This document shows positions 1 through 64,000 of a DNA stretch of 64,000 bases, in pieces. The notes below the pieces were generated by a model. The model saw nothing but the letters and a program-made list of their open reading frames with translations, searched no databases and was not told the DNA's origin. This DNA comes from Caldilineaceae bacterium (GTDB lineage Bacteria; Chloroflexota; Anaerolineae; Caldilineales; Caldilineaceae). Positions within the stretch are counted from its first letter, which is position 1, and each line of letters begins with the position of its first letter. The position numbers and the translations under genes are program-made. The stretch spans positions 248,001 to 312,000 of the forward strand of contig JAJEBF010000014.1 of NCBI GenBank assembly GCA_022824025.1, read 5' to 3'.

Positions 1-3000
1 TCCCAACCCTCCAGCAACGGCAGCCAGGAATCTCCATCCGGTGACGGGCCGCGCCCGTCCCGGCCTGCAAACCCCGCCCTGCTGACGCTCGCCAAAATCG
101 CCGGATGGCTCCTGCTCATGCCGCTTTTGGGCCTAGCCGCCGGGGCAGTACAGCTCCTCCCGCTCCTCGCGCTGGTCCAGCAGAACTTCCGCGAGGGCTC
201 CGCCACCTACCGGCAAGTGATCGGCTGGGCCTGGCCGGACCGTCACATCCTTACCTTCTTCCTCCCCGACGTCTTCGGCAACCCAAGCCATCATCACTGG
301 TTCGACCTGTGGGCCCTTCGCTGGCAGCCGGCCGCGCTGAACTACCTGGGAGAGGCCAGAGATACGATATTCTGGGGCATAAAGAACTATGTGGAGGGCG
401 GAAACTACCTTGGCATCGCCGCCTGGTTGCTGGCTGCGCTGGCGGTCGCCGCCTCAGTCGCGCAACCGGCAGCCAGTGAAAACGCTAAGGCCTCACAGGG
501 CACAACCGGCGCGCGCGCCCCGTTCCGCCTGCCTACCATCCTCTTCGCCCTCCTGGCATTCGTCTCCCTCCTCTTCGCATTCGGGACACCCCTTTACGCC
601 CTCCTGTTCTTCGGCCTACCCGGCTGGGACCAACTTCACAGCCCCTTCCGCTGGGTTTTCCCCTTCACGCTCGCGATGTCCGTCCTGGGCGGGATCGGGC
701 TGGAACAGGCGCTCGCTCTGAGCGCGCCGGGCAAGGCGGATCGATCCATTGCCTTCGGGCCTCTCCGGTTCCGGCTCAAATGGCCTGCCGGCCTCCTCGC
801 GCTCGCGACCATCGCCGCCGGTCTGGCCGCCCTTCTGGCAGTCGCGGCCAGCTACTTCATTCCCGCCCCATTCGTAGAAGCCGCCCAGCGGATTGTTGTA
901 GCATCCGATCTTGCGCAGGCGGCATTCTCAGACGGCCGCATGTTCTGGGGCTATCAGAGTCCGGGACTGGCGCGTTTCGGACTGTTCGCCGTTGCCAGCG
1001 GCTTGGGCCTGTGGCTGCTTCTCCGGGCCGGCGCCAGCCCTGCCGCATCTCCGAATCGCGGAGACAATTCGATGCGGCGGCAGTCTCTCCCGGTTCGCCT
1101 CGCCTCCATCCTTCCCTTCGCATTCGTTGCCGTTCTCGCCCTCGATCTCTACCTTGCCCACGGCTCATTCAATCCAGCTGTCGACACGAACCTGTCGCCG
1201 CTCAAAAATGTCCCACCTGTGGTTCAGTTCATCAACCAGAGAGAGAAAGCAGGATCGAACAGCGAGATTCAATACCCTCTGTTCAGGTTTACGACCTTCG
1301 ACGCGCCCGGCAGCAAGACCTTCGACGCGCCCGGCAGCAAGACCTTCAACGCCAATGTCGGCATGTACTACGGCTGGCAGGATATCCGGGGCTACGACTC
1401 CATCATCCTCAAGCAGTACGTCGACCTGATGAACCGCGTCGCCGACCAAAGCAATGAGCTGCTCTACAACCGCATCGCGCCCATCTACGCGTCCTCTACG
1501 CCGGAAAATCGCGGCAATCCTTTCGCTGCGCTGGAAAATCCCCTTCTGGATCTGCTGGGCGTCAAGTACATCTTGTCAGAACTCGTGGTCCCCAACACCG
1601 ACTCCTGGACCAAGGTGTACGAAGACGACGCCATGCGCGTCTACGAAAACCTTGAGGCGTTGCCCCGAGCATTCATCGCCCCGGAGGCAGTCGTCCTCCC
1701 CCCTGCGGAGCAGCCGCTCCAGGATACCGACCTGCGCACGACCGTATTCATCGAAAGTCAGCCGAACGACCCCAACGCTCTCATTCCAGCCAGCCCACAA
1801 TTGGCGGAAGCGACCATCAGCCGCTACACCGCGAACACCGTCTTCGTCGACCTAAACGTCAACGACCGTGGCTGGCTGGTCCTCACCGATGCCTACTTCC
1901 CCGGCTGGAAAGCCTACCTGCGCCCCTTTGCCTCCGATGAATCGGACGAGCGGGAGTTGACCATTCATCGCGCCAACTCAGCCTTCCGTGCCGTCTATCT
2001 GCCCGAAGGCGGCCAGTGGACCGTGCGGTTTACCTACAGTCCAATGAGCTTCAAGCTGGGCCTCTATGTCAGTTTCCTCGCGACAATGGTCAGCCTGCTG
2101 CTATTTTCCTGGTGGGCATGGGGAAGGTACTTCCGGCCCGAAGACGCGGCCAATCAGGCCCGCACCGTAGCCAAAAACTCTGTCGTGCCGATGGTCCTCA
2201 ATCTCGCCAACAGAGCGATCTACTTCGTCTACGCCATGCTGTACGTCCGCCTCCTCGGTCCCGAAGGCACCGGCCAGTATGCCTGGGTAGTCGCCGTTTA
2301 CGGAATCTTCGAGATTCTCAGCCGCTACGGACTGGGTACGCTCCTGAACCGCGAAGTGGCCGCCGACAAAAACCAGTCAAGCCGCTATCTCACCAATGTG
2401 CTGGCGCTGCGCACGCTCCTTTGGGCGGCCTCCTTGCTCCTGATGGGCCTGACCGTCGGGGGTTTCTGGTTCAACAACGACATCGGACGGGCGGAGCTGC
2501 AGGCAATCGCCGTCTTTGCCCTCGTGATGCTCCTCTCCAACTGGTCGGACGCCTTCAGCAACCTCTTCAATGCCTTCGAAAAAATGGAGTACCCATCATG
2601 CTTAGGCATTGCCATGGCACTCCTGCAAGCGGCTCTCGGCGCGCTGGCGCTTCTCCTCGGCTGGGGAATCGTTGGGCTGGCTTGGATGGCGCTTCTTGTG
2701 AATCTGGTCCAACTGCTGTGGTTGATCTGGATAGTGCGCGCAACCCTTTTCAAGCCTGAATGGAAGTGGGACTGGCCGCTGCAGCGGGAAATGGTCGCAA
2801 CCAGTGGGCCACTGATGATCAACCACCTGCTCGCGACCATTTTCTGGCGCATGGACATCTGGATCCTGCGCCCGCTCGCCGGCGCGGCAAGCGCAGGCCT
2901 CTACAGCGCGGCCCTTAAATACGTGGACGGCCTGAACATCGTCCCCAGCACATTTACCCTCGCGGTCTTCCCTCTGATGAGTCGCTTGGCAAGACAGAAA

Positions 3001-3735
3001 GGCGAAGCGCTCCTCCGTTCATACGTGCTCAGCGTCCGACTGCTACTGGTGGTCAGCTTGCCCATCGCCGTAACGATCACGGCATTTGCCTATCCGCTGA
3101 TCTCAATTCTTGGTGGCGCCAGATTCGTCGCCGCCGCCTACGAAGTTCAGCAGCTCCCAGCCTTCGCCTGCAGCATTGTCTCGGCGCTCCTCGGTCCATC
3201 GGTTTGTAATGGCTTTAGCGTGCGCGGGGGCTCGGCCCTGGCCCTGCAGGTGATCATTTGGAGCATCCCTGTCGGCTTTGTCAACAGCGTTACCCAATAC
3301 GTCCTCATTGCCGCGAATCAGCAACGCTACCTGACCAAGGCATTTGTTCTTGGCGTTCTCTTCAATCTTGCCGGCAATCTTCTGCTGATTCCGGTATTCG
3401 GTTTCATCGGCGCCGCCGTCGTGACAATCTTCAGCGAACTCTGCCTTCTCTTCCTCTTTGGCGCGCGCGTCCGCCGCCATATAGGAAAGGTCGCATGGCC
3501 GGACCTGATCTGGCGTCCGGCTGTCTCAGCGCTCGCAATGGGGCTGACCCTGTATGGCCTGTCCACGATCGGGGTATCCGTGTGGCTGTCCATCCTGCCC
3601 GCTTGGGCCGTCTACGCCGGCGTGCTGTCAGTCACCGGCGGCTTTGCCGATGCGGACCTGCGCACAGCCGGCGCGGCTCTGCTGCAAAATCGACTCGGCT
3701 GGCAGATGCAGCAGGGCGCCGAGAACGCGCAGTAG
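1..3735 (+). CDS. YfhO-like / Wzx-like flippase fusion membrane protein (5' end cut by window)
   Basis: The frame is open from base 1 to the stop at 3733-3735, so the N-terminus lies outside the window; 1244 residues are visible. Residues about 30 to 690 look like the YfhO family: clustered membrane helices, a large exterior section containing '[17 protein letters not shown]', and a final helix near nt 2050-2110. From about nt 2170 a second module begins ('[29 protein letters not shown]'-type start) and runs to the end with 12-14 hydrophobic segments typical of MOP/Wzx polysaccharide flippases. YfhO proteins are GT-C-like membrane proteins implicated in glycosylating cell-surface polymers, so the fusion could couple sugar transfer to lipid-linked sugar export (inference). 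No stop or frameshift separates the halves. The next gene is convergent, 33 nt away. Confidence 0.85.
1294..1347 (+). repeat. In-frame 24-bp tandem duplication
   Basis: Two identical 24-bp units (1294-1317 and 1318-1341) are followed by the first 6 bp of a third. Each encodes eight residues (TFDAPGSK), giving [18 protein letters not shown] in the exterior part of the YfhO-like half. It keeps the frame and looks like a recent slippage event. Confidence 0.9.
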
Positions 3736-3768
3736 GGGCCCGCAAGCCCGCGCCGCGCCTGGGTTGAC

Positions 3769-4146
3769 CTAATCTCTGTCCGGCCAGGGCAAAACCGTGA
3801 GACCGTTGGCCTCCAGCCATTCAGGATCCGGCCCGGCCCAGCCGAAACGGGCAAGGTCGACGCGGCCATCGGGCAGAAACTGGATTCCCTCCTCCGCCAG
3901 GCGCCTTCGCTGACGACCCGTCGCCTGTGGATCGCCGCGCGGGCTGATGCCGCCTCTGCTATTGACGACGCGCTGCCAGGGAATGTCGGTGTCCGACGGC
4001 AATCCAGCAAGCGCATACCCAGTCATCCGCGGCGTCGCCGCCCCCGCAATCCACGCTACCTGCCCATACGTTGCCACGCGCCCTCGCGGAATCCTGCGTA
4101 CGACAAGCAAAATCCACTCGTATATGCTTCGCCCTTCCTCTGGCAT
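3769..4146 (-). CDS. Alkyltransferase-like protein (ATL, MGMT-fold DNA-binding domain)
   Basis: This 125-residue protein matches the DNA-binding domain of O6-alkylguanine-DNA alkyltransferase: 'PRGRVATYGQVA' at residues 20-31 (recognition helix) and 'IPWQRVVNSRGG' at 55-66. In true alkyltransferases the active site is PCHRV; here Trp57 replaces the acceptor cysteine, as in alkyltransferase-like proteins such as E. coli YbaZ. Known ATLs bind O6-alkylguanine without repairing it and hand the lesion to nucleotide-excision repair. The size fits a lone ATL domain with a short C-terminal extension. It is convergent with the flippase fusion and divergent from the ctaG-like gene, so probably monocistronic. 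Confidence 0.85.
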   Translation of the reverse strand: MPEEGRSIYEWILLVVRRIPRGRVATYGQVAWIAGAATPRMTGYALAGLPSDTDIPWQRVVNSRGGISPRGDPQATGRQRRRLAEEGIQFLPDGRVDLARFGWAGPDPEWLEANGLTVLPWPDRD

Positions 4147-4303
4147 CCTCCTTCCTCCTCCTCACACCTCCCACTGTAATGGCCCCCAATCTCGGGCCGG
4201 CGCCCGGCCGGTTCCTCTCCGGTCAAGCGCGTTCCCTCCGGTGCCCGCCTTTACGACTTACGCCGGTTTGGCAAAATGTCCCCCTGCGACTATCCTTGCA
4301 TCC

Positions 4304-5209
4304 ATGGACGTCTCGTTCCAGTCACTCCTGACAAACTGGGAATTCTATCCTGGCTCAACGGCAGCCCTACTTCTCCTCTTCCTTCCCTACCTCTGGGCAT
4401 GGCGGCGGTTGAGGCGCGTGCGCGCCCCCCTTGCATCCCTAGGCCGCCTGATCAGTTTCGTCGCGGGAACGCTCTTACTTGCCCTTGCCTTCCTGTCGCC
4501 GCTTGTCGCGCTGCAGCAGGAGCTGCTTATCGGCAGGGCCGCCCAACAGATACTTATCGGCCTGCTGGCTCCGCCCCTCCTTTGGCTGGCCTGTCCCGCT
4601 CATGTGATTCTTCGCGGCCTGCCCGCGCCTGCCCGGCGTTGGATCACGGGCCAGCTGAAGGACTCCACGCTCTTCGGGCGGTCCATTCGAAGCGCGACCC
4701 ACCCCCTCTTGGTCTGGCTGTTGGCTTTCAGCGTATTCCTTCTCTGGCACGAGCCCGGTATCGCCAACCGGCTCCTCGCCAACCCCTCGGCCTACCGGTT
4801 TTCCCTGTGGGGTGTCTGGTTCACCTACATGCTCTTCTGGTGGTATCCCATCGGAACCGGTCCCCGTCTGCGCTCCGCCATGCACCCCGGCATCGCCTTC
4901 CTCTATGTCATCATCGGCGGCGAAGTGCCCAATATGGTAACAGGCGTGACCCTCGCCTTTCGTCAGACGCCGGCCTACAGCTACTACGCCGCCCGTGTGC
5001 CGGTTGACGGGCTGACAACGCTTCAGGATCAGATGATCAGCGGGGGCTTGATCTGGTTTCTCGGCAGCATCGTCTACGTTGCCATCGCCGTTGCCCTCTT
5101 GGGCCGGGTCTTCCGCAACTTCGAAGCGCCAAAACCTCCGCCCATCAGCTGGGACGCGACCAAACGTACGATCGCGCCGGGCCTGGAACATCGCGTTCTT
5201 GGCCCGTGA
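4304..5209 (+). CDS. ctaG: CtaG-like cytochrome c oxidase assembly protein (Caa3_CtaG family)
   Basis: A polytopic membrane protein of 301 residues with about seven hydrophobic segments. Family landmarks are the 'LLAPPLLWLACP' segment (about residues 85-97), the 'FLLWHEPG' and 'MLFWWYPI' segments, and the late 'DQMISGGLIWF' helix. The family assists insertion of copper into heme-copper oxidases. The frame is open upstream to 3947, but the region before 4304 lies opposite the ATL gene and has no membrane character; the ATG at 4304 gives a normal N-terminus. Histidines usual in the family look replaced (Gln in the first HLL-type motif; no His in the helix after WHEP), so copper chemistry may differ. 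The oxidase genes are not in the window. Confidence 0.78.
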   Translation: MDVSFQSLLTNWEFYPGSTAALLLLFLPYLWAWRRLRRVRAPLASLGRLISFVAGTLLLALAFLSPLVALQQELLIGRAAQQILIGLLAPPLLWLACPAHVILRGLPAPARRWITGQLKDSTLFGRSIRSATHPLLVWLLAFSVFLLWHEPGIANRLLANPSAYRFSLWGVWFTYMLFWWYPIGTGPRLRSAMHPGIAFLYVIIGGEVPNMVTGVTLAFRQTPAYSYYAARVPVDGLTTLQDQMISGGLIWFLGSIVYVAIAVALLGRVFRNFEAPKPPPISWDATKRTIAPGLEHRVLGP

Positions 5210-5374
5210 CCGATGCGTACGCCCGGTCTGGCGAACAGGTATGAAGCTCTCAGCCGCCCACATGTAAGATTCTCTGCCTTGCGAGAGTGACTTGGATGCC
5301 GCTGGAAAAAAGTTGATCCAGCGATAACTGAGACACCGCACAGCCCTCCAGCCAACCTTCCGGAACGAAATTAC

Positions 5375-7453
5375 ATGCGCATGGAAACAACGCCTACCAG
5401 CCATTTCAGGATCATCCCCGTCATCCTCACATGCGCCCTGCTTCTGGCCGCATGTTCCCCTCTCACAGACTTCCTCTTCCAGGAAAGCAGCGACACGAGC
5501 GCCGGCGCACAGATCGAGGTGCCAGCCCAGGAAACGGCAGATTCTGCGCCCCCATCCGCAGACCGTGAAAACGCAGTCCCGCTCACAGATGCCTCGTCGC
5601 GGCCCCAGCCCATCGCGCTTGCTTTATCGTCACAGGCGCGACAGCCCGTCTCTGTGCCAACTCGCGACTTGCGCGACCTGGCCCTCCGCCTCCTTCCCGA
5701 CGTGGCCCGTATCCCGCAGATTGCGCCAGGCGCAAACTACGCTGTCGGCGACCGAATCTCCTTCTGGGTGGCCAATTTGGATGACAATGAGCACTTTCAA
5801 ATTGAAGCTGAGCTACTCCATAAAAACGATGTGGTCTACATCTGGGCCGAGCAGGGCCACCAACTGGACCCGGATGAGATGGCCCGGTCCGCCGACCGGT
5901 TCGCCCAAACTATCTATCCGCAGGTGCGCGCCTTTTTTGGCAAAGAGCCGAATCCGGGGATCGACGATGACCCGCGTCTGCATATCCTCCACGCGGCCGG
6001 CTTGGGGCGGGGCATCGCGGGCTACTTCAGCAGCGCCGACGCCTTCAGCGCCCTCGCCAATCCCTTCTCCAACCAGAAAGAAATGTTCACCATCAGCCTG
6101 GACTGGCTGAGAAGACTGCGCGATTTGGAAGTCTACGAGACTGTCCTCGCCCATGAGTTTCAGCACATGGTTCACTGGCACAACGATCGCAACGAAGAGA
6201 CCTGGGTAAACGAGGGCATGAGCGAACTGGCCCAGGAGGTCGCCGGTTATCCCCCCGACACGGGCTTCGCCCGCATCTACACCAGCAATCCCGACACCCA
6301 GCTAAACACCTGGAATCTCGACCCGCATGACAACGGTAGGCACTACGGTGCAGCCTATCTGTATATGGTCTACTTCCTGCAACGATTCGGCGAAGAAATG
6401 ACAAAAGCGGTCGTGTCCCAATCAGCAAACGGAACACGCGGCTTTGACCTCGCCTTGCGGCAGGCCGGATTGAACCTCTCTTTCGAAGATGTCTTCGCCG
6501 ATTGGGTCGTGGCAAACTACGTTCAAGACTTCGACGCGCTCGAACGACAAGGCATCGTCGGCTACAGGCAGCCCCTGGACCTCCAACCGGAAATTGAAGA
6601 ATCGCTCCGGAACCTTTCGCAGACGACCCTCACTGGAACGGTCCGCAATTTTGGCGTGGATTACATCTCATTCCGAGGACGCGGCGACGCCAGCGTCATC
6701 TTTCGCGGCAATACCGCAACCCGCTTTGCCAACGTCGGACACGACAGCGGCAATCGTGCATGGTGGAGCAACCGTGCAGACGATTCCGACATGCGCCTGA
6801 CGCGCGAATTCGACTTCTCTGACCTTGACCCCGGCGATGCGCTGAGGATGAGCGTCCGGATGTGGTATGACATCGAGGTGGACTACGACTACGGCTATCT
6901 GCTTGCCAGCCGCGATGGCCTCAAGTGGGACATCATTCCGGGCCAGCGCACGACGACCCACAACCCCAGCGGAAACAGCTTTGGCCACGCCTTTACGGGG
7001 CAAAGCGCGGCCGCGCCGGGGGGCGCGGCCCCGGTCTGGGTCCAGGAGTCCTTTGACCTGGGGGCTTACGCCGGCGAAAAGGTTCTCTTGCGCTTCGAAT
7101 ACGTTACAGACGATGCCGTAAACGCGCCTGGCTGGTTCATCGACCAGGTCGAGATCCCCGCGATTGACTACACTGCAAGCTGGGAAAATGATGTCGACAA
7201 CTGGGAGAGCGAAGGCTGGCTCTTGACGGACAACCGGCTGCCGCAGGAATGGCTCGTTCAGATAATGGTCTTCCAGGATGGGAAACTGACCAACTTCCAA
7301 CGTCCGCCGGTGGCCCTTGATGGTACAGTCCGTGTTGAACTGAAAGGCCTGAACAACCGCAGCGAGGTGCTGCTTGCGATCAGCGGTCTGACGCCGGTGA
7401 CCACCGAGGAGGCTCACTACGAGCTGAGAGTTGAGCGGCTGCCGGAACCATGA
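5375..7453 (+). CDS. Secreted zinc metalloprotease lipoprotein with C-terminal immune-inhibitor-A-like domain
   Basis: The 692-residue product starts with a lipoprotein signal: a hydrophobic core then LLLAAC, with the lipidated cysteine at 27. A Ser/Ala/Pro-rich linker follows. The catalytic core carries H260-E261-F-Q-H264 and a likely third zinc ligand E280 in 'TWVNEGMSEL', the gluzincin-type layout seen in the M30 and M6-like groups. The C-terminal 220 residues ('FDFSDLDPGDALRMSV', 'WVQESFDLGAYAGEKVLLRF', 'GWFIDQVEIP') resemble the beta-sandwich repeats of immune inhibitor A proteases. It probably acts outside the membrane on extracellular protein. No neighbour is clearly linked. The peptidase-family assignment is a best guess; the HExxH motif and signal are direct observations. 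Confidence 0.82.
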   Translation: MRMETTPTSHFRIIPVILTCALLLAACSPLTDFLFQESSDTSAGAQIEVPAQETADSAPPSADRENAVPLTDASSRPQPIALALSSQARQPVSVPTRDLRDLALRLLPDVARIPQIAPGANYAVGDRISFWVANLDDNEHFQIEAELLHKNDVVYIWAEQGHQLDPDEMARSADRFAQTIYPQVRAFFGKEPNPGIDDDPRLHILHAAGLGRGIAGYFSSADAFSALANPFSNQKEMFTISLDWLRRLRDLEVYETVLAHEFQHMVHWHNDRNEETWVNEGMSELAQEVAGYPPDTGFARIYTSNPDTQLNTWNLDPHDNGRHYGAAYLYMVYFLQRFGEEMTKAVVSQSANGTRGFDLALRQAGLNLSFEDVFADWVVANYVQDFDALERQGIVGYRQPLDLQPEIEESLRNLSQTTLTGTVRNFGVDYISFRGRGDASVIFRGNTATRFANVGHDSGNRAWWSNRADDSDMRLTREFDFSDLDPGDALRMSVRMWYDIEVDYDYGYLLASRDGLKWDIIPGQRTTTHNPSGNSFGHAFTGQSAAAPGGAAPVWVQESFDLGAYAGEKVLLRFEYVTDDAVNAPGWFIDQVEIPAIDYTASWENDVDNWESEGWLLTDNRLPQEWLVQIMVFQDGKLTNFQRPPVALDGTVRVELKGLNNRSEVLLAISGLTPVTTEEAHYELRVERLPEP

Positions 7454-7492
7454 GCCCATGCCGCCTTCAGCCCCAATTTGGACTCGTCTGGT

Positions 7493-8041
7493 TCATCCTT
7501 CACGCCGACCCGCTCGAATGCGGATAAAACGAGACAAACTCAGACCAAGTATGAAACCGGCGGCAACATCCCCAATGTAGTGAATGTTCAATGCAACTCG
7601 CGCCCAGCCGATCCACACAACCAGAAGCGGCGCCAACCTGCCTACGCCCGGCCAGAATGCTGTGGCCCAAGCCAGAATTACGCCACAGCGTACGCCGTGG
7701 CCGCTGGGAAAACTATGTTTGTCAACCCCGCCTCCGTAAAGGAACTGACCGCTGCCCGGACGGGAGCGCCGCACCAACTGTTTGACGAGCATCGTGCTCG
7801 CAACGCCGCTTGCCAGGGAAATGACCCAGCCGATCAGCGCGCTGCGCCGTTCCCTGTCGCCGCCCGACTTTCGCCACAGCAGAAGCGTTACCACGAGCCA
7901 GACTACCGTGTCTCCCAAATGCGCGCCGACCTGCGCCAGCCAGAAGAGTGGGTGCCGCTTCGTCATCTGATCTTCACGCAGCGCCGCGCGCGCGCTATAC
8001 ACCTCATCCATCCCGCTCAACGCATCCAACAGCCTGGACAT
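7493..8041 (-). CDS. PAP2-superfamily membrane phosphatase
   Basis: The 182-residue membrane protein has all three PAP2 motifs: K87-x6-R94-P95, P112-S113-G114-H115 and R148-x5-H154-x3-D158. H115 and H154 are the expected nucleophile and acid/base. Family members remove phosphate from lipid phosphates or polyprenyl diphosphates at the membrane surface. It begins 2 nt after the stop of the nucleotidyltransferase gene, so the two are almost certainly co-transcribed and may act in one lipid or head-group pathway. The substrate cannot be told from sequence; undecaprenyl diphosphate, phosphatidate or a phosphorylated inositol-type lipid are all possible. Confidence 0.85.
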   Translation of the reverse strand: MSRLLDALSGMDEVYSARAALREDQMTKRHPLFWLAQVGAHLGDTVVWLVVTLLLWRKSGGDRERRSALIGWVISLASGVASTMLVKQLVRRSRPGSGQFLYGGGVDKHSFPSGHGVRCGVILAWATAFWPGVGRLAPLLVVWIGWARVALNIHYIGDVAAGFILGLSLSRFIRIRAGRREG

Positions 8042-8043
8042 CT

Positions 8044-8877
8044 TCAGACCCCGCCCTCGTCCGCCGTACGCCCCTGCGCCCGCGTGTTTGCGGGATGGTC
8101 AGGATTCCTCTCCAGGTAGGCTCGTACCTGAGCCAGTTGCTCCGGCTTGTCGACATCCATACCCGCCTCTGCCAGCGGCAGCACCACCGGCCCGCCCCGT
8201 ATGCCAGCGACCCGGTAGGCGACGTCAAGCATGTCATCCATGCCCAGCCGCCGAAACAAAAACTTGGCCAACGTCGGCAAACCCAGCTTCCAAACCTGCG
8301 CCAGAATATTCTTGCGGTTTTCGATGAAATATCGAACGCTATCCTGAATCTGGAAACCCGCCGACAAGCGCCCCAGGTAGAGATCGCTGCTGCAGAAGGA
8401 CCCCTCGCGCAAAGGCAGATACGTCCGCCTGCTGTCGGGAAACGCAGCAACCATCACCTCCTTGCGGACGATGCCCCAGTAAACGTCCAACGTATAGGGT
8501 TCGCAAGCCTTGATAAAACTGTCGACGATCTGCCCTGTCAACAGGGCGATGTCGGCAGTCAACGCGAGGATGTATCGGTCCTGCGCACTCAATTCCTGGA
8601 GTTTTCGCAGGCCGGCATTCTGGCTGGCCCACAGGTTGGGCTGGTTTGGCACATAATGCACGTCGACGCCGAAATCAATCTCATTCGGCTCCAGGCCGAC
8701 AATGACGATCTCGCCGATCCGGTCGCTCTCGGCCAGCGCCTGAACCACATGCCAGGCCATTGGCTTGCCAGCTAATGGGGCCAGCGACTTGTGCGCGACG
8801 CCTGCCGCCGCACTCACTCGATCCAATCTGTCGGGGTCGTAACCTGCTGTGATGAATGCGTCGAACCGTCTCTGCAA
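8044..8877 (-). CDS. MobA-like NTP transferase
   Basis: A 277-residue protein whose first 120 residues form a Rossmann-like nucleotidyltransferase fold: an N-terminal 'FITAGYDPDRLDR' loop in place of the usual LAGG.G.R.G, a lysine in 'AHKSLAPLAGKPM', and an acidic metal site in 'LALTADIALL'. The C-terminal part ('MDVDKPEQLAQVRAYL') resembles the IDTPED helix of MobA-type enzymes. Such enzymes activate a phosphorylated sugar or alcohol with CTP, GTP or UTP. The tight pairing with the PAP2 phosphatase suggests polar-lipid or polyol-phosphate synthesis rather than molybdenum-cofactor work; that is inference. A 131-nt gap separates it from the upstream coiled-coil gene. Confidence 0.78.
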   Translation of the reverse strand: MQRRFDAFITAGYDPDRLDRVSAAAGVAHKSLAPLAGKPMAWHVVQALAESDRIGEIVIVGLEPNEIDFGVDVHYVPNQPNLWASQNAGLRKLQELSAQDRYILALTADIALLTGQIVDSFIKACEPYTLDVYWGIVRKEVMVAAFPDSRRTYLPLREGSFCSSDLYLGRLSAGFQIQDSVRYFIENRKNILAQVWKLGLPTLAKFLFRRLGMDDMLDVAYRVAGIRGGPVVLPLAEAGMDVDKPEQLAQVRAYLERNPDHPANTRAQGRTADEGGV

Positions 8878-9008
8878 AGCGCCCCCTTCTCGCGGAAATC
8901 AATCCGCGCTAAGCTGTGGCCAAAGTGGAGCGGCCGGGGGACTCCTCCAACCTTCAGCCAGCCGCGGACGCATCCGAACGGTTCCTGCTGACCATCGGTG
9001 TGGCCTGT

Positions 9009-9215
9009 CTACCGCCGCTTCGCCCGGTCGATTGCAAGGCGCAGCCGGTACTCCTCTGCCATGAGCTGTTCGACCTCACTTTCCAGCCGCCCCCGTTGGC
9101 GTCGTTGAAACGGCCCGTCAGCGTCACCGATCGTCTCCAGTCTCCGCTGGGCTCTGGTCAGTTTTTGTAGGACTTCCTGCTTATGAGCGATCAGCGACTC
9201 CCGGTCATCATTCAT
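9009..9215 (-). CDS. Small charged coiled-coil protein
   Basis: This 68-residue ORF overlaps the 3' end of tatC by 8 nt, which supports translation coupled to tatC. The sequence is helical and highly charged, with leucines spaced for a coiled coil ('LIAHKQEVLQKLTRAQRRLE' and 'LESEVEQLMAEEYRLRLAID'). It has no membrane segment, no cysteine and no catalytic motif. I do not recognise the family. Being the last gene of the tat run, it could be a Tat accessory or simply a carried-along small gene. Confidence 0.6.
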   Translation of the reverse strand: MNDDRESLIAHKQEVLQKLTRAQRRLETIGDADGPFQRRQRGRLESEVEQLMAEEYRLRLAIDRAKRR

Positions 9216-9990
9216 CGCCGCCCCAGTCCATCTCTTCGAAATCTCGCGGCGCCCGCGGCTTGTAGAGCAGATAGGCCAGCCCCACGCCGAGAAAAAAAAG
9301 GCTGATCAATGGCAACATGACGATCGTCATATTGATCGGGTCAATGGTCGGCGTGATCATCGCCGCAACCACGGAGATGATCACGATCGCCTGTCGCCAC
9401 ATCCCAAGCAGTCGGGGACCGCTAACAAGACCAATGCGCGCGAGAAACGCGATCACAAGAGGGGTCTCGAAGGCAACGCCTATCCAGAATACGATGCGGG
9501 TGAAAAATCCGACGTAGCGGTCGACCGTCCACTCCTGATCAATTACGTCTCCCAAAAAGTTCTGGAGGAAGCCGACCGCAACCGGCAGCATGACAAAATT
9601 GGCAAACGCCGCGCCGCCGAAAAACAGGACCATCACCCCTGGCAAAAGCAGGAAGAGGGCGCGTTTTTCGTGAGGGTAGAGGCCCGGGGCGATAAATGCC
9701 ACGATCTGGTATACCAGGACAGGCATCGCAACGATCACGCCCATCACAAACATGACCTTAAAGAACACAAAGATCGTGTCGGTCGGACCAATCGCGATCA
9801 GTTTTTCGTCAACGGGGCTTGTTATGAACGCAATGACCGGCTCTACGAAGAAAACACTGGCTAAGACACCAAACAGCAGCGCTCCCACAATCCAGATCAT
9901 CCGGTTGCGAAGCTCCGCTAAGTGTTCCAGCAACCCCATCCGGCTGCCGTCAAATGGATCCATGTCCAGAGGCGTAGCCTCTTGTGTCAC
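9208..9990 (-). CDS. tatC: Sec-independent (twin-arginine) translocase TatC
   Basis: The 260-residue product shows the TatC signature near its start ('GLLEHLAELRNRMIW', about residues 18-32), six hydrophobic segments and the conserved 'FGVAFETPLV'-type loop (here 'IGVAFETPLVIAFLARIGLV'). TatC is the receptor for RR-signal peptides in the cytoplasmic membrane and works with TatA/TatB to export folded proteins. Its start overlaps the stop of the upstream tatB-like gene by 4 nt (ATGA), and its end overlaps the coiled-coil ORF by 8 nt, so it sits mid-operon. Length is normal for the family. Confidence 0.96.
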   Translation of the reverse strand: MTQEATPLDMDPFDGSRMGLLEHLAELRNRMIWIVGALLFGVLASVFFVEPVIAFITSPVDEKLIAIGPTDTIFVFFKVMFVMGVIVAMPVLVYQIVAFIAPGLYPHEKRALFLLLPGVMVLFFGGAAFANFVMLPVAVGFLQNFLGDVIDQEWTVDRYVGFFTRIVFWIGVAFETPLVIAFLARIGLVSGPRLLGMWRQAIVIISVVAAMITPTIDPINMTIVMLPLISLFFLGVGLAYLLYKPRAPRDFEEMDWGGDE

Positions 9991-10931
9991 AGCCGGCTCT
10001 CCTCAGTTCCTTCGCCCTCTGTTTCCTCCTTCACCGCTGCCACCTTGTCCCTGTCATCCTCCACAGACTCTTCACCTGCTTGACCAGCAGCTTCAAGAAC
10101 CGTTGGCTCCGAGCCATCGCCATCCAGCCGGGCCGGGAACGAAGCTTCCACAGCTCCACCCGTTTCTGTGCGAACGATCTCCTCTCCCTCCGAGTCTGAA
10201 GCCGACTCCAGGGCCTGCTTCTGTTCGGCAAGCGCCTGCCGCCGATCCTCCGCCCGCCGCTGGGCGCGCTTGTTTCGCTCCTCAAGGTAGGAAGAATCCG
10301 CCCCGCTCGCCTTCGACTGCCTCTTTGCCCGCTGCTGCTTTCGCAACTCCGACAGCGTCTTGACGCCCCGCTTCTGGGTGCTGCCGGCCCGGCTGCGAGA
10401 GGCGGCGCCTGCCGTGCTCCTGGCCGAACTCGCCCGCGGCGCCGACGGTATAGCCGCCCCCGCCGCGCCGGTCCCTGTCCCACTCTTTTCGCTCCCCTGC
10501 CGCCCGTTCGCCGAGGCCGCCGCGTTCAAGTCCGACAAGACCGGCGGGGCGGCTGACGCCTGCTCAACCTTCTCCTCGCTGGATCCGGCCAGCGCAGCCT
10601 CCGCCGCCTGGGCAGGTTGGGATGGGGCCGATGTCTGTTTCGCCGCTGTGGACGTGGTTTGGCTGGCTCCCTGGCCGATGGACTTCTCCTCTTCCTCCTC
10701 TTCCTCGTCCCCCATCAACTCTTTCATATGGTAACTGGGATCGAGTTCCCGCAGGTCCCCAATCTCTTCGTTTACCTGACGCGTCAAGTCGCCCGAAAGC
10801 CTCTGTAGGCGTCGAATGAAAGACAGAACGTCTTTTGTAACTTTGGGCAGCCTTTCCGGGCCGAGAAATATCAGGGCAAATATCAATATGAAGACAAACT
10901 CAAGGACGCCTATGCCAAAGATGCTGTTCAT
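9987..10931 (-). CDS. tatB: TatA/TatB-like translocase subunit with a long Ala/Glu-rich tail
   Basis: The first 70 residues are a classic TatA/B module: a single membrane helix (residues about 5-22), the hinge 'FLGPERLPKV' and an amphipathic helix ('VLSFIRRLQRLSGDLTRQV'). The GPERLP hinge is more TatB-like than TatA-like. From residue about 75 to 314 the protein is low-complexity, rich in Glu, Ala, Ser, Gln and Lys/Arg, starting with a run of nine Glu. Known TatB proteins are typically 100-180 residues, so the tail is unusually long. It overlaps tatC by 4 nt and follows nusB by 8 nt. No separate short TatA is present in this window. Confidence 0.9.
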   Translation of the reverse strand: MNSIFGIGVLEFVFILIFALIFLGPERLPKVTKDVLSFIRRLQRLSGDLTRQVNEEIGDLRELDPSYHMKELMGDEEEEEEEKSIGQGASQTTSTAAKQTSAPSQPAQAAEAALAGSSEEKVEQASAAPPVLSDLNAAASANGRQGSEKSGTGTGAAGAAIPSAPRASSARSTAGAASRSRAGSTQKRGVKTLSELRKQQRAKRQSKASGADSSYLEERNKRAQRRAEDRRQALAEQKQALESASDSEGEEIVRTETGGAVEASFPARLDGDGSEPTVLEAAGQAGEESVEDDRDKVAAVKEETEGEGTEESRL

Positions 10932-10939
10932 GCCAGAAG

Positions 10940-11602
10940 TTACCGGCTCACCTGTCTGGATTCAGTCGGCAGAGAAATTTCGCGCAGCGCTGTGCCGAGG
11001 ACACCGTTTATGAATCGCGCGCTGTTGTCACTGCCAAACGTCTTGGCCAACTCCACTGCTTCGTTGATCACCACCTTGGGCGGCGCGTCCGCATCCGGGC
11101 TGGACAACTCAAATATGGAAAGGCGCAGCACATTGCGGTCCACAATCGCCAATTTCCCTACCGGCCATTCCGGCGCATAGCGGCCGATCAGCGAATCCAG
11201 GTCTTCCCTGTAGCGAATGACACCGCTAATCAGCCAGTACAGAAATGCCAGCGTCTCGGCGCCAAACTGTTCATCTTGCTGGCGATAGTCCAGGGCGATG
11301 CCCGGCCGGTGTCCTGAGCAATCCACCTCATAGAGCACCTGCAACGCCGCGCGCCGCGCACGCCTCCGCTCGGCCGGCCGCGCTACGACTCCGGCTTCGC
11401 CGCTGCGCTGGTCCGCTATACCTGCCGCGGCTCCCTCTGCGCCGTTTTCCACTTTGCGAACTCCCAAACGGACTTGCTTGGTCGCGACACCCTCTCCAAA
11501 TTCGGATGGATCTGCGCCCGCGCAAGAAGGGTCGGCTACTCTCGTTGGCTCCATCAACTGCTGCGTATCGTCTACCATAGTCCCTGGAATGTCAACCTGC
11601 AA
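10940..11602 (-). CDS. nusB: Transcription antitermination factor NusB
   Basis: Residues about 77-215 form an all-helical NusB domain: 'RRRARRAALQVLYEVD' at its start, 'WPVGKLAIVDRNVLRLSIFEL' and 'PPKVVINEAVELAKTFGSDNSARFINGVLG' near its end. NusB pairs with NusE (S10) on boxA RNA to prevent early termination, mainly in rRNA operons. The first 75 residues are an extra, low-complexity extension with no methionine after residue 17, so either the protein has an unusual N-terminal tail or translation starts at a non-ATG codon closer to the domain. The gene follows fabG by 4 nt and precedes tatB by 8 nt. Confidence 0.93.
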   Translation of the reverse strand: MQVDIPGTMVDDTQQLMEPTRVADPSCAGADPSEFGEGVATKQVRLGVRKVENGAEGAAAGIADQRSGEAGVVARPAERRRARRAALQVLYEVDCSGHRPGIALDYRQQDEQFGAETLAFLYWLISGVIRYREDLDSLIGRYAPEWPVGKLAIVDRNVLRLSIFELSSPDADAPPKVVINEAVELAKTFGSDNSARFINGVLGTALREISLPTESRQVSR

Positions 11603-11606
11603 TTGG

Positions 11607-12353
11607 CTACATCATCACGAGGCCGCCATCAACCGACAATACCTGTCCGGTGATAAAACCAGCCCGTTCACTCGCAAGAAACGCCACCGCCCACGCTATG
11701 TCCTCTGGATCACCGAACCGCCCTAATGGCGTCCGCGCCATCGTTTCCGCCTTCTGGTCATCACTCATCACATCTGTCAGAGCCGTCGGCACAAAGCCTG
11801 GCGCCACCACGTTCACAGTGATCCCCCGGCTCCCTACCTCGCGGGCAAGGCTCTTGGACATGCCAATCATGCCAGCTTTGCTCGCCGCATAGTTCGTCTG
11901 CCCGGCCTGCCCTGCCAACCCAACAATGCTGGAAATGTTGATGATGCGTCCCCATCGCTGCCGAATCATTCCCCGCAAAGCGGCCCTGGTTACGTTGAAC
12001 ACACTGTCCAGATTTGTGCCGATGACCTGGCTCCAGCCATCATCCTTCATGCTCATCATCAACGCGTCGCGGGTCGTGCCGGCATTGTTCACCAGAATGT
12101 TAACTCTGCCCAACTCCTTCTCAACCACTTTCACCAACCCGGCCGCGTCGTCAAAACTGCTCACGTCAGCCTGGTAAATGGCGCACTCGCCGCCGCCGTC
12201 GCGGATAGCCGCCGCCGTCTCCTCGGCCCCAGCCTGATTGCCGCGATAATTCAAGGCAACGCGCGCGCCGCCTGCGGCCAGCTCCTTCGCAATGGCCGCT
12301 CCGATTCCGCTGCTACTCCCTGTAACCAGCGCAATCTTATCCTTAAAATCCAT
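11607..12353 (-). CDS. fabG: 3-oxoacyl-[acyl-carrier-protein] reductase FabG
   Basis: A 248-residue short-chain dehydrogenase/reductase with the NADP-binding glycine motif 'TGSSSGIG' (residues 11-18), 'NNAG' in the middle and the catalytic Ser...Tyr-x3-Lys ('NISSIVGL' then 'NYAASKAGM'). The C-terminus 'ITGQVLSVDGGLVM' is typical of FabG. It reduces 3-oxoacyl-ACP in fatty acid elongation. It lies 154 nt after fabD and 4 nt before nusB; an acpP gene, often found at this spot, is absent from the gap. Confidence 0.95.
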   Translation of the reverse strand: MDFKDKIALVTGSSSGIGAAIAKELAAGGARVALNYRGNQAGAEETAAAIRDGGGECAIYQADVSSFDDAAGLVKVVEKELGRVNILVNNAGTTRDALMMSMKDDGWSQVIGTNLDSVFNVTRAALRGMIRQRWGRIINISSIVGLAGQAGQTNYAASKAGMIGMSKSLAREVGSRGITVNVVAPGFVPTALTDVMSDDQKAETMARTPLGRFGDPEDIAWAVAFLASERAGFITGQVLSVDGGLVMM

Positions 12354-12507
12354 GGAATGCCCCGATGCGGTGGCGAATCTGCCGCTATTCTACTACAGGA
12401 TGTCGAAAAAGAAGAACAGTGTGCCGCCCTCTCCTCCGGCAACCGTCGCGACACTTGGAGGCAAGTAAAACTTCAGCTTACGCGGAGCAATGGGCGACGC
12501 CTGTGTC

Positions 12508-13506
12508 CTATCCATCAGGTCGATGGGATCGCGAAGCCTGACCGGCAAATGCTCTGACTTCGGCCGGACTGCTTACATTAACCCTCTTGGCCCTGCGCTG
12601 AATGCGTCTCATAAGACCGGTAAGCACCGACCCGGGTCCGATCTCGACCGCGGTTTGAACACCGCCCTCGACCGCATGCTTCATCGATTCGGTCCATCTT
12701 ACACTGCCTGTTAGCTGCGCATTCAACTCCAGGCGAATCGCGGCAGCGCTGTCAAGTGGACGCCCGTTGGTATTCCCAATAACGGGAGAAATTGGCGTCC
12801 TTACCTCTATCGCCTCAATCCGGGCCCTTAACTGGGCAGCCGCCGGCTCCATCAAGGGACAGTGGGCTGCGATGCTGACGGCAAGTGGAACAACCCGGCG
12901 CGCGCCCGCGCTTTCCAATTTCGACATCGTTGCCGAAATGCTGACTTCATCACCGGAAATAACAATCTGCCCCGGACAGTTGTCGTTTGCAACCTGGGCG
13001 ACGCCGCCGTTCTCAGCGGCCGACTCCGCGCAAATCTGCGCAACCTGCTCCTCTTTGAGCCCCAATACCGCGACCATGCGACCCGGATGCTTTTCGCCGG
13101 CCTCCTTCATCAGCCGGCCTCGCTCACGCACCAGCCGCAGGCCGTCCGCGAATTCTATGCTCCCGGCCGCAGCCAGCGCCGTATATTCGCCCATCGAATG
13201 ACCCGCAAAAAAGAGGGGCCGAGGCAGCTCGCCAAGCTCCTCCTGCAACGCGCTGAGAGCCGCCAGGCTCGACACATATAGCGCGGGCTGCGCGTTAATC
13301 GTATCGGTCAGAAGCGCCTCCGGACCCTCAAAGCAGATTCCGCTGATCGACATCCCCAAGACCTCATCCGCCTCTTCCATCACCGAACGTGCGGACGCGT
13401 AGATCTCGGCCAACTCCTTGGCCATTCCCACGTGCTGGCTTCCCTGCCCGGGAAACAAGAAAACCAGCGGGGCGGCTTCATTGCCGTACAGAAACCGCGA
13501 CGACAT
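12508..13506 (-). CDS. fabD: Malonyl-CoA:ACP transacylase FabD
   Basis: The 332-residue protein has the FabD oxyanion loop 'GQGSQ' (20-24), the nucleophile elbow G102-H103-S104-M-G and the catalytic histidine H215 in 'SIAAHCPLM'. It loads malonyl units onto acyl carrier protein for fatty acid synthesis. The start is 5 nt downstream of rpmF, so it belongs to the DUF177-rpmF-fab transcript, a common bacterial arrangement linking ribosomal protein L32 with lipid synthesis. The extra 15-20 residues at the C-terminus are basic and unremarkable. Confidence 0.95.
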   Translation of the reverse strand: MSSRFLYGNEAAPLVFLFPGQGSQHVGMAKELAEIYASARSVMEEADEVLGMSISGICFEGPEALLTDTINAQPALYVSSLAALSALQEELGELPRPLFFAGHSMGEYTALAAAGSIEFADGLRLVRERGRLMKEAGEKHPGRMVAVLGLKEEQVAQICAESAAENGGVAQVANDNCPGQIVISGDEVSISATMSKLESAGARRVVPLAVSIAAHCPLMEPAAAQLRARIEAIEVRTPISPVIGNTNGRPLDSAAAIRLELNAQLTGSVRWTESMKHAVEGGVQTAVEIGPGSVLTGLMRRIQRRAKRVNVSSPAEVRAFAGQASRSHRPDG

Positions 13507-13511
13507 CTCAA

Positions 13512-13706
13512 TCAGGCTTCTTCTTCTTCAACGTCCACGACCTGCATCCGCCCCATGTACGTGCCGCAAAAGGGGCAGACTCGGTGCGGAAGCGTTTTCG
13601 CGTTGCACTGCGTGCAACTGACCAGCCTCGGAATCCCTATGGCATGATGCGCACGCCGCCGATTGCGCCGGCCTTTACTGATCTTTCTCTTTGGTAGCGG
13701 TCCCAT
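13512..13706 (-). CDS. rpmF: 50S ribosomal protein L32
   Basis: A 64-residue basic protein beginning 'MGPLPKRKISKGRRNRRRAH' in the L32 manner, followed by a zinc ribbon C-x2-C...C-x2-C ('SCTQCNAKT' and 'CPFCGTYMG'). The last residues are acidic ('DVEEEEA'). It binds 23S rRNA near domain VI. It sits 17 nt after the DUF177 gene, the classic partner order, and just before fabD. Confidence 0.97.
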   Translation of the reverse strand: MGPLPKRKISKGRRNRRRAHHAIGIPRLVSCTQCNAKTLPHRVCPFCGTYMGRMQVVDVEEEEA

Positions 13707-13723
13707 TCTGCCTTCTCCTAAAT

Positions 13724-14326
13724 CTAATCCTCGGATGATCCGTCCTGTAACGCCAGCAAGGCAGCCCAGCGTGGGTCGATCCCCTCAACTTCATTCGGTG
13801 TCCGCGTTTCAGCGGGACTGGCCAACTCTGACTCTGACATCAACCTCATATAATGAGGGCATGCGTCTGGATTCAAGGCCCCGCTGACCGGATCTGTGTA
13901 CTGGCAAGCAGCGACGATCGGCAACGAAAGCCATATGTTCTGGCGCACCACTTCGGAAATGTCAAGAATGTGCTGCGCGTCTATCAAGAGGGCTTCATCG
14001 GTCAGGTCCTCTGCCTGACCTTCAAACTCCTCCGGCGGCAAAAATCGCCCAGTCTGTATGTCGGTAAGCGGTCGAAAACTCTCGGAAAAACGAACAGAAA
14101 CCGGTATCGGAACCGGCTCCAGACATCGTCCGCATTGCAACGAAAGCTCCACCGCAAAGTCGCCCCTCGCCAATACACCGCTATGGATCCGCAGCAACTC
14201 CAGGGCGCCCTTCAGTTTCGTTAGCGGTGTCAGCCCTGCATCGAGATCCCGAATGTCGTCATCAAGCGAATACGACCTGCTGGCCCCAGTGGCCTCCTTC
14301 ATCAGTTGCGCTACGTTAAACTCCAC
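13724..14326 (-). CDS. YceD/DUF177-family protein (23S rRNA accumulation type)
   Basis: A 200-residue DUF177 protein: a beta-rich N-terminal domain and the family motif 'LQCGRCLEPVPIPVSVRFSE', followed by 'EDLTDEALLIDAQHILDISEVVRQNI' and 'CQYTDPVSGALNPDACPHY'. E. coli YceD, of this family, is linked with 23S rRNA accumulation and is also next to rpmF. I place the start at the GTG at 14326 (M-E-F-N-V-A-Q-L), because AGGAGG lies 9 nt upstream and the family normally begins there; an in-frame GTG at 14356 would add ten residues. It is the first gene of the minus-strand run reaching at least to tatC. Confidence 0.88.
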   Translation of the reverse strand: MEFNVAQLMKEATGASRSYSLDDDIRDLDAGLTPLTKLKGALELLRIHSGVLARGDFAVELSLQCGRCLEPVPIPVSVRFSESFRPLTDIQTGRFLPPEEFEGQAEDLTDEALLIDAQHILDISEVVRQNIWLSLPIVAACQYTDPVSGALNPDACPHYMRLMSESELASPAETRTPNEVEGIDPRWAALLALQDGSSED

Positions 14327-14479
14327 CTTTCCGATCCTCCTGTCCGGCAAATGCACGCCGCCGCGGGCCTATCATTCCTGCTGACAAACCGTTCACCCGA
14401 ACAACGAGCCCAATCAGCGCTGCCTTCCCCTTCAAACCGGATAGCGTCCCCCCGCAGCGTGACGACCGCACAAACAGCG

Positions 14480-14509
14480 ATTATAAGGCGATGATAGACG
14501 ATCTGCCAA
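14480..14509 (-). promoter_or_regulatory. Sigma-70-type promoter for the DUF177-rpmF-fab run
   Basis: On the minus strand TTGGCA (14509-14504) and TATAAT (14485-14480) are 18 bp apart, about 150 nt upstream of the DUF177 start. Five of six and six of six consensus bases match. No other candidate of this quality is visible ahead of the operon. Confidence 0.65.
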
Positions 14510-14647
14510 AAGAAGCGACCTCCAGTGAAACGCAATTACTTTCAGCCGCGCGGCAAGGGGTTCAATTCATTACCTTCCTTCGATCAGGCCGCGCTTAATT
14601 TGGTACGAATTGGGACTGAATGGTATAACCACTTGGTCTGACAACAA

Positions 14648-14691
14648 ATATTGTCAATTTTCGCAATATAAACTTTGAAAATTGACAATAT
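14648..14691. promoter_or_regulatory. Perfect 15-bp inverted repeat, likely SufR operator
   Basis: The arms ATATTGTCAATTTTC (14648-14662) and GAAAATTGACAATAT (14677-14691) are exact reverse complements separated by 14 bp. The block is strikingly AT-rich against its GC-rich surroundings. The right arm contains the -35 box of the sufR promoter, so a bound protein would block RNA polymerase. SufR, encoded 100 bp downstream, is the natural candidate for autoregulation; the pairing of factor and site is inference. Confidence 0.75.
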
Positions 14692-14710
14692 GGAAGTTCA
14701 GTGGTATAGT
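14682..14710 (+). promoter_or_regulatory. Promoter of the suf operon
   Basis: TTGACA (14682-14687) and TATAGT (14705-14710) are separated by 17 bp, a near-ideal sigma-70 promoter. The -35 box lies inside the right arm of the inverted repeat at 14677-14691. Predicted start of transcription is about 14717, some 70 nt ahead of sufR. Confidence 0.8.
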
Positions 14711-14789
14711 CTAATTACCTGTTGGAAGAGAACAGGCCGTGTCCCTTGCCTAACACCGCATTAGGCCCTGATTAGCAGAGAAGAGTCTC

Positions 14790-15449
14790 ATGTCTTTCGG
14801 CCCAGACCCAAACTCACCCGCATGGCAGATATTGGAATATCTGCAACGCAACGCCTCTGCCACCATCAAGGACCTTGAGCTGTTGCTAGGCGTGACGCCC
14901 ACCGCCGTGCGCCAGCACCTGAATCACCTGCAGGCAGGCGGCTATCTCGACCGACGCGAAGAGAGAGCCGGCGTTGGCCGACCTCACTTCATCTACGCGG
15001 CCACCGACGCGGCCCGCGAACTGTTCGCCTGCCGCTGCGACGTTTTGGCGCTCACGATGCTACAGGAAATGAGCGAATTGGTCGGTGAAGAGTTGATGGG
15101 CGCCCTCTTGAAACGTGTCGGAGCCCGGCTGGCCGAAGGATATTCCGAAAGCGTTAAAGCCCCCGATCTGCACAATCGTGTGCAGGAAATGGCCGGCGCC
15201 CTGGGCCAGCAGGGCGTCCTTACTGATGTGTCTAAGGGCGAAAGCAACACAATCGCCTTGAAAATGTACAACTGTCCCTATCACGAACTGGCCATAGAGC
15301 ACAGAGAACTCTGCGAAATGGATCAGCAGATGTTGCAGCAAGTGTTGGGAGAGGAAGTTCTTCTGGATGATTGCATTATGGACGGGCACGGCAGCTGCTC
15401 CTTCGTCATCAGGAAGGGCAGCCGCGCAACCCTTGAGTTGGAGACTTGA
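14790..15449 (+). CDS. sufR: Iron-sulfur cluster-sensing repressor SufR
   Basis: The 219-residue protein has an N-terminal winged helix-turn-helix (residues about 8-65, 'TIKDLELLLGVTPTAVRQHL') and a helical middle. Its C-terminal domain carries four cysteines in C-x12-C-x19-C-x7-C ('YNCPYHEL', 'ELCEMD', 'DDCIMDGHGSC'), placed to bind an Fe-S cluster. SufR repressors sense Fe-S status and control suf operons. It is the first gene of the operon, 79 nt before sufC, behind a promoter embedded in a perfect palindrome, which fits autorepression. The cysteine spacing differs from the cyanobacterial spacing I remember, so cluster ligation may differ. Confidence 0.92.
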   Translation: MSFGPDPNSPAWQILEYLQRNASATIKDLELLLGVTPTAVRQHLNHLQAGGYLDRREERAGVGRPHFIYAATDAARELFACRCDVLALTMLQEMSELVGEELMGALLKRVGARLAEGYSESVKAPDLHNRVQEMAGALGQQGVLTDVSKGESNTIALKMYNCPYHELAIEHRELCEMDQQMLQQVLGEEVLLDDCIMDGHGSCSFVIRKGSRATLELET

Positions 15450-15528
15450 ACGATTCTCCTATCGTAAGAGGATCGCACGCATCGAATACGGCTGCATGCA
15501 GCCGTAACTGTGAGGAGCAAAACCAAAC

Positions 15529-16338
15529 ATGAGTACACTTGAAATCCAAAATCTGCATGTCGCAATCGGCGATACCGAGATATTAAAGGGCGTGGACCTC
15601 ACCCTGCACAGCGGCGAAATCCACGCGATGATGGGCCCTAACGGCTCAGGAAAGTCCACACTCTCCTACGTAATCGCCGGCCATCCCCACTATGAAATTA
15701 CGCAAGGGGATATTCGACTCGACGGCGAGAGCATCCTTGATATGGAAGCCGACGAACGTGCCCGCACGGGTATCTTCCTTGCCTTCCAATATCCGGTCTC
15801 GATTCCGGGCGTCAGTGTCGCCAACTTTCTCCGCACCGCAGTTTCCAACGTCCGCGGCTACACCAACAAAGAGTCGGCCGCCGAGGATAACGGTGTCATC
15901 GGCAGCAACCTGATGCCAATGCGGGAATTCCGGCGCGAGCTGAACACCAAAATGAAGGAATTCAACGTCGATTCCAGCTTTGCCCGTCGTTACCTGAATG
16001 AAGGGTTTTCCGGCGGCGAGAAGAAGCGCACCGAAGTCCTGCAAATGGCTATGTTGGAACCGAAATTCGCCATCCTGGATGAGTCCGACTCAGGCCTGGA
16101 CATAGACGCGCTGCAAGTTGTCGCCGACGGCATCAACAAACTGGCCACGCAGGACCGCGGTTTCCTGCTCATCACCCACTACCAGCGAATTCTGAACTTC
16201 GTCAAGCCGGACTATGTCAGCATCTTCTTTGGCGGACGCATCGTGAAGACCGGAGGTCCGGAAGTGGCCCTGATGCTGGAGGAAAGAGGTTACAAGTGGG
16301 TCGAAGAGGAGCTCGTCGCTGGGGCAGTGCCCGTCTGA
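15529..16338 (+). CDS. sufC: SUF system ABC-type ATPase SufC
   Basis: A 269-residue ABC ATPase with Walker A G36-P-N-G-S-G-K-S-T44, the signature F160-S-G-G-E164 followed by KKR (typical of SufC) and Walker B '[12 protein letters not shown]' with D184 and E185. SufC powers the SufBC2D scaffold on which Fe-S clusters are built. GAGGAG lies about 12 nt before the ATG. The gene precedes sufB with a 131-nt gap that holds two hairpins, one of which straddles the sufC stop codon. Confidence 0.97.
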
Positions 16339-16387
16339 TAGTCAGACGAAACGAAAACCGGATAGCGGGGGCCGGCAGCGTGCCGGC
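16332..16387 (+). other. Tandem hairpins between sufC and sufB
   Basis: Two stem-loops follow in succession: CGTCTGA/TCAGACG with a TAG loop (16332-16348), overlapping the sufC stop codon, and GCCGGCA/TGCCGGC with a 3-nt loop (16371-16387). Neither is followed by a T tract, so they are unlikely to be strong terminators; RNA stability or processing is more plausible. Confidence 0.55.
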
Positions 16388-16469
16388 ACACCTGCTGCGA
16401 CATGATTTGATGGGCATGGAGTCAACCGGCCCCTGAAGTCGGAACGCCCATTTCTTAGAGGAGGTTACT

Positions 16470-17885
16470 GTGGCTGAACAGTCCGATTTGCAACATCTTG
16501 AAGGTGTCAAGGAAGAGTATCAGTACGGGTTCCGCGACGAAGAGAATGCCGTATTCAAGGCCGCCAAGGGCCTGACCCATCAGGTGGTCGACCAGATCGC
16601 CGACATAAAGAATGAACCGGACTGGATGCGCCAGTTCCGGCACGATGCGCTCGACATCTTCTTTGCCAAGTCTATGCCGACTTGGGGAGCAGACCTGAGC
16701 GGTATCGATTTCGACGACATCTACTACTACCTGCGTCCGGCCGAAAAACAGGGCAAAAGCTGGGACGACGTGCCAGAGGACATCAAGCGCACTTTTGACC
16801 GGCTCGGCATCCCCGAGGCGGAACGCAGATTTCTCGCCGGCGTCGGCGCCCAATATGAGTCCGAGGTCGTCTACCACAGCCTGAAAGACGAGTGGGAAAA
16901 ACTCGGCGTCGTCTTTCTCGATATGGACAGCGGACTCCGCGAACACGAAGAAATCGTCAAGGAATACTTCGCGACCGTCATTCCTGCCGCGGACAATAAA
17001 TTCGCCGCGCTCAACAGCGCAGTCTGGAGCGGCGGCAGCTTCGTATACGTCCCCGCCGGCGTTCACGTCGACATTCCCTTGCAGGCCTATTTTCGCATCA
17101 ACGCCGAAAACATGGGACAGTTCGAACGTACGTTGATCGTTGTCGAAGAGGGGGCCAGCGTCCATTACGTCGAAGGCTGCACTGCGCCCATCTACTCCAG
17201 CGACAGCCTCCACAGCGCTGTCGTCGAAATCATCGTCAAGAAAGGCGGCCGCTGCCGATACACCACAATCCAGAACTGGAGCACCGACGTATACAATCTG
17301 GTTACCAAGCGGGCCCTGGCCTACGACGACGCCACCATGGAGTGGATCGACGGCAACCTGGGGAGCAAAGTGACGATGAAGTATCCGGCCGTCTACATGA
17401 TGGGCCCTAAGGCGCACGGCGAAATCCTGTCCATCGCCTTCGCCGGCAGCGGACAGCATCAGGACGCCGGCGGCAAAGTCGTCCACGCGGCGCCCAACAC
17501 CAGCTCCAAAATCGTCTCCAAATCCATCAGCAAGAACGGCGGACGTTCCAGCTATCGCGGCCTGCTCAAAGTGGCCAAAGGCGCGCAGCATAGCCGCAGC
17601 AATGTCGTCTGCGATGCCCTGCTCCTGGACTCGGAAAGCCGGTCAGATACGTATCCCTACATCGAAATCGACGAAGACGACGTCAGCGTAGGGCACGAAG
17701 CGTCGGTCAGCAAGATCGGCGAAGAACAGCTCTTTTATCTGATGAGCCGCGGCATAGATGAGGACGAGGCCGCCGCCATGATCGTGGGCGGATTCATCGA
17801 ACCGCTCGTTAAAGAGCTGCCCATGGAATACGCAGTCGAGATGAACCGCCTGATCCAACTGCAGATGGAGGGCAGCATCGGTTAG
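16470..17885 (+). CDS. sufB: Fe-S cluster assembly scaffold SufB
   Basis: The 471-residue product begins at a GTG with AGAGGAGGT 6 nt upstream. It has the SufB N-terminus ('[20 protein letters not shown]') and the C-terminal beta-helix core. The conserved cysteine thought to build the nascent cluster is C381 ('VVCDALLLD'), and E410 lies in '[10 protein letters not shown]', matching the E. coli Cys405/Glu434 pair. SufB forms the SufBC2D complex with the neighbouring sufC and sufD. Length and order are normal; the gap to sufD contains two further hairpins. Confidence 0.97.
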
Positions 17886-17905
17886 ATTGCCTTCCCAACA
17901 ACCCT

Positions 17906-17983
17906 GTTCCAGAGTGGAACGAGTGGCAATCCGAAACGCGCTTTAAGCTACGGGAGACCTCTGCCATTCATGAGTGTCTCCCG
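17906..17983 (+). other. Hairpins between sufB and sufD
   Basis: GTTCCA/TGGAAC with a 3-nt loop (17906-17920) and CGGGAGAC/GTCTCCCG (17951-17958 with 17976-17983, 17-nt loop) lie in the intercistronic gap. The second hairpin would enclose the alternative sufD start GTG at 17974, which argues for initiation at the later GTG at 18010. No T tract follows. Confidence 0.5.
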
Positions 17984-18009
17984 CTTTCCCGATACGGAGC
18001 GAACTGAAG

Positions 18010-19347
18010 GTGACATTGCTAATTGAGAAACCGAGAGAAATCGTCGAGGCAACCGCCGGCTTCTCCCAGGAAACCGTGCGGCTTGCTTCCCAAGCAAAGA
18101 ATGAACCCGATTGGATGCTGGACTTTCGCCTGCGTGCCTGGCAGCTTTTCGAAAGCATGCCCTGGCCCAGGCCGACCGACGAAGACTGGCGCAGAACCCG
18201 CCTCACCGGCTTCAATTTGGATAACTACGCGCCCTACGCTTCACCCAAAGGTACAGCCGAACGCCAAGACCTGGACCCTGACCTGCTCGAAGCATTGGAC
18301 GAAATGGACTCTGCCGCCAGCCTGATCTATCAGGACGGCGGCCTTCTGTACAGACAGGAGAGCGATCGCCTCGCCCGTCAGAACGTCATCTTTACCGACC
18401 TGCAGACAGCCGTTCAGCAGCACCCCGAGCTCGTGCAACGCTACTTCATGACCGAGGCCGTCTCTCCCGACGCCAATAAATTCACCGCCCTGCACGCGGC
18501 CCTTTGGGACACCGGCTCCTTTATCTTCGTCCCCCGCAACACGACGATTACGCTTCCCCTGCAAGCCATATTGAACCAGGGCGACGGCGTTGGCGGCTAT
18601 CACCATACCCTTCTCGTCGTCGAAGAGGGCGCCGAAGTGACCGTGGTCGATGACCTCATGGGCGCTGAAAACGCCTTCCAGGCAAGTGTCGTCGAGCTGA
18701 TCGTGAAGGACAATTCCCAGGTCCGCTACATAAACCTGCAGGATTTCGAGCACACCGCTTGGAACTTCCTCACCGGTAGAGCCGTGCTGGGCAAGGACAC
18801 AGACCTGCGCTGGATCCAGGTGAGTTGGGGCAGCCGCCTGACCAAAGCCTTCCTGGACCTGGATCTGCGGGGCCAGGGCGGGCATGGCGAGCTCTTGGGG
18901 CTCTACTTCCCAACACGGCGCCAGCATATTGACCACCAGACCCTGCAGTTGCACCGTGTGCCCAACTGCTTTAGCGATCTGCTCTTCAACGGCGCCCTCA
19001 AGCATCGAGCCCGCAGCGTCTATATGGGTATCATCAAGGTGCTGCCCGGCGCGCAGAAGACAGACGCCTTCCAGCGCAACGGCAACCTCATCCTCGATCG
19101 AAGCGCCCGCGCAGACAGTATACCCGGACTCGAAATCGAGGCGGACGACGTGCGCTGTACCCATGCTGCCACAGCCGCGCAAGTCGAGGATGAATACGTC
19201 TTCTACCTGATGGCCCGCGGCCTCACCAGGCCGCAGGCGGAACGAATGATCGTCCAGGGATTCCTCCAGGGAGTCCTCGATCGCGTCCCTGTAGAAAGTG
19301 TCATGCACAAGCTGGAAAAGGTAATCAGTCGCAAGATAAGCAGATAG
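18010..19347 (+). CDS. sufD: Fe-S cluster assembly protein SufD
   Basis: A SufD paralogue of SufB, 445 residues from the GTG at 18010 (GGAG lies 10 nt upstream); an in-frame GTG at 17974 would add 12 residues but lies inside a hairpin. Landmarks are '[32 protein letters not shown]' near the N-terminus, the beta-helix centre, and '[24 protein letters not shown]' near the end, where H385 corresponds to the cluster-site histidine of E. coli SufD. It completes the SufBC2D scaffold. The next gene, a rhodanese, follows after 37 nt. Confidence 0.94.
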
Positions 19348-19384
19348 TCAGATAGTCTCAAGCAAAAAGCTACGGAGGAGTGAA

Positions 19385-20236
19385 ATGGCAGACAAAGGGT
19401 ATGCCAATGCAGACGTGCTGGTCAGCACCGAGTGGGTCGCCGATAACCTGAATGACGGTAACATCCGACTCCTCGAATCAAATGAGGACATCCTGCTCTA
19501 CGACACGGGCCACATCCCGGGCGCGCAGAAAATCGACTGGCAGGAAGATCTGAACGACGCCGTCGTGCGCGACTATCTCGGACAGAAGCAGTTTCAGGAA
19601 CTCATGGAACGGCTGGGCATCTCAAATGACACGACCGTCGTCTTCTACGGAGACAAAAGCAACTGGTGGTCGACCTACGCCTTCTGGGTCTTCCAACTTT
19701 TCGGCCATACCAATGCCAAAGTGATGGATGGCGGCCGCCAGAAGTGGGTAGACGAGGGCCGGGAACTGACGACCGACTCCGCCTCCTATCCCGCTGCCTC
19801 GTACACCGCGCCGCCCCGTAATGACGCCGCAATCCGTGCAATGCGAGACGAGGTCCTGGCACACCAGCAGGCCGGCTTGCCCCTGGTCGACGTCCGTAGC
19901 CCTGCCGAATTCAGCGGCGAACTCCTGCACATGGCCGACTATCCGCAGGAAGGCTCACTGCGCGGAGGACACATCGCCGGCGCCCGCAACGTTCCTTGGG
20001 CGCGTGCCGCCAACGACGACGGCACCTTCAAGAGCGCCGCTGAACTGAAAGCCATCTACGAGGAGGAACAGGGACTGAACGCCGCCGACGATGTCGTGGC
20101 CTACTGCCGCATCGGCGAACGCAGCAGTCACACCTGGTTTGTCCTGACCTACCTGCTCGGTTACGGTAAGGTTCGCAACTACGACGGCTCCTGGACCGAA
20201 TGGGGCAACGCTGTCGGACTGCCCATCGAGAAGTAG
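19385..20236 (+). CDS. Two-domain sulfurtransferase (rhodanese) in the suf operon
   Basis: The 283-residue protein has two rhodanese domains. The C-terminal one carries the active loop C241-R-I-G-E-R246 followed by SSHTWF, a signature of thiosulfate sulfurtransferases of the CysA/SseA type; the N-terminal one (about 10-130) has no catalytic cysteine, as is usual. Such enzymes carry sulfane sulfur as a persulfide on the active cysteine. GGAGG stands 5 nt before the ATG. It lies between sufD and sufU, and no cysteine desulfurase occurs in the operon, so it may supply or relay sulfur to the SUF scaffold (inference). Confidence 0.92.
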
Positions 20237-20294
20237 GTCCAACGCTCTTCTGCAATCCGTAGCGGAGATGGCCACTATCGGGAATGGAATCTCA

Positions 20295-20317
20295 GGGGGG
20301 CCCCGTTCGCGCCCCCC
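20295..20317 (+). other. GC hairpin between the rhodanese gene and sufU
   Basis: GGGGGGC (20295-20301) pairs with GCCCCCC (20311-20317) around a 9-nt loop, 30 nt before the sufU start. The downstream sequence is C-rich, not T-rich, so it is not a standard terminator. Confidence 0.55.
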
Positions 20318-20346
20318 TCCCCTATGCAAGTTGAACCCTTTCGACC

Positions 20347-20724
20347 ATGGACATGTTTCGAGAAGCGATCATAGACCATTACAAGCGCCCTCGCCGAAAG
20401 GGCCCCCTGGTTGACGCCAACGTCCACCGCCATGAATCCAATCCCTTCTGCGGCGATGAAGTGACCGTTCACCTCAAGGTTGTCGATGAAGTCGTGGTCG
20501 AGGCATCCTTCGAAGGCCGGGGCTGTGCCATCAGTCAGGCAAGCGCATCCATGATTATGGAGGAGATCGTCGGCCTGCCTGTGGCTGAACTCAAGAAGTG
20601 GGGCAAAGAGGATGTGCTCGACCTTCTCGGAATCGAGATCGGGCCCGTGCGACTGAAGTGCGCCCTCCTGCCTCTGAAAGCCCTCAAAGCCGGGCTCTAC
20701 GGCTTGACGGAGTGGCCGGAATAG
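20347..20724 (+). CDS. sufU: SUF scaffold/zinc-dependent sulfur acceptor SufU
   Basis: The 125-residue protein is a SufU-type IscU homologue with ligands C35 and D37 in 'NPFCGDEV', C60 in 'GRGCAISQAS' and C105 in 'RLKCALLPLKAL'; the segment between C60 and C105 contains the insert that separates SufU from IscU. In Bacillus subtilis SufU binds zinc and takes persulfide sulfur from SufS. SufS is not encoded here, so its sulfur donor could be a SufS elsewhere or the neighbouring rhodanese. It starts 110 nt after the rhodanese gene and is followed after 25 nt by the Rieske gene. Confidence 0.94.
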   Translation: MDMFREAIIDHYKRPRRKGPLVDANVHRHESNPFCGDEVTVHLKVVDEVVVEASFEGRGCAISQASASMIMEEIVGLPVAELKKWGKEDVLDLLGIEIGPVRLKCALLPLKALKAGLYGLTEWPE

Positions 20725-20749
20725 AATTCACGCCGAGGTTAAACTGTAA

Positions 20750-21067
20750 ATGGAAGATTTCGTTAGAGTAGCCGCAACCAAGGATATCCCGCCTGGGGAC
20801 CGAATCCTGGTCGAACTGGATGGCATTCGCATCGCCGTTTTCAATCTCGACGGCGAATTCTTCGCGATTGAAGATGTTTGCACGCATGATGGCGGACCCC
20901 TCGTTGAGGGAGAAATACTCGAGGGCGGCCAGGTCCAGTGCCCGCGGCACGGGGCCCGCTTCGATATTCGCACCGGCCAAGCGCTCAGTATGCCCGCTTT
21001 CGAGCCGACTCCTTCCTACCAGGTTCAAGTCGATGGCGAAGACATCTACGTGGAACAGCCCTACTGA
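20750..21067 (+). CDS. Rieske-type [2Fe-2S] ferredoxin
   Basis: A 105-residue soluble Rieske protein with C44-x-H46 ('VCTHDGGPL') and C64-x2-H67 ('QCPRHGARF'), the two Cys-His pairs that hold a [2Fe-2S] cluster. There is no membrane anchor, so it resembles the ferredoxin subunits of dioxygenases or NirD-like proteins. Placement in the suf operon, between sufU and sufT, suggests an electron-transfer role in cluster assembly or a client protein made with the machinery; both are inference. Confidence 0.93.
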   Translation: MEDFVRVAATKDIPPGDRILVELDGIRIAVFNLDGEFFAIEDVCTHDGGPLVEGEILEGGQVQCPRHGARFDIRTGQALSMPAFEPTPSYQVQVDGEDIYVEQPY

Positions 21068-21080
21068 GGAGAATGTACTG

Positions 21081-21404
21081 ATGAGCGACACGCTAACGCC
21101 CACGCCCGACGAAGTGCGGGCCGAAATCCGGACACACGTGAAAGATCCGGAGCTGATGATGAATATCGTTGACCTGGGCCTGGTCTATGATATCGAAGTA
21201 ACTGAAGAAAACAACATCGACGTAACCATGACGCTCACCAGCCCTGGTTGCCCTGTTGGCCCCCAGATTATCAGCGACGTCCAGCGCACCACCCACAACG
21301 CCTTCCCCGACATCAACGAAGTCAATGTCCACCTGGTGTGGACACCCTTCTGGAATCCGGACATGATGTCGGAGGATGCGAAAGACGAACTGGGCATTTT
21401 CTGA
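21081..21404 (+). CDS. sufT: SufT / MIP18-family (DUF59) Fe-S maturation protein
   Basis: The 107-residue product matches the DUF59 family: 'DPELMMNIVDLGLVYDIEV' (residues 22-40) and the loop 'TSPGCPVGPQIISDV' with C57. SufT and related MIP18 proteins help mature Fe-S client proteins. The frame is open upstream to 20820 through the Rieske gene, but the ATG at 21081 is preceded by GAGGAG and gives the normal family N-terminus. It is the last gene of the suf operon. Confidence 0.93.
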   Translation: MSDTLTPTPDEVRAEIRTHVKDPELMMNIVDLGLVYDIEVTEENNIDVTMTLTSPGCPVGPQIISDVQRTTHNAFPDINEVNVHLVWTPFWNPDMMSEDAKDELGIF

Positions 21405-21558
21405 CAGGACCCGGCTGGGATTTTCGCCCGACATGCAGAGAAGAGCCGTGGCCCCATAGCCGATCAGTCTGCCAAACGACGCTACGGCCTCTCTCCTGTT
21501 CTTCAGAACGCGCTTGCCCGCCCGGTTTTGGCTCCCCCGATCAACAACATTCTGAATC

Positions 21559-21574
21559 CCCCATTACAATGGGG
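21559..21574. terminator. Weak hairpin between convergent sufT and TPR genes
   Basis: CCCCATT (21559-21565) pairs with AATGGGG (21568-21574) with a minimal loop, midway between the sufT stop and the TPR gene end on the opposite strand. T content after it is low on both strands, so any terminator activity is uncertain. Confidence 0.35.
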
Positions 21575-21593
21575 TTGGGCTCCAGCCACTTAC

Positions 21594-22538
21594 CTACCGA
21601 TCAGTCGCCGCAATCTCCACAGCAGTCTCAAAGTCGGCGCGCGCTTCCGCCGTTCGTCCCAACAGTGCCTTCACGATTGCTCGGTTTCTAATCGCCTCGA
21701 CATCGTCGGGCTTCCTCAAAATGGCCTGATCGTAATCCGCGGCGGCCTCCTCATATTCACCGCGAAGCTCCCTGGAATACCCTCGATTGTAATACGGTTC
21801 TGGCCTCTCAGGCTCCAATCGAATTGCTTCATCAAAGTCGTCAATTGCTGAGCCGTGACGCCCAAGTCTAGCCTGCGCTATGCCCCTGTTGTTGTACGCG
21901 GCCGCGAATTCCGGATTCAAGCGGATGGCCTGGCCATAGTCGGCCGCCGCAGACTCATACTGCCCTGATTCGGCAAGCTCCACCCCGCGGCTGTTATATG
22001 CCTCGGCGCACTCCGGATCCAGCCTGAGCGCCCTCTCAAAATCTGCGATCGCCTCCTGACTCCGTTTGAGTTTTGCCCTGAAACAACCTCTGAAGTAGTA
22101 GGTCTTAACAAATCCGGGTTCAAGCCCTGCAGCCCTGTCAAGATCCGCAATCGCATCCTCATATCGGCCCAGCTCAGCCATGAGCAGTCCTCGATTCAGA
22201 TGGGCAACCATACTGTCAGGAGCAAAACTGATGGCCGTACCTAAATCTTCAAGGGCGCTCTCATACTGTTGCAACGCCGCTCTAGCCTGTCCACGATTGA
22301 TATACGCGTCAACGAGCTCAGGCCTCAGCTGAATCGCCCTGTCGTAGTCGCTTACCGCCTCGTCATACCGGCCCAGATTGCTCCTGACATTCCCCCGATT
22401 GTTGTAGGCCTCAGCATAGTCAGGTCGCAGTCGAATTGCGTGCCCGTAGGCTGCAAGGGCCTCTCGCGCCGCGGCTGCTCCCAACTCATCCAAACCCTCT
22501 CTCGCCAGGAAATAGGCGCGCGCAAGACGGTCTGTCAC
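21594..22538 (-). CDS. Tetratricopeptide-repeat protein
   Basis: The 314-residue protein is almost entirely TPR: about eight 34-residue units with the pattern 'YNNRGNVRSNLGRYDEAVSDYDRAI', spanning residues 20 to 305. There is no signal peptide or membrane helix, and no catalytic domain. TPR arrays act as protein-binding scaffolds. Its GTG start overlaps the stop of the upstream membrane-protein gene by 4 nt (GTGA), so the two are translationally coupled and their products may form a complex. The partner or function is unknown. Confidence 0.85.
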   Translation of the reverse strand: MTDRLARAYFLAREGLDELGAAAAREALAAYGHAIRLRPDYAEAYNNRGNVRSNLGRYDEAVSDYDRAIQLRPELVDAYINRGQARAALQQYESALEDLGTAISFAPDSMVAHLNRGLLMAELGRYEDAIADLDRAAGLEPGFVKTYYFRGCFRAKLKRSQEAIADFERALRLDPECAEAYNSRGVELAESGQYESAAADYGQAIRLNPEFAAAYNNRGIAQARLGRHGSAIDDFDEAIRLEPERPEPYYNRGYSRELRGEYEEAAADYDQAILRKPDDVEAIRNRAIVKALLGRTAEARADFETAVEIAATDR

Positions 22539-23227
22539 AGTCTGGGGCTCCGGCTCAGCCTTTCCGACAGGTCTCCAATCGACCGAAACGCCAGCGCTGC
22601 GAGTTCGTCATTTGTCCCCTCGGCCACATTGGCGATGTGCTGCCATCTCTCAACCGCCTCGCCAAGCCTTCCTTCCTCTTCTAATTGGCGGGCATCGGCG
22701 ATGGCTGACGCCCCGGCCCTCCCTGGATCCCGGCTCAAGTCCTCCCCAATCTGCGCCCGCGCAAAAACCAGGTCCACCGTTGCCATACTTCGCATCGGCT
22801 CGTCAGCATCTCCCCCGTATCCCCGCGCTTCCTCAGCGAACTTTGCTGCCTCGGCCGCATAAGCCCGCGCATGCTCGACACCCCCGCGCATCTCAAGTTC
22901 AAACGCCTGCAATCTCCTGATCACGATGTACCCAAAAACAGCCGCAACCGATACCAACACGGCAAGAAACAGCGCCATCCCGGTCATCCACCACTCAATC
23001 GTGCCGGCACGGTCGTCCAGCATCTCTCGACGGAGTTCATTGAACCTGCGCTGAATCTCCACCTCGGTGGCGGCATCAACCCCAGAATTGTCTTCATCCG
23101 CGCTTTCTTGCTCACCCGCGGGAGTCTGCGCAAGGACCGCCATCGGCTCCGCTAATCCGATCCCGGCCCCAACCGCCCCTAAAATCATGACCGTGACGAA
23201 TAGCCTGACCACCACTAAGTTACGCAT
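22535..23227 (-). CDS. Membrane-anchored helical protein coupled to a TPR protein
   Basis: From the ATG at 23227 the product has 230 residues: an N-terminal hydrophobic segment ending in 'LAEPMAVLAQ' (signal peptide or anchor), an acidic stretch, a second membrane helix at about residues 80-105 ('MTGMALFLAVLVSVAAVFGYIVI') and a long helical cytoplasmic part ending in TPR-like helices. An in-frame TTG at 23326 would add 33 residues lacking obvious character. I do not recognise a named family. The 4-nt overlap with the TPR gene suggests a membrane platform with a cytoplasmic TPR partner. Confidence 0.65.
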   Translation of the reverse strand: MRNLVVVRLFVTVMILGAVGAGIGLAEPMAVLAQTPAGEQESADEDNSGVDAATEVEIQRRFNELRREMLDDRAGTIEWWMTGMALFLAVLVSVAAVFGYIVIRRLQAFELEMRGGVEHARAYAAEAAKFAEEARGYGGDADEPMRSMATVDLVFARAQIGEDLSRDPGRAGASAIADARQLEEEGRLGEAVERWQHIANVAEGTNDELAALAFRSIGDLSERLSRSPRL

Positions 23228-23558
23228 ATCAAACAAAAACCCTGTCTCCGGAACTGGTTGCCGCGAGGAGCAAGCCCAACAGAGCGGCGCATCCTGTGAA
23301 TTTGAAACCTTTTTCTGCCCTGGCAAATGCCGGCGCGGCTTGAATCAACCCGCCTCGTCGCTTCAAATTGTATCGGTCTCCGCATCTGAATTGCCGCACC
23401 AGATATCCATTTGGCGCCACGTTCCAACCCCTACGATTCAAACAACCCGCCAGACCCTCCTCCCACCGTGACAGCGGGGCTCTGTTTCTCTTTCGTGCGA
23501 CGCCGTTTGATCGGGCCGCCTGATTGCAAGTCAAGCCCCGTTAACACGCCCGCCCATG

Positions 23559-25172
23559 TTACCATTCTTCACCCTTGACCAGAACAATAAATCCCGGCCA
23601 ACTCTGATATCCAGCGCCCCCGGGCAATCCCTTTCCGATAGGCATATCTCCAGCCCGGACAGTCCTGGCCGCCCCGGCATTCCCGGTATTGCCAATCATC
23701 CCAAGGAAATAATAAAACTCGGTAAAGACGTGGCTGGGTGAGGTCTTCACCGAAACTTCAACCATCAGTCGCTCGGCTTGTTCCTTGAAGCGCGGCGGAC
23801 GCACCGTATACCCTCTGCTCCCCAGCTTGGACAAGATTCCCTCTACGCCCTTCCGATTGCACAGCACGCCTGCGCGATTGTCCCCATCATTGACAGAAGC
23901 TTCGTAACACTGAAGCGCTTCGTCAAAACGGCCCGTCATGACAAGCGCGTTCCCCTTGTTGAAGCGCGCGTCAATGTTTCCAATTCGTATCGCTTCATCA
24001 TAGTCCCGCAACGCGCCGTTAAAATCCTGCTTTAACTGTTTTACATTCGCCCTGTTCAAGAAAAACCAGGAATATCGGACACCAATCCTTTGGCCAAGGC
24101 GGATGGCCTCGTCGTAGTCCGCCACCGCGCCGTCCAATTGGCCTAACACTGTCTTGGCGTTGCCGCGATTAAAGAAAACGCGCCACAAATGTCTGTCGAC
24201 GGTCGGATTTTTGCCTTCGCCATCTCCCCTCTCCGTCTCTTCACACCTGATGGCCGCATCATAGTCGGCGCAGGCCCCCTCATAATTGCCTGCTTCCGCC
24301 TTGGCATTGCCCCGACTGAAGTACAATCCGCCAACATCGGGGGCACACGCAATGCCCTTGTCGTAATAGGAGATCGCGCCAAGGTAATCACCCTTAACGT
24401 AACACTGGTTGCCCTGAAGCTGGCTGAACTCAGGGTCGTCGATCAGCGGCAATGGAAACTGGACGCCGTTCGAAGCGGAGAATCGATGCACGTCCACACT
24501 TGGAGCAACGTCAAGGAAGCCGTACATCTCAATCAGTTCCCGTCGAATCCTCTGCTTGTCCTCCGACCTGATCTCGATTGACCTCTGCGCAGCCGCAGGA
24601 ATCAGCGGCCATCCTGTCACCCAGAAGTCGTCTAGACACTGATTCCCCTCTATCCCACTCTCCAGATCAGTCGCCCCGGTATATAAGTGGATTCCCTGCT
24701 CCGTGAGCTGAAAGAGAAGCTCCTCGCTAGTCAGTTCCACTTCTTCCATGGAAACTGGCGAGAAATATTGCCTGTCTTCCAAATCCAAAGCAATTACCTT
24801 CCCATCGAGCTCGCTCTCTTCACATGCATTCCATAGCGCCGCCAATGGGTTGCGCGTAAAATGCAACAAATTTGTAGCGGCGCCGTACCCCTGTAATCGG
24901 GCAAGAAGCTGAAGGTCAGACATCCTTCTTCCATCCACCATGCCAAAGCCGAATTCGCGAGCAGGATCAAGCAATACCGTTCGAAGATATACAAGGTGCA
25001 TCTGGGCGAAGAAAAACTCCTCCATCACACTTTCATCTTGATTGAAGTATCTAATCAAGCGGCGCGTGGCAGCGGAATGCAACTTCCAGCGACCATCAGC
25101 GTGCCCGCGAAACACGCACCGTTGGGAATTCCCCCCCAACTTGCTCAAAAAGGCGCTTGCGACGACCGACAC
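23559..25172 (-). CDS. FRG-domain protein with C-terminal TPR repeats
   Basis: The GTG start at 25172 directly follows an in-frame TAG and has a strong GGAGGAGG just upstream. Residues about 15-215 form an FRG domain: 'CVFRGHADGRWKLHSAATRRL' (the Phe-Arg-Gly that names it) and 'LLARLQGYGAATNLLHFTRNPLAALWNACE', the conserved QHyG.pT.LLD.t.NPl.AL pattern. Residues about 255-450 are five or six TPR units ('LYFSRGNAKAEAGNYEGACADYDAAI'). The FRG domain has no established biochemical role that I can name with certainty. A 331-nt gap separates it from the downstream membrane-protein gene. Confidence 0.82.
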   Translation of the reverse strand: MSVVASAFLSKLGGNSQRCVFRGHADGRWKLHSAATRRLIRYFNQDESVMEEFFFAQMHLVYLRTVLLDPAREFGFGMVDGRRMSDLQLLARLQGYGAATNLLHFTRNPLAALWNACEESELDGKVIALDLEDRQYFSPVSMEEVELTSEELLFQLTEQGIHLYTGATDLESGIEGNQCLDDFWVTGWPLIPAAAQRSIEIRSEDKQRIRRELIEMYGFLDVAPSVDVHRFSASNGVQFPLPLIDDPEFSQLQGNQCYVKGDYLGAISYYDKGIACAPDVGGLYFSRGNAKAEAGNYEGACADYDAAIRCEETERGDGEGKNPTVDRHLWRVFFNRGNAKTVLGQLDGAVADYDEAIRLGQRIGVRYSWFFLNRANVKQLKQDFNGALRDYDEAIRIGNIDARFNKGNALVMTGRFDEALQCYEASVNDGDNRAGVLCNRKGVEGILSKLGSRGYTVRPPRFKEQAERLMVEVSVKTSPSHVFTEFYYFLGMIGNTGNAGAARTVRAGDMPIGKGLPGGAGYQSWPGFIVLVKGEEW

Positions 25173-25341
25173 CTACGCTTCTCCTCCTCCGTGCTTCTTC
25201 TCAAACCTGACCCAAGTCGACCAATCCGGACTTCTGCTGCAATACTTCCTTGTATGTCCCGTTTCCGGTGCCAGTAGAACGCGTCGCGCCGCCACCGTCC
25301 CTTTCAAGAGCAACAGTGACCCAAAAAAAGTAAAGGGAATG

Positions 25342-25370
25342 ATTGTACGATTTACGGTAAAAAAGAGCAA
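25342..25370 (-). promoter_or_regulatory. Candidate promoter for the FRG-TPR gene
   Basis: On the minus strand TTGCTC (25370-25365) and TACAAT (25347-25342) are 17 bp apart. The -10 matches five of six bases, the -35 only three. It would give a leader of about 165 nt before the GTG at 25172. Confidence 0.4.
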
Positions 25371-25582
25371 GCTGGCGACCTGATCCTACACACTCATTTT
25401 CTCGAAAACATGACCATACTTCGCGCCGCATCAGAAACGAACTGCCAATTGTCTCCTTCCCGAATTCTCTCCTCCCAATACAATCGACCTTTATACTTAC
25501 AATACAAAATACACACAATAGGACGTTGTGCAAAATCTGTAAATAGGCGGTGTCTCGCTGCAAATCGAATACAACTTCCGTC

Positions 25583-25619
25583 AAAAACACAACACCCTTC
25601 CACATGCTAGAAGGGTGTT
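25583..25619 (-). terminator. Rho-independent terminator of the helical-repeat gene
   Basis: A perfect 10-bp stem (AACACCCTTC at 25591-25600 with GAAGGGTGTT at 25610-25619, 9-nt loop) is followed on the minus strand by GTGTTTTTG. It lies 55 nt past the stop of the gene ending at 25674. On the plus strand only two Ts follow, so it acts chiefly for the minus strand. Confidence 0.8.
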
Positions 25620-25673
25620 TTGCCAGCCAACCTCGCTAACCGTTTCTCAGGCCCAACTTTCCATCCCAACATA

Positions 25674-27236
25674 CTACTGACGAACCAAGCCGAGCGCAAT
25701 CATCTGCAAGAGAAGGGGATGGCGATGGAGCGCTTCGTGCAATAGACTCTCGGCAACGAAGACGGCCCGCCGCGCCATTTCCAATTCACCGGCGCAATGA
25801 AACCATCCGGCCTGGGCAACCAGTCCCTGCCGGAACTGCCCGGAAAGTTCCTGGGGAACGTTCTCCGATACAACTGATCGCGCCAGCCCTGCCAGCTCCT
25901 CTAGCGGCAACTCGACTAACCTCCCGATTCCATTCGCTCCCTCATCACCAACTTCACTCTGGTTTCCTGTTTCTCCGGCCTCAACATTCATGTCCCCTAC
26001 AGTTAGAATCCAGTCGGCCATCGCCGGATGTTCCAGCAGCGATTTGACCTCCTCCCACAGTTTTTCCTTGCCTTCCTCCCACAACGCCTGGCCGGATGCC
26101 AGCAGGCCTGAAAGCCGCTCAGGAATCTCCCCTGACCGAAACCCAAAGATGAACGGGCTAAAAAGTGTGAATTCGTCCGGCAACGTTCTTGTCGATCCGC
26201 TCCAGTGGCTCTCCAGGCACCGCGCAAGGCTATACCTTGCGTATTCGTAAGGCGCCGTGACGAAGACCGCGCTCTCGCCGGGACCCACCGAGATCGACAT
26301 CAACCCACCCACCCGCCCTCTTGGGGGCAGCTGCGCGCGGTCCAAATTCTCTCCGCCAAAACAGCCTAGCACGCCCGCCGTCCGGTTGATGCGCAAACCC
26401 ACCAATCTGCACCTGTCTGCGGCGCCGTCTTCCAGAAACCAGAGGTGCTGAGTGCCCTGCAAATCGCTGGGGGAGATCAGCGCCCACCAGCGGTTCCCAT
26501 CCTCCGGTTCCCACTTCGCGCCCGAAAGCCGCAGCTTGCGCAGATGTCGATCTGCCTGCTGCGACAGTTCCGGCGCCAGGCTCGAACGAAGCGAATACAG
26601 CGCTGCCATGCTCCGCGCCGCAATTCCCCGCCCGCGCAGCGCCCCGAGACGTTCGAGCGCAACCTCCGCAACCGCGCGACGAGAATCAAAGGCGATCAGA
26701 CGCAGCAGTTCCGTCTGGTCCTTCTCGGCAAGCTGGCCAATCAGATCGAGAACCAGGAACGCGACGTCCGTATTCTCCTCGCGCATCTGTCTCACATATT
26801 CCACCAAAACATGCCTGTTGGCGCGCGCCTCTTCCACTGCCTCCCGCAAGCTCTGCATGACAACGAGACCCGGATCTTCCAGTCCGGCCATGAGACCAGC
26901 GGACACCTCCACCTGATGAAATCTCTCCAGTAGCATCGCGGCGTTCAAACGGGAAACCGTTGGGTTGTCCCTCCTGCCTGCTTCCCTCCGCAGCATTTCC
27001 ACCGTGTCCGGCCCCGACAGCAAAGCTGATAGCCGGCCCAGTCCACCCCGTAACTGGCTGCTGCCTGTGTCAAGGTGTCTGCGAATCGCCGACAGGACGA
27101 GCGGTCGCGCATATTCGCCGGCGATTCTTTGAATCTCCCGCTCCAATTCCGCCTCAGAAGAGGTTTCGCCCAACCCGGCGACGGCATCTTCCACGAGCCG
27201 TCTTTCCCGCAGTGTAGTAATCGTCTTCTTGCTCAT
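25674..27236 (-). CDS. HEAT/armadillo-like helical-repeat protein, function unknown
   Basis: From the ATG at 27236 the product has 520 residues (an in-frame start at 27266 would add ten). Residues 1-240 are a run of paired amphipathic helices reminiscent of HEAT repeats ('LLRLIAFDSRRAVAEVALERLGAL'); the middle ('WWALISPSDLQGTQHLWFLEDG' to 'GESAVFVTAPYEYARYSLARCL') is predicted mixed alpha/beta; the C-terminal 130 residues are helical again. No signal peptide, metal site or nucleotide motif is seen. A TATACT box stands only 6 nt before the ATG and there is no Shine-Dalgarno, so the mRNA may be leaderless. It is divergent from dnaX. Confidence 0.7.
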   Translation of the reverse strand: MSKKTITTLRERRLVEDAVAGLGETSSEAELEREIQRIAGEYARPLVLSAIRRHLDTGSSQLRGGLGRLSALLSGPDTVEMLRREAGRRDNPTVSRLNAAMLLERFHQVEVSAGLMAGLEDPGLVVMQSLREAVEEARANRHVLVEYVRQMREENTDVAFLVLDLIGQLAEKDQTELLRLIAFDSRRAVAEVALERLGALRGRGIAARSMAALYSLRSSLAPELSQQADRHLRKLRLSGAKWEPEDGNRWWALISPSDLQGTQHLWFLEDGAADRCRLVGLRINRTAGVLGCFGGENLDRAQLPPRGRVGGLMSISVGPGESAVFVTAPYEYARYSLARCLESHWSGSTRTLPDEFTLFSPFIFGFRSGEIPERLSGLLASGQALWEEGKEKLWEEVKSLLEHPAMADWILTVGDMNVEAGETGNQSEVGDEGANGIGRLVELPLEELAGLARSVVSENVPQELSGQFRQGLVAQAGWFHCAGELEMARRAVFVAESLLHEALHRHPLLLQMIALGLVRQ

Positions 27237-27375
27237 AACTGAAGTATACCACGACGAAAATATCACTTTCGTTTGCTTCTCCTATGGCCCGGTGGTAGAC
27301 TGATTCGCGACGACGGATGCAGCCCTCCTTGGGCGCGCATGCCCCCGCGTCCCCGAGTCCAGGAGCGAATCAACA

Positions 27376-29007
27376 ATGGCCCAGGCGCTGTACCGCAAGT
27401 GGCGCAGCCAAACCTTCGAAGAGGTCGTCGGGCAGGAGCATGTGACGACCACCCTGCTCAACGCACTGCGCGAAGGCCGCGTCGCTCACGCCTACCTGTT
27501 TGCCGGCCCGCGTGGAACCGGCAAAACATCCACCGCCAGAATCCTGGCCAAGGCTCTGAACTGCACAGACAAGGAGCGGCAGCCCTGCAACAGATGCAGC
27601 CACTGCGTTGCCATCAACGAAGGCCGAATGTTGGACTTGATCGAAATCGACGCTGCCAGCAACAACAGCGTCGACGACGTGCGTGAGCTGAGAGACAAGG
27701 TCGGCTTCCAACCCAGCGAATCCCGCTACAAAGTCTACATCATTGACGAAGTCCATATGCTCAGCGCCAGCGCTTTCAACGCCCTCCTCAAAACGCTGGA
27801 AGAACCCCCTCCCTATGCACGTTTTGTCCTCGCGACGACCGAACCCCATCGCATTCCCGCAACCGTTCTCAGCCGTTGCCAGCGTTTCGATTTCCGCCGC
27901 ATTCCTATCTCCGAAATCGCCGCGCATTTGACCAAAATCGCCGCAGAGGAGGGATTTGCTGTCCAGGAAGCGGCCGTTTTCGCCATCGCCCGCAGCGCGC
28001 AAGGATGTATGAGAGATGCGGTCAGCTTGCTCGACCAGATGACAAGTTACGGCGCCTCCGCGACCAACGGAGACAGCCCGGCTATCTCTTTGGAACAAGT
28101 GCAACAGGTGCTGGGGAGCGTTGCAAGCGCCACCGTTGCCGATTTTGTCAACGCGATCGCAGACAAGGACGTGTCCGCCGGTCTGCAACTGATCCACGAC
28201 CTCCTCCTGCTCGGCGCAAACCTGAACGAGTTTCTGGCCCAGGTGGTCGAACACCTCCGCGGCGTGATGCTCGTGCAGATGGTCGGGAGCGGCGAACTGC
28301 TCGAGGACCGCGATCCCGATACGATTCAGACAATGAAGGTACAGGCAAAGAAGATCGCCAATCCGGATACGCTCCGGGCGATCAAACGTCTCAGCGCCGC
28401 CGCGGCCGATCTGAAAGGAGGGTTCCAGCCCCAGCTCCCAGTGGAACTGGCTCTGGTCGAACTCATTCAAGGTGTGCCGCAACCTGCCCCCGCGACCAGC
28501 CAGGCCCAACTGCCTCAGCAGCCGGAAACGTCCTCTCCAGCTGCGCCCGCAAAAGGCGCCCCTACGCCCGTCTCAAAGGTTATCAAGGACCACGGCGTTG
28601 AACAGTCCCCCGAAGCGCCTTTGGATGCTGAGGCAATGGAGGAACTGAGGGGCCGTTGGGCAGAATTCCTTGGAACCGTCCGCGAGCGCTGCGGCATGAA
28701 AGAACAAGCCTCTTTGCGCTCAATTCGGGATCTTGCAATCGGTACTGATTCCGTTGCCATCGCCTTTGGCAAAAATCAGTTCGCCCAAAACGTCATCTCC
28801 GAGGCCCGAACGAAAGACGCAATCACCGGAATCCTGGCCGAATTCCTGGGCCGGCAGATCACCCTGATCTGCCAGAGCGGCGAAAAAGCCTCGATTCCGC
28901 TCACGCGGGGCCAGGCCGTCGAGGAGTCCCATGCCAATGGCCCGGATCCTCTGGTCGAATACGCGGTATCGGAATTGGGCGCCAAAGTAACCGACGGCCA
29001 GCCTTAG
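27376..29007 (+). CDS. dnaX: DNA polymerase III gamma/tau subunit
   Basis: The 543-residue clamp-loader subunit has Walker A G44-P-R-G-T-G-K-T51, the zinc cysteines C63, C71, C74 and C77, Walker B 'IIDEVHML' and the SRC motif in 'VLSRCQRF'. After the AAA+ and collar domains (to about residue 370) comes a Pro/Ala/Gln-rich linker and a C-terminal domain that may correspond to the tau-specific part. DnaX organises the replisome and loads the sliding clamp. It leads the dnaX-ybaB-recR cluster, a very common bacterial order. Confidence 0.96.
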   Translation: MAQALYRKWRSQTFEEVVGQEHVTTTLLNALREGRVAHAYLFAGPRGTGKTSTARILAKALNCTDKERQPCNRCSHCVAINEGRMLDLIEIDAASNNSVDDVRELRDKVGFQPSESRYKVYIIDEVHMLSASAFNALLKTLEEPPPYARFVLATTEPHRIPATVLSRCQRFDFRRIPISEIAAHLTKIAAEEGFAVQEAAVFAIARSAQGCMRDAVSLLDQMTSYGASATNGDSPAISLEQVQQVLGSVASATVADFVNAIADKDVSAGLQLIHDLLLLGANLNEFLAQVVEHLRGVMLVQMVGSGELLEDRDPDTIQTMKVQAKKIANPDTLRAIKRLSAAAADLKGGFQPQLPVELALVELIQGVPQPAPATSQAQLPQQPETSSPAAPAKGAPTPVSKVIKDHGVEQSPEAPLDAEAMEELRGRWAEFLGTVRERCGMKEQASLRSIRDLAIGTDSVAIAFGKNQFAQNVISEARTKDAITGILAEFLGRQITLICQSGEKASIPLTRGQAVEESHANGPDPLVEYAVSELGAKVTDGQP

Positions 29008-29057
29008 TTGTCAGAACCAAAGCCGTCACAACTCAATCTGAATCCGGAGCAAAATCA

Positions 29058-29465
29058 ATGGCCAAAAAGAGACGAAATCGCAGAACAAGAAGTGGGAAAA
29101 ACCCCTTTGGCGGCGGCGCGCCCGGCGCCCCTGCAGGCGGCGCGATAGGCGGCGGCATGGGGGGTGACCTTGCCGCCCGCGTCCGCAAAATGCAGGGCGA
29201 CATGGAAAAGGCCCAGGAGGATCTGGCTGAAGAAGTGGTGACAGGCACTGCCGGCGGTGGCATGGTCGAAGTAGATATGGATGGCCATCAAACCCTGCGC
29301 GCGCTTCGAATCAAGCCCGAAGTGGTCGACCCCGATGACGTGGAAATGCTTGAAGACCTTCTCATGGCAGCGATCGGCGACGCCGCGGAAAAAGTGAAGT
29401 CTCTGACCGAAGAGCGAATGGGAGGCTTCGCCGACGGCCTCAACATCCCAGGTCTGGGATTCTGA
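29058..29465 (+). CDS. YbaB/EbfC-family nucleoid-associated protein
   Basis: The 135-residue product has the YbaB core in residues about 38-130 ('VRKMQGDMEKAQEDLAEEVV', 'GGGMVEVDMDGHQTLRALRIKPEVVDPDD', 'EDLLMAAIGDAAEKVKSL'). YbaB proteins form dimers that bind DNA with little sequence preference. The first 37 residues are a Gly/Ala/Arg-rich extension absent from typical 100-110-residue family members and may add nonspecific nucleic-acid contacts. It stands 50 nt after dnaX and 137 nt before recR. Confidence 0.93.
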   Translation: MAKKRRNRRTRSGKNPFGGGAPGAPAGGAIGGGMGGDLAARVRKMQGDMEKAQEDLAEEVVTGTAGGGMVEVDMDGHQTLRALRIKPEVVDPDDVEMLEDLLMAAIGDAAEKVKSLTEERMGGFADGLNIPGLGF

Positions 29466-29602
29466 CATTCCAACGGACCCACCAGGCCGCATGAAAAGGT
29501 CGGCGAACTGACCCAATACGTGCGCTGTCGCTTTCTGCAAGGATCCAATCCATGACGCTCCCCAGTTGGAACGCGACAGCGGAAACGCATTAGGACCGCC
29601 AA

Positions 29603-30229
29603 ATGGCCCCGCTGGCACAACCTGTCTCCAACCTGATCGACGCCTTCAGCCGTCTACCCGGCATCGGGCCCAAATCCGCATCGCGCCTTGCCTATTTCCT
29701 TCTGCGCAGCGACGAGGAAATCGCCCTCTCCCTGGCAGCCGCTCTGCAGGAACTCAAAGCCGCAACCCTTTTCTGCGGCCTCTGTCACAACATCGCCGAC
29801 AGAGACCCTTGCGCCATCTGCGACAACGAACAACGAGATCGCTCCATCATCTGCGTCGTCGAAGAACCGCTCGACGTCCAGGCCATCGAGCGGACCGGCT
29901 CCTACCAAGGGCTGTACCACGTGCTGCACGGCGCAATCTCCCCCGTCGAAGGAATCGGTCCCGACGACCTCAAGCTCCGGGAACTGTTGGATCGACTTCA
30001 ACCAGCCCGTCCGGGAGAAGAAGACGGTTCCCAGATGCCCAGGGAACTGCTCGTCGCGACCAACCCGAACCTCGAAGGCGAAGCGACCGCCATGTACATT
30101 GCCAGACTCATCAAACCCCTGGGTCTGCGCGTTACCCGGCTCGCTCGCGGCCTTCCCACCGGCGGCGATCTCGAATATGCCGACGAAATGACGCTGAGCA
30201 ACGCCCTCGCCGGGCGCTTGGAAATGTGA
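29603..30229 (+). CDS. recR: Recombination mediator RecR
   Basis: The 208-residue RecR has the N-terminal helix-hairpin-helix ('[20 protein letters not shown]'), the four-cysteine zinc site C58, C61, C70 and C73, and a Toprim domain ('[39 protein letters not shown]'). It works with RecO/RecF to load RecA at gaps. Length and motif order are standard. It ends 40 nt before the mutase gene, so the replication-repair cluster runs into the acyl-CoA genes. Confidence 0.96.
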
Positions 30230-30269
30230 CCCCCTCCAGCAGCGTTTCACGCCAACAAGGTGTACCCAG

Positions 30270-32006
30270 ATGGCCGAGATAATTGGCAATCCACAAGCCA
30301 GCCGCCTGCGCACGCGCCATGCATCAAGGAAACTCTCTGCCCTGAAACGCGCCTGGCAGACAAGTACGCTGGACCCCGCGGTGAAAAGGTTCCCTGAACG
30401 ACAGGAACGGTTTACCACCAGCAGCCCCTCCATTGTCATTCAACCCCTCTATACGCCCGACGATGCGCCCTCCTCTGACGAAGCCGCCGAAGAATACGCG
30501 CAGAAACTCGGCTTCCCCGGCGAGTTTCCCTTCACGCGCGGCGTGCAGCCCAACATGTATCGCGGACGCCTGTGGACCATGCGCCAGTATGCCGGCTTCG
30601 GCTCCGCAGAGGAGAGCAACCAGCGCTATCACTACCTGATCAAACAGGGACAGACCGGTATCTCCGTTGCCTTCGACCTCCCCACCCAGATCGGCTACGA
30701 CGCCGACCACGATCTGGCCCTGGGTGAAGTGGGCAAGGTCGGCGTCTCAATCAGCAGTCTGCAGGACATGCGCACGCTTCTCCACGGCATTCCCCTGGAC
30801 AAAGTCAGTATAAGCATGACCATCAACGCGCCTGCCTCAATTCTGCTGGCAATGGTGATTGCCGTCGCCAAAGAACAGGGCGTATCGCTGGACAAACTCC
30901 GCGGCACCGTTCAAAATGACATCCTCAAGGAATACATCGCCCGCGGCACCTATATCTTTCCGCCCGCGCCCTCGATGCGGTTGACGACCGACCTGGTACG
31001 CCACTGCGCCAGCTGCCTGCCCCGCTGGAACACCATCTCCATCAGCGGCTACCATATTCGAGAAGCCGGAAGCACAGCCGTTCAGGAGGTGGCTTTTACC
31101 CTCGCCAACGCCGTCGAATATGTGCAACAAGCGGTCAACGCTGGTCTCGACGTTGACCACTTCGCTTCGCAAATCAGTTTCTTTTTCAATGCGCACAATG
31201 ACTTTCTCGAAGAGGTCGCCAAATTCCGCGCGGCCCGCCGGCTGTGGGCAAAAATTATGCGCCAACGGTTCAAAGCCGCTGACCCAAAGAGCTGCCGGCT
31301 TCGCTTTCATGCCCAGACAGGCGGCAGCACGTTGACCACCCAACAGCCCGATAACAACATCGTCCGCGTCACCGTTCAAGCCTTGGCCGCCGTACTCGGC
31401 GGCGCTCAGAGCTTGCACACCAATTCAAAGGACGAAGCACTGGCATTGCCCACCGAAAAGGCCGTTGAAACTGCGCTGCGCACTCAGCAGATTCTCGCAG
31501 CAGAAAGCGGCGTGGGCAATGTCGTCGATCCACTTGGCGGCAGCTTCTACGTCGAATGGCTCACCGACGAGATCGAACGACAGGCGTCCGAATACATCGA
31601 ACGCGTCGACGAAATGGGAGGCGCCCTGCAAGCCGTCGCAGACGGGTTCGTCCAGCGTGAGATTCAAGACTCCGCCTACGCAACCATGCGGGCCATCGAG
31701 AGTGGCGCGCAAACCGTCGTTGGCGTCAACAAATACCGCAGCGGCGCCTCGCCCGCCGAAGAAACCCTGCGCGTTGACGAAGCCGTACAGAAAGAGCGGG
31801 TCACCGCGCTGGCCGCCCTGCGCTCGAACCGTGACCAGGACAGGGCAGACGCAAGCCTCCGGCGAATCTCACAAGCCGCCCGTACTACCAACGAGCCGCT
31901 GATGCCGCTTTTTATTGACGCGGTGGAATGCGAGGCCACCGTCGGCGAAATCTGCGATGCTCTCAGAACCGAATTCGGCGAATATCAGCCTTCCAGTTGG
32001 GTCTGA
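30270..32006 (+). CDS. Methylmalonyl-CoA mutase, catalytic large subunit (no B12-binding domain)
   Basis: The 578-residue product is the TIM-barrel catalytic part of acyl-CoA mutases: '[32 protein letters not shown]', '[14 protein letters not shown]', '[11 protein letters not shown]', '[13 protein letters not shown]' and '[13 protein letters not shown]'. The Tyr in NMY and the Arg in ARGTYIFPP fit methylmalonyl- rather than isobutyryl-CoA mutases. The C-terminal B12 domain (DxHxxG) is missing, so a separate small subunit must exist elsewhere. The enzyme converts methylmalonyl-CoA to succinyl-CoA. Its stop overlaps the thioesterase ATG (TGATG), and the epimerase lies 885 nt downstream, supporting a propionyl-CoA pathway role. 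Confidence 0.9.
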
Positions 32007-32500
32007 TGCAGAAACAACCTGGTAGCTCCTACTGCTTTGTCTGCGGAGTGGAAAACGTTGCCGGCGTGAGAGTGAGATTCTACGAAACCTTCGCCGCGGA
32101 TGGAACCGCCGAAATCCTTGCCCGTTTCACAGCACGGGCCTGCCACCAGGGCTACCCCGGGCGAATGCACGGCGGCGTCCTCACCGGCATCCTCGACGAG
32201 ACCATCGCCCGTACCGTCCACTACGGGTCCGGAGAACGCGTGGAAAGATGGGGAATTACCGCCGAGTTGACAACCCGCTTTCTCCTTCCAGTGCCCTTGG
32301 AAACAGAACTCTCCGCCCGCGGACGTATGCTCACGCAAAATCGACGCATGTTTACCGGCAGCGCCGAAATCCTTCTTCCCGACAGCGCCGTCGCGGTTCG
32401 CGCCGAGGGGAAATTCCTCAAACTGCCCTTGAGCGCCATCTCCGGGCAAGACGCAGACCTGCCAGGTTGGAAAATCTACCCCGACCGCGACGAAGACTGA
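32006..32500 (+). CDS. PaaI-type hotdog-fold thioesterase
   Basis: A 164-residue hotdog protein. The motif 'MHGGVLTGILDETIARTVHY' (about residues 55-74) holds the HGG...DE catalytic pattern, and 'LTTRFLLPVPLETELSARG' is the usual central strand pair. The N-terminus 'SYCFVCGVENVAG' has a CxxC pair seen in a subgroup of PaaI-like proteins. Such enzymes hydrolyse acyl-CoA thioesters, often as a release valve for stalled intermediates. The ATG shares a base with the mutase stop, so translation is coupled; it may recycle CoA from the mutase pathway. The frame is open to 31928 but the overlap start is the natural one. Confidence 0.87.
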   Translation: MQKQPGSSYCFVCGVENVAGVRVRFYETFAADGTAEILARFTARACHQGYPGRMHGGVLTGILDETIARTVHYGSGERVERWGITAELTTRFLLPVPLETELSARGRMLTQNRRMFTGSAEILLPDSAVAVRAEGKFLKLPLSAISGQDADLPGWKIYPDRDED

Positions 32501-32890
32501 ATCACCGCCCCGCGTCCTCCTGTGGCGCATTGAAGAGCCGCTGGAAGGAGCCCGCCGCGCTCTGTTGGCGCCCCTCCTTGTGGGCGCACTCTACGTCGCT
32601 CCCCCGTATGCCCGTTCCGCGGCTACAGGACGTCCAGTCACCCGCTGCCCACAGAGCGCGCCAAACCATTTCTCTGCCGTTCCGCCCCCAATCCGGACTG
32701 TGTCCCATGACGGTCCCCGTTAAACATAAGGCCCCGTTCGCTGTACAATAGGACTTGACGACTTGCCGCTCGAAAAGCGAAGTCTCTTTACGTTTTCCGC
32801 CCAGAGACGATCTCAGATCTGGGCACCCTAACGAGAAATATCCAGCCCCGCTGCCTTGGAATGGCGCCGGCCTGAATCCAGGAGAATACA
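32501..32890. other. Intergenic region with candidate promoter ahead of the epimerase gene
   Basis: No gene is supported in these 390 bp. TTAAAC (32720-32725) and TACAAT (32744-32749), 18 bp apart on the plus strand, could start an epimerase-TPR transcript. Near 32575-32590 a short 'CTTGTGGGCGC' block echoes the dispersed repeats at 34.3 and 36.6 kb. Confidence 0.4.
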
Positions 32891-33316
32891 GTGCGCTTAA
32901 CCGACGCCAAGATCGACCACGTCGGCATCGTTGTCCACGACCTGGACGACGCGCTCGCAACTTACCGTGACGCCCTCGGATTCCGCCTCCTCGAGCGCCT
33001 CAGCGCCCCCGACCACGGCGTCCAAATCGCCTTTCTCGACGCCGGATCCGGCACGATTGAGCTGCTCTCCCCTACGGATTGCGATAGCGGTACCGCTCGC
33101 TTCCTTGCGCGGCGGGGCGAAGGCGCCCACCATATCTGCTTTGCCGTGCCCGACATCAGGCGCGCCCTGGAGGAGCTGCACAGCCAGGGCCTCCGCCTGA
33201 TCGACGAAACGCCCCGCCGCGGCGTCCACGGGCTCATCGCCTTCGTTCATCCCCAAGCCGCACACGGTGTGATGATTGAACTGCTGCAAAAGGATGGGGC
33301 ACACCGCCGAGAATGA
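32891..33316 (+). CDS. mce: Methylmalonyl-CoA epimerase
   Basis: The 141-residue glyoxalase-fold protein begins at GTG, with AGGAG 6 nt upstream. Landmarks are 'KIDHVGIVVHDLDDALATYRDALGF' (metal His in DHVGI), 'IELLSPTDCDSGTARFLARRGEGAHHICFAV' and the final 'VMIELLQKDG' glutamate. It interconverts the (2S) and (2R) forms of methylmalonyl-CoA, feeding the mutase encoded upstream. Its stop overlaps the next gene by 4 nt (ATGA). Confidence 0.93.
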   Translation: MRLTDAKIDHVGIVVHDLDDALATYRDALGFRLLERLSAPDHGVQIAFLDAGSGTIELLSPTDCDSGTARFLARRGEGAHHICFAVPDIRRALEELHSQGLRLIDETPRRGVHGLIAFVHPQAAHGVMIELLQKDGAHRRE

Positions 33317-34125
33317 CTCGACCCCCTTTCGGCCAACCACCCAAGGTCGAGACGCAACTTTCCCACTGGAATGACGTTATCGACAGTCGCTTGGCCGACA
33401 ACCGCCCCGATGACGCCGTCCCCCTGATTCGCGTCATCCTCAAATCCCTGCCCCGCCACCTCTCCACATACTTCCGCTTTCTCCAGGTCATCTGGCTGAC
33501 ACGCCGCTGGCAGGAAGGCCAGGACTGGGCCCTGCGCCTCCTGAACGCAGACCCCGGCAGCGAGCTCGCCTGGGCTGTGCTCGCAAGGGGGGCCGAATCC
33601 GAGGGCAACCTGACGCTGGCCCAGCGCTATTGGACTCTCGCGCTTGAAAACGCCCCCTACAACCGTCCCATTCGGCAAGGCCTTTCCCGCACGCTCCTGC
33701 GCCAGAAGCGGCCGCTTATGCTCACGCGGCCCGCGCTGGCCACCCTCTATCGCATGGGCGGACGCTGGCAGAAGGCCATCCGGGTGTACGAGGAACTGAC
33801 CGGCGAGGAGCCGGGCCGCCTGGACTTTCAGTGCAACCTGCTCGAAGCGGCCTGGCATAGTGGACAAACCGATTCGGCTCTCCAACAAGCGCGCTTCCTG
33901 GTCTCTCTGAATCCCAGCCTGCTGCTGGGCTGGGTCGTATCCAACCGGATCGGTGATGCTGACGATCGCGCCCTGGCAAAAGCCCCTCTCGTTGCCATGG
34001 ACCCCGACGGTGAGTACGCCATCACTCGCTTCGCCGACAGAAATGCCTCGGTTCAACCGTCCAGCATCTCCGTCACGCCAGAGGACGCGCAACAACTTCG
34101 CGCCCTCACAGATTCCACGAAATGA
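33313..34125 (+). CDS. TPR-like helical-repeat protein
   Basis: The 270-residue product overlaps the epimerase stop by 4 nt. Residues about 20-220 form TPR-like helix pairs ('AWAVLARGAESEGNLTLAQRYWTLALENAP', 'ATLYRMGGRWQKAIRVYEELTGEEP'). No signal peptide or enzyme motif is present. Translational coupling to mce might be chance or point to a scaffold role; no function can be assigned. It ends the operon, since the next 560 nt carry no gene. Confidence 0.75.
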   Translation: MTRPPFGQPPKVETQLSHWNDVIDSRLADNRPDDAVPLIRVILKSLPRHLSTYFRFLQVIWLTRRWQEGQDWALRLLNADPGSELAWAVLARGAESEGNLTLAQRYWTLALENAPYNRPIRQGLSRTLLRQKRPLMLTRPALATLYRMGGRWQKAIRVYEELTGEEPGRLDFQCNLLEAAWHSGQTDSALQQARFLVSLNPSLLLGWVVSNRIGDADDRALAKAPLVAMDPDGEYAITRFADRNASVQPSSISVTPEDAQQLRALTDSTK

Positions 34126-34527
34126 CGCGCAGAGCAGAGAAATTCCGGCCCGCGCCAAAGCCATTCACACATCATGAGGGCCCCAGTTCGCCCCATGCGC
34201 CCTTCCCCCACCTCTCTCTTACGGCCATCGCCCGCCCGTCCCCTTCACCCCTCCCATACTTCGCAAATACCCTGTAGGGGCGCCCTATGTGGGCGCCCAA
34301 GCCCCTCAGCACAGAAACCAGCCCCAATCAGAGACGCCAACACCTCCCTTGCGCCCTTCCTCCGCAATTCCTTTGCCCTTCTCCGCGCCCCTCCGTGTCC
34401 CTCCGTGGATCAAATGGGTGTTGCCGTTCGCCTCATCCCCCTAATCCCAAAAAATCCCCCAAATCCCCTTTCTGACAAAGTCCGTGTCTCAAATCCCCGT
34501 CCAGACAAAATCCCCGTTCTGGACCGC
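34126..34527. repeat. Pyrimidine-rich intergenic repeat, copy A
   Basis: From 34289 this gene-free stretch closely resembles 36600-36785: both open with GTGGGCGCCCAA, share a 21-nt identical block (34324-34344 here, 36636-36656 there), then continue with 'CTCCGTG...GATCAAA...GTGTTGCC' and runs of ATCCCCC. The plus strand is strongly C/T-biased with 'CCCTGTAGGGG' at 34269-34280. No ORF shows coding character. The family also appears at 52.8 kb and, in short form, at 63.8 kb. Confidence 0.7.
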
Positions 34528-34569
34528 GCCCCACATCATGATTTTCTTGTCAAAAGAGTTGGCCTGCGG

Positions 34570-34655
34570 TAGGCTGCAGGAAGAATCGCGCGGCTGAATC
34601 TGTGACCGCCCCGCAGTCACGGTAGAGGGCAGTGCCACGCCAGCCGCGCCTTGGT
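34570..34655 (+). ncRNA. Structured 5' leader of the NDK-like gene, possible cobalamin-riboswitch relative
   Basis: GCGCGGCTG (34588-34596) and CAGCCGCGC (34641-34649) form a perfect 9-bp outer stem. Inside, GTGAC (34602-34606) pairs with GTCAC (34616-34620) around a loop CGCCCCGCA, followed by a short GGC/GCC hairpin. The order GGAA, GG(C)TGAATC, GCCCCGCA and a late CAGTGCCAC recalls parts of cobalamin riboswitches, but the GGGAA/GGTG spacing is off and the 3' half is short. It ends 40 nt before the GTG. The hairpins are direct observation; the riboswitch relation is a guess. Confidence 0.35.
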
Positions 34656-34689
34656 TACAAATTATTAGGTTGCGCTAAAGGAGCGAATT

Positions 34690-35706
34690 GTGCGGAGTCA
34701 GCAACAGCTGAAAGAAGCGCTGCTGGATGCCTTGCAGAAGGATGAACAGATTGCTGTGGTTCAGTCCCCCGCCGTCGGCAAGACAGAAAAGCAGAACGAA
34801 CTGCTCATGTTCATAAAGCCTGAGATTCTGGCGGTTGACGATCGGACCTGCCTCGGCAACGCCATCGACCTGATCTGGGACAAGCTCGCAGAATTCGAGG
34901 CTTGCGTTGCAGGCACAGTCCTGGTCGGCGGCCCTGCACTCGAAAGCAAGGAAAGCATGGACCGGCACTATGGCGCCATCAACGTCCTGTCCAAAACGGC
35001 CTCGGCTGACCTGAGCGCGACCGACCGCGGCAGCGTCTATGATGCCCTTGCCGTCCCCCCCGCCGACTACCCTCTTTTCGGCGGACACGAATTTCTGAAT
35101 GCCCATCCTTCCTTCTCGCCCGCGAGCCTGGACAACCTCTGGTTCACCAAAAAAGCCCACAAGATCCGGTCCGGCTTCTACGTGCAGGCCTATGAGGACA
35201 GTGGCGAAAAGTTCATTCTCGTTAACGGCTTCCATCCCGCCCAGTTGGCCCATTTCACAGAGCCTTCGCACCGCATCGCCCTCATGCTCATCCACTCCGA
35301 CACGCCCTGGGCTGACCTTCGCGACCAAATGATCGGTGATACCTTCCCCGAACGGGCCGCGCCCAAGTCAATTCGAGGCGAACTGCACGCCAACCCGCCC
35401 CGCTACGGCTTCGAAGAAGTGACGATCGCCAACAACGGCGTCCATCTCTCTGCGGGCCCCTTTGAGGCAATGTTTGAAATATCCAACTTCTTCGGCAGCC
35501 TTCTGGGCGCCGATATCCATGCCGCGCCGCCGCGCATTGTCGCATCCATGGTTGCAGCCGGGATTTCCCAGAGCGATGCATATAATTCTCTGGAGAACCC
35601 CGAAGTCGATGACCCCGCCGGCGAAACCACCGATCTGTTCGACGCCACCGAACACATGGACACTGAACCGGCTGTTGCTCTCTATCAATCCAACCTAGCG
35701 GAATGA
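34690..35706 (+). CDS. Enlarged nucleoside-diphosphate-kinase-like protein
   Basis: A 338-residue product from a GTG with AAAGGAG upstream. Residues 36-100 match the N-terminal half of NDK: 'ELLMFIKPEIL' (K43, like the KPD motif) and 'MDRHYG' (Y94). Residues about 195-270 match the C-terminal half: 'SIRGEL' (R229) and N249-G-V-H252-L-S-A, with H252 at the phosphohistidine position. About 95 residues with no match to NDK lie between the halves, and the last 60 are acidic. NDKs are about 140 residues long and transfer phosphate between nucleotides. Active-site residues remain, so it may be an active or repurposed kinase. Confidence 0.6.
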   Translation: MRSQQQLKEALLDALQKDEQIAVVQSPAVGKTEKQNELLMFIKPEILAVDDRTCLGNAIDLIWDKLAEFEACVAGTVLVGGPALESKESMDRHYGAINVLSKTASADLSATDRGSVYDALAVPPADYPLFGGHEFLNAHPSFSPASLDNLWFTKKAHKIRSGFYVQAYEDSGEKFILVNGFHPAQLAHFTEPSHRIALMLIHSDTPWADLRDQMIGDTFPERAAPKSIRGELHANPPRYGFEEVTIANNGVHLSAGPFEAMFEISNFFGSLLGADIHAAPPRIVASMVAAGISQSDAYNSLENPEVDDPAGETTDLFDATEHMDTEPAVALYQSNLAE

Positions 35707-35764
35707 CAGAAGCCGGCCGCCCCCTGCCGGTGGCCGCGCCGCCCCCCTTGGGCCTCTTGTCCAA

Positions 35765-36169
35765 CTACAGGATCTTCAGCACGACCTGAGCGTCTCTCCA
35801 CAGCCCTTCAAGGTCGTAGTGGAGGCGGGTCTCTTCCGTGAAGAGGTGCAAAATCACGTCGCCATAGTCCGCCAGCAGCCACCCCCCGCCTTCCTGCCTC
35901 AAGTCATGGACATTCAGGGGCCGCGTCTTCTCCTCAATCTGAAGTTGCGTCCACAAATCGTCCCGAATCGCATTCGCTTGTCGTTCATTGTCCACGCTGC
36001 CCAGCACAAAATAAGTGGCGATGCTGGTCTGGTCGCTTACATCGAGCAGGACAATGTCAGACGCCTGTTTTTCCTCGATGATTTCAACAATCTTCTGCGC
36101 CAGCTGGTTGCTGTTCAGTTGAGCCTCCCTGTCAATTCTTGGCACACGGTCGGTCTTCCAGTATAACAC
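35765..36169 (-). CDS. rsfS: Ribosome silencing factor RsfS
   Basis: The 134-residue protein carries the RsfS (Iojap/YbeB) core: 'LAQKIVEIIEEKQASDIVLLDVSDQTSIATYFVLG', 'LNVHDLRQEGGGWLLADYGDVILHLFTEETR' and 'YDLEGLW'. RsfS binds ribosomal protein L14 and blocks subunit joining during starvation. The first 16 residues precede the usual family start; there is no other methionine, so a slightly long N-terminus or a non-ATG start is possible. The gene is convergent with the NDK-like gene, 58 nt apart. Confidence 0.94.
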   Translation of the reverse strand: MLYWKTDRVPRIDREAQLNSNQLAQKIVEIIEEKQASDIVLLDVSDQTSIATYFVLGSVDNERQANAIRDDLWTQLQIEEKTRPLNVHDLRQEGGGWLLADYGDVILHLFTEETRLHYDLEGLWRDAQVVLKIL

Positions 36170-36840
36170 ATCCTCACCTCGAACAGACCGAATTCAGACC
36201 CGTGAAAAGCCCCCCCATTGGGGCTGCCAGCGGCATCCGGCCGCCGAATTCAACGCGAATTCCCAGAGGCAGCCCAAACGCTCCCCCACCTTGCCGTTCC
36301 CCTGCATAAATATGACTTTCCCCGTTCCACACTTCTTTCCCCTCTTTTCTCGTCTTTTGGGGCGGTCAGCCGCAAGCGGCTTCCCTTGTGCGGGGGGATT
36401 CCCCCCGCAACGCCCCCCTCCGTACCCGCGCCGCACCCCCCGCCCGCGCAAATCAAAGAGACCCCCCGCGGCCAATAAACGTGAAACCATAACCCTCCCC
36501 TACCCACCCCCTCGCCCCTCCCCCTACGCCCTCCCGCGTAGCCTCCCCGTCCCGCCACCCTCTGACCACTGACCACCGACCACTGTAGTTCAGGACCTTG
36601 TGGGCGCCCAAACGCCTTCGCATAGAAACCCGCCTCCAATCAGAGACGCCAACACCGCCCTTGCGCCCTTCTCCGTGCCCCTCCGTGAATCAAAAAAGTG
36701 TTGCCCTTCGCCGTTGCCGTTTTCCCCATCCCCCTACTCCCTTTAATCCCCCCAAATCTCCGTTCAGACAAATCCCTGCCCCCCTCCCACCTTCACCCGT
36801 GCCGTTCCTCTGCCTTTCCCCCGCCGTTCCCCTCTGCAAT
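36170..36840. repeat. Gene-free region with pyrimidine-rich repeat, copy B
   Basis: No coding sequence is supported here. 36600-36785 is the second copy of the repeat at 34289-34527. Just before it, at 36561-36584, the motif TGACCACTGACCACCGACCA appears, whose core recurs at 52911-52920 and 63804-63815. The plus strand is heavily C/T-biased throughout and contains runs of C up to seven. Confidence 0.7.
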
Positions 36841-36845
36841 GGTCC

Positions 36846-36874
36846 TTGCTATCGCCGTCAATTCCGCATATAAT
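36846..36874 (+). promoter_or_regulatory. Promoter of the BMP transporter operon
   Basis: TTGCTA (36846-36851) and TATAAT (36869-36874) are 17 bp apart. The leader to the ATG at 37052 would be about 170 nt and contains a GCAAG/CTTGC hairpin (36957-36975) and two GGCTTGCCT repeats. I saw no recognisable riboswitch core in it. Confidence 0.7.
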
Positions 36875-37051
36875 TGCCCAAAGATGATGGGAGTCATTCC
36901 CCCTGGAAATGCCGGTCCGGCTTGCCTTCCCGACCCAGACTGCACACGAAATGTATGCAAGTCGAATCGGCTTGCCTCACCTGCCATTTCCCCATCAGCC
37001 GTTTCAAGTAGCCTGGTGAGCGATGCCTCACATCAGCAAAGGAGACCCCGC

Positions 37052-38119
37052 ATGAAACGAATCCGCCCACTGAAAATCCTTGTTCTCCTGGCAGCGCTCG
37101 CGTTGCTCCTCGCAGCCTGTCCCGCCGCGGTGCCAGCTGCCGATACCGGCGCCGCCGATTCAGCCGCAAGCGCCGGAGCAGAGTTCAAAGTCGGCCTGGT
37201 CACGGACGTCGGCCGCGTGAACGACCGCAGCTTCAATCAGTCCGCCTGGGAAGGCGTCGTCGCTGCTGCCGACATGCTCGGCCTGGCAGACGACGACATC
37301 AAATACATTGAAACGCAGGATGCCAAAGACTACGCCGACAACATCCAACAGTTCATCGACGCCGATTACAACGTCATCGTAAGCGTGGGATTTGCCCTCG
37401 GAGACGCCACCATCGTCGCCGCACAGGACAACCCAGACGTCTTCTTCATCGGCGTCGACCAATTCCAGGGTGAGGTCCTCCCCAATCTTGCCGGCCTCAT
37501 CTTTAACGAGGATCACTCAGGCTACCTCGCTGGCGTTCTCGCCGGCAGCCTGTCCCAGACCGGCACCATCGCCGCTGTGCTCGGCACAGACCTTGTGCCG
37601 CCCGTCGTTGCCTTCAATGAGGGGTACGTAGCCGGCGCGCAGTCCGTCAATCCGGACATCAACGTCATCTCCACCTACCACCCAGGCGAAATTTCACAGG
37701 CATTTGTCGATCCCGAGTGGGGCGCCGCCACCGCCAAACAGGCCCTCGACCAGGGAGCCGACGTCATCTTCGGCGCCGGCGGTATCACCGGCAACGGAGC
37801 CTTGCAGGAAATCGCTACCGCAGACGGCGCAGGCGAAACGGTCTTCTGCATCGGCGTTGACACCGACCAGTGGAATACCGTCCCTGCCGCCCAGCCCTGC
37901 CTCGTCTCCAGCGCCATGAAGCTGATCACACCCGGTGTCGTTGACCTGGTCTCCCTCGCCAGCGAAGGAAATTTCCCCGGCGGAAACTACTTCGGCGATG
38001 CCGACCTGGCCCCGTTCCACGATTTCGACGACATGATTCCGCAAGAGCTGAAAGACCTGCTCGAAGCCACCAAGGCCGGTCTGATCGATGGTTCGATCGA
38101 TACGGGATATGGCAACTGA
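37052..38119 (+). CDS. BMP-family substrate-binding lipoprotein (nucleoside-type ABC transporter)
   Basis: The frame is open back to 36698, but the ATG at 37052 has AAAGGAG upstream and gives a lipoprotein signal ending LLLAAC with C23. The 355-residue product matches the BMP/PnrA family: 'KVGLVTDVGRVNDRSFNQSAWEGV', 'NVIVSVGFALGDATIVAAQ', 'DVFFIGVDQFQ', 'HSGYLAGVLAG', 'GADVIFGAGGITGNGAL'. Characterised members bind nucleosides for import. It is followed by two permeases and a double ATPase, forming a complete importer. A 12-bp hairpin lies between it and the first permease gene. Confidence 0.93.
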   Translation: MKRIRPLKILVLLAALALLLAACPAAVPAADTGAADSAASAGAEFKVGLVTDVGRVNDRSFNQSAWEGVVAAADMLGLADDDIKYIETQDAKDYADNIQQFIDADYNVIVSVGFALGDATIVAAQDNPDVFFIGVDQFQGEVLPNLAGLIFNEDHSGYLAGVLAGSLSQTGTIAAVLGTDLVPPVVAFNEGYVAGAQSVNPDINVISTYHPGEISQAFVDPEWGAATAKQALDQGADVIFGAGGITGNGALQEIATADGAGETVFCIGVDTDQWNTVPAAQPCLVSSAMKLITPGVVDLVSLASEGNFPGGNYFGDADLAPFHDFDDMIPQELKDLLEATKAGLIDGSIDTGYGN

Positions 38120-38192
38120 TTCTACGCAAATGTGAATGGGTAAACAGGGGTCCGCCGGGCGCGCTTACGGCGTAAACGGCGAGATCCCGTCC

Positions 38193-38228
38193 GAAACGGG
38201 AGGCATCTCCAGCGGGGCCTCCCGTTTC
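38193..38228 (+). other. Strong hairpin between the binding-protein and permease genes
   Basis: GAAACGGGAGGC (38193-38204) pairs perfectly with GCCTCCCGTTTC (38217-38228) around a 12-nt loop, 70 nt after the lipoprotein stop. Such hairpins commonly protect the mRNA of the abundant binding protein or partly terminate transcription before the permease genes. The T-run is only three bases and lies in the stem. Confidence 0.65.
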
Positions 38229-38350
38229 CTGTATCGACCCACCACCGGCAGGCGCCCAGCCTTTCCTATTTTCCTTTGCCGCCGCCGGCGCCCAACCCAA
38301 CCCGCTGACCGTTCCCGGCCCCAATTGACGCCTGCAGACGGAGACCCCTG

Positions 38351-39487
38351 GTGGCGACCGCCTCAACGACAACCGGTTTCATTCGGCCCCTGCGCGCGCT
38401 CATCATCCCTTTCCTGGCCCTGCTTGTCGCCCTGCTCGCCGGCGCTGTGGTCATGCTCCTCTCCGGCGACGACCCGCTCGCCGCCTATAGCGGTCTGTTC
38501 CAGGGCGCCTTTGGAGATGGCAAAAGCTGGGCCAGAACGATCCGCAAAACTGTCCCCTTCGTCCTGACCGGCCTTTCCGTTGCGCTTGCCTTCAAGGTCG
38601 GCCTCTTCAATATAGGCGCGTCAGGACAGTTCGTCATCGGCTCCGTCTTCGCCGTCGCCGTAGGAATCAACTTTGACGGCCTGCCCGCCTTCATCCATCT
38701 GCCGCTGGCCCTCATCGCGGGGATCGCCGGTGGGCTGCTCTGGGGCGCCATCCCCGGCTTCCTCAAGGTCTATACCGGGGCCCACGAAGTCATTGTCACC
38801 ATCATGCTCAACTACGTGGCCTCTCTTCTCGGCGGCTGGACTGTCTACGCAGGAGGAACGCAAGGCCAGACGCCCGGCCCCCTATGGGACCGCACCGCAG
38901 GCGCGATCTCCGAAACGCCGGACGTGCTGTCCTCGGCTCAGCTCCCCTGGCTCTTTGGGCCGCCTTACCGCGTCCACTACGGCATCTTCCTCGCCCTGGC
39001 CGCCGCAATCCTCATCTGGTGGCTGATATTCAAGACCCCTCTCGGCTTCGAAATGCGCACCGTCGGGCACAACATGCGGGCCGCACGCTACGCCGGCATT
39101 CGCGTCAACTACACCATAATCCTTGCCATGGCCCTCGCCGGTGGCCTGGCTGGCCTCGCAGGCGCAATCGAAACCCTCGGCCTGAACCACAAATTCGCGC
39201 CGGAATTCGGCGGAGCCGTCGGCTTTGACGGCATCACAGTCGCCCTCCTCGGCCAGACCCACCCCATCGGCGTACTCCTCGCCGCCTTCATGTTCGGAGC
39301 GCTCGATGGCGGCGCGGCCGCGATGCAGTTTGAATCCGGCGTCCCTGCCGACATTATTCAGATCATTCAGGCCCTCGTACTGGCCTTTGTCGCCGCGCCC
39401 CTGATCATCCGCATGATCTTCAGACTGCGCCGCCAGACCCACGGCGACGCAGGCTCCCCGGTCAGCGCAAGCTGGAGCGGACCGTGA
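38351..39487 (+). CDS. ABC transporter permease, BMP/nucleoside type (first)
   Basis: A 378-residue membrane protein starting at GTG after GGAGACCCCT. It has the branched-chain/BPD_transp_2 architecture: 'NIGASGQFVIGSVFAVAVGI', 'GALLWGAIPGFLKVYTGAHEVIVTIMLNYVA' (the EVI..IMLN loop contacts the ATPase) and 'FEMRTVGHNMRAARYAGI' with its EAA-like helix. About nine membrane segments. It corresponds to the larger permease of RnsC/YufP-type nucleoside importers. Its stop overlaps the second permease GTG by 4 nt. Confidence 0.92.
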   Translation: MATASTTTGFIRPLRALIIPFLALLVALLAGAVVMLLSGDDPLAAYSGLFQGAFGDGKSWARTIRKTVPFVLTGLSVALAFKVGLFNIGASGQFVIGSVFAVAVGINFDGLPAFIHLPLALIAGIAGGLLWGAIPGFLKVYTGAHEVIVTIMLNYVASLLGGWTVYAGGTQGQTPGPLWDRTAGAISETPDVLSSAQLPWLFGPPYRVHYGIFLALAAAILIWWLIFKTPLGFEMRTVGHNMRAARYAGIRVNYTIILAMALAGGLAGLAGAIETLGLNHKFAPEFGGAVGFDGITVALLGQTHPIGVLLAAFMFGALDGGAAAMQFESGVPADIIQIIQALVLAFVAAPLIIRMIFRLRRQTHGDAGSPVSASWSGP

Positions 39488-40551
39488 ACCAGCCCACTCC
39501 TGCCTCAGCCTTAAAACGCTTCGGCGGTCGCTATGGCAACACCATGTTCATTGCCCTGGCGCTCATCGGAATCGCCATTCTCGTCAATGTAACGCCTCTG
39601 AAAGAGCAGACCTGGCTGCGCGTCCTCTTCGGGATCAGCGCGCTCAACTTCACCTTGCGCGCGACCGTGCCCCTGGTACTGGGCGCGCTAAGCGGAATCC
39701 TCTGCGAACGGTCCGGCATTATAAACATCGGCATCGAGGGGATGATGCTGGCAGGCGCCTTCGGGGGCTTTGTCGCCAAGACCAGTACCAACCACTGGCC
39801 CCTCGCCGCCAGCCTCATCTTCAGCGTAGCCGTCGCAGTTGCCATCGGCGGCTTGATGGGCGCAGTCCACGCCCTCTTCTCCATCCGTTTCCGCATGGAC
39901 CAGATCATCTCCGGAACCGTAATCATCATCTTCGCGCTCGGAACAACCTCCTATCTCTACAATCGCGACGCCATCGCCGAGGGCAAATTCTCCTCAATCG
40001 CGCTGCCCGGCCTGGCCCGAATACCTGTCGTCGGCCCAGTCCTTTTTGACAATCCGCCCATCACCTACCTGGCGTTGATCATGGTGGTAGTCGTGCATGT
40101 CGCGCTCTTTTATACCCGCTGGGGGCTGAGAACCCGCGCCGTCGGCGAACACCCGCGCGCCGCCGATACCGTCGGCATCAATGTGAACCGGTATCGCTAC
40201 GTGAACACGTCGTTGGGCGGCATGCTGGCCGGCCTGGCAGGCGCATTTCTTGTTCTCGAAGCCGTCGGCCAGTTTCAGGAGGGCATGACCGCCGGCCGCG
40301 GCTTCATATCACTGGCGGCCATGATCTTTGGAAACTGGAACCCATTTGGCGCTCTCGGCGCGGCAACCCTTTTCGGCTATACCCAGGCCCTGCAGAACGA
40401 GCTGCTGCTTGCCGGTGTCACCCGCGTCCCCCGCCAGTTCATTTCAATGCTGCCGTACGTCGTAACCATCATCGCCGTTTCCGGCCTCGTCGGTCGCGTG
40501 CGGCCGCCTGCCGCCGAGGGCAAAGTCTACGAAACGGAGGGCAGCCAGTGA
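39484..40551 (+). CDS. ABC transporter permease, BMP/nucleoside type (second)
   Basis: The 355-residue membrane protein overlaps the first permease by 4 nt (GTGA). Motifs 'AVPLVLGALSGILCERSGIINIGIEGMMLAGAF' (with T in place of the first A) and 'RTRAVGEHPRAADTVGINV' are those of the smaller permease in nucleoside-type importers (RnsD/YufQ). Eight or nine hydrophobic segments. Together with the first permease it forms the membrane channel. Its stop overlaps the ATPase GTG by 4 nt. Confidence 0.93.
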   Translation: MNQPTPASALKRFGGRYGNTMFIALALIGIAILVNVTPLKEQTWLRVLFGISALNFTLRATVPLVLGALSGILCERSGIINIGIEGMMLAGAFGGFVAKTSTNHWPLAASLIFSVAVAVAIGGLMGAVHALFSIRFRMDQIISGTVIIIFALGTTSYLYNRDAIAEGKFSSIALPGLARIPVVGPVLFDNPPITYLALIMVVVVHVALFYTRWGLRTRAVGEHPRAADTVGINVNRYRYVNTSLGGMLAGLAGAFLVLEAVGQFQEGMTAGRGFISLAAMIFGNWNPFGALGAATLFGYTQALQNELLLAGVTRVPRQFISMLPYVVTIIAVSGLVGRVRPPAAEGKVYETEGSQ

Positions 40552-42122
40552 CACGTTCCCAGCCTGCCGCGGCGCAGAAGCCTGCCGGCGCCCCGCCGAA
40601 ACTCGAAGTCCTCAATATTACCAAGCTCTTCCCTGGCGTCGTCGCCAACAGAGATATAGACCTGGCTCTGAACAAGGGCGAAATCCTCGCCCTCCTGGGA
40701 GAAAATGGCGCCGGTAAATCGACCCTGATGAACATTATCTACGGGCTCTATCAGCCGACCGAAGGCCAAGTCCAGGTCGATGGACGACCCGTCGAACTGC
40801 ACTCCCCGCGTGACGCCATCGACCTCGGCATCGGCATGGTTCATCAGCACTTCCAGCTGGTTCCCGTCATGAGTGTTGTCGATAACATCATGCTGGGCAG
40901 CGAGAGCGTTGACCGCGGCCTCCTCGACCGCGAAAGCGTTTCCACGCAGATCCGCGAGCTTGCCCAACGGTACAACATGCCCGTGGACCCCAACGCCATA
41001 ATCGAAGACCTGCCGGTAGGCGTCCAACAACGCGTCGAAATCCTCAAAGCGCTCTACCGCCAGGCCGACATCCTCATTCTGGACGAACCAACATCGGTTC
41101 TGACCCCACAGGAAATAGAAGGGCTCTTCGAGGTGATGGAGCTGCTGCGCAACCAGGGAAAATCAATCATCTTCATCACCCACAAACTCAAAGAGGTGCT
41201 GCGCGTCGCCGACCGCATCGCCGTCCTGCGGCGTGGCGAAATGGTCGGCGAAGCCGATCCGGCCGCGGTCTCGCAGCAGGATCTGGCATCCCTCATGGTT
41301 GGCAGGAAAGTGACGCTGGAAGTCGAAAAGGAGCCAGCAAACGCCGGTGAAGTCCTGCTCCAACTCCGCGACATTGAGGCCTTCACCGATCTCGGAGAAC
41401 ACGCCCTGCGCGGCGTCTCGCTCGACGTGCGCGCCGGCGAAATCGTCGGCGTCGCAGGTGTCCAGGGCAACGGCCAGACAGAGCTTGTCGAGGTAATCAC
41501 CGGCCTCCGCCAGGCCGCCGCAGGATCCGTTCTCATCAGTGGCCAGGAAATGACAAACGCCTCCCCCCGCCGTATCACTGAAGAGGGAGCCATCTGCCAT
41601 GTGCCCGAAGACCGCCACATGTACGGCATGGTCGATGCCTACTCGGTGGCCGACAACCTCGTTCTCAGCTCCTACTACAAACGCCCTTTTTCTTCCGGCT
41701 TGACGATGAACGAACAGGCAATCGCCCAGCACGCCGAGGAACTGGTGGCCCGCTTCGATGTGCGAACCCCGTCCGTCAGGAATTCCGGCGCCAGCCTCTC
41801 CGGCGGCAACCAGCAGAAGATGGTCGTCGCCCGCGAGTTCGGTCGCCCGATCCGCCTCCTTGTGGCCGCGCAGCCCACGCGAGGCATTGACGTCGGCTCG
41901 ATCGAATTCATCCACAGCCAGATCGTGGCCAAACGGGACGAGGGCGTCGCGGTGCTGCTCGTCAGCTACGAGCTCGACGAGATCATGGCACTCTCTGATC
42001 GCATTGCCGTCATGTTCCACGGCCGGATCAGTGCCGTCCTCCCCCGTCGCGATGCCACACGCGAGCAGGTCGGTCTCCTGATGGCCGGCGCCGGCGCCGT
42101 AAATGAGCCGGCCTCCCAATGA
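40548..42122 (+). CDS. Double-domain ABC ATPase, BMP/nucleoside importer
   Basis: The 524-residue protein has two ABC domains in tandem. Domain 1 has Walker A 'GENGAGKSTLMNIIYG' and Walker B 'ILILDEPTSVLTPQE', but its signature reads 'LPVGVQQRVEIL'. Domain 2 has a degenerate Walker A ('GVQGNGQTELVE', lacking the lysine), a good signature 'LSGGNQQKMVVARE' and 'LLVAAQPTRGIDVGS' in place of LDEPT. This asymmetric pattern is standard for the sugar/nucleoside (RbsA-like, YufO) group. It energises the importer encoded just upstream. The start overlaps the permease stop by 4 nt. Confidence 0.94.
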   Translation: MTRSQPAAAQKPAGAPPKLEVLNITKLFPGVVANRDIDLALNKGEILALLGENGAGKSTLMNIIYGLYQPTEGQVQVDGRPVELHSPRDAIDLGIGMVHQHFQLVPVMSVVDNIMLGSESVDRGLLDRESVSTQIRELAQRYNMPVDPNAIIEDLPVGVQQRVEILKALYRQADILILDEPTSVLTPQEIEGLFEVMELLRNQGKSIIFITHKLKEVLRVADRIAVLRRGEMVGEADPAAVSQQDLASLMVGRKVTLEVEKEPANAGEVLLQLRDIEAFTDLGEHALRGVSLDVRAGEIVGVAGVQGNGQTELVEVITGLRQAAAGSVLISGQEMTNASPRRITEEGAICHVPEDRHMYGMVDAYSVADNLVLSSYYKRPFSSGLTMNEQAIAQHAEELVARFDVRTPSVRNSGASLSGGNQQKMVVAREFGRPIRLLVAAQPTRGIDVGSIEFIHSQIVAKRDEGVAVLLVSYELDEIMALSDRIAVMFHGRISAVLPRRDATREQVGLLMAGAGAVNEPASQ

Positions 42123-42176
42123 CCAGGGGAAGCAACCTGACCGGAAGCAGTTTAATCGAATGAAACGAAGGATGAG

Positions 42177-43850
42177 ATGATAGATCCCGCCCTCGACCAA
42201 CCCCAGCTCGAAGAGTACGACGAGATCCCCGACGAGGCTCGATTCCCGCACACGAACGGCGAACTCCACTTTGTCGCTGACAAGGACAGCGATCTCTTCA
42301 ATTTGGGCTGGCACTGGCACAGACGCGCCTACGCGCGGTCCATCCGCATCCGCTTTGACGCGCCAATGTATACCAGCAGCGGCATCAGCAGCGAACAACT
42401 GGATGATGTCCTCCCCCTCGCCGTCCAGCTCTATCCCGGCTATCAGGAGACGATCTACGGCGTGGAAGGCGTGATTGTCAGCAAGCGCATCTTTGCGCCC
42501 CTGGACAGCTACTATGATCGCTCGCTTCTGTGGATGATGGAGGCGCAGGCCGAAGGGGACCGCCTGATCCAGATAAGGGTCGAAATCGACTGGGGCGAAC
42601 CGCTTGATCAGAGAATGGTCGACGGACTCCTTGTCGCCCAGAAAGACCCAGGCGAAGCCAGCGGCGCTCACGCCCAGCGCAATGCAGAAAGCACGCGCGT
42701 CTTCGGAGCCGCCGAAGGCCGGCCCGACCTCGTCTCCTTCCCCACCGACTCCCAGGCGCATTTGGTTTACCATGTCCTCGTCGCAGGGCAGGTCGACCTG
42801 CCGCTCATCCTCGCCCTCAGCGACGTCGGCGAGCAGGTGGCATGGAACGGATTTCTCGTCCAGCGGGACATCTCACGCGCATTCAAGCGCAGCCGCAACA
42901 GCTGGCATGACATAACCCATAGAGGGCGCCTCTGGTCTCCAGATCCCCAGGCAAACCATTCTGTCCAGCAGGCCAAAATCGGCGCTGTGCAAAAGCTCGC
43001 CCGCTTTCGCTCCGGCTATGCTCCCAATGACCGCTCCATCAGTTCCGTCCCCGCTCTGGTCGAACAGTTCGACACCTTCTGGCCGCAACAGAGCCGCGCC
43101 CTGCTGGATACGCTGCGACGAGTCGCCGAACGCGCCGATGGCGCACTGCCCCGCCTACTGCCCGTCCTCCCGCGCGGCCCGGTTGACGTGTCCCAGGATG
43201 ACATCCCCTTCGCCGCGGCAACCTACCTGGAAACCCTGCACGCGCACATCCAGCGCCTTCCAGACCCCGAATGGCTGGCTACGCACCAACAAACGGTTAC
43301 ATCCGTCGCCAATGAAATCACCGCGCTCGCACAGGAGATCCCCGGACGCACGACGCCTGATGCCCCGCCCGATGACCCTGTCGCCCAGTCCCGAAAGGCC
43401 CTCCGCAGAGGCCTGGCTGCGGCGTCAAGCCTGGCGGGCAAATTGAGCCAGAACGAGGATGCCGCACGGTGGAAAGACGCAGCCGCTCGAATCGGCGGCA
43501 TCGGCGGCCTGTCGCCAACCGGCCAACCTCCTCCTTCAGAAGCGTCCATCTGGCAAATCCTGGGAATCCGCACGGGCGAAGGCGCTCTCTCACTGCATCG
43601 AAGATGGCCCTCAGATTGGGACTGGTGGGCGCTGATCCAACTCCCCTACCCGTTCGGCGAGAACGGCACAGTCGTCAGCATGCTCTGGGACGGAGAAACG
43701 CTGCACACGACCCAACCGGTGACCTTCAACGGCCCAGTCGCGGTGCAAAACCAGGTCCAACCCTTCGGCTCCAATGAACACAGCTTCAACCTGCGCTTCC
43801 GTCTCGGTACCGACCTGTTCATCCCGACTTTCAATACTCGGAAAAGTTAA
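42177..43850 (+). CDS. Uncharacterised protein with glycosidase-like layout
   Basis: A 557-residue soluble protein with no signal peptide. The N-terminal 230 residues look beta-rich ('PLAVQLYPGYQETIYGVEGVIVSKR', 'YYDRSLLWMMEAQAEGDRLIQI'). The middle is helical ('NGFLVQRDISRAFKRSRNSW', 'SGYAPNDRSISSVPALVEQFDTFW', 'DDIPFAAATYLETLHAHIQRLPD'), and the end is beta-rich again. This order recalls bacterial six-hairpin glycosidases and debranching-type enzymes, but I cannot point to the catalytic acids, so no activity is assigned. It follows the ATPase gene by 54 nt and precedes an HDAC-family gene, hinting at co-expression with the nucleoside importer. Confidence 0.6.
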   Translation: MIDPALDQPQLEEYDEIPDEARFPHTNGELHFVADKDSDLFNLGWHWHRRAYARSIRIRFDAPMYTSSGISSEQLDDVLPLAVQLYPGYQETIYGVEGVIVSKRIFAPLDSYYDRSLLWMMEAQAEGDRLIQIRVEIDWGEPLDQRMVDGLLVAQKDPGEASGAHAQRNAESTRVFGAAEGRPDLVSFPTDSQAHLVYHVLVAGQVDLPLILALSDVGEQVAWNGFLVQRDISRAFKRSRNSWHDITHRGRLWSPDPQANHSVQQAKIGAVQKLARFRSGYAPNDRSISSVPALVEQFDTFWPQQSRALLDTLRRVAERADGALPRLLPVLPRGPVDVSQDDIPFAAATYLETLHAHIQRLPDPEWLATHQQTVTSVANEITALAQEIPGRTTPDAPPDDPVAQSRKALRRGLAAASSLAGKLSQNEDAARWKDAAARIGGIGGLSPTGQPPPSEASIWQILGIRTGEGALSLHRRWPSDWDWWALIQLPYPFGENGTVVSMLWDGETLHTTQPVTFNGPVAVQNQVQPFGSNEHSFNLRFRLGTDLFIPTFNTRKS

Positions 43851-43926
43851 GACGGGGGAGCCTGACTCCGCCGAGCAGGCATCCCTCCGAGGGAAACGCC
43901 AATCCACTGCTGGACCAATACGCATC

Positions 43927-45009
43927 ATGACCACAGCCTTCGTTTACGATCCGTTTGAGCGATATCATACCTTCCCCGGCCATCCGGAGTGCCATCAGCG
44001 CATGGAAAGCGCTCTGGCCCTCCTGGAAACCGACGGCATACTCGATACGCTTGCCCGCCTGCCCAACGCCCCCGCCTCTATCGATGCAATCCGCGCCGTT
44101 CACAGCGCCTCCTATGTCGAGCAGCTCCAGGCCCTCTGCCAGCCTGTCAACGCATCTGCCGCCAAACCGGTTGCCGCCGCCAGTGCCCAGGATGCCGCGG
44201 CCATGTGGCTCGACCCGGACACCTATCTCTTCGATGCCAGCTACGAAGCCGCCCTGCGGGCCGCCGGCGGTCTACTCCAGTTGACCGACGCGGTAATGAC
44301 AGGTCAGGCCGCGAACGGATTCTCCATGAACCGCCCTCCTGGCCATCATGCCCGCCCCCACGGCGCAAAAGGATTCTGTCTCTTTGGCAACGCTGCGGTC
44401 GCTGCCCGGCACGCGCAGGAGCGGCACGGGGCGCAGCGCATCCTCATCGTCGATTTCGATGTCCATCATGGAAACGGCACGGAAGAAATGTTCTACGATG
44501 ATCCGACCGTGCTCTTCGTCAGCATCCACCAATACCCCCACTATCCCTTCAGCGGCGGCATGGACGACTGCGGCAGCGCCGCCGGCGAAGGCTTCAATGT
44601 GAACATCCCCTTTCCGGAGGGCGTAGGCGATGCCGGTTACCTGGCGGCGGTACGGCAGCTCGTAGCCCCGCTCGCCCGGGAATTCGCTCCGGAAGTGATC
44701 TTTCTGTCCGCTGGCTACGACGGCCACTGGATGGATCCCCTCAGCGGACATCGGCTGAGTGTAACCGGCTATACCGCATTGGCGCGGGAACTCCTTGCCC
44801 TGGCAGAGTCGCTCTGCGGAGGACGCTTAATCTGTGCGCTCGAAGGGGGCTACGACCTGAACGCTTTGCCGCATTGCATCCTGTCTACCCTGCGCGTGCT
44901 CAGTCACAGCCCTGCCTCCGTCAGCGATCCGTTCGGCGCCGTCGAAGGACGCCCTGATGCCGCCGACAAGGTGATTGCAGCCGTCAAACGCCAACTGGGA
45001 ATTCGCTGA
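43927..45009 (+). CDS. HDAC/acetoin-utilisation-family deacetylase
   Basis: From the ATG at 43927 the product has 360 residues and all class II HDAC-like motifs: the tandem histidines H140-H141 in 'RPPGHHARP', metal ligands D178 and H180 in 'VDFDVHHGNG', and D265 in 'LSAGYDGHWMDP'. The loop 'GGYDLNALPHCI' near the C-terminus completes the site. Bacterial members deacetylate acetyl-lysine or acetylpolyamines. The frame continues upstream to 43774, but that part overlaps the previous gene and lacks family similarity. Shine-Dalgarno is weak at this start. Substrate unknown. Confidence 0.9.
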   Translation: MTTAFVYDPFERYHTFPGHPECHQRMESALALLETDGILDTLARLPNAPASIDAIRAVHSASYVEQLQALCQPVNASAAKPVAAASAQDAAAMWLDPDTYLFDASYEAALRAAGGLLQLTDAVMTGQAANGFSMNRPPGHHARPHGAKGFCLFGNAAVAARHAQERHGAQRILIVDFDVHHGNGTEEMFYDDPTVLFVSIHQYPHYPFSGGMDDCGSAAGEGFNVNIPFPEGVGDAGYLAAVRQLVAPLAREFAPEVIFLSAGYDGHWMDPLSGHRLSVTGYTALARELLALAESLCGGRLICALEGGYDLNALPHCILSTLRVLSHSPASVSDPFGAVEGRPDAADKVIAAVKRQLGIR

Positions 45010-45179
45010 AACCTGCCAAATTCGGTAGACTGGCAGCAAGCAACAGGCGCCGGGCGCAGCCCCTCCCCGCGCGCGCGGACCAACAACCATCCCGCAAGCC
45101 CTCTTGCGGACCATTTGCCGCCTGAACGGCCCGGCGAGCATTCAAACCTCCTCGAGTCAACTGCAAGGTAAGAAAGAAA

Positions 45180-45443
45180 ATGCACACCATCATATTGCAG
45201 ACCAAAGCCCGCCAGTCTTCGACCGGAAAGACCTGGCGCATCGAAGTTCTGGGCGACAGCCTCATCAAAGAAGACGTCAAAGTATCGATCGGCGAACTCG
45301 AATACCACCCAGCGAAAGCCGAAAGACGTTCCCTCATCGACATTCTCACGATCATCGAACGACACAACTTTCGTATCTGCCACGTCGAACACAAACCCAA
45401 TGACGACGACCTGGAGGAGTGGATGTTCATCTTGCAAGGATAG
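45180..45443 (+). CDS. Small uncharacterised protein
   Basis: An 87-residue ORF with a purine-rich GGTAAGAAAGAAA leader. The sequence begins with a beta-like segment ('HTIILQTKARQSSTGKTWRIEVL') and continues with a helix ('RRSLIDILTIIERHNFRICHVEH') and an acidic end. It has no membrane segment and no motif I recognise. The gaps on both sides are about 170 nt, so it may be monocistronic. Confidence 0.55.
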   Translation: MHTIILQTKARQSSTGKTWRIEVLGDSLIKEDVKVSIGELEYHPAKAERRSLIDILTIIERHNFRICHVEHKPNDDDLEEWMFILQG

Positions 45444-45612
45444 CGGCGCGGCCTCGGTCCCTGCCTGATCCCTGGCAGCGCCCCTGTTCCTCCGTCTCAT
45501 CCCTTGCTCGGGCCCGGGATCGCTTACGCCGCGCGGCTGCCTACAGCCTCATAACGGACCCAAGAGCTTCGCGCCTGCCGCAATGGCGAAAGCCCCGGAA
45601 AAAGAGACATTT

Positions 45613-46446
45613 ATGTCGACGACACCGCAGATCTTCGCCCATCGCGGCGCCAGCGCCGTCGCCCCTGAAAACACCCTTCCAGCCTTTGAAAAGGCGCTTG
45701 AGTTGGGCGCCGATGGCATCGAGCTCGATGTGCAGGCGACCGCCGACGGCGAGCTCGTCGTGCTGCATGACTTCAGCTTGGAGCGCTCAACCAACGGCGT
45801 CGGCCTCCTGCGCAACCATACCCTGGCCCAGCTCTCCGGAATCGATGCCGGCATCCGCTTTAACCAGTCGTATGCCAACACGCCCATTCCCACTTTAAAG
45901 CAGGTCTTCGATCTGGTTGGTGATCGCTGTATCGTCAACGTGGAAATCAAAAACATGGACTGGGACGGCGGCCCCGAAGCCGGACCCCTCGCCCGCTTGA
46001 TCAAACAGCGAGGACTGTACCAGCAGGTGATCGTCTCCAGCTTCAATCCCTTCTCGCTGCGCAAAGTGCGCCATCTTGACCCCTCAATCCGGCTAGGTTT
46101 CCTCTACTTCACGCAACCCCCGCGTTCGAACGGAGCCAGAGAAAGCCCCGTTATGAGAGTCCTCCGCCTGCCGCTCAAATTCCTCTTTCTCCATCTTACC
46201 CGCCCCTTGTTCGCCAAGGTCATCGCGCCCGAAGCGCTTCATCCCTACTTTGCCTCGATCGATGCGCAATTGGTGGAGACCGCCCGCGCCCGCGGCCAGC
46301 TCGTCAACGCCTGGACTGTCAACAATGGAGAGGAAGCCCGCCGGCTTGCCGGCCTGGGTGTGGATGCCATCATCACCGATGTGCCCGACGAGATCCGCCG
46401 CGAGCTGTCGACTTCCCAATCTCCGGCAGATCCGGCTGCACTCTGA
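45613..46446 (+). CDS. Glycerophosphodiester phosphodiesterase
   Basis: A TIM-barrel GDPD of 277 residues from the ATG at 45613 (AAAGAGA upstream); an in-frame ATG at 45583 would add ten. Catalytic and metal residues are H10-R11 ('FAHRGAS'), E37 and D39 ('DGIELDVQ') and H52 ('LVVLHDF'). The enzyme hydrolyses glycerophosphodiesters, the deacylated forms of phospholipids, to glycerol-3-phosphate and an alcohol. There is no signal peptide, so it acts in the cytoplasm. A hydrophobic stretch near the middle ('RLPLKFLFLHLTRPLF') is unusual and may bind the membrane. Mevalonate kinase follows after 28 nt. Confidence 0.92.
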   Translation: MSTTPQIFAHRGASAVAPENTLPAFEKALELGADGIELDVQATADGELVVLHDFSLERSTNGVGLLRNHTLAQLSGIDAGIRFNQSYANTPIPTLKQVFDLVGDRCIVNVEIKNMDWDGGPEAGPLARLIKQRGLYQQVIVSSFNPFSLRKVRHLDPSIRLGFLYFTQPPRSNGARESPVMRVLRLPLKFLFLHLTRPLFAKVIAPEALHPYFASIDAQLVETARARGQLVNAWTVNNGEEARRLAGLGVDAIITDVPDEIRRELSTSQSPADPAAL

Positions 46447-46474
46447 TTCTGTAGTCCCCCATCATGCCAAGAGT

Positions 46475-47428
46475 ATGAGGTCAACCACCGCAACCGCTCC
46501 GGGGAAAGTCATTCTGTTCGGCGAGCACGCAGTCGTCTACGGGAGACCAGCCATCGCTGTGCCCGTAACGAATGTGAAGGCGACCGCCACACTCACTGAC
46601 GCGCCGGCAAACGCCGGCTGCTCAATCGCCGCCCCGGACATCGGCGCCCATGTCCGCCTGGCCGCCAACCCTTCCGATCCACTGGCCTTGGCCGTGCGCC
46701 TCGCAATCCAGGAGAGTGGTGTCAGCTCGGAGCCGGACTGGCAACTCTCAGTCACGAGCGACATCCCCATCGCCGGAGGATTGGGCAGCGGCGCAGCCGT
46801 CAGCGCCGCCCTGGTGAAGGTCGTCCTCGCCCACTGCGCCCGTTCCCGCAGCTGTCAGCCCGACCTGGAAACCGTCAACCAAATCGTCTTTGCTGTGGAG
46901 AAACTGCATCACGCCAACCCAAGCGGAATCGATAACACCGTTGTCGTCTACCAACAGCCGGTCTGGTACCGCAGGGGGCAAACGCCGCGGCAGTTCGAAA
47001 TCGGCAAACCCTTCCAGCTGATCATCGCCGACTCCGGTGTCGCCAGCTCAACAGCCGCCGTCGTGTCGGACGTCCGCCAGGCCTGGCGGCGTGACACCAG
47101 CCGCTACGACCAGATCTTTGACGGCATCGGCGCAATCGCTGAAGAAGCCAGACAGTCGATTTCTGCCGGCCGCGTAGATTCTCTGGGTGAGTTGATGCAG
47201 GAAAACCAGCGGCTGCTTCGTCTGCTGGACGTAAGCTCCGCTGATCTCGAACGGTTGATTGTAATCGCTGAGGAGTCGGGCGCTGCGGGGGCAAAGCTCA
47301 GCGGAGCCGGCCGCGGAGGAAACGTGATTGCTGTCGCGGCGTCAGAGAAAGTCGTGGAAGTGCGGGAAGCCCTTTTGGCCGGAGGCGCTGCCGGTGTCCT
47401 GGTCGCGCAGGTAAATTCCTATTCCTGA
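46475..47428 (+). CDS. mvk: Mevalonate kinase (GHMP family)
   Basis: The 317-residue GHMP kinase starts at the ATG at 46475. It has motif 1 'APGKVILFGEHAVVYGRPAIAVPV', motif 2 'PIAGGLGSGAAVSAALV', the mevalonate-kinase hallmark 'HHANPSGIDNTVVVY' with its catalytic Asp, and motif 3 'AKLSGAGRGGNVIAVA'. It phosphorylates mevalonate in isoprenoid synthesis, implying a mevalonate rather than only an MEP route. The 3' end overlaps the end of convergent nagA by 10 nt. No other mevalonate-pathway gene is in the window. Confidence 0.93.
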   Translation: MRSTTATAPGKVILFGEHAVVYGRPAIAVPVTNVKATATLTDAPANAGCSIAAPDIGAHVRLAANPSDPLALAVRLAIQESGVSSEPDWQLSVTSDIPIAGGLGSGAAVSAALVKVVLAHCARSRSCQPDLETVNQIVFAVEKLHHANPSGIDNTVVVYQQPVWYRRGQTPRQFEIGKPFQLIIADSGVASSTAAVVSDVRQAWRRDTSRYDQIFDGIGAIAEEARQSISAGRVDSLGELMQENQRLLRLLDVSSADLERLIVIAEESGAAGAKLSGAGRGGNVIAVAASEKVVEVREALLAGGAAGVLVAQVNSYS

Positions 47429-48690
47429 TCGTCGATAACCCGCAACCGCCAGCTGTCCCGAAGATAGGCAAGCCTTCCACCCACCACCGTGGCAACGACC
47501 TGCCCTTCGCCATCCAGCATCGTGAGATCGGCCCTGGCCCCGGCGCGGATACGCCCCACCTCCCGCTCAATGCCCATCGCCTGCGCCTGGGACAGGCTTG
47601 TCACCGGCCATGCCTGCACCAGCGGCCAACCTGTGGCCGACATGAAATTACGCAACGCCGTGTCCAATGTCAGGACCGACCCGGCAAGCGTCCCGTCCTC
47701 CAGCCTGCAGGCGCCGTCCTTTACAATCACCGGCAGTCGCCCCATCTCAAACCGCCCCTCAGGCATGCCGGCAGCCCGGATCGCGTCACTGATCAGGAGG
47801 GTCCGCGTCGGCCCCTTGCAGCGCCCCAATATTCGCATCGCCGCCGGATGGACGTGGATCCCGTCGGCAATGAGCTGCGCGTAAATCCTGTCGTCGCTCA
47901 ACGTAGCTCCCACTGTCCCGGGCTCCCGGTGATGCAGGCCCGTCATCGCATTGTATGTGTGCGTGGCTTGCGAGACGCCCGCGCCGATGGCCGACCGCGC
48001 CTGTTCGTACGTCGCCCCCGTGTGCCCCAGAACGACCCGTACACCCGCCTCAAGCGCCATCTCGACCACCGCCTCCGCCCCCGGAATCTCGGGCGCAAGC
48101 GTGATCATGCGTACAGGCCCCGCCGCCAGCAACGCCTCAAACTCCTCCGCTGACGCGGGGCGGACGTAGGCCGGATTCTGCGCGCCCGGGTGCGCAGGGC
48201 TGATAAAAGGCCCCTCAAGGTGCACGCCAAGGATGCGCGCCCCAACAGCTCCATTTCCCTCGGGCTCGGTCCGGGAAGCGTCTACATAGCGCGCAACATT
48301 CTCGACAGCCGCCAGCGTGGCTGATTGAGACGCCGTAACCGTCGTAGCATAAAATCCGGTTACCCCGTGCCGGACCAGAAAACGGCTGATTGTCTCCAGA
48401 CTCTCTGGCGTCGCGTCCATCACATCAGCGCCGCCGCTGCCATGAATGTGAACGTCGATAAACCCAGGCAGCAGCGTACACTCGCTGCAATCCAGGTTCG
48501 GTTTCGCCAACTGGACCTCTCCTTCCTGCCAGGGACCGATTAAGCCGTCCTCGCAGGTGAGCGAAAACGCTCCGCCAGGAGGCGCAGCCGCCGCTCCGAA
48601 TACGGTGCGGCCTGTCAGGCCCCCTATCCCGCCGATGGCAACCGAACCGGCGCCCCGCCGGCTGTCCAATTCCTTAGCCTGTTTCTCCAC
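47419..48690 (-). CDS. nagA: N-acetylglucosamine-6-phosphate deacetylase
   Basis: The 423-residue amidohydrolase has the metal motif 'LPGFIDVHIHGSGG', 'GVHLEGPFISPAHPGAQ', the zinc histidine in 'VVLGHTGATYEQA', 'QATHTYNAMTGLHHREPG' and the catalytic aspartate in 'LISDAIRAAGMPEG'. It releases acetate from GlcNAc-6-phosphate for cell-wall recycling or amino-sugar use. The first 50 residues include a Gly-rich segment slightly longer than usual. The start is 3 nt downstream of glgB, so both share a transcript; the end overlaps mevalonate kinase by 10 nt. Confidence 0.93.
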   Translation of the reverse strand: MEKQAKELDSRRGAGSVAIGGIGGLTGRTVFGAAAAPPGGAFSLTCEDGLIGPWQEGEVQLAKPNLDCSECTLLPGFIDVHIHGSGGADVMDATPESLETISRFLVRHGVTGFYATTVTASQSATLAAVENVARYVDASRTEPEGNGAVGARILGVHLEGPFISPAHPGAQNPAYVRPASAEEFEALLAAGPVRMITLAPEIPGAEAVVEMALEAGVRVVLGHTGATYEQARSAIGAGVSQATHTYNAMTGLHHREPGTVGATLSDDRIYAQLIADGIHVHPAAMRILGRCKGPTRTLLISDAIRAAGMPEGRFEMGRLPVIVKDGACRLEDGTLAGSVLTLDTALRNFMSATGWPLVQAWPVTSLSQAQAMGIEREVGRIRAGARADLTMLDGEGQVVATVVGGRLAYLRDSWRLRVIDDQE

Positions 48691-48693
48691 GTT

Positions 48694-50703
48694 CTACTCC
48701 CTGCCCGTTGGCAAAGGTCTCCTCCACCTCCAATACAGCACGCCCAGAGGCGGCAATTCCATCAGAACAGACCAGGACGCGCTCTGCCAGCCAACCTCCT
48801 CTGCCTCAAGAGGAAACGGATTGTCAATGCCGCTGCCTCCGTAAATCTCCCAATCACTGTTCAGAATCTGTTCGTAGAAACCCGGCCCCGGCAGCCCGAC
48901 GCGATAGCCATGGCGAGGGACCGGCGTGAAGTTGCATACCACCACAATGCAGCTGTCGCCCGCGGCATCCCGCCGCACAAAACTGGCGACCGAATGGTCC
49001 ACATCCTGGTAATCGATCCATTGGAAGCCGCCCCAGCTCGCGTCCGTCTGATGGAGCGCCCTTTCCCAGCTGTACAGTCTGTTGCTATCCCGCACAAAAC
49101 GCTGCAACCGCCGGTGTTCATCGACCTCGAGCAAATGCCAGTCAAGACTGGCAATCTCCGTCCACTCCCGCCGCTGGCCGAACTCACCGCCCATGAAGAG
49201 CAACTTTTTGCCCGGATGCGCGTTCATGAGCCCATACAGGAGCCGCAAGTGGGCGAACTTCTGCCACACATCGCCCGGCATCTTTTCAAGCATCGACCCC
49301 TTCAGATGAACCACCTCGTCGTGGCTGAGCGGCAGGATGAAGTTTTCGCTGAACGCGTAACTCAGACTGTACGTAACAAGGTGATGATTATAGCGCCGAA
49401 ATAACGGGTCCATCTCAAAAAAGTTGAGCGTATCATGCATCCAGCCCATATTCCACTTGTAATCGAATCCCAGGCCGCCCGTGTATGTGGGTCGCGACAC
49501 CATAGGCCAAATGCTGCTCTCCTCCGCAATCGTCAGAACCCCTGGCGCCCGCTCATGCAGCGCCTCGTTCGTCCTCCGCAGAAACTCGATCGCGTCCAGA
49601 TTCTCGTGACCGCCATATTGGTTCGGAATCCATTCGTCGCCCTCCCTGCTGTAGTTCAGATACAGCATCGAGGCGACCGCGTCCACCCGCAGCCCGTCTA
49701 TGTGACACTCCTCGACCCAGAAAAGGGCGCTCGCAATCAGAAAATTGCGCACCTCGCTGCGCCCATAGTCAAAAATCTTCGTGCCCCAATCAGGATGATC
49801 GCCCCGGCGGGGGTCCTCATACTCATACAGCGCCGCGCCGTCAAAATAGGCCAGCCCGTGCGCGTCTTTGGGAAAATGCGCCGGCACCCAATCCAGAATC
49901 ACGCCGATTTCATTCTGATGGCAGTGGTCTACAAAATACTTGAAATCATCCGGTGTGCCGAAGCGGCTGGTCGGCGCAAAATAACCTGTGCTCTGATACC
50001 CCCAGGAGCCATCAAAAGGGTGTTCTGTAATGGGCAGCAGCTCAATATGCGTGTAGCCCATCTCCTTAACATATGCCACCATCTGGTGCGCCAGATCCCG
50101 GTAGCCCAACACGCGGTTCCCCTCGACGGTTCGACGCCAGCTGCCCAGGTGGACCTCGTAAATGTTCATGGGCTGGTCCAACGCCTGCCGTTTGGCGCGA
50201 TCCGCCACCCACGCCCCGTCACCCCAAGGGTAGCTGTCAAGCGGCCAGATCCGCGAGGCCGTTTCCGGCGGAACCTCCGCGTAAAAGCCGTACGGATCCG
50301 CTTTGTCTATTCGAATGTCCACAAGCGGGAGTTGAATGGAGTACTTGTACTCTTGACCCGCAGCCAGGCTGGCGCAGACTGTGCCGCCGCCTTCCGGGTC
50401 GGGCGTTGCAGGAATAAAGAGTTCCCAGATGCCCTCGCGAACTGACTGCATCGGGTGGACCTGAGGATCCCACCCATTGAAGGACCCAATCACACTGACG
50501 GCCCGGGCATTTGGCGCCCAGACCGCAAATTGCACGCCTCTGACGCCCTCCACCGTTCGAAAGTGCGCGCCGAACCTGCGGTAGCAATAGAGGAAATTCC
50601 CTTCACCAAACAGGTAGGCTTCTTCATCACTAAACCACGACTCGGTCAACAGGCTTCGTCCTTCGCTCACACTCTCGGGGCTTCCGCCAGGCTGCCCCCT
50701 CAA
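48694..50703 (-). CDS. glgB: 1,4-alpha-glucan branching enzyme
   Basis: Up to 669 residues; the annotated start is TTG, and an in-frame GTG 33 nt later (50670) is also plausible. A CBM48 domain ('[24 protein letters not shown]') precedes a GH13 barrel with '[14 protein letters not shown]', the nucleophile region '[12 protein letters not shown]' (Asp), acid 'IAEESSIWP' (Glu) and '[15 protein letters not shown]'. The enzyme adds alpha-1,6 branches to glycogen. The early CBM48 start marks the shorter GlgB type. A GlgA-like synthase gene lies 84 nt upstream and nagA 3 nt downstream. Confidence 0.96.
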
Positions 50704-50787
50704 TAAAGCGCCCGGACCGACGTCCTGCCCGTCAGCGGGCTCTGACCCGGCATCCGGCCATCAATTCTCTGCCCAAACACACTGCGC

Positions 50788-52698
50788 CTACGGACTGCAG
50801 ATCCTGAGCAGACCAGGTAGAAAGCTGGCCTCCACCACCTTCTCCCAACTCATGCTGCTCGCGAGAGCGCTCCCCAACCGCGCCAACTCGGCCTTTTGTT
50901 CCCGGTTTCTGGGCAGCCGTTCGAATATCTCCATCGCGGCGGCGCTTGCGCGGCCCGCTTCAATTCTGCCCCGGGTCTCCCGGCCAATCGCAAGCGCATC
51001 CTGAGGAGATTCAAGCGCCTGCTCTTCAGGCAGACCAATGTAGTCAGCTACGACCACCGGAAATGCGCTATTGTCGAAAACGGACCCCATCGCCCCGCCG
51101 TGAGGCAGAATCATGCCGCTCGCTTCGCCCCCGCGCGGTCCGGCGTCCTTCTCCGCTGGCAAAAGTCCCTGCTGAATTAGGTCCTCCGCTGCTTGCTGCA
51201 CAAAACCAATGCAACCGCACGCGCTGCTGACGCAGGAGAGCGCTCCGAAATTCAGTGGTTCAATCTGCGCAATCCCAAATGGCTCGTAAATGCTCTGCCC
51301 AAACTCAAGATCGCTGCCCCGGCGAATGTCCCCGAACTCCATGGCGGCCGGCATTCGGGCCCCGCACCGGTCCTGACTCCAGCCAAACTGGTTGACGAAA
51401 ATGATGCGGCTGCTGCTCGCCGAATGGTTGAATGGTTCGACATCGTCGAAGAAGAAGGGCGCCTCCTCCCCAACCAGGTCCCCGTTGTCCCCGCGATGGC
51501 CCACGGGCCACCCATATTCACTCTCCCAACTCAGTACTTGCGCCGGCTCTCTGCCCGACGGTGCGCTGGTCGCAAGCACAAGCAGCGCCGCCTTCTTGCC
51601 TGCAGATTCCAATAACCTGTCCAGTTGGCTCATGACCAGCACGTCTCGCCACAACGCCTTGGACAATACCATGCGCGCCACATGCGTGAACACAAAATCC
51701 GGCCTGAATCCCGTCAACGCCATGCAATAGTCCTGCAAACGGCCCTTGGAACCCTCCTGATCTGCCGCTGAGATCTCCTCCGCCCTGATCCCGTTATAGA
51801 CCAGGTCAATTCTGCAATTGGCGAATGTGCCACCCAAAAATCGCAGCTCCTCGCGCACCGCGTCCCCTACAGCAAAAATAGCGTCACAGTGAACCGCCTG
51901 CCGTACAATGGCATGTTTGAAAAACGCGCTCTGGTCGCCAAAAACCGTGTCCAGCGGCAAATGGGACTCCCGCGCACGCAAGAGCGCATTGTAGAAGCGA
52001 GTATCGTGCCCTTCGTGTCCCTCCACCAGCAGCCGGGCTGTCGCCGCTTCATGTGCGTAAAATACTGTGCGCCACTGCTCCGGTTCGCTTAACTGCGCCG
52101 CAAACGCGACCGGCAAGCCCAGCCACTCGTGAGCGATAATCACCCGCTCGTGCGGCGCCAACCCGCTGTCAACCCCAAGCGCCTTGAGGCCGGAAAAGAG
52201 CGGCTGCGCAATCGAAACATACAGGTTATACTCCTGATCATCGCTGTAGCGATGGCTCTCTAGCCCGTAGTTTTCCCAGAGAAAGTAGCGAAAACTGTCC
52301 GCCTCTCCCGTATGTGGATCACTGGCATCGACCAGAAGGACTTCATGCTCCGCTTCTCCGAACCGACGCAGTCCATACAACAGCGCCACCTGGTAAGTCT
52401 GCTCCACCTCGCGCAATGCCTGCTGGACAGGCTCGCTTACGCCGTAGAATATGCCATGCAGGCTGCTGTACCGGATCTGTACGCCCAGCGCCGGGTCACT
52501 CAATCGCTCCATTTGCGCAGGATCCAAGCCAAACATCGGGCCCACCAGAACTGTCCGGCCCACCCTCTCGTTATATGATTTCGCGCCCAAAATCCCATCC
52601 AGCACCGAACCGATGCCACCGACCTTCGCGCCGGCTTCATGGGTTGCGTGCACAACAAGCGCAATTGAATCGGACACTGCCAAATCTCCATCGCTCAT
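50788..52698 (-). CDS. Divergent glycogen/starch synthase-like glycosyltransferase
   Basis: From the ATG at 52698 the product has 636 residues (an ATG at 52716 would add six). The N-terminus 'ATHEAGAKVGGIGSVLDGIL' corresponds to the K.GGLGDV ADP-glucose-binding loop of GT5 synthases, and 'QSIYEPFGIAQIEPLNFGALSCVSSACG' matches the C-terminal EPFG.....E catalytic segment of GT3/GT5 enzymes. At 636 residues it is longer than bacterial GlgA (about 480) and the central part is divergent. With glgB just downstream it probably elongates glycogen; donor specificity cannot be judged. Confidence 0.8.
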   Translation of the reverse strand: MSDGDLAVSDSIALVVHATHEAGAKVGGIGSVLDGILGAKSYNERVGRTVLVGPMFGLDPAQMERLSDPALGVQIRYSSLHGIFYGVSEPVQQALREVEQTYQVALLYGLRRFGEAEHEVLLVDASDPHTGEADSFRYFLWENYGLESHRYSDDQEYNLYVSIAQPLFSGLKALGVDSGLAPHERVIIAHEWLGLPVAFAAQLSEPEQWRTVFYAHEAATARLLVEGHEGHDTRFYNALLRARESHLPLDTVFGDQSAFFKHAIVRQAVHCDAIFAVGDAVREELRFLGGTFANCRIDLVYNGIRAEEISAADQEGSKGRLQDYCMALTGFRPDFVFTHVARMVLSKALWRDVLVMSQLDRLLESAGKKAALLVLATSAPSGREPAQVLSWESEYGWPVGHRGDNGDLVGEEAPFFFDDVEPFNHSASSSRIIFVNQFGWSQDRCGARMPAAMEFGDIRRGSDLEFGQSIYEPFGIAQIEPLNFGALSCVSSACGCIGFVQQAAEDLIQQGLLPAEKDAGPRGGEASGMILPHGGAMGSVFDNSAFPVVVADYIGLPEEQALESPQDALAIGRETRGRIEAGRASAAAMEIFERLPRNREQKAELARLGSALASSMSWEKVVEASFLPGLLRICSP

Positions 52699-52716
52699 TC
52701 GGTTCGCCCCAATCAT

Positions 52717-53064
52717 AGCACAGGAGATTGAGTGCCAGCGAATGAGAGTCTCCGACCATGACCGCGCCCTTTCCCCCCTCCGCCCCCCTATATGCTCGCC
52801 CCCCAGCCCCTACCTCACCGTCTACCCCCTGTAGGGGGGCCCCCGGTGAGCGCCCTCCCCGTCGATCCGCCATGTGCCGTCCCCGCGGCGTCTGCCCGCC
52901 CCGCCACCCACTGACCACTGTCGAATCGCTGCAGAAATCCAAACGTCGCTGAAAACTCACCCTATTGCGGACCGCGCCCTCGTTCCCCTATACATTGAGA
53001 GTTAGGCCAATCTGTGCTATTGTTGCCACCGTGTCCCCGCCTGCAACAGTAAAGAGGTCTGCTG
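52717..53064. repeat. Intergenic region with repeat family member, copy C
   Basis: No gene is seen in these 348 bp. The sequence holds CCCCTGTAGGGG (52827-52838), a 'CCGCCACCCACTGACCACTG' block at 52901-52920 shared in near-identical form with 36552-36571, and long C/T runs. It therefore belongs to the same family as the stretches at 34.3 and 36.6 kb, though in shortened form. Confidence 0.55.
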
Positions 53065-54222
53065 ATGGCTGACAACAAGGTTGCGCTGCTCCAGAGGCAG
53101 AGCCGACGCCTCACTCTTGTCTGCAGCCTTACCCTGCTTTTCGGCGCGCTGCTGCTGCGCTTCACGGCCCTCAACCCGGACTTCAGCGCCCGCCGCTGGA
53201 TGATGATTTCCGCCCTTGTCGTGGCCGCTGAATTCTGGTTTCTGCGCCGAGTCCTCGAGCAAAACCACCCGCCCGGCCAGCAAGACCTGTACCCCGACCT
53301 GGGGCCCGCCAATGTACTCACAGTCTATCGGGGTCTTGCCTACGCCTGGATGGCTGGCTTCCTGCTTCTGCCGCGGCCCGGCGGCCTCATGGATTGGCTC
53401 CCTGCCCTCCTCTACATCGGCGCAAGCATCTCAGACGTTTTCGATGGCTTCCTGGCCCGCAGATCCGGGCGCGTAACCCGCTTGGGCGAAACGCTGGACA
53501 TGGAGTTCGACGGCTTCGGCGTCCTGGTCGCCTGTGCGCTGGCCGTGCAATACGGGCAGCTGCCCCTCGTTTTCCTCCTGGTGGCTTTTGCGCGCCCTCT
53601 CTTTGTCTGGGGCATGCTGTTGCGCACACGCATGGACCTGCCCAACTTCCCCATGACCCAGAGTGACCAGCGCCGCATCGTGGCCGGTCTGCTCATGATC
53701 TTCCTATGCACGGTCCTGTGGCCCATTTTCGAGCCGCCCGTCTCCTACGCCGTCGGCGCTGTCTTCGGCGCAGCTGTTTCCCTCGGCTTCCTGCGAGACT
53801 GGCTGGTCAACATCGGCTGGCTGCGGCCGGACCGTCCCGCCTACAAATACTGGCGCGCCCGCCTGAAACTCTGGGCCTTCGAAAGGGCGCCCGTAGGCCT
53901 CCGTATTGCGATTGCGGCGCTCGTCTCTACCATGGTCCCAAATCTGCTGGCTGCAGGAACCGCTATCCCCGCGTCACTGCTCGCGCCGGTATCCACCTTG
54001 GCCGTTGCTGGCGGTTTGACCGCCCTCCTTGGCATTGGCGCCCGGACGTCGTCAGGAATCCTCTGCGCGGCCGCCTACATTTACTTTGCTTTCGGCGGCC
54101 AGGCCTGGCTGGCTCTGACACTCCTCGTCCTTTCCTCCCTCCTGCTCATCCTCGGCAGCGGATCATTCACGCTCTGGGTTCCGGAGGCCCGGTGGCTGCG
54201 TTTCGGCGCCGCCCAGGAATGA
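53065..54222 (+). CDS. CDP-alcohol phosphatidyltransferase family membrane enzyme
   Basis: A 385-residue protein with about ten membrane segments. The family motif D-x2-D-G-x2-A-R-x8-G-x3-D-x3-D is complete in 'SDVFDGFLARRSGRVTRLGETLDMEFDGFG' (split here: DVFDGFLAR then GETLDMEFD). Such enzymes join a CDP-activated lipid to an alcohol head group. It is longer than typical 180-220-residue members: a N-terminal two-helix extension and a C-terminal four- to five-helix domain surround the core. The substrate is unknown. A small membrane protein gene and a PLP enzyme gene follow. Confidence 0.85.
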   Translation: MADNKVALLQRQSRRLTLVCSLTLLFGALLLRFTALNPDFSARRWMMISALVVAAEFWFLRRVLEQNHPPGQQDLYPDLGPANVLTVYRGLAYAWMAGFLLLPRPGGLMDWLPALLYIGASISDVFDGFLARRSGRVTRLGETLDMEFDGFGVLVACALAVQYGQLPLVFLLVAFARPLFVWGMLLRTRMDLPNFPMTQSDQRRIVAGLLMIFLCTVLWPIFEPPVSYAVGAVFGAAVSLGFLRDWLVNIGWLRPDRPAYKYWRARLKLWAFERAPVGLRIAIAALVSTMVPNLLAAGTAIPASLLAPVSTLAVAGGLTALLGIGARTSSGILCAAAYIYFAFGGQAWLALTLLVLSSLLLILGSGSFTLWVPEARWLRFGAAQE

Positions 54223-54424
54223 AGCCCCCCGGCCCGCTCGAAACCAGACGCGTCACGACTGAACCGGGCGCGGTCCGAAGCCTCCATGGCAAGGCACGCC
54301 CCGCTCCATCCACTCCAAAATGCGCCCGTTGTGTGAATGATAAGAATGTGCCATCATAGAAGCACTGATGACCCCCCATGCGCCGGGGCGGCCATGCTGG
54401 ATTCACACGAGGAGATATGAGACC

Positions 54425-54760
54425 ATGAACGACCTGCGTTCTCTGGGTTCAAATTCGTATCGAATTATCGCCCTCGCTCTTATCACCGGTCTGATTCACC
54501 TGTATGTCGGTATTACTGGCGGATTTGCCCTCCTAATCCTCAATGGCCTTGGTTTCATCGCGCTGGTCGCCGGTCTATACCTGCTACCCCAGCTCGCCAG
54601 CTGGAATACGCATATCCGTTGGACGCTGGTTGCCTACACGGCGGTAACAATTATCGGCTATTTCTTTATCGTCCCTCAACCGCTCAACTACGCCCTGGGC
54701 CTTGTGACGAAGGCCGTCGAAGTTCTGCTGATCGTCCTGCTCTTCCTGAAATCGAGGTAA
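54425..54760 (+). CDS. Small four-helix membrane protein
   Basis: A 111-residue integral membrane protein with GGAGA 11 nt before its ATG. Four hydrophobic segments span residues about 13-32, 35-55, 65-83 and 86-108. Conserved-looking features are 'IHLYVGI' and the small charged C-terminus 'LFLKSR'. I do not recognise a functional family. Its stop is 4 nt before the next gene, so the two are co-transcribed. Confidence 0.75.
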   Translation: MNDLRSLGSNSYRIIALALITGLIHLYVGITGGFALLILNGLGFIALVAGLYLLPQLASWNTHIRWTLVAYTAVTIIGYFFIVPQPLNYALGLVTKAVEVLLIVLLFLKSR

Positions 54761-54764
54761 CACC

Positions 54765-55811
54765 ATGCGCATTGATGAACTTGAAACTCCCATCGGCGTC
54801 GTAGACCTGGACCGCCTGTCTGCCAACATTGACCGGCTTCAGAGCTACCTGGAATCACACGACATCGACAACCGGCCCCACATAAAGACCCATCGCATAC
54901 CTGCCATCGCCCATATGCAGCTGAAAGCTGGCGCCGTCGGCATCACCTGCCAGACATTGAGCGAAGCCGAGGTCATGTGCAGCGCCGGCGTAACAGATAT
55001 CTTTCTCCCCTATAACCTGCTGAGCAAAGCAAAACTGAAACGCCTGATGCTCCTGTCCCGGCGCGCAAAGATCAGCGTCACGGCAGATTCCGCCGCGACC
55101 GTGGCAGGATACGCCGAAGCGGCCGCGCAAGAGGGCTCTCCTCTCCCGGTTCTGATTGAAATGGATGGCGGATATGAGCGCTGCGGGGTGACGACGCCTG
55201 AAGGCGTGCGCCATTTGGCCAGGCAGATCGACGATGCCTCCCACCTTCACTTCGGCGGGCTCATGGTCTACCCTTCAAATCCCGAGTCCAATGCCTTTAT
55301 GGCCGAGTCAAAAATGCTGCTCGCTCAAGACGGCCTCGACGTGGAGCGGACCAGCGGAGGAAGTTCCTTCTGCATGTGGCAGGCCCACGAATTTACGGAG
55401 ATAACAGAACACCGCGCGGGCATGTATGTCTACGGTGATCGGAACCTGATCGACGCCGGCGTAATGACGCTGGACGACTGTTCCTACATCGTCTTGGCGA
55501 CTGTAGTGAGCAGGCCCACCGAGGACAGAATCGTACTTGATTCAGGCAGCAAAGCGCTTGCCGCTGATGGCGCCCGTCAGTCCCCTGGCCACGGTCTGAT
55601 CGTCGAATATCCGGAAGCGGAAATCTTCAAGCTCTCGGAAGAGCATGGACATGTCGATGTTTCCCGCTGCAGCCGCAAGCCCGAGATCGGTGAAAGGGTC
55701 AGTGTTCTCGTCAACCACTGTTGCGTCTCCAACAATCTCTTCCCCCGTGTCATCGGTCATCGCAAAGGGGAAGTCGAGCTTGAATGGCCAATTCTCGCTA
55801 AGGGTTGGTGA
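54765..55811 (+). CDS. D-threonine aldolase / D-serine dehydratase-like PLP enzyme
   Basis: The 348-residue product has the alanine-racemase fold: 'TPIGVVDLDRLSANIDRLQ' at the start, the PLP lysine in 'RPHIKTHRIPAIA' (about K45), 'EMDGGYERCGV', and the metal site 'VLVNHCCVSNNLFPRV' (His and Cys) near the end. These enzymes cleave or dehydrate D-3-hydroxy amino acids using PLP and a divalent metal. GAGG is 7 nt before the ATG, and the previous stop is 4 nt away. The exact substrate is not predictable. Confidence 0.9.
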   Translation: MRIDELETPIGVVDLDRLSANIDRLQSYLESHDIDNRPHIKTHRIPAIAHMQLKAGAVGITCQTLSEAEVMCSAGVTDIFLPYNLLSKAKLKRLMLLSRRAKISVTADSAATVAGYAEAAAQEGSPLPVLIEMDGGYERCGVTTPEGVRHLARQIDDASHLHFGGLMVYPSNPESNAFMAESKMLLAQDGLDVERTSGGSSFCMWQAHEFTEITEHRAGMYVYGDRNLIDAGVMTLDDCSYIVLATVVSRPTEDRIVLDSGSKALAADGARQSPGHGLIVEYPEAEIFKLSEEHGHVDVSRCSRKPEIGERVSVLVNHCCVSNNLFPRVIGHRKGEVELEWPILAKGW

Positions 55812-55888
55812 TAGCGTAAGACACAACGCCGGGAGCCCGAGTCGGCTCTCCTTGAATGCCTTCCTCTGCTCTTCGTGACAGGAATAGT

Positions 55889-57763
55889 TCAAAACGCGAG
55901 GCCCAACAACTGTGGCAAGGCTACGATGCCGAGATAAGCCAGCAAAATCACAACCAGCGCCAGCCGGATCTTCCCCCACACCCCAAGGCGGCCAAACCAG
56001 CCCCCATCGCCGGCGCCGCTCTTACGGGGCGGGCTCTGTTCCTCGCGGGCAGCCTCCCGGCGACGTTGGGCAGGACCGGCAGGCGGCTCGATGGACGGGT
56101 CGCTTGCCATCCGAGGTGGGGGCGGACCCGAATGCTCGTTCCCGTCACCCGCAGGCTGGCTCAGGATTCGATGCAGATCAGCGGCCACAGAAGGCAGCTG
56201 CCTCTTGAGCAAATCCAGCCCCGGAAATTCCAGGTAGAGTAATTCAAGGTTGGTCTCGGCATACGCGCTTTGGCCGTAGGGTTCATCCGACAGTACCGCT
56301 TTCTCCCCAAAAACCTCGCCTTCGCCCCGCGTCCAACTGCCCGCCCCATTCAGCAGCTGCAGTCGCACTGCCCCTCTTTCGATAAAGTAAAGCGCATCGC
56401 TGGGAGCGCCCGCCCGGAAAACCTGTTCACCTTGTCTGAACTGGGCCAGTCGCATATGCCGCGCGATTTCCCCCAGTTCGTTAACGTCGAGTTGTGCCAG
56501 CAAGGGGAACCGTCGCAGTCTACCCTCGCTGATCGACTCCCTTTGTGGAGCCGGACCAGGGTCCGCCGTCTGGTCGATAGCTTCCCTTAACACCGGAATT
56601 CGTGCCGCCAATTCCTCCAAATCGGACCTGAACAGCGCCCAGAGATTTGTGTTGCGGAGAGCCGTCGCGTTCTCCAATCGGTCCTCCCCTTTCAACAGGC
56701 TCATCGCGCCAAAGAAGCTGCCAGCGCCAACGCGGGCCAACTCCTCAAGCACGCCGCTCTCGTTCTCAGCCGTCAATTCCACCTCGCCCTCATCAACAAG
56801 ATAGAGAGCGTCACTGCTATCGCCCAAGCGATAGATCGACTCACCTGACGGAACATGCTGAAGAACAAGCCTCTGAACGACAACATTCAATTCGGCGGTT
56901 TCCAACCCGCCAAAGAGTGGAGTCTGCGCCAGCCTGACAACTGCCTGTGTCTGGTCTCTGGCGCTTAACCTGCCCCGACTGTGCCGGCCGAGAGCCCGCC
57001 GCAGCAAAGGATACTGGCTGCTGAGACTGTGAAAAGTCGCCGCCGGAAGGGCCCACACAACACATTCTTCGACTGCAAACGCGCTCGCTTCATACTGCTT
57101 GTTCGTCAATATGGGCAGAACACCAAAAAGGTTTCCAGGTTCAATCAGGTTTGCTGTCGGGCTTGGATCCTCCGGCGTTGGGGCCGGTTGCATCTCCATG
57201 GCCCCCCGCTCCAACAGAAAGAGAGCCTCCGCTTTCTCCCCGCTCTGAAACAGAAACCTGCCGCGCTGCAAACGGTGGGGCTGCATACTGCGGGCCAGCG
57301 GCGCAATCACTCTACTGGGCGCGCCTTCCAGCGCACGCGTCTTGCTGAGCTTGTCCACCAGATAATCTTCCAGTTGAGAAATCTGCTCGCCAAAATTCTG
57401 ACTCAGTTTGATCCCAATCCCATACTGTCTTTGAAGCACACGGCGCAAGTCCGAGTCAGGCAACGCCCACATCTGGATATCAGATGCCGCCACTGCGCTC
57501 GTATTGTGCGCCAGCCCGCGCAAAAACTCAGCCTCGCCAAGTAGACTGCCCGGACCAAGAGTCGCCAACACCGAGCCGCTTGAATCAAACAGCCGAACAA
57601 AACCCTTCCGAATCAGGTAGAGTTCGCTGCAGGTCTCGTCGCTCCGAAACAGCGTCGCGCCGCCCGGCCGGCTCTCCTCGCGCAAAATCGATACGATTTC
57701 TCTTAGCTCCATATCTGACAAATCATGAAATAGGGGCGTAGCTCGCAAGAATTCGACAGACAT
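55889..57763 (-). CDS. Tail-anchored protein with four cyclic-nucleotide-binding-like domains
   Basis: From the ATG at 57763 (AAAGGAG 6 nt upstream) the product has 624 residues. Four cNMP-binding beta-barrels follow one another: about 5-120, 165-265, 290-400 and 420-530; each shows the 'G..LF..G......LYLI..G.V.L' and 'G..FGE...L' pattern (e.g. 'GSLLGEAEFLRG', 'GSFFGAMSLLKG', 'GEVFGEKAVLSD'). A Pro/Arg-rich linker leads to one C-terminal membrane helix (about 598-620, 'IRLALVVILLAYLGIVALPQLLG'). No output domain (HTH, cyclase, kinase) is present. It may be a membrane-tethered nucleotide sensor or scaffold. Confidence 0.85.
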   Translation of the reverse strand: MSVEFLRATPLFHDLSDMELREIVSILREESRPGGATLFRSDETCSELYLIRKGFVRLFDSSGSVLATLGPGSLLGEAEFLRGLAHNTSAVAASDIQMWALPDSDLRRVLQRQYGIGIKLSQNFGEQISQLEDYLVDKLSKTRALEGAPSRVIAPLARSMQPHRLQRGRFLFQSGEKAEALFLLERGAMEMQPAPTPEDPSPTANLIEPGNLFGVLPILTNKQYEASAFAVEECVVWALPAATFHSLSSQYPLLRRALGRHSRGRLSARDQTQAVVRLAQTPLFGGLETAELNVVVQRLVLQHVPSGESIYRLGDSSDALYLVDEGEVELTAENESGVLEELARVGAGSFFGAMSLLKGEDRLENATALRNTNLWALFRSDLEELAARIPVLREAIDQTADPGPAPQRESISEGRLRRFPLLAQLDVNELGEIARHMRLAQFRQGEQVFRAGAPSDALYFIERGAVRLQLLNGAGSWTRGEGEVFGEKAVLSDEPYGQSAYAETNLELLYLEFPGLDLLKRQLPSVAADLHRILSQPAGDGNEHSGPPPPRMASDPSIEPPAGPAQRRREAAREEQSPPRKSGAGDGGWFGRLGVWGKIRLALVVILLAYLGIVALPQLLGLAF

Positions 57764-58071
57764 GAAAACTCCTTTCGGCTGTTGCTGCCTCCGCCTCAAG
57801 CAAACCTAATTGTGCCAGATAGAGAATGCTATCTCCAATGTCCCCTCAACGAAGGCATCGGCGACGATCCCTTGTGCCTGCCCCTGTTGCCGCGCCGCAA
57901 CAGGTTCAAACGACAAAAGCGCAAAAAACTCTGATCGACAGCTTGCGTCCGCCAGTCCACCTGGTCAAAAGCGCAAAGCCATGCCAATCCGAGTCGCAAC
58001 GCGTTAGGAAGGGGCCACTTGCCCTGCCTTGAAGATTCCGGGAAAGGAGTGGTAGGATGCATTACATGTAA
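57764..58071. other. Gene-free region upstream of the tRNA locus
   Basis: About 300 bp with no supportable ORF on either strand. It is moderately GC-rich and holds no clear hairpin-terminator or repeat. The cNMP-domain gene promoter must lie here, but no strong consensus was found. Confidence 0.4.
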
Positions 58072-58100
58072 TGGAGAATCGGCCTCGCACCTGATATAAT
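58072..58100 (+). promoter_or_regulatory. Orphan plus-strand promoter
   Basis: TGGAGA (58072-58077) and TATAAT (58095-58100) are 17 bp apart. A hairpin AGGAC/GTCCT (58107-58120) would begin the transcript, another stem (TTGGAG/CTCCAA, 58177-58192) follows, and seven Ts stand at 58230-58236. No ORF with coding character follows, so a short noncoding RNA is possible but unproven. Confidence 0.35.
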
Positions 58101-58281
58101 TGACCTAGGACGGGAGTCCTTACCAGGAAGCGGCGGGCCTTACCTTGGCCTGATACCATCCAGGACGGCCGGAGATTTGGAGATCTCTCCAATGATGGAC
58201 CCGTTTCTCTTTTGTGACCGACTGGGGGCTTTTTTTCCTGAATCCTGCTCTTCCGGAGCCAGGAAGTCGTTTCAAAAAAGT

Positions 58282-58366
<85 letters not shown>

Positions 58367-58374
58367 ACGCCAAA

Positions 58375-58404
58375 ATTATAGCGGTAGGGGTTAGTTACAG
58401 TCAA
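58375..58404 (-). promoter_or_regulatory. Promoter of tRNA-Leu
   Basis: On the minus strand TTGACT (58404-58399) and TATAAT (58380-58375) are 18 bp apart, placing the start of transcription about 2 nt before the mature tRNA 5' end at 58366. Confidence 0.8.
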
Positions 58405-58557
58405 ATTGCCAGCGACTACGCTGAGCCCCTCACCGGTGGCCGTGAGCGCATCTGCGACGGTTGTTAGCGAAGCGCGCAGGAGAGCGCAAGAGAAGATCAG
58501 ACACGCACGCCGGAATCAGCTTTTCGCTCGCCGCCCCAATCTCAAAGCGGACAGTTC

Positions 58558-59148
58558 ATGGACCAGGACAATCTAATAGAACGCTCGCTGCAAGGAGACT
58601 TGGAAGCGTTCAATCAACTGGTGATCGAATACCAAGGCCTTGGCTACGGTGTCGCCTATCGACTTCTTGACGACCCGGATTCCGCCGCCGATGCCTTGCA
58701 GGATAGCTTCATCAAAGCGTTTCGTGCGCTAGAAAACTACCGCGGTGGAAACTTCAAGAGCTGGCTGATGAGAATTATCGTGAACACCTGCTACGACCAT
58801 CTGCGCAGCCGGCAGCGGAAACGGACCGAGAGCCTGGATGACATGCCCGTGGAAGAAGAGTACATCCCTCAACTCACCGACCGCAGCGAAACGCCCCACG
58901 AGTTTGCCGAACGGCAGGAGCTGCAAGCATTGATTGGATCCGCGATTACCTCCTTGCCTGAAGTCCTTCGCACAGCCATCGTTCTTCGCGATGTCGAAGG
59001 CTACGCCTACGATGAAATCGCAGAAATCACAAGTGCTGCCGTAGGCACAGTCAAGTCTCGGATCAACCGGGCCCGCGGACGTGTGCGCGATTATCTTGGA
59101 AAACACGCGGAACTTTTGCCCGCAGTCTATCGTCATTCTTTGAAGTAG
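58558..59148 (+). CDS. ECF-type RNA polymerase sigma factor
   Basis: The 196-residue product has region 2 ('FNQLVIEYQGLGYGVAYRLLDDPDSAADALQDSFIKAFRALENYRGGNFKSWLMRIIVNTCYDHLR') and region 4 ('LPEVLRTAIVLRDVEGYAYDEIAEITSAAVGTVKSRINRARGRVRDYL') in the ECF layout, joined by an acidic linker. It directs RNA polymerase to alternative promoters. The next gene is a membrane protein with an anti-sigma profile, 134 nt downstream, suggesting a signal-responsive pair. Confidence 0.94.
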   Translation: MDQDNLIERSLQGDLEAFNQLVIEYQGLGYGVAYRLLDDPDSAADALQDSFIKAFRALENYRGGNFKSWLMRIIVNTCYDHLRSRQRKRTESLDDMPVEEEYIPQLTDRSETPHEFAERQELQALIGSAITSLPEVLRTAIVLRDVEGYAYDEIAEITSAAVGTVKSRINRARGRVRDYLGKHAELLPAVYRHSLK

Positions 59149-59282
59149 GGGAAGCGCGTTCTCCCTTCAGTTTTGCCAAGGGCCTGCCAATCGCCGCTCC
59201 TTTTCAGATCGGGCAGAGGAAATGCCGTGAAATCACACCCGGATGGTCTATCCAGGGCTTCGCCACCACAGAGTAAATCAAT

Positions 59283-60125
59283 ATGAATCCCCAACATCCG
59301 CATTCAGTCGATGAAGAATTGGTCGCGGCATATATTGACGGTGATGTCACCGTTGAAGAACGCCAGCGCGTCGAGAACGCTATGGCGGCCGATGAACAGG
59401 TCGCCTGGGAAGTAAACACGCTTCGACAGACGGTCGAACTGCTGCAGGATCTGCCCAGCGTCCCCTTGCCCCGTTCCTTTGCCCTGACCGAAGACCAGGT
59501 CAAAGACGTTCTGATCGAACGGCGCAGCCGCGCCAATCTGGCCTCGCCGCCGCCGGAGGAGACCCACACACCCGCCGAATCCGCCTGGCGGAGATTTCTC
59601 AACTTCCTCAACGGCGGCGACCTCGCCCTCCGCAATGCCGCCGCCCTCGCCGCTGTCCTCCTCCTCGTCGTCACCGCAGTTGAATTCCAGTGGCAGCAGT
59701 CCCAGCCCGGGATCCCCTCCGCTGACGGCGGCCAGCTCTCCAGCGGCGCCGCCGCACCGCAAGCGCAGGTCACTGCAGTGGGAGGGTCCCTTTCAGATCA
59801 GACCGCCGCCAGCGCCGGCGAAAGATCAGCGCAGACCAGCCAGGAAGGCGCCCCCCAGGAAGACGAAGAACCTGTCTTCGGCGTGATGAGCGTCTCTGAA
59901 GACGACCAGGAAGCCGCCGCCCCCGCGCCCGAGCAAGCTGCCCCCGTAGCCATCCAACCTGAGACGAACGCCGCCGGCCAACAACATATCACCGAGAGCG
60001 CCGGGCCCGACAGCGCCGATCAGCCGCTCCTCACCGTCTTCAGGTATGCCCGTGTCCTCCTCGTCCTGGCCGTCATTGCCCTCTGGCTGCTCAGCCGTAC
60101 ACGATCTAGAAGCCGCCGTGCCTGA
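59283..60125 (+). CDS. Membrane anti-sigma factor candidate
   Basis: The 280-residue protein has an N-terminal acidic helical domain ('VDEELVAAYIDGDVTVEERQRVENAMAADEQVAWEV') as seen in anti-sigma factors, but without the zinc HxxxCxxC motif. A membrane helix follows at about residues 118-134 ('RNAAALAAVLLLVVTAVEF'), then a long Ala/Gln/Pro/Glu-rich exterior segment and a second hydrophobic helix near the end ('ARVLLVLAVIALWLLS'). Its position after an ECF sigma gene supports the role. The end overlaps mutM by 8 nt. Confidence 0.7.
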   Translation: MNPQHPHSVDEELVAAYIDGDVTVEERQRVENAMAADEQVAWEVNTLRQTVELLQDLPSVPLPRSFALTEDQVKDVLIERRSRANLASPPPEETHTPAESAWRRFLNFLNGGDLALRNAAALAAVLLLVVTAVEFQWQQSQPGIPSADGGQLSSGAAAPQAQVTAVGGSLSDQTAASAGERSAQTSQEGAPQEDEEPVFGVMSVSEDDQEAAAPAPEQAAPVAIQPETNAAGQQHITESAGPDSADQPLLTVFRYARVLLVLAVIALWLLSRTRSRSRRA

Positions 60126-60954
60126 ACTGCCCGAAGTTGAGACCTACGTTCGGGCCCTCAGACCTCTCCTGCAGGGAAAGACTATCCTGGCGGCCAATGT
60201 TCGCTGGCCTCGCATCATCGCTGCGCCTGACGCCGCACGATTCGCCGACCTCATCCGCGGACGCAGATTCACCTCTTTCGCACGGCGCGGTAAGTACATC
60301 CTCCTCGGTCTCGACAGCGAAGAAACGCTCATCATCCACCTGCGCATGACGGGCCAGCTCCGCCTGCACGGCACTGCCCGCGCCGGCCCGGAGCAGGCCG
60401 AAACGGGGCCCGACAAGCACACCCATGTTGTGTTTGAGTTGGATTCCGACGAGGAGTTGAGATTCCGCGACACCCGAAAATTCGGGCGCATTTGGTTGGT
60501 GGAAAAAACTGAAACGGTCGTGGGAAAGCTAGGCCCTGAACCCCTGGAAGCCGACTTCGTCCCCCAGACCCTGACCCTGGCGCTGGCAGGGCGCAAGGCC
60601 AACGTCAAATCGCTCCTGCTCAATCAAAGCCTCTTGGCCGGCGTTGGCAACATCTACGCCGACGAGTCGCTGTTTCACGCCCGAATCGACCCCAGAAGGC
60701 CCGGCGGCTCCCTATCGCTCCAGGAAATCGAGAGTCTCCATCGTGCCCTGCGCAAAGTTCTGCAGGCCGGAATCGAAGCCCAGGGCAGCTCTCTCCAGGA
60801 CTACGCGCCGCCCACCGGGGCCAAGGGCGGTTTTCAAGAGCAGTTCCAGGTCTTTCGCCGCAGCGGAGAGCCTTGCTTCCGTTGCAGTACCCCGGTCTCA
60901 CGTACCATACTCGCCCAGCGCAGCACCCACTTCTGCCCCGCGTGCCAGAAATAA
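60118..60954 (+). CDS. mutM: Formamidopyrimidine-DNA glycosylase
   Basis: The start is the GTG at 60118, giving 'MPELPEVETYVRALRPLL', the family N-terminus (Pro2 and Glu3 catalytic after Met removal); upstream in-frame sequence belongs to the anti-sigma gene. The 278-residue protein has 'RRGKYILLGLD', 'HLRMTGQLRL', the helix-two-turn-helix 'SLLNQSLLAGVGNIYADESLF' and a C-terminal zinc finger C-x2-C...C-x2-C ('PCFRCSTP' and 'FCPACQK'). It removes 8-oxoguanine and formamidopyrimidines. The 8-nt overlap with the previous gene suggests translational coupling. Confidence 0.96.
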   Translation: MPELPEVETYVRALRPLLQGKTILAANVRWPRIIAAPDAARFADLIRGRRFTSFARRGKYILLGLDSEETLIIHLRMTGQLRLHGTARAGPEQAETGPDKHTHVVFELDSDEELRFRDTRKFGRIWLVEKTETVVGKLGPEPLEADFVPQTLTLALAGRKANVKSLLLNQSLLAGVGNIYADESLFHARIDPRRPGGSLSLQEIESLHRALRKVLQAGIEAQGSSLQDYAPPTGAKGGFQEQFQVFRRSGEPCFRCSTPVSRTILAQRSTHFCPACQK

Positions 60955-61039
60955 ACGCTCACGTCACCACACTTGGGGAGCCGCCTCCACAACCTGGCAT
61001 CCGGACAAGCCTGCAGGTGCACCCTTTGCGCCTTCCGAT

Positions 61040-61270
61040 TCAGGTCCCGCTTCCCGGCGTATGACGACGCTTCGCCTCGGCCAGCTCAGCCTCAAGCGCC
61101 GCCTTTCGCTCCAACTCCGCCTCTTTCCCCTCCGCCACCGCCCGGTCCCACCTGGACTGGTAACGCCGGTCAAAAGTCGTCGCTCTCGACGGCCCAAAAA
61201 GATAGGCTGCCGCCGCGCCCGCTGCCGCCCCCAGAAGCAGGCCGAACACCAGACTCTCAGTCTTGCCCAC
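61040..61270 (-). CDS. YtxH-like small membrane protein
   Basis: A 76-residue protein with one N-terminal Gly/Ala-rich helix ('LVFGLLLGAAAGAAAAYLFGPS') ending before a basic, helical cytoplasmic tail ('RWDRAVAEGKEAELERKAALEAELAEAKRR'). This is the layout of YtxH/DUF-type general-stress small proteins, though the tail is shorter. It is 86 nt downstream of the PspC gene on the same strand, so a shared stress-related transcript is plausible. Confidence 0.65.
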   Translation of the reverse strand: MGKTESLVFGLLLGAAAGAAAAYLFGPSRATTFDRRYQSRWDRAVAEGKEAELERKAALEAELAEAKRRHTPGSGT

Positions 61271-61356
61271 CGTAATGTACTCCCTGCTCGCTCAATCTGT
61301 GCCTTTGCGACCGGCCAATCCCCTCCATCCCTTCATCGGAAACGCCATCATTCGCA

Positions 61357-62274
61357 TCACCCAACCGTGCCGTCAATCACCTTGACTTCCTGCGCCTCCT
61401 GAATCGGTACCGGCCTCAAAGCCTCCCTTTCCTCCGGCAAGATCCATCCGGCCAACACGTAGACCAGAACACCGGTCCCCACGCTGCCGATGGCAAATGC
61501 GACCCAGATGAGCCTGACTAGATTGGAGTCTAATCCGATCGCCTTGCCTAGGGCTCCGCACACGCCAAATACGAGCCGGTCCTCACGGTTTCGTTTCAAA
61601 GGGATACCTTCCTTGGCCCGCCGCAAACCCGCCTTCGCCGACTCGCGATTCAAACCCGACGCGGCCCGCTCCTTCCCACTCCTCATCCCGTCCATAGCCC
61701 CGAAAAATCGACCGCGCCATGCCCGTTGATTCTTCAGCACCAGGAATCCCGCGCCAATCAGGAGTAGAGGCCAGAAGACCAACGCTGTTACCCGCCAGAA
61801 GACGCTCCACAAAGCCGGCAGCACGCCAAGGTTTGCCAGCAGCCACACCACGCCAACCACGACCAAAGCCAACCCGGCCCGCTCTACGTTCCGCTCATTC
61901 AATTCCAGCGCCGCCGGCGCGCGTTGTCCGGCCTTCGTTGTCCCCACGGGCAACAGGAGCCACAGCGCCGCGTAGGCAAACAAACCTGTCCCAGCGGTCC
62001 CAAGCGTCAAGACAACCCACATCAGGCGCACCAGAATCGGATCGATCCCAAAATAGTCGCCCAAGCCGGCGCAAATCCCGCCTATCATCTTGTCTTCCGG
62101 ATGACGGAAGAGGAATGACGTCCGCCTTCCTTCCGCGCGCGTTGTCTGCTCCTCCTCAACAGTCTCTACCGGAACTGTCGATTCTCCCACGGCCCCTTGG
62201 ACCCCCGAGACCGAACTCTCTTCCACATCCGGGCCCCCTGTCTGCGCACTCTGGCTTGGCCTGGTTTCGTTCAT
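61357..62274 (-). CDS. Protein with two PspC domains
   Basis: The 305-residue product has a disordered N-terminus (1-50), a first PspC domain at about 53-115 ('HPEDKMIGGICAGLGDYFGIDPILVRLMWVVLTLGTAGTGLFAYAALWLLLP'), two further membrane helices and a second PspC domain at about 228-290 ('EDRLVFGVCGALGKAIGLDSNLVRLIWVAFAIGSVGTGVLVYVLAGWILPEE'). PspC proteins sense envelope stress and, in some bacteria, link to PspA/LiaF systems. The duplication inside one protein is less common than a single PspC. A YtxH-like gene follows. Confidence 0.88.
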   Translation of the reverse strand: MNETRPSQSAQTGGPDVEESSVSGVQGAVGESTVPVETVEEEQTTRAEGRRTSFLFRHPEDKMIGGICAGLGDYFGIDPILVRLMWVVLTLGTAGTGLFAYAALWLLLPVGTTKAGQRAPAALELNERNVERAGLALVVVGVVWLLANLGVLPALWSVFWRVTALVFWPLLLIGAGFLVLKNQRAWRGRFFGAMDGMRSGKERAASGLNRESAKAGLRRAKEGIPLKRNREDRLVFGVCGALGKAIGLDSNLVRLIWVAFAIGSVGTGVLVYVLAGWILPEEREALRPVPIQEAQEVKVIDGTVG

Positions 62275-62484
62275 TGCTGGCTCCTTGCGTACTGGCTGGC
62301 GGCAGACCCTCTGTCGTCGCGCCGCGATACACTCTCAAGAAAGCACTACGCAGGCCTCCCCGCAAAGTTTCCGCCCATCGCGTTTGGCAGATCACAAGCC
62401 CCAACCGAAAGCGATGTTCCTATATCGGGTGGCCAAAGGGCCTGTCTGAATCCCCGCCTCTCAATCGCAAGCTGCACTCGGCGC

Positions 62485-63546
62485 TTAACCCCCCACACGA
62501 ACCTCTCCGCCCTCCCGCTCACTGCGGTAGATCCCGTCCAGAATCTGCAGTACCTGCAAAGACTCCTCCGCCGGCACGGGCGACGGCGCGCCCTCCGTGA
62601 TCGCCTTGGCAAACGCAACACATTCCAACGCGTGCGGCTCCATCTTATCCTGTGTCAGTTGCAGGAATCGATTGGAAAACTGCCTGGTCTCGTAGTTCGT
62701 TTCGAGGATCTTCGTGGACGGCCAGTGGCAACCGCCTTCGGTGCCGTATAGCCAGATCTGCGTGTCCTCCCCTGGCGTATCATGATGCAGCAGCCAGCTG
62801 GTTTCCAAAACGAGAGTCGCCCCATCTTCGAAGCGCACAAACGCCGCCGCGAAATCCTCAACATCCATATCCTGTGGAATCGGATCCAATCGCCACTGGC
62901 TGAACGCTCCCTCTCGCAACGCCAGCGGAGCCTTGGCCACCCCGGACACCGCCACCGGCTGCGGGTTGTCCATCAGCCAAAGCGTCAAATCCAGAATGTG
63001 CACGCCCACGTCAATAGTCGGGCCCCCGCCGCTGTGCTTCTTGTAAATGAAGCCGGGCCTCGCCGGCAGCCAGCCCCGGCGCAACATCCAACTGCGCGCG
63101 TGGTAGACGTCCCCCAGCGCACCCGCAGCTACTTCGGCCTTCAGCGCCTGGGAATCTCCCCTGAATCGAAAATGCTGCGCCGTCATCAGCAGCTTGCCCG
63201 ACCGATCACGCGCCGCGATCATCGCCTCAATCTCCTCCGGCGTCGGCGCCAGCGGCTTCTCGCACAACACATGCTTGCCCGCGTCCAGGGCCGCGATCGA
63301 AATCGGCGCATGGTACCGGTTGGGCGTGCAAACATCGATTATGTCTATGTCCGGATCGCGAAACAGCTCCGCCGGATCGGTCGCCAACTTCGTCACGCCA
63401 TAGACCGCGCCCCAGTTCTCCAGCGCCTCCGCCGAAATATCGCTGCCTGCCACCACCTCCGCATGCTCCGATGCCGCCCAGCCCGGCATATGCGTCTTGG
63501 CGATGCCGCCCACCCCAACTACCCCAACCTTCAAGATTTTCGACAC
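62485..63546 (-). CDS. Gfo/Idh/MocA-family oxidoreductase
   Basis: The 353-residue protein has a Rossmann start 'KVGVVGVGGIAKTHMPGW', 'IDVCTPNRYHAPISIAALDAGKHVLCEKPLAPTPEE' (the EKP lysine), and a C-terminal domain with 'GGGPTIDVGVHILDLTLWLMDNP', the D..H catalytic pair. The family oxidises or epimerises sugars and inositols with NAD(P). A 210-nt gap separates it from the PspC gene, and upstream lies gene-free DNA to the window edge, so its pathway is unknown. Confidence 0.92.
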   Translation of the reverse strand: MSKILKVGVVGVGGIAKTHMPGWAASEHAEVVAGSDISAEALENWGAVYGVTKLATDPAELFRDPDIDIIDVCTPNRYHAPISIAALDAGKHVLCEKPLAPTPEEIEAMIAARDRSGKLLMTAQHFRFRGDSQALKAEVAAGALGDVYHARSWMLRRGWLPARPGFIYKKHSGGGPTIDVGVHILDLTLWLMDNPQPVAVSGVAKAPLALREGAFSQWRLDPIPQDMDVEDFAAAFVRFEDGATLVLETSWLLHHDTPGEDTQIWLYGTEGGCHWPSTKILETNYETRQFSNRFLQLTQDKMEPHALECVAFAKAITEGAPSPVPAEESLQVLQILDGIYRSEREGGEVRVGG

Positions 63547-64000
63547 GTCGACTTCCTTTCGGTCTTCAGTTTTCGTCCCAATTCCATAAATGCCCGGCCA
63601 CTGTCAAATCATAGCTCCCGCCATGCCAGCCTCCATAGGCGCCGATCCGCCAGCCCTGCAAAAATCTCTTTTGCCGCCAGTGCGCTGCCATCCCCAATGG
63701 TCGTCCAGCCAACCAGACACATGCCCACTCAACCACATCCCTCAAAAAGTGGAGCCCCGCCCCAATCACAAACTTCAGCGCCCCCGTCCCAAGGCCCTCT
63801 CACCACTGACCACTGCAGTCCCCCCCATAAATTACAGCCCTCCCGACCGGGGAATGTCCGCCACCCCAACATGAATCACAGCCTGAATCCAATCATCTGG
63901 TTTCGAACAATAATCCTCCCGAAATCATAGCACGAATGACATGCCCCCTCAATCACGAATCTGCGCCAAGGTCCAGGCTTGACCTGGACCAGAAAGAGAA
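63547..64000. other. Gene-free right edge with a short repeat motif
   Basis: No supported gene in these 454 bp; any upstream coding sequence is beyond the window. CACTGACCACTG at 63804-63815 belongs to the motif shared with 36561-36584 and 52911-52920. The stretch 63560-63850 is C-rich on the plus strand, like the other repeat-bearing gaps. Confidence 0.5.

Follow-up and report, generated by a model that had tools for sequence, protein, structure and literature searches.

An insert-bearing relative of nucleoside diphosphate kinase in the place of ordinary ndk in a genus of Caldilineaceae

Nucleoside diphosphate kinase (NDK) is the near-universal enzyme making nucleoside triphosphates. The stretch of Caldilineaceae DNA analyzed here (64,000 nucleotides, hereafter the window) carries a plus-strand gene at 34690..35706 (338 aa, GTG start, stop included) whose product holds the hallmark residues of NDK on both sides of a long unrelated segment. 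What is this protein, and what does it do for the cell? A sequence-only reading had held that it does not look like a housekeeping NDK and could be a regulatory or protein-histidine kinase. Our analysis favors another answer: the protein most likely belongs to an unrecognized insert-bearing NDK subfamily that displaced ordinary ndk in place, and it is most likely the only NDP kinase of its genus.

The gene is preceded by an AAAGGAG ribosome-binding site (34677..34683, plus strand), kept across the genus with small variations. The protein is 72–92% identical to the products of 14 other Caldilineaceae MAG loci. Purifying selection acts on the reading frame (dN/dS about 0.1), and the insert, with dN/dS about 0.06–0.09, is constrained as strongly as the core.

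The predicted NDK core and its insert

Sequence comparison by itself gives weak but consistent evidence of an NDK. The Pfam NDK model (PF00334) matches residues 200–269 only, with an E-value of 0.0022 and 18.3 bits; the insert and divergence hold this score below the Pfam gathering cut-off of 27 bits, which is a formal and practical database criterion rather than a biological one. NCBIfam NDK models give E-values of 0.003–0.2, and the best PDB sequence match is the Pyrobaculum NDK (1xqi, E 0.0034), with 4di6 also matched (E 0.41). The Pfam NDK model alone picks up the window-type gene in two other genomes, G004 and G096, and hhalign comparison of the family with ordinary NDKs of related genomes gives a probability of 96.8% and an E-value of 2.3e-10 over the second half of the protein.

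Structure models were built from an alignment of 15 close relatives. The full-length AlphaFold2 model is of moderate confidence (mean pLDDT 66, pTM 0.61), and every one of its 50 best Foldseek matches in the PDB is an NDK. VIA-align superimposes it on M. tuberculosis NDK (6qa2) with Z 11.0 and an rmsd of 2.7 Å over 133 of 135 residues, spanning model residues 35–274 and skipping the insert; identity to ordinary NDK in the structural alignment is about 20–25%. The first half of the core (residues 36–102, 34795..34995, plus strand) is modelled as b1 36–42, a1 52–68, b2 72–80, aA 81–86 and a2 89–102. After the insert, the second half (residues 195–272, 35272..35505, plus strand) continues with b3 195–203, a3 207–215, the Kpn region 216–248, b4 251–253 and a4 257–272. 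The model thus has the elements that define the NDK fold: a ferredoxin-like a/b core, the aA-a2 hairpin and the Kpn loop. The sequence-only reading had named structure prediction as a check, with the lack of an NDK core as the outcome that would count against it, and the model did show such a core, interrupted by an additional module. The fold is settled by this prediction, and on it the window protein is a very divergent NDK.

The active site points the same way. In M. tuberculosis numbering, the active-site and phosphate-binding residues of NDK are K10, Y50, R86, T92, R104, N114, H117, S119 and E128 (PMC7554756). At matching places and in the right order, the window protein has K43 (codon 34816–34818), Y94 (34966–34971 with H93), T218 (35341–35343), R229 (35374–35376), N249 (35434–35436), H252 (35443–35445), S254 (35449–35451) and E263 (35476–35478), all on the plus strand. 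The ordered hallmarks noticed from the letters (K43, Y94, R229, N249 and H252) are real, and all eight positions are invariant in the Chloroflexota relatives, which are 27–92% identical. The residue, profile and fold matches to NDK are more than chance. Two features of the active site deviate. The counterpart of R86 is R211 (the R before IGDT); in all Chloroflexota members this residue, R or K, lies at T-7 rather than T-6 before T218. The base-stacking residue of NDK is F58 in M. tuberculosis numbering (PMC7554756); at the same spacing, eight residues after the tyrosine, the window protein has K102 and no phenylalanine, and it is here that the insert starts. With R211 shifted and no phenylalanine at this place, the base clamp would therefore have to be built differently, and the insert may supply another base-stacking residue in place of F58.

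The insert (residues 103–194, 34996..35271, plus strand) lies between the aA-a2 hairpin and strand b3, a region that the nucleotide clamp of NDK adjoins (PMC7554756). The core is interrupted, as had been claimed, by a segment somewhat smaller than the 95 residues first given: the part without NDK resemblance is about 90 residues long, and the distance from Y94 to R211 is 117 residues versus 36 in M. tuberculosis (Y50–R86), so that the excess is about 81. The motifs GGHEFL (131–136) and GFHPxQLxHFT (180–190) are conserved within it. Modelled alone, the insert reaches a mean pLDDT of 83.7 and a pTM of 0.77, with helices, a three-stranded meander and a return helix; in prediction, it is an independently folding unit. 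The insert sequences of four members, scanned against Pfam by themselves, gave no match. Nor did a clear relative emerge among PDB structures, with nothing at E ≤ 0.001 in a Foldseek search with the insert model. A relation to YoeB/ParE/HigB-type toxins was considered and is not claimed, as the best VIA Z of 2.7 is far below a meaningful level.

The N-terminal extension (residues 1–35, 34690..34794, plus strand) is poorly conserved outside the genus. The C-terminal segment (residues 273–338, 35506..35703, plus strand) is acidic, as the sequence-only reading had it, with 13 D/E and one K/R in 66 residues, though not a featureless tail: it ends in a conserved DLFDATEHMDT motif, still visible in a 25%-identical protein from Parageobacillus.

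Ordinary NDK (PF00334; M. tuberculosis Ndk, 6qa2/1k44) shares with the window protein the core fold and strand order, the catalytic histidine with Asn at -3, Ser at +2 and Glu at +11, the phosphate-binding Lys, Tyr, Thr and Arg and, in Caldilineaceae, the chromosomal neighborhood. By contrast, the window protein has 338 residues versus ~140: it is ~81 residues longer from Y94 to the Kpn region and another ~10 within the Kpn loop, and it has the N-terminal extension and the conserved acidic C-terminal segment. The best PDB sequence matches, Pyrobaculum aerophilum NDK (1xqi) and Borrelia burgdorferi NDK (4di6), are also longer than ordinary NDK (chains of 195 and 190 residues); the matches cover the second half only and do not show the large insert to be common to them. 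The Pyrobaculum NDK is described as stabilized by extra subdomains (PMC7554756). Human NME6, a group II NME, is likewise a divergent NDK with all catalytic residues, but its Kpn insertion is 3 residues long and ordinary NMEs occur beside it, whereas in the window genus the divergent form stands alone. A search of open-access literature found no paper describing this insert-bearing NDK variant.

Other Anaerolineae NDKs carry different, smaller insertions (L039 1204–1791, L040 1459–2088 and L038 1465–2217), of about 30–40 residues after the active-site tyrosine or nearer the Kpn loop. The clamp region has therefore been extended more than once.

Distribution and chromosomal position

No PF00334 match at E 0.001 is found in the window genome, which is 99.46% complete; as a control, the same search yields a match in 12 of 14 genomes. 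All 17 genomes of the window genus have the window-type gene and none (0/17) has an ordinary ndk, so the separate normal gene that the sequence-only reading had suggested looking for is missing from the window genome and the 16 others alike. A weak Pfam match in one of them, G004, is the window-type gene itself. Among the other genomes in this search, 42 of 44 have an ordinary ndk and 0 of 44 the window type. The same exclusion recurs in a second genus of the class, g53 (window-type gene in 16/16 genomes, ordinary ndk in none), in G175 from another class, and in G096, while G423, a congener of G096, has an NDK that is detected by the Pfam model and is not of the window type. Taken together, carriers lack ordinary ndk in 35 of 35 genomes from four lineages, whereas ordinary ndk is present in 164 of 175 related non-carriers in the same searches and was not detected in 11. 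The Fisher p for this comparison, about 1e-30, is inflated by relatedness; with the four lineages as units, the chance of the complementary pattern is about 1.6e-5. Most of the genomes are probably MAGs. Since 11 of 175 comparison genomes are also without ordinary ndk, its absence alone is no proof of replacement.

Ten genomes with neither gene (G028, G037, G453, G459, G467, G485, G487, G284, G320 and G357) were re-searched with the family profile at E-values up to 1, which returned nothing. Some of the genomes with neither type are >94% complete; the explanation may lie in gaps in the drafts or in a further replacement of ndk. Weak family-profile matches in f36 genomes were examined in G218 and G379, and both are ordinary NDKs. 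In family f49, which contains the relatives of G096 in another Chloroflexota class, NDKs are divergent throughout (Pfam E about 1e-15 to 1e-25), some of them in open frames of >600 residues.

The position of the gene adds to the distribution. In the window, a conserved plus-strand neighborhood comprises a methylmalonyl-CoA mutase (PF01642, 30270..32006), a thioesterase-superfamily gene (PF03061, 31928..32500), a VOC/glyoxalase-family gene that is methylmalonyl-CoA epimerase-like by context (32891..33316) and a TPR-repeat gene (33313..34125), followed by the window gene and, on the minus strand, rsfS (PF02410, 35765..36169). In sister genera, the TPR gene lies directly upstream and rsfS directly downstream of ordinary ndk. 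The sister-genus genome G022 (L078) has the identical gene order from mutase to rsfS, with an ordinary ndk in the slot of the window gene and flanking proteins 47–78% identical to those of the window. The window-type gene sits between the TPR gene and rsfS in the window, L001, L002, L010 and L013, versus ordinary ndk in G022; ordinary ndk likewise has the TPR gene upstream of it in G017, G025, G029, G031 and G033, and other sister genera keep parts of the mutase-to-rsfS order.

The same swap is seen with other neighbors in a different class. G175 and G109, which has an ordinary ndk, share the order TPR gene, Roadblock/LC7 gene, NDK, small gene, CAAX-type protease and AMP-binding enzyme, and their flanks are 43–80% identical. 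In g53, no neighbors are shared between the flanks of the window-type gene and the ordinary ndk loci of its family; in-place displacement is thus not shown there, and the evidence of replacement in g53 is the complementary distribution. Gene displacement in situ is a known mode of replacement (Omelchenko et al. 2003, cited in PMC1274311). With no ordinary ndk and a swap at the ndk locus in two classes, it looks like ordinary ndk was displaced in place in the window genus and in G175. Substitution at the ndk locus in separate lineages is the strongest evidence on function.

The wider family and its origin

Two distant relatives were found in plasmid records, both annotated as hypothetical: a Parageobacillus caldoxylosilyticus protein, 25% identical over 86%, and part of a 729-aa protein of Streptomyces sp. 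HUAS 15-9. Both keep the K, Y, R, N, H and S of the active site; T218 and E263 are changed in Parageobacillus and E263 in Streptomyces. They show that the insert-bearing subfamily is not confined to Chloroflexota. No relatives of the window protein were found in viral contigs and phage records.

The Parageobacillus gene lies in an operon-like run (plasmid NZ_CP040554.1, 9281–20189; L072 327–11235) with genes for a HAD hydrolase, myo-inositol-1-phosphate synthase, methionine adenosyltransferase and a dehydrogenase, as well as SurE and NUDIX genes and genes for HprK-like and APH-like proteins. The content of the run resembles that of a biosynthetic cluster of nucleoside or cyclitol type, carried on a conjugative plasmid. 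The Streptomyces protein (plasmid NZ_CP106799.1; L073 3462–15120) has one half that is NDK-like and another that may be a nucleotidyltransferase. Its gene lies next to adenosylhomocysteinase, aminotransferase and ABC transporter genes, and the region is possibly an uncharacterized biosynthetic cluster. Some branches of the subfamily may have other substrates.

We infer horizontal spread of the insert-bearing NDK. Its rival concerns origin only and would allow the same function: the native ndk of each lineage may have gained the insert and diverged where it stood. The location of the gene exactly at the ancestral ndk locus in two lineages would fit such a course. Yet the G175 protein has the same insert and is 50% identical to the window protein, while neighboring genera of both classes keep an ordinary ndk, and a single origin followed by transfer is a simpler account than repeated gain of the same insert. 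In the tree, G175, from another class, joins the window genus and g53 does not, with weak support (94/42). Divergence in place is accordingly an unlikely source of the pattern. The deep tree is unreliable owing to the long branches of G096, Parageobacillus and Streptomyces, and no direction of transfer is therefore claimed.

Proposed function and its alternatives

Most simply, the window gene is a housekeeping NDK in altered form. The earlier view against a housekeeping role is probably wrong, with the ancestral ndk locus occupied and no ordinary ndk in the genus, and to judge from the genome sequences the protein is probably the sole NDP kinase of the cell. We infer its NDP kinase catalysis, its substrate range and the role of the insert. 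By homology, the enzyme would act by a ping-pong mechanism in which H252 takes the gamma phosphate from an NTP and hands it on to an NDP; K43, Y94, T218 and R229 would hold the phosphates, and N249, S254 and E263 would keep H252 and the sugar in position. The module of ~80 residues is predicted to sit between the aA/a2 hairpin and b3, at what is one jaw of the base clamp in ordinary NDK, and most likely it rebuilds that jaw, oligomer contacts or both.

An alternative is that the protein is a phosphotransferase for an unusual nucleotide or sugar-nucleotide and not a general NDP kinase. The clustering of the Parageobacillus relative with inositol-phosphate synthase, SAM synthetase, SurE and NUDIX genes, that of the Streptomyces relative with adenosylhomocysteinase and an aminotransferase, and the location of the insert in the base-binding clamp would all agree with such a role. 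The plasmid proteins, however, are only ~25% identical and have further residues changed, whereas the Chloroflexota genes lie in a housekeeping neighborhood where they replace ndk, and we regard a specialized enzyme as improbable here.

The kinase role proposed from the sequence, in which H252 would pass its phosphate on to a protein docked at the insert, could draw on the size and conservation of the insert, which is predicted to have a fold of its own, on the conserved acidic C-terminal motif and on the protein-histidine kinase activity of some NDKs (PMC8597243). With such a role, the genus would have no NDP kinase left, as there is no other PF00334 match in its 17 genomes; the gene occupies the ndk locus, as does another copy in another class, and no partner kinase or response regulator is present among the conserved neighbors. 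With ordinary ndk absent and the gene at its locus, the regulatory idea is unsupported and very improbable. Equally hard to sustain is a weak or inactive NME6-like structural protein, with NTPs made via adenylate kinase, pyruvate kinase or polyphosphate kinase. In its favor, human NME6 lacks none of the catalytic residues, yet it was found to be a monomer without activity (PMC8597243); there is no phenylalanine at the usual base-stacking place, and 11 of 175 comparison genomes also have no detected ordinary ndk. Against it, the catalytic residues are invariant down to 27% identity, core and insert are both under purifying selection, and the same-locus substitution for ndk occurs in two classes.

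The insert-bearing NDK may, as a tentative extension of the reading we prefer, represent a mobile subfamily in which a module of unrecognized fold rebuilds the base clamp and perhaps the oligomer. Its members would then be general NDP kinases with new control or specificity that repeatedly displaced ndk, twice in place, with other branches in plasmid nucleoside-type operons.

The window-type NDK is not recognized by standard databases. Automatic annotation would score ndk as missing and could leave the window gene unnamed, a gap that is closed by naming the subfamily. The family is a natural experiment in how much rebuilding the nucleotide clamp of NDK tolerates; it is also a clean example, seen in separate lineages, of in-place displacement of a housekeeping gene.
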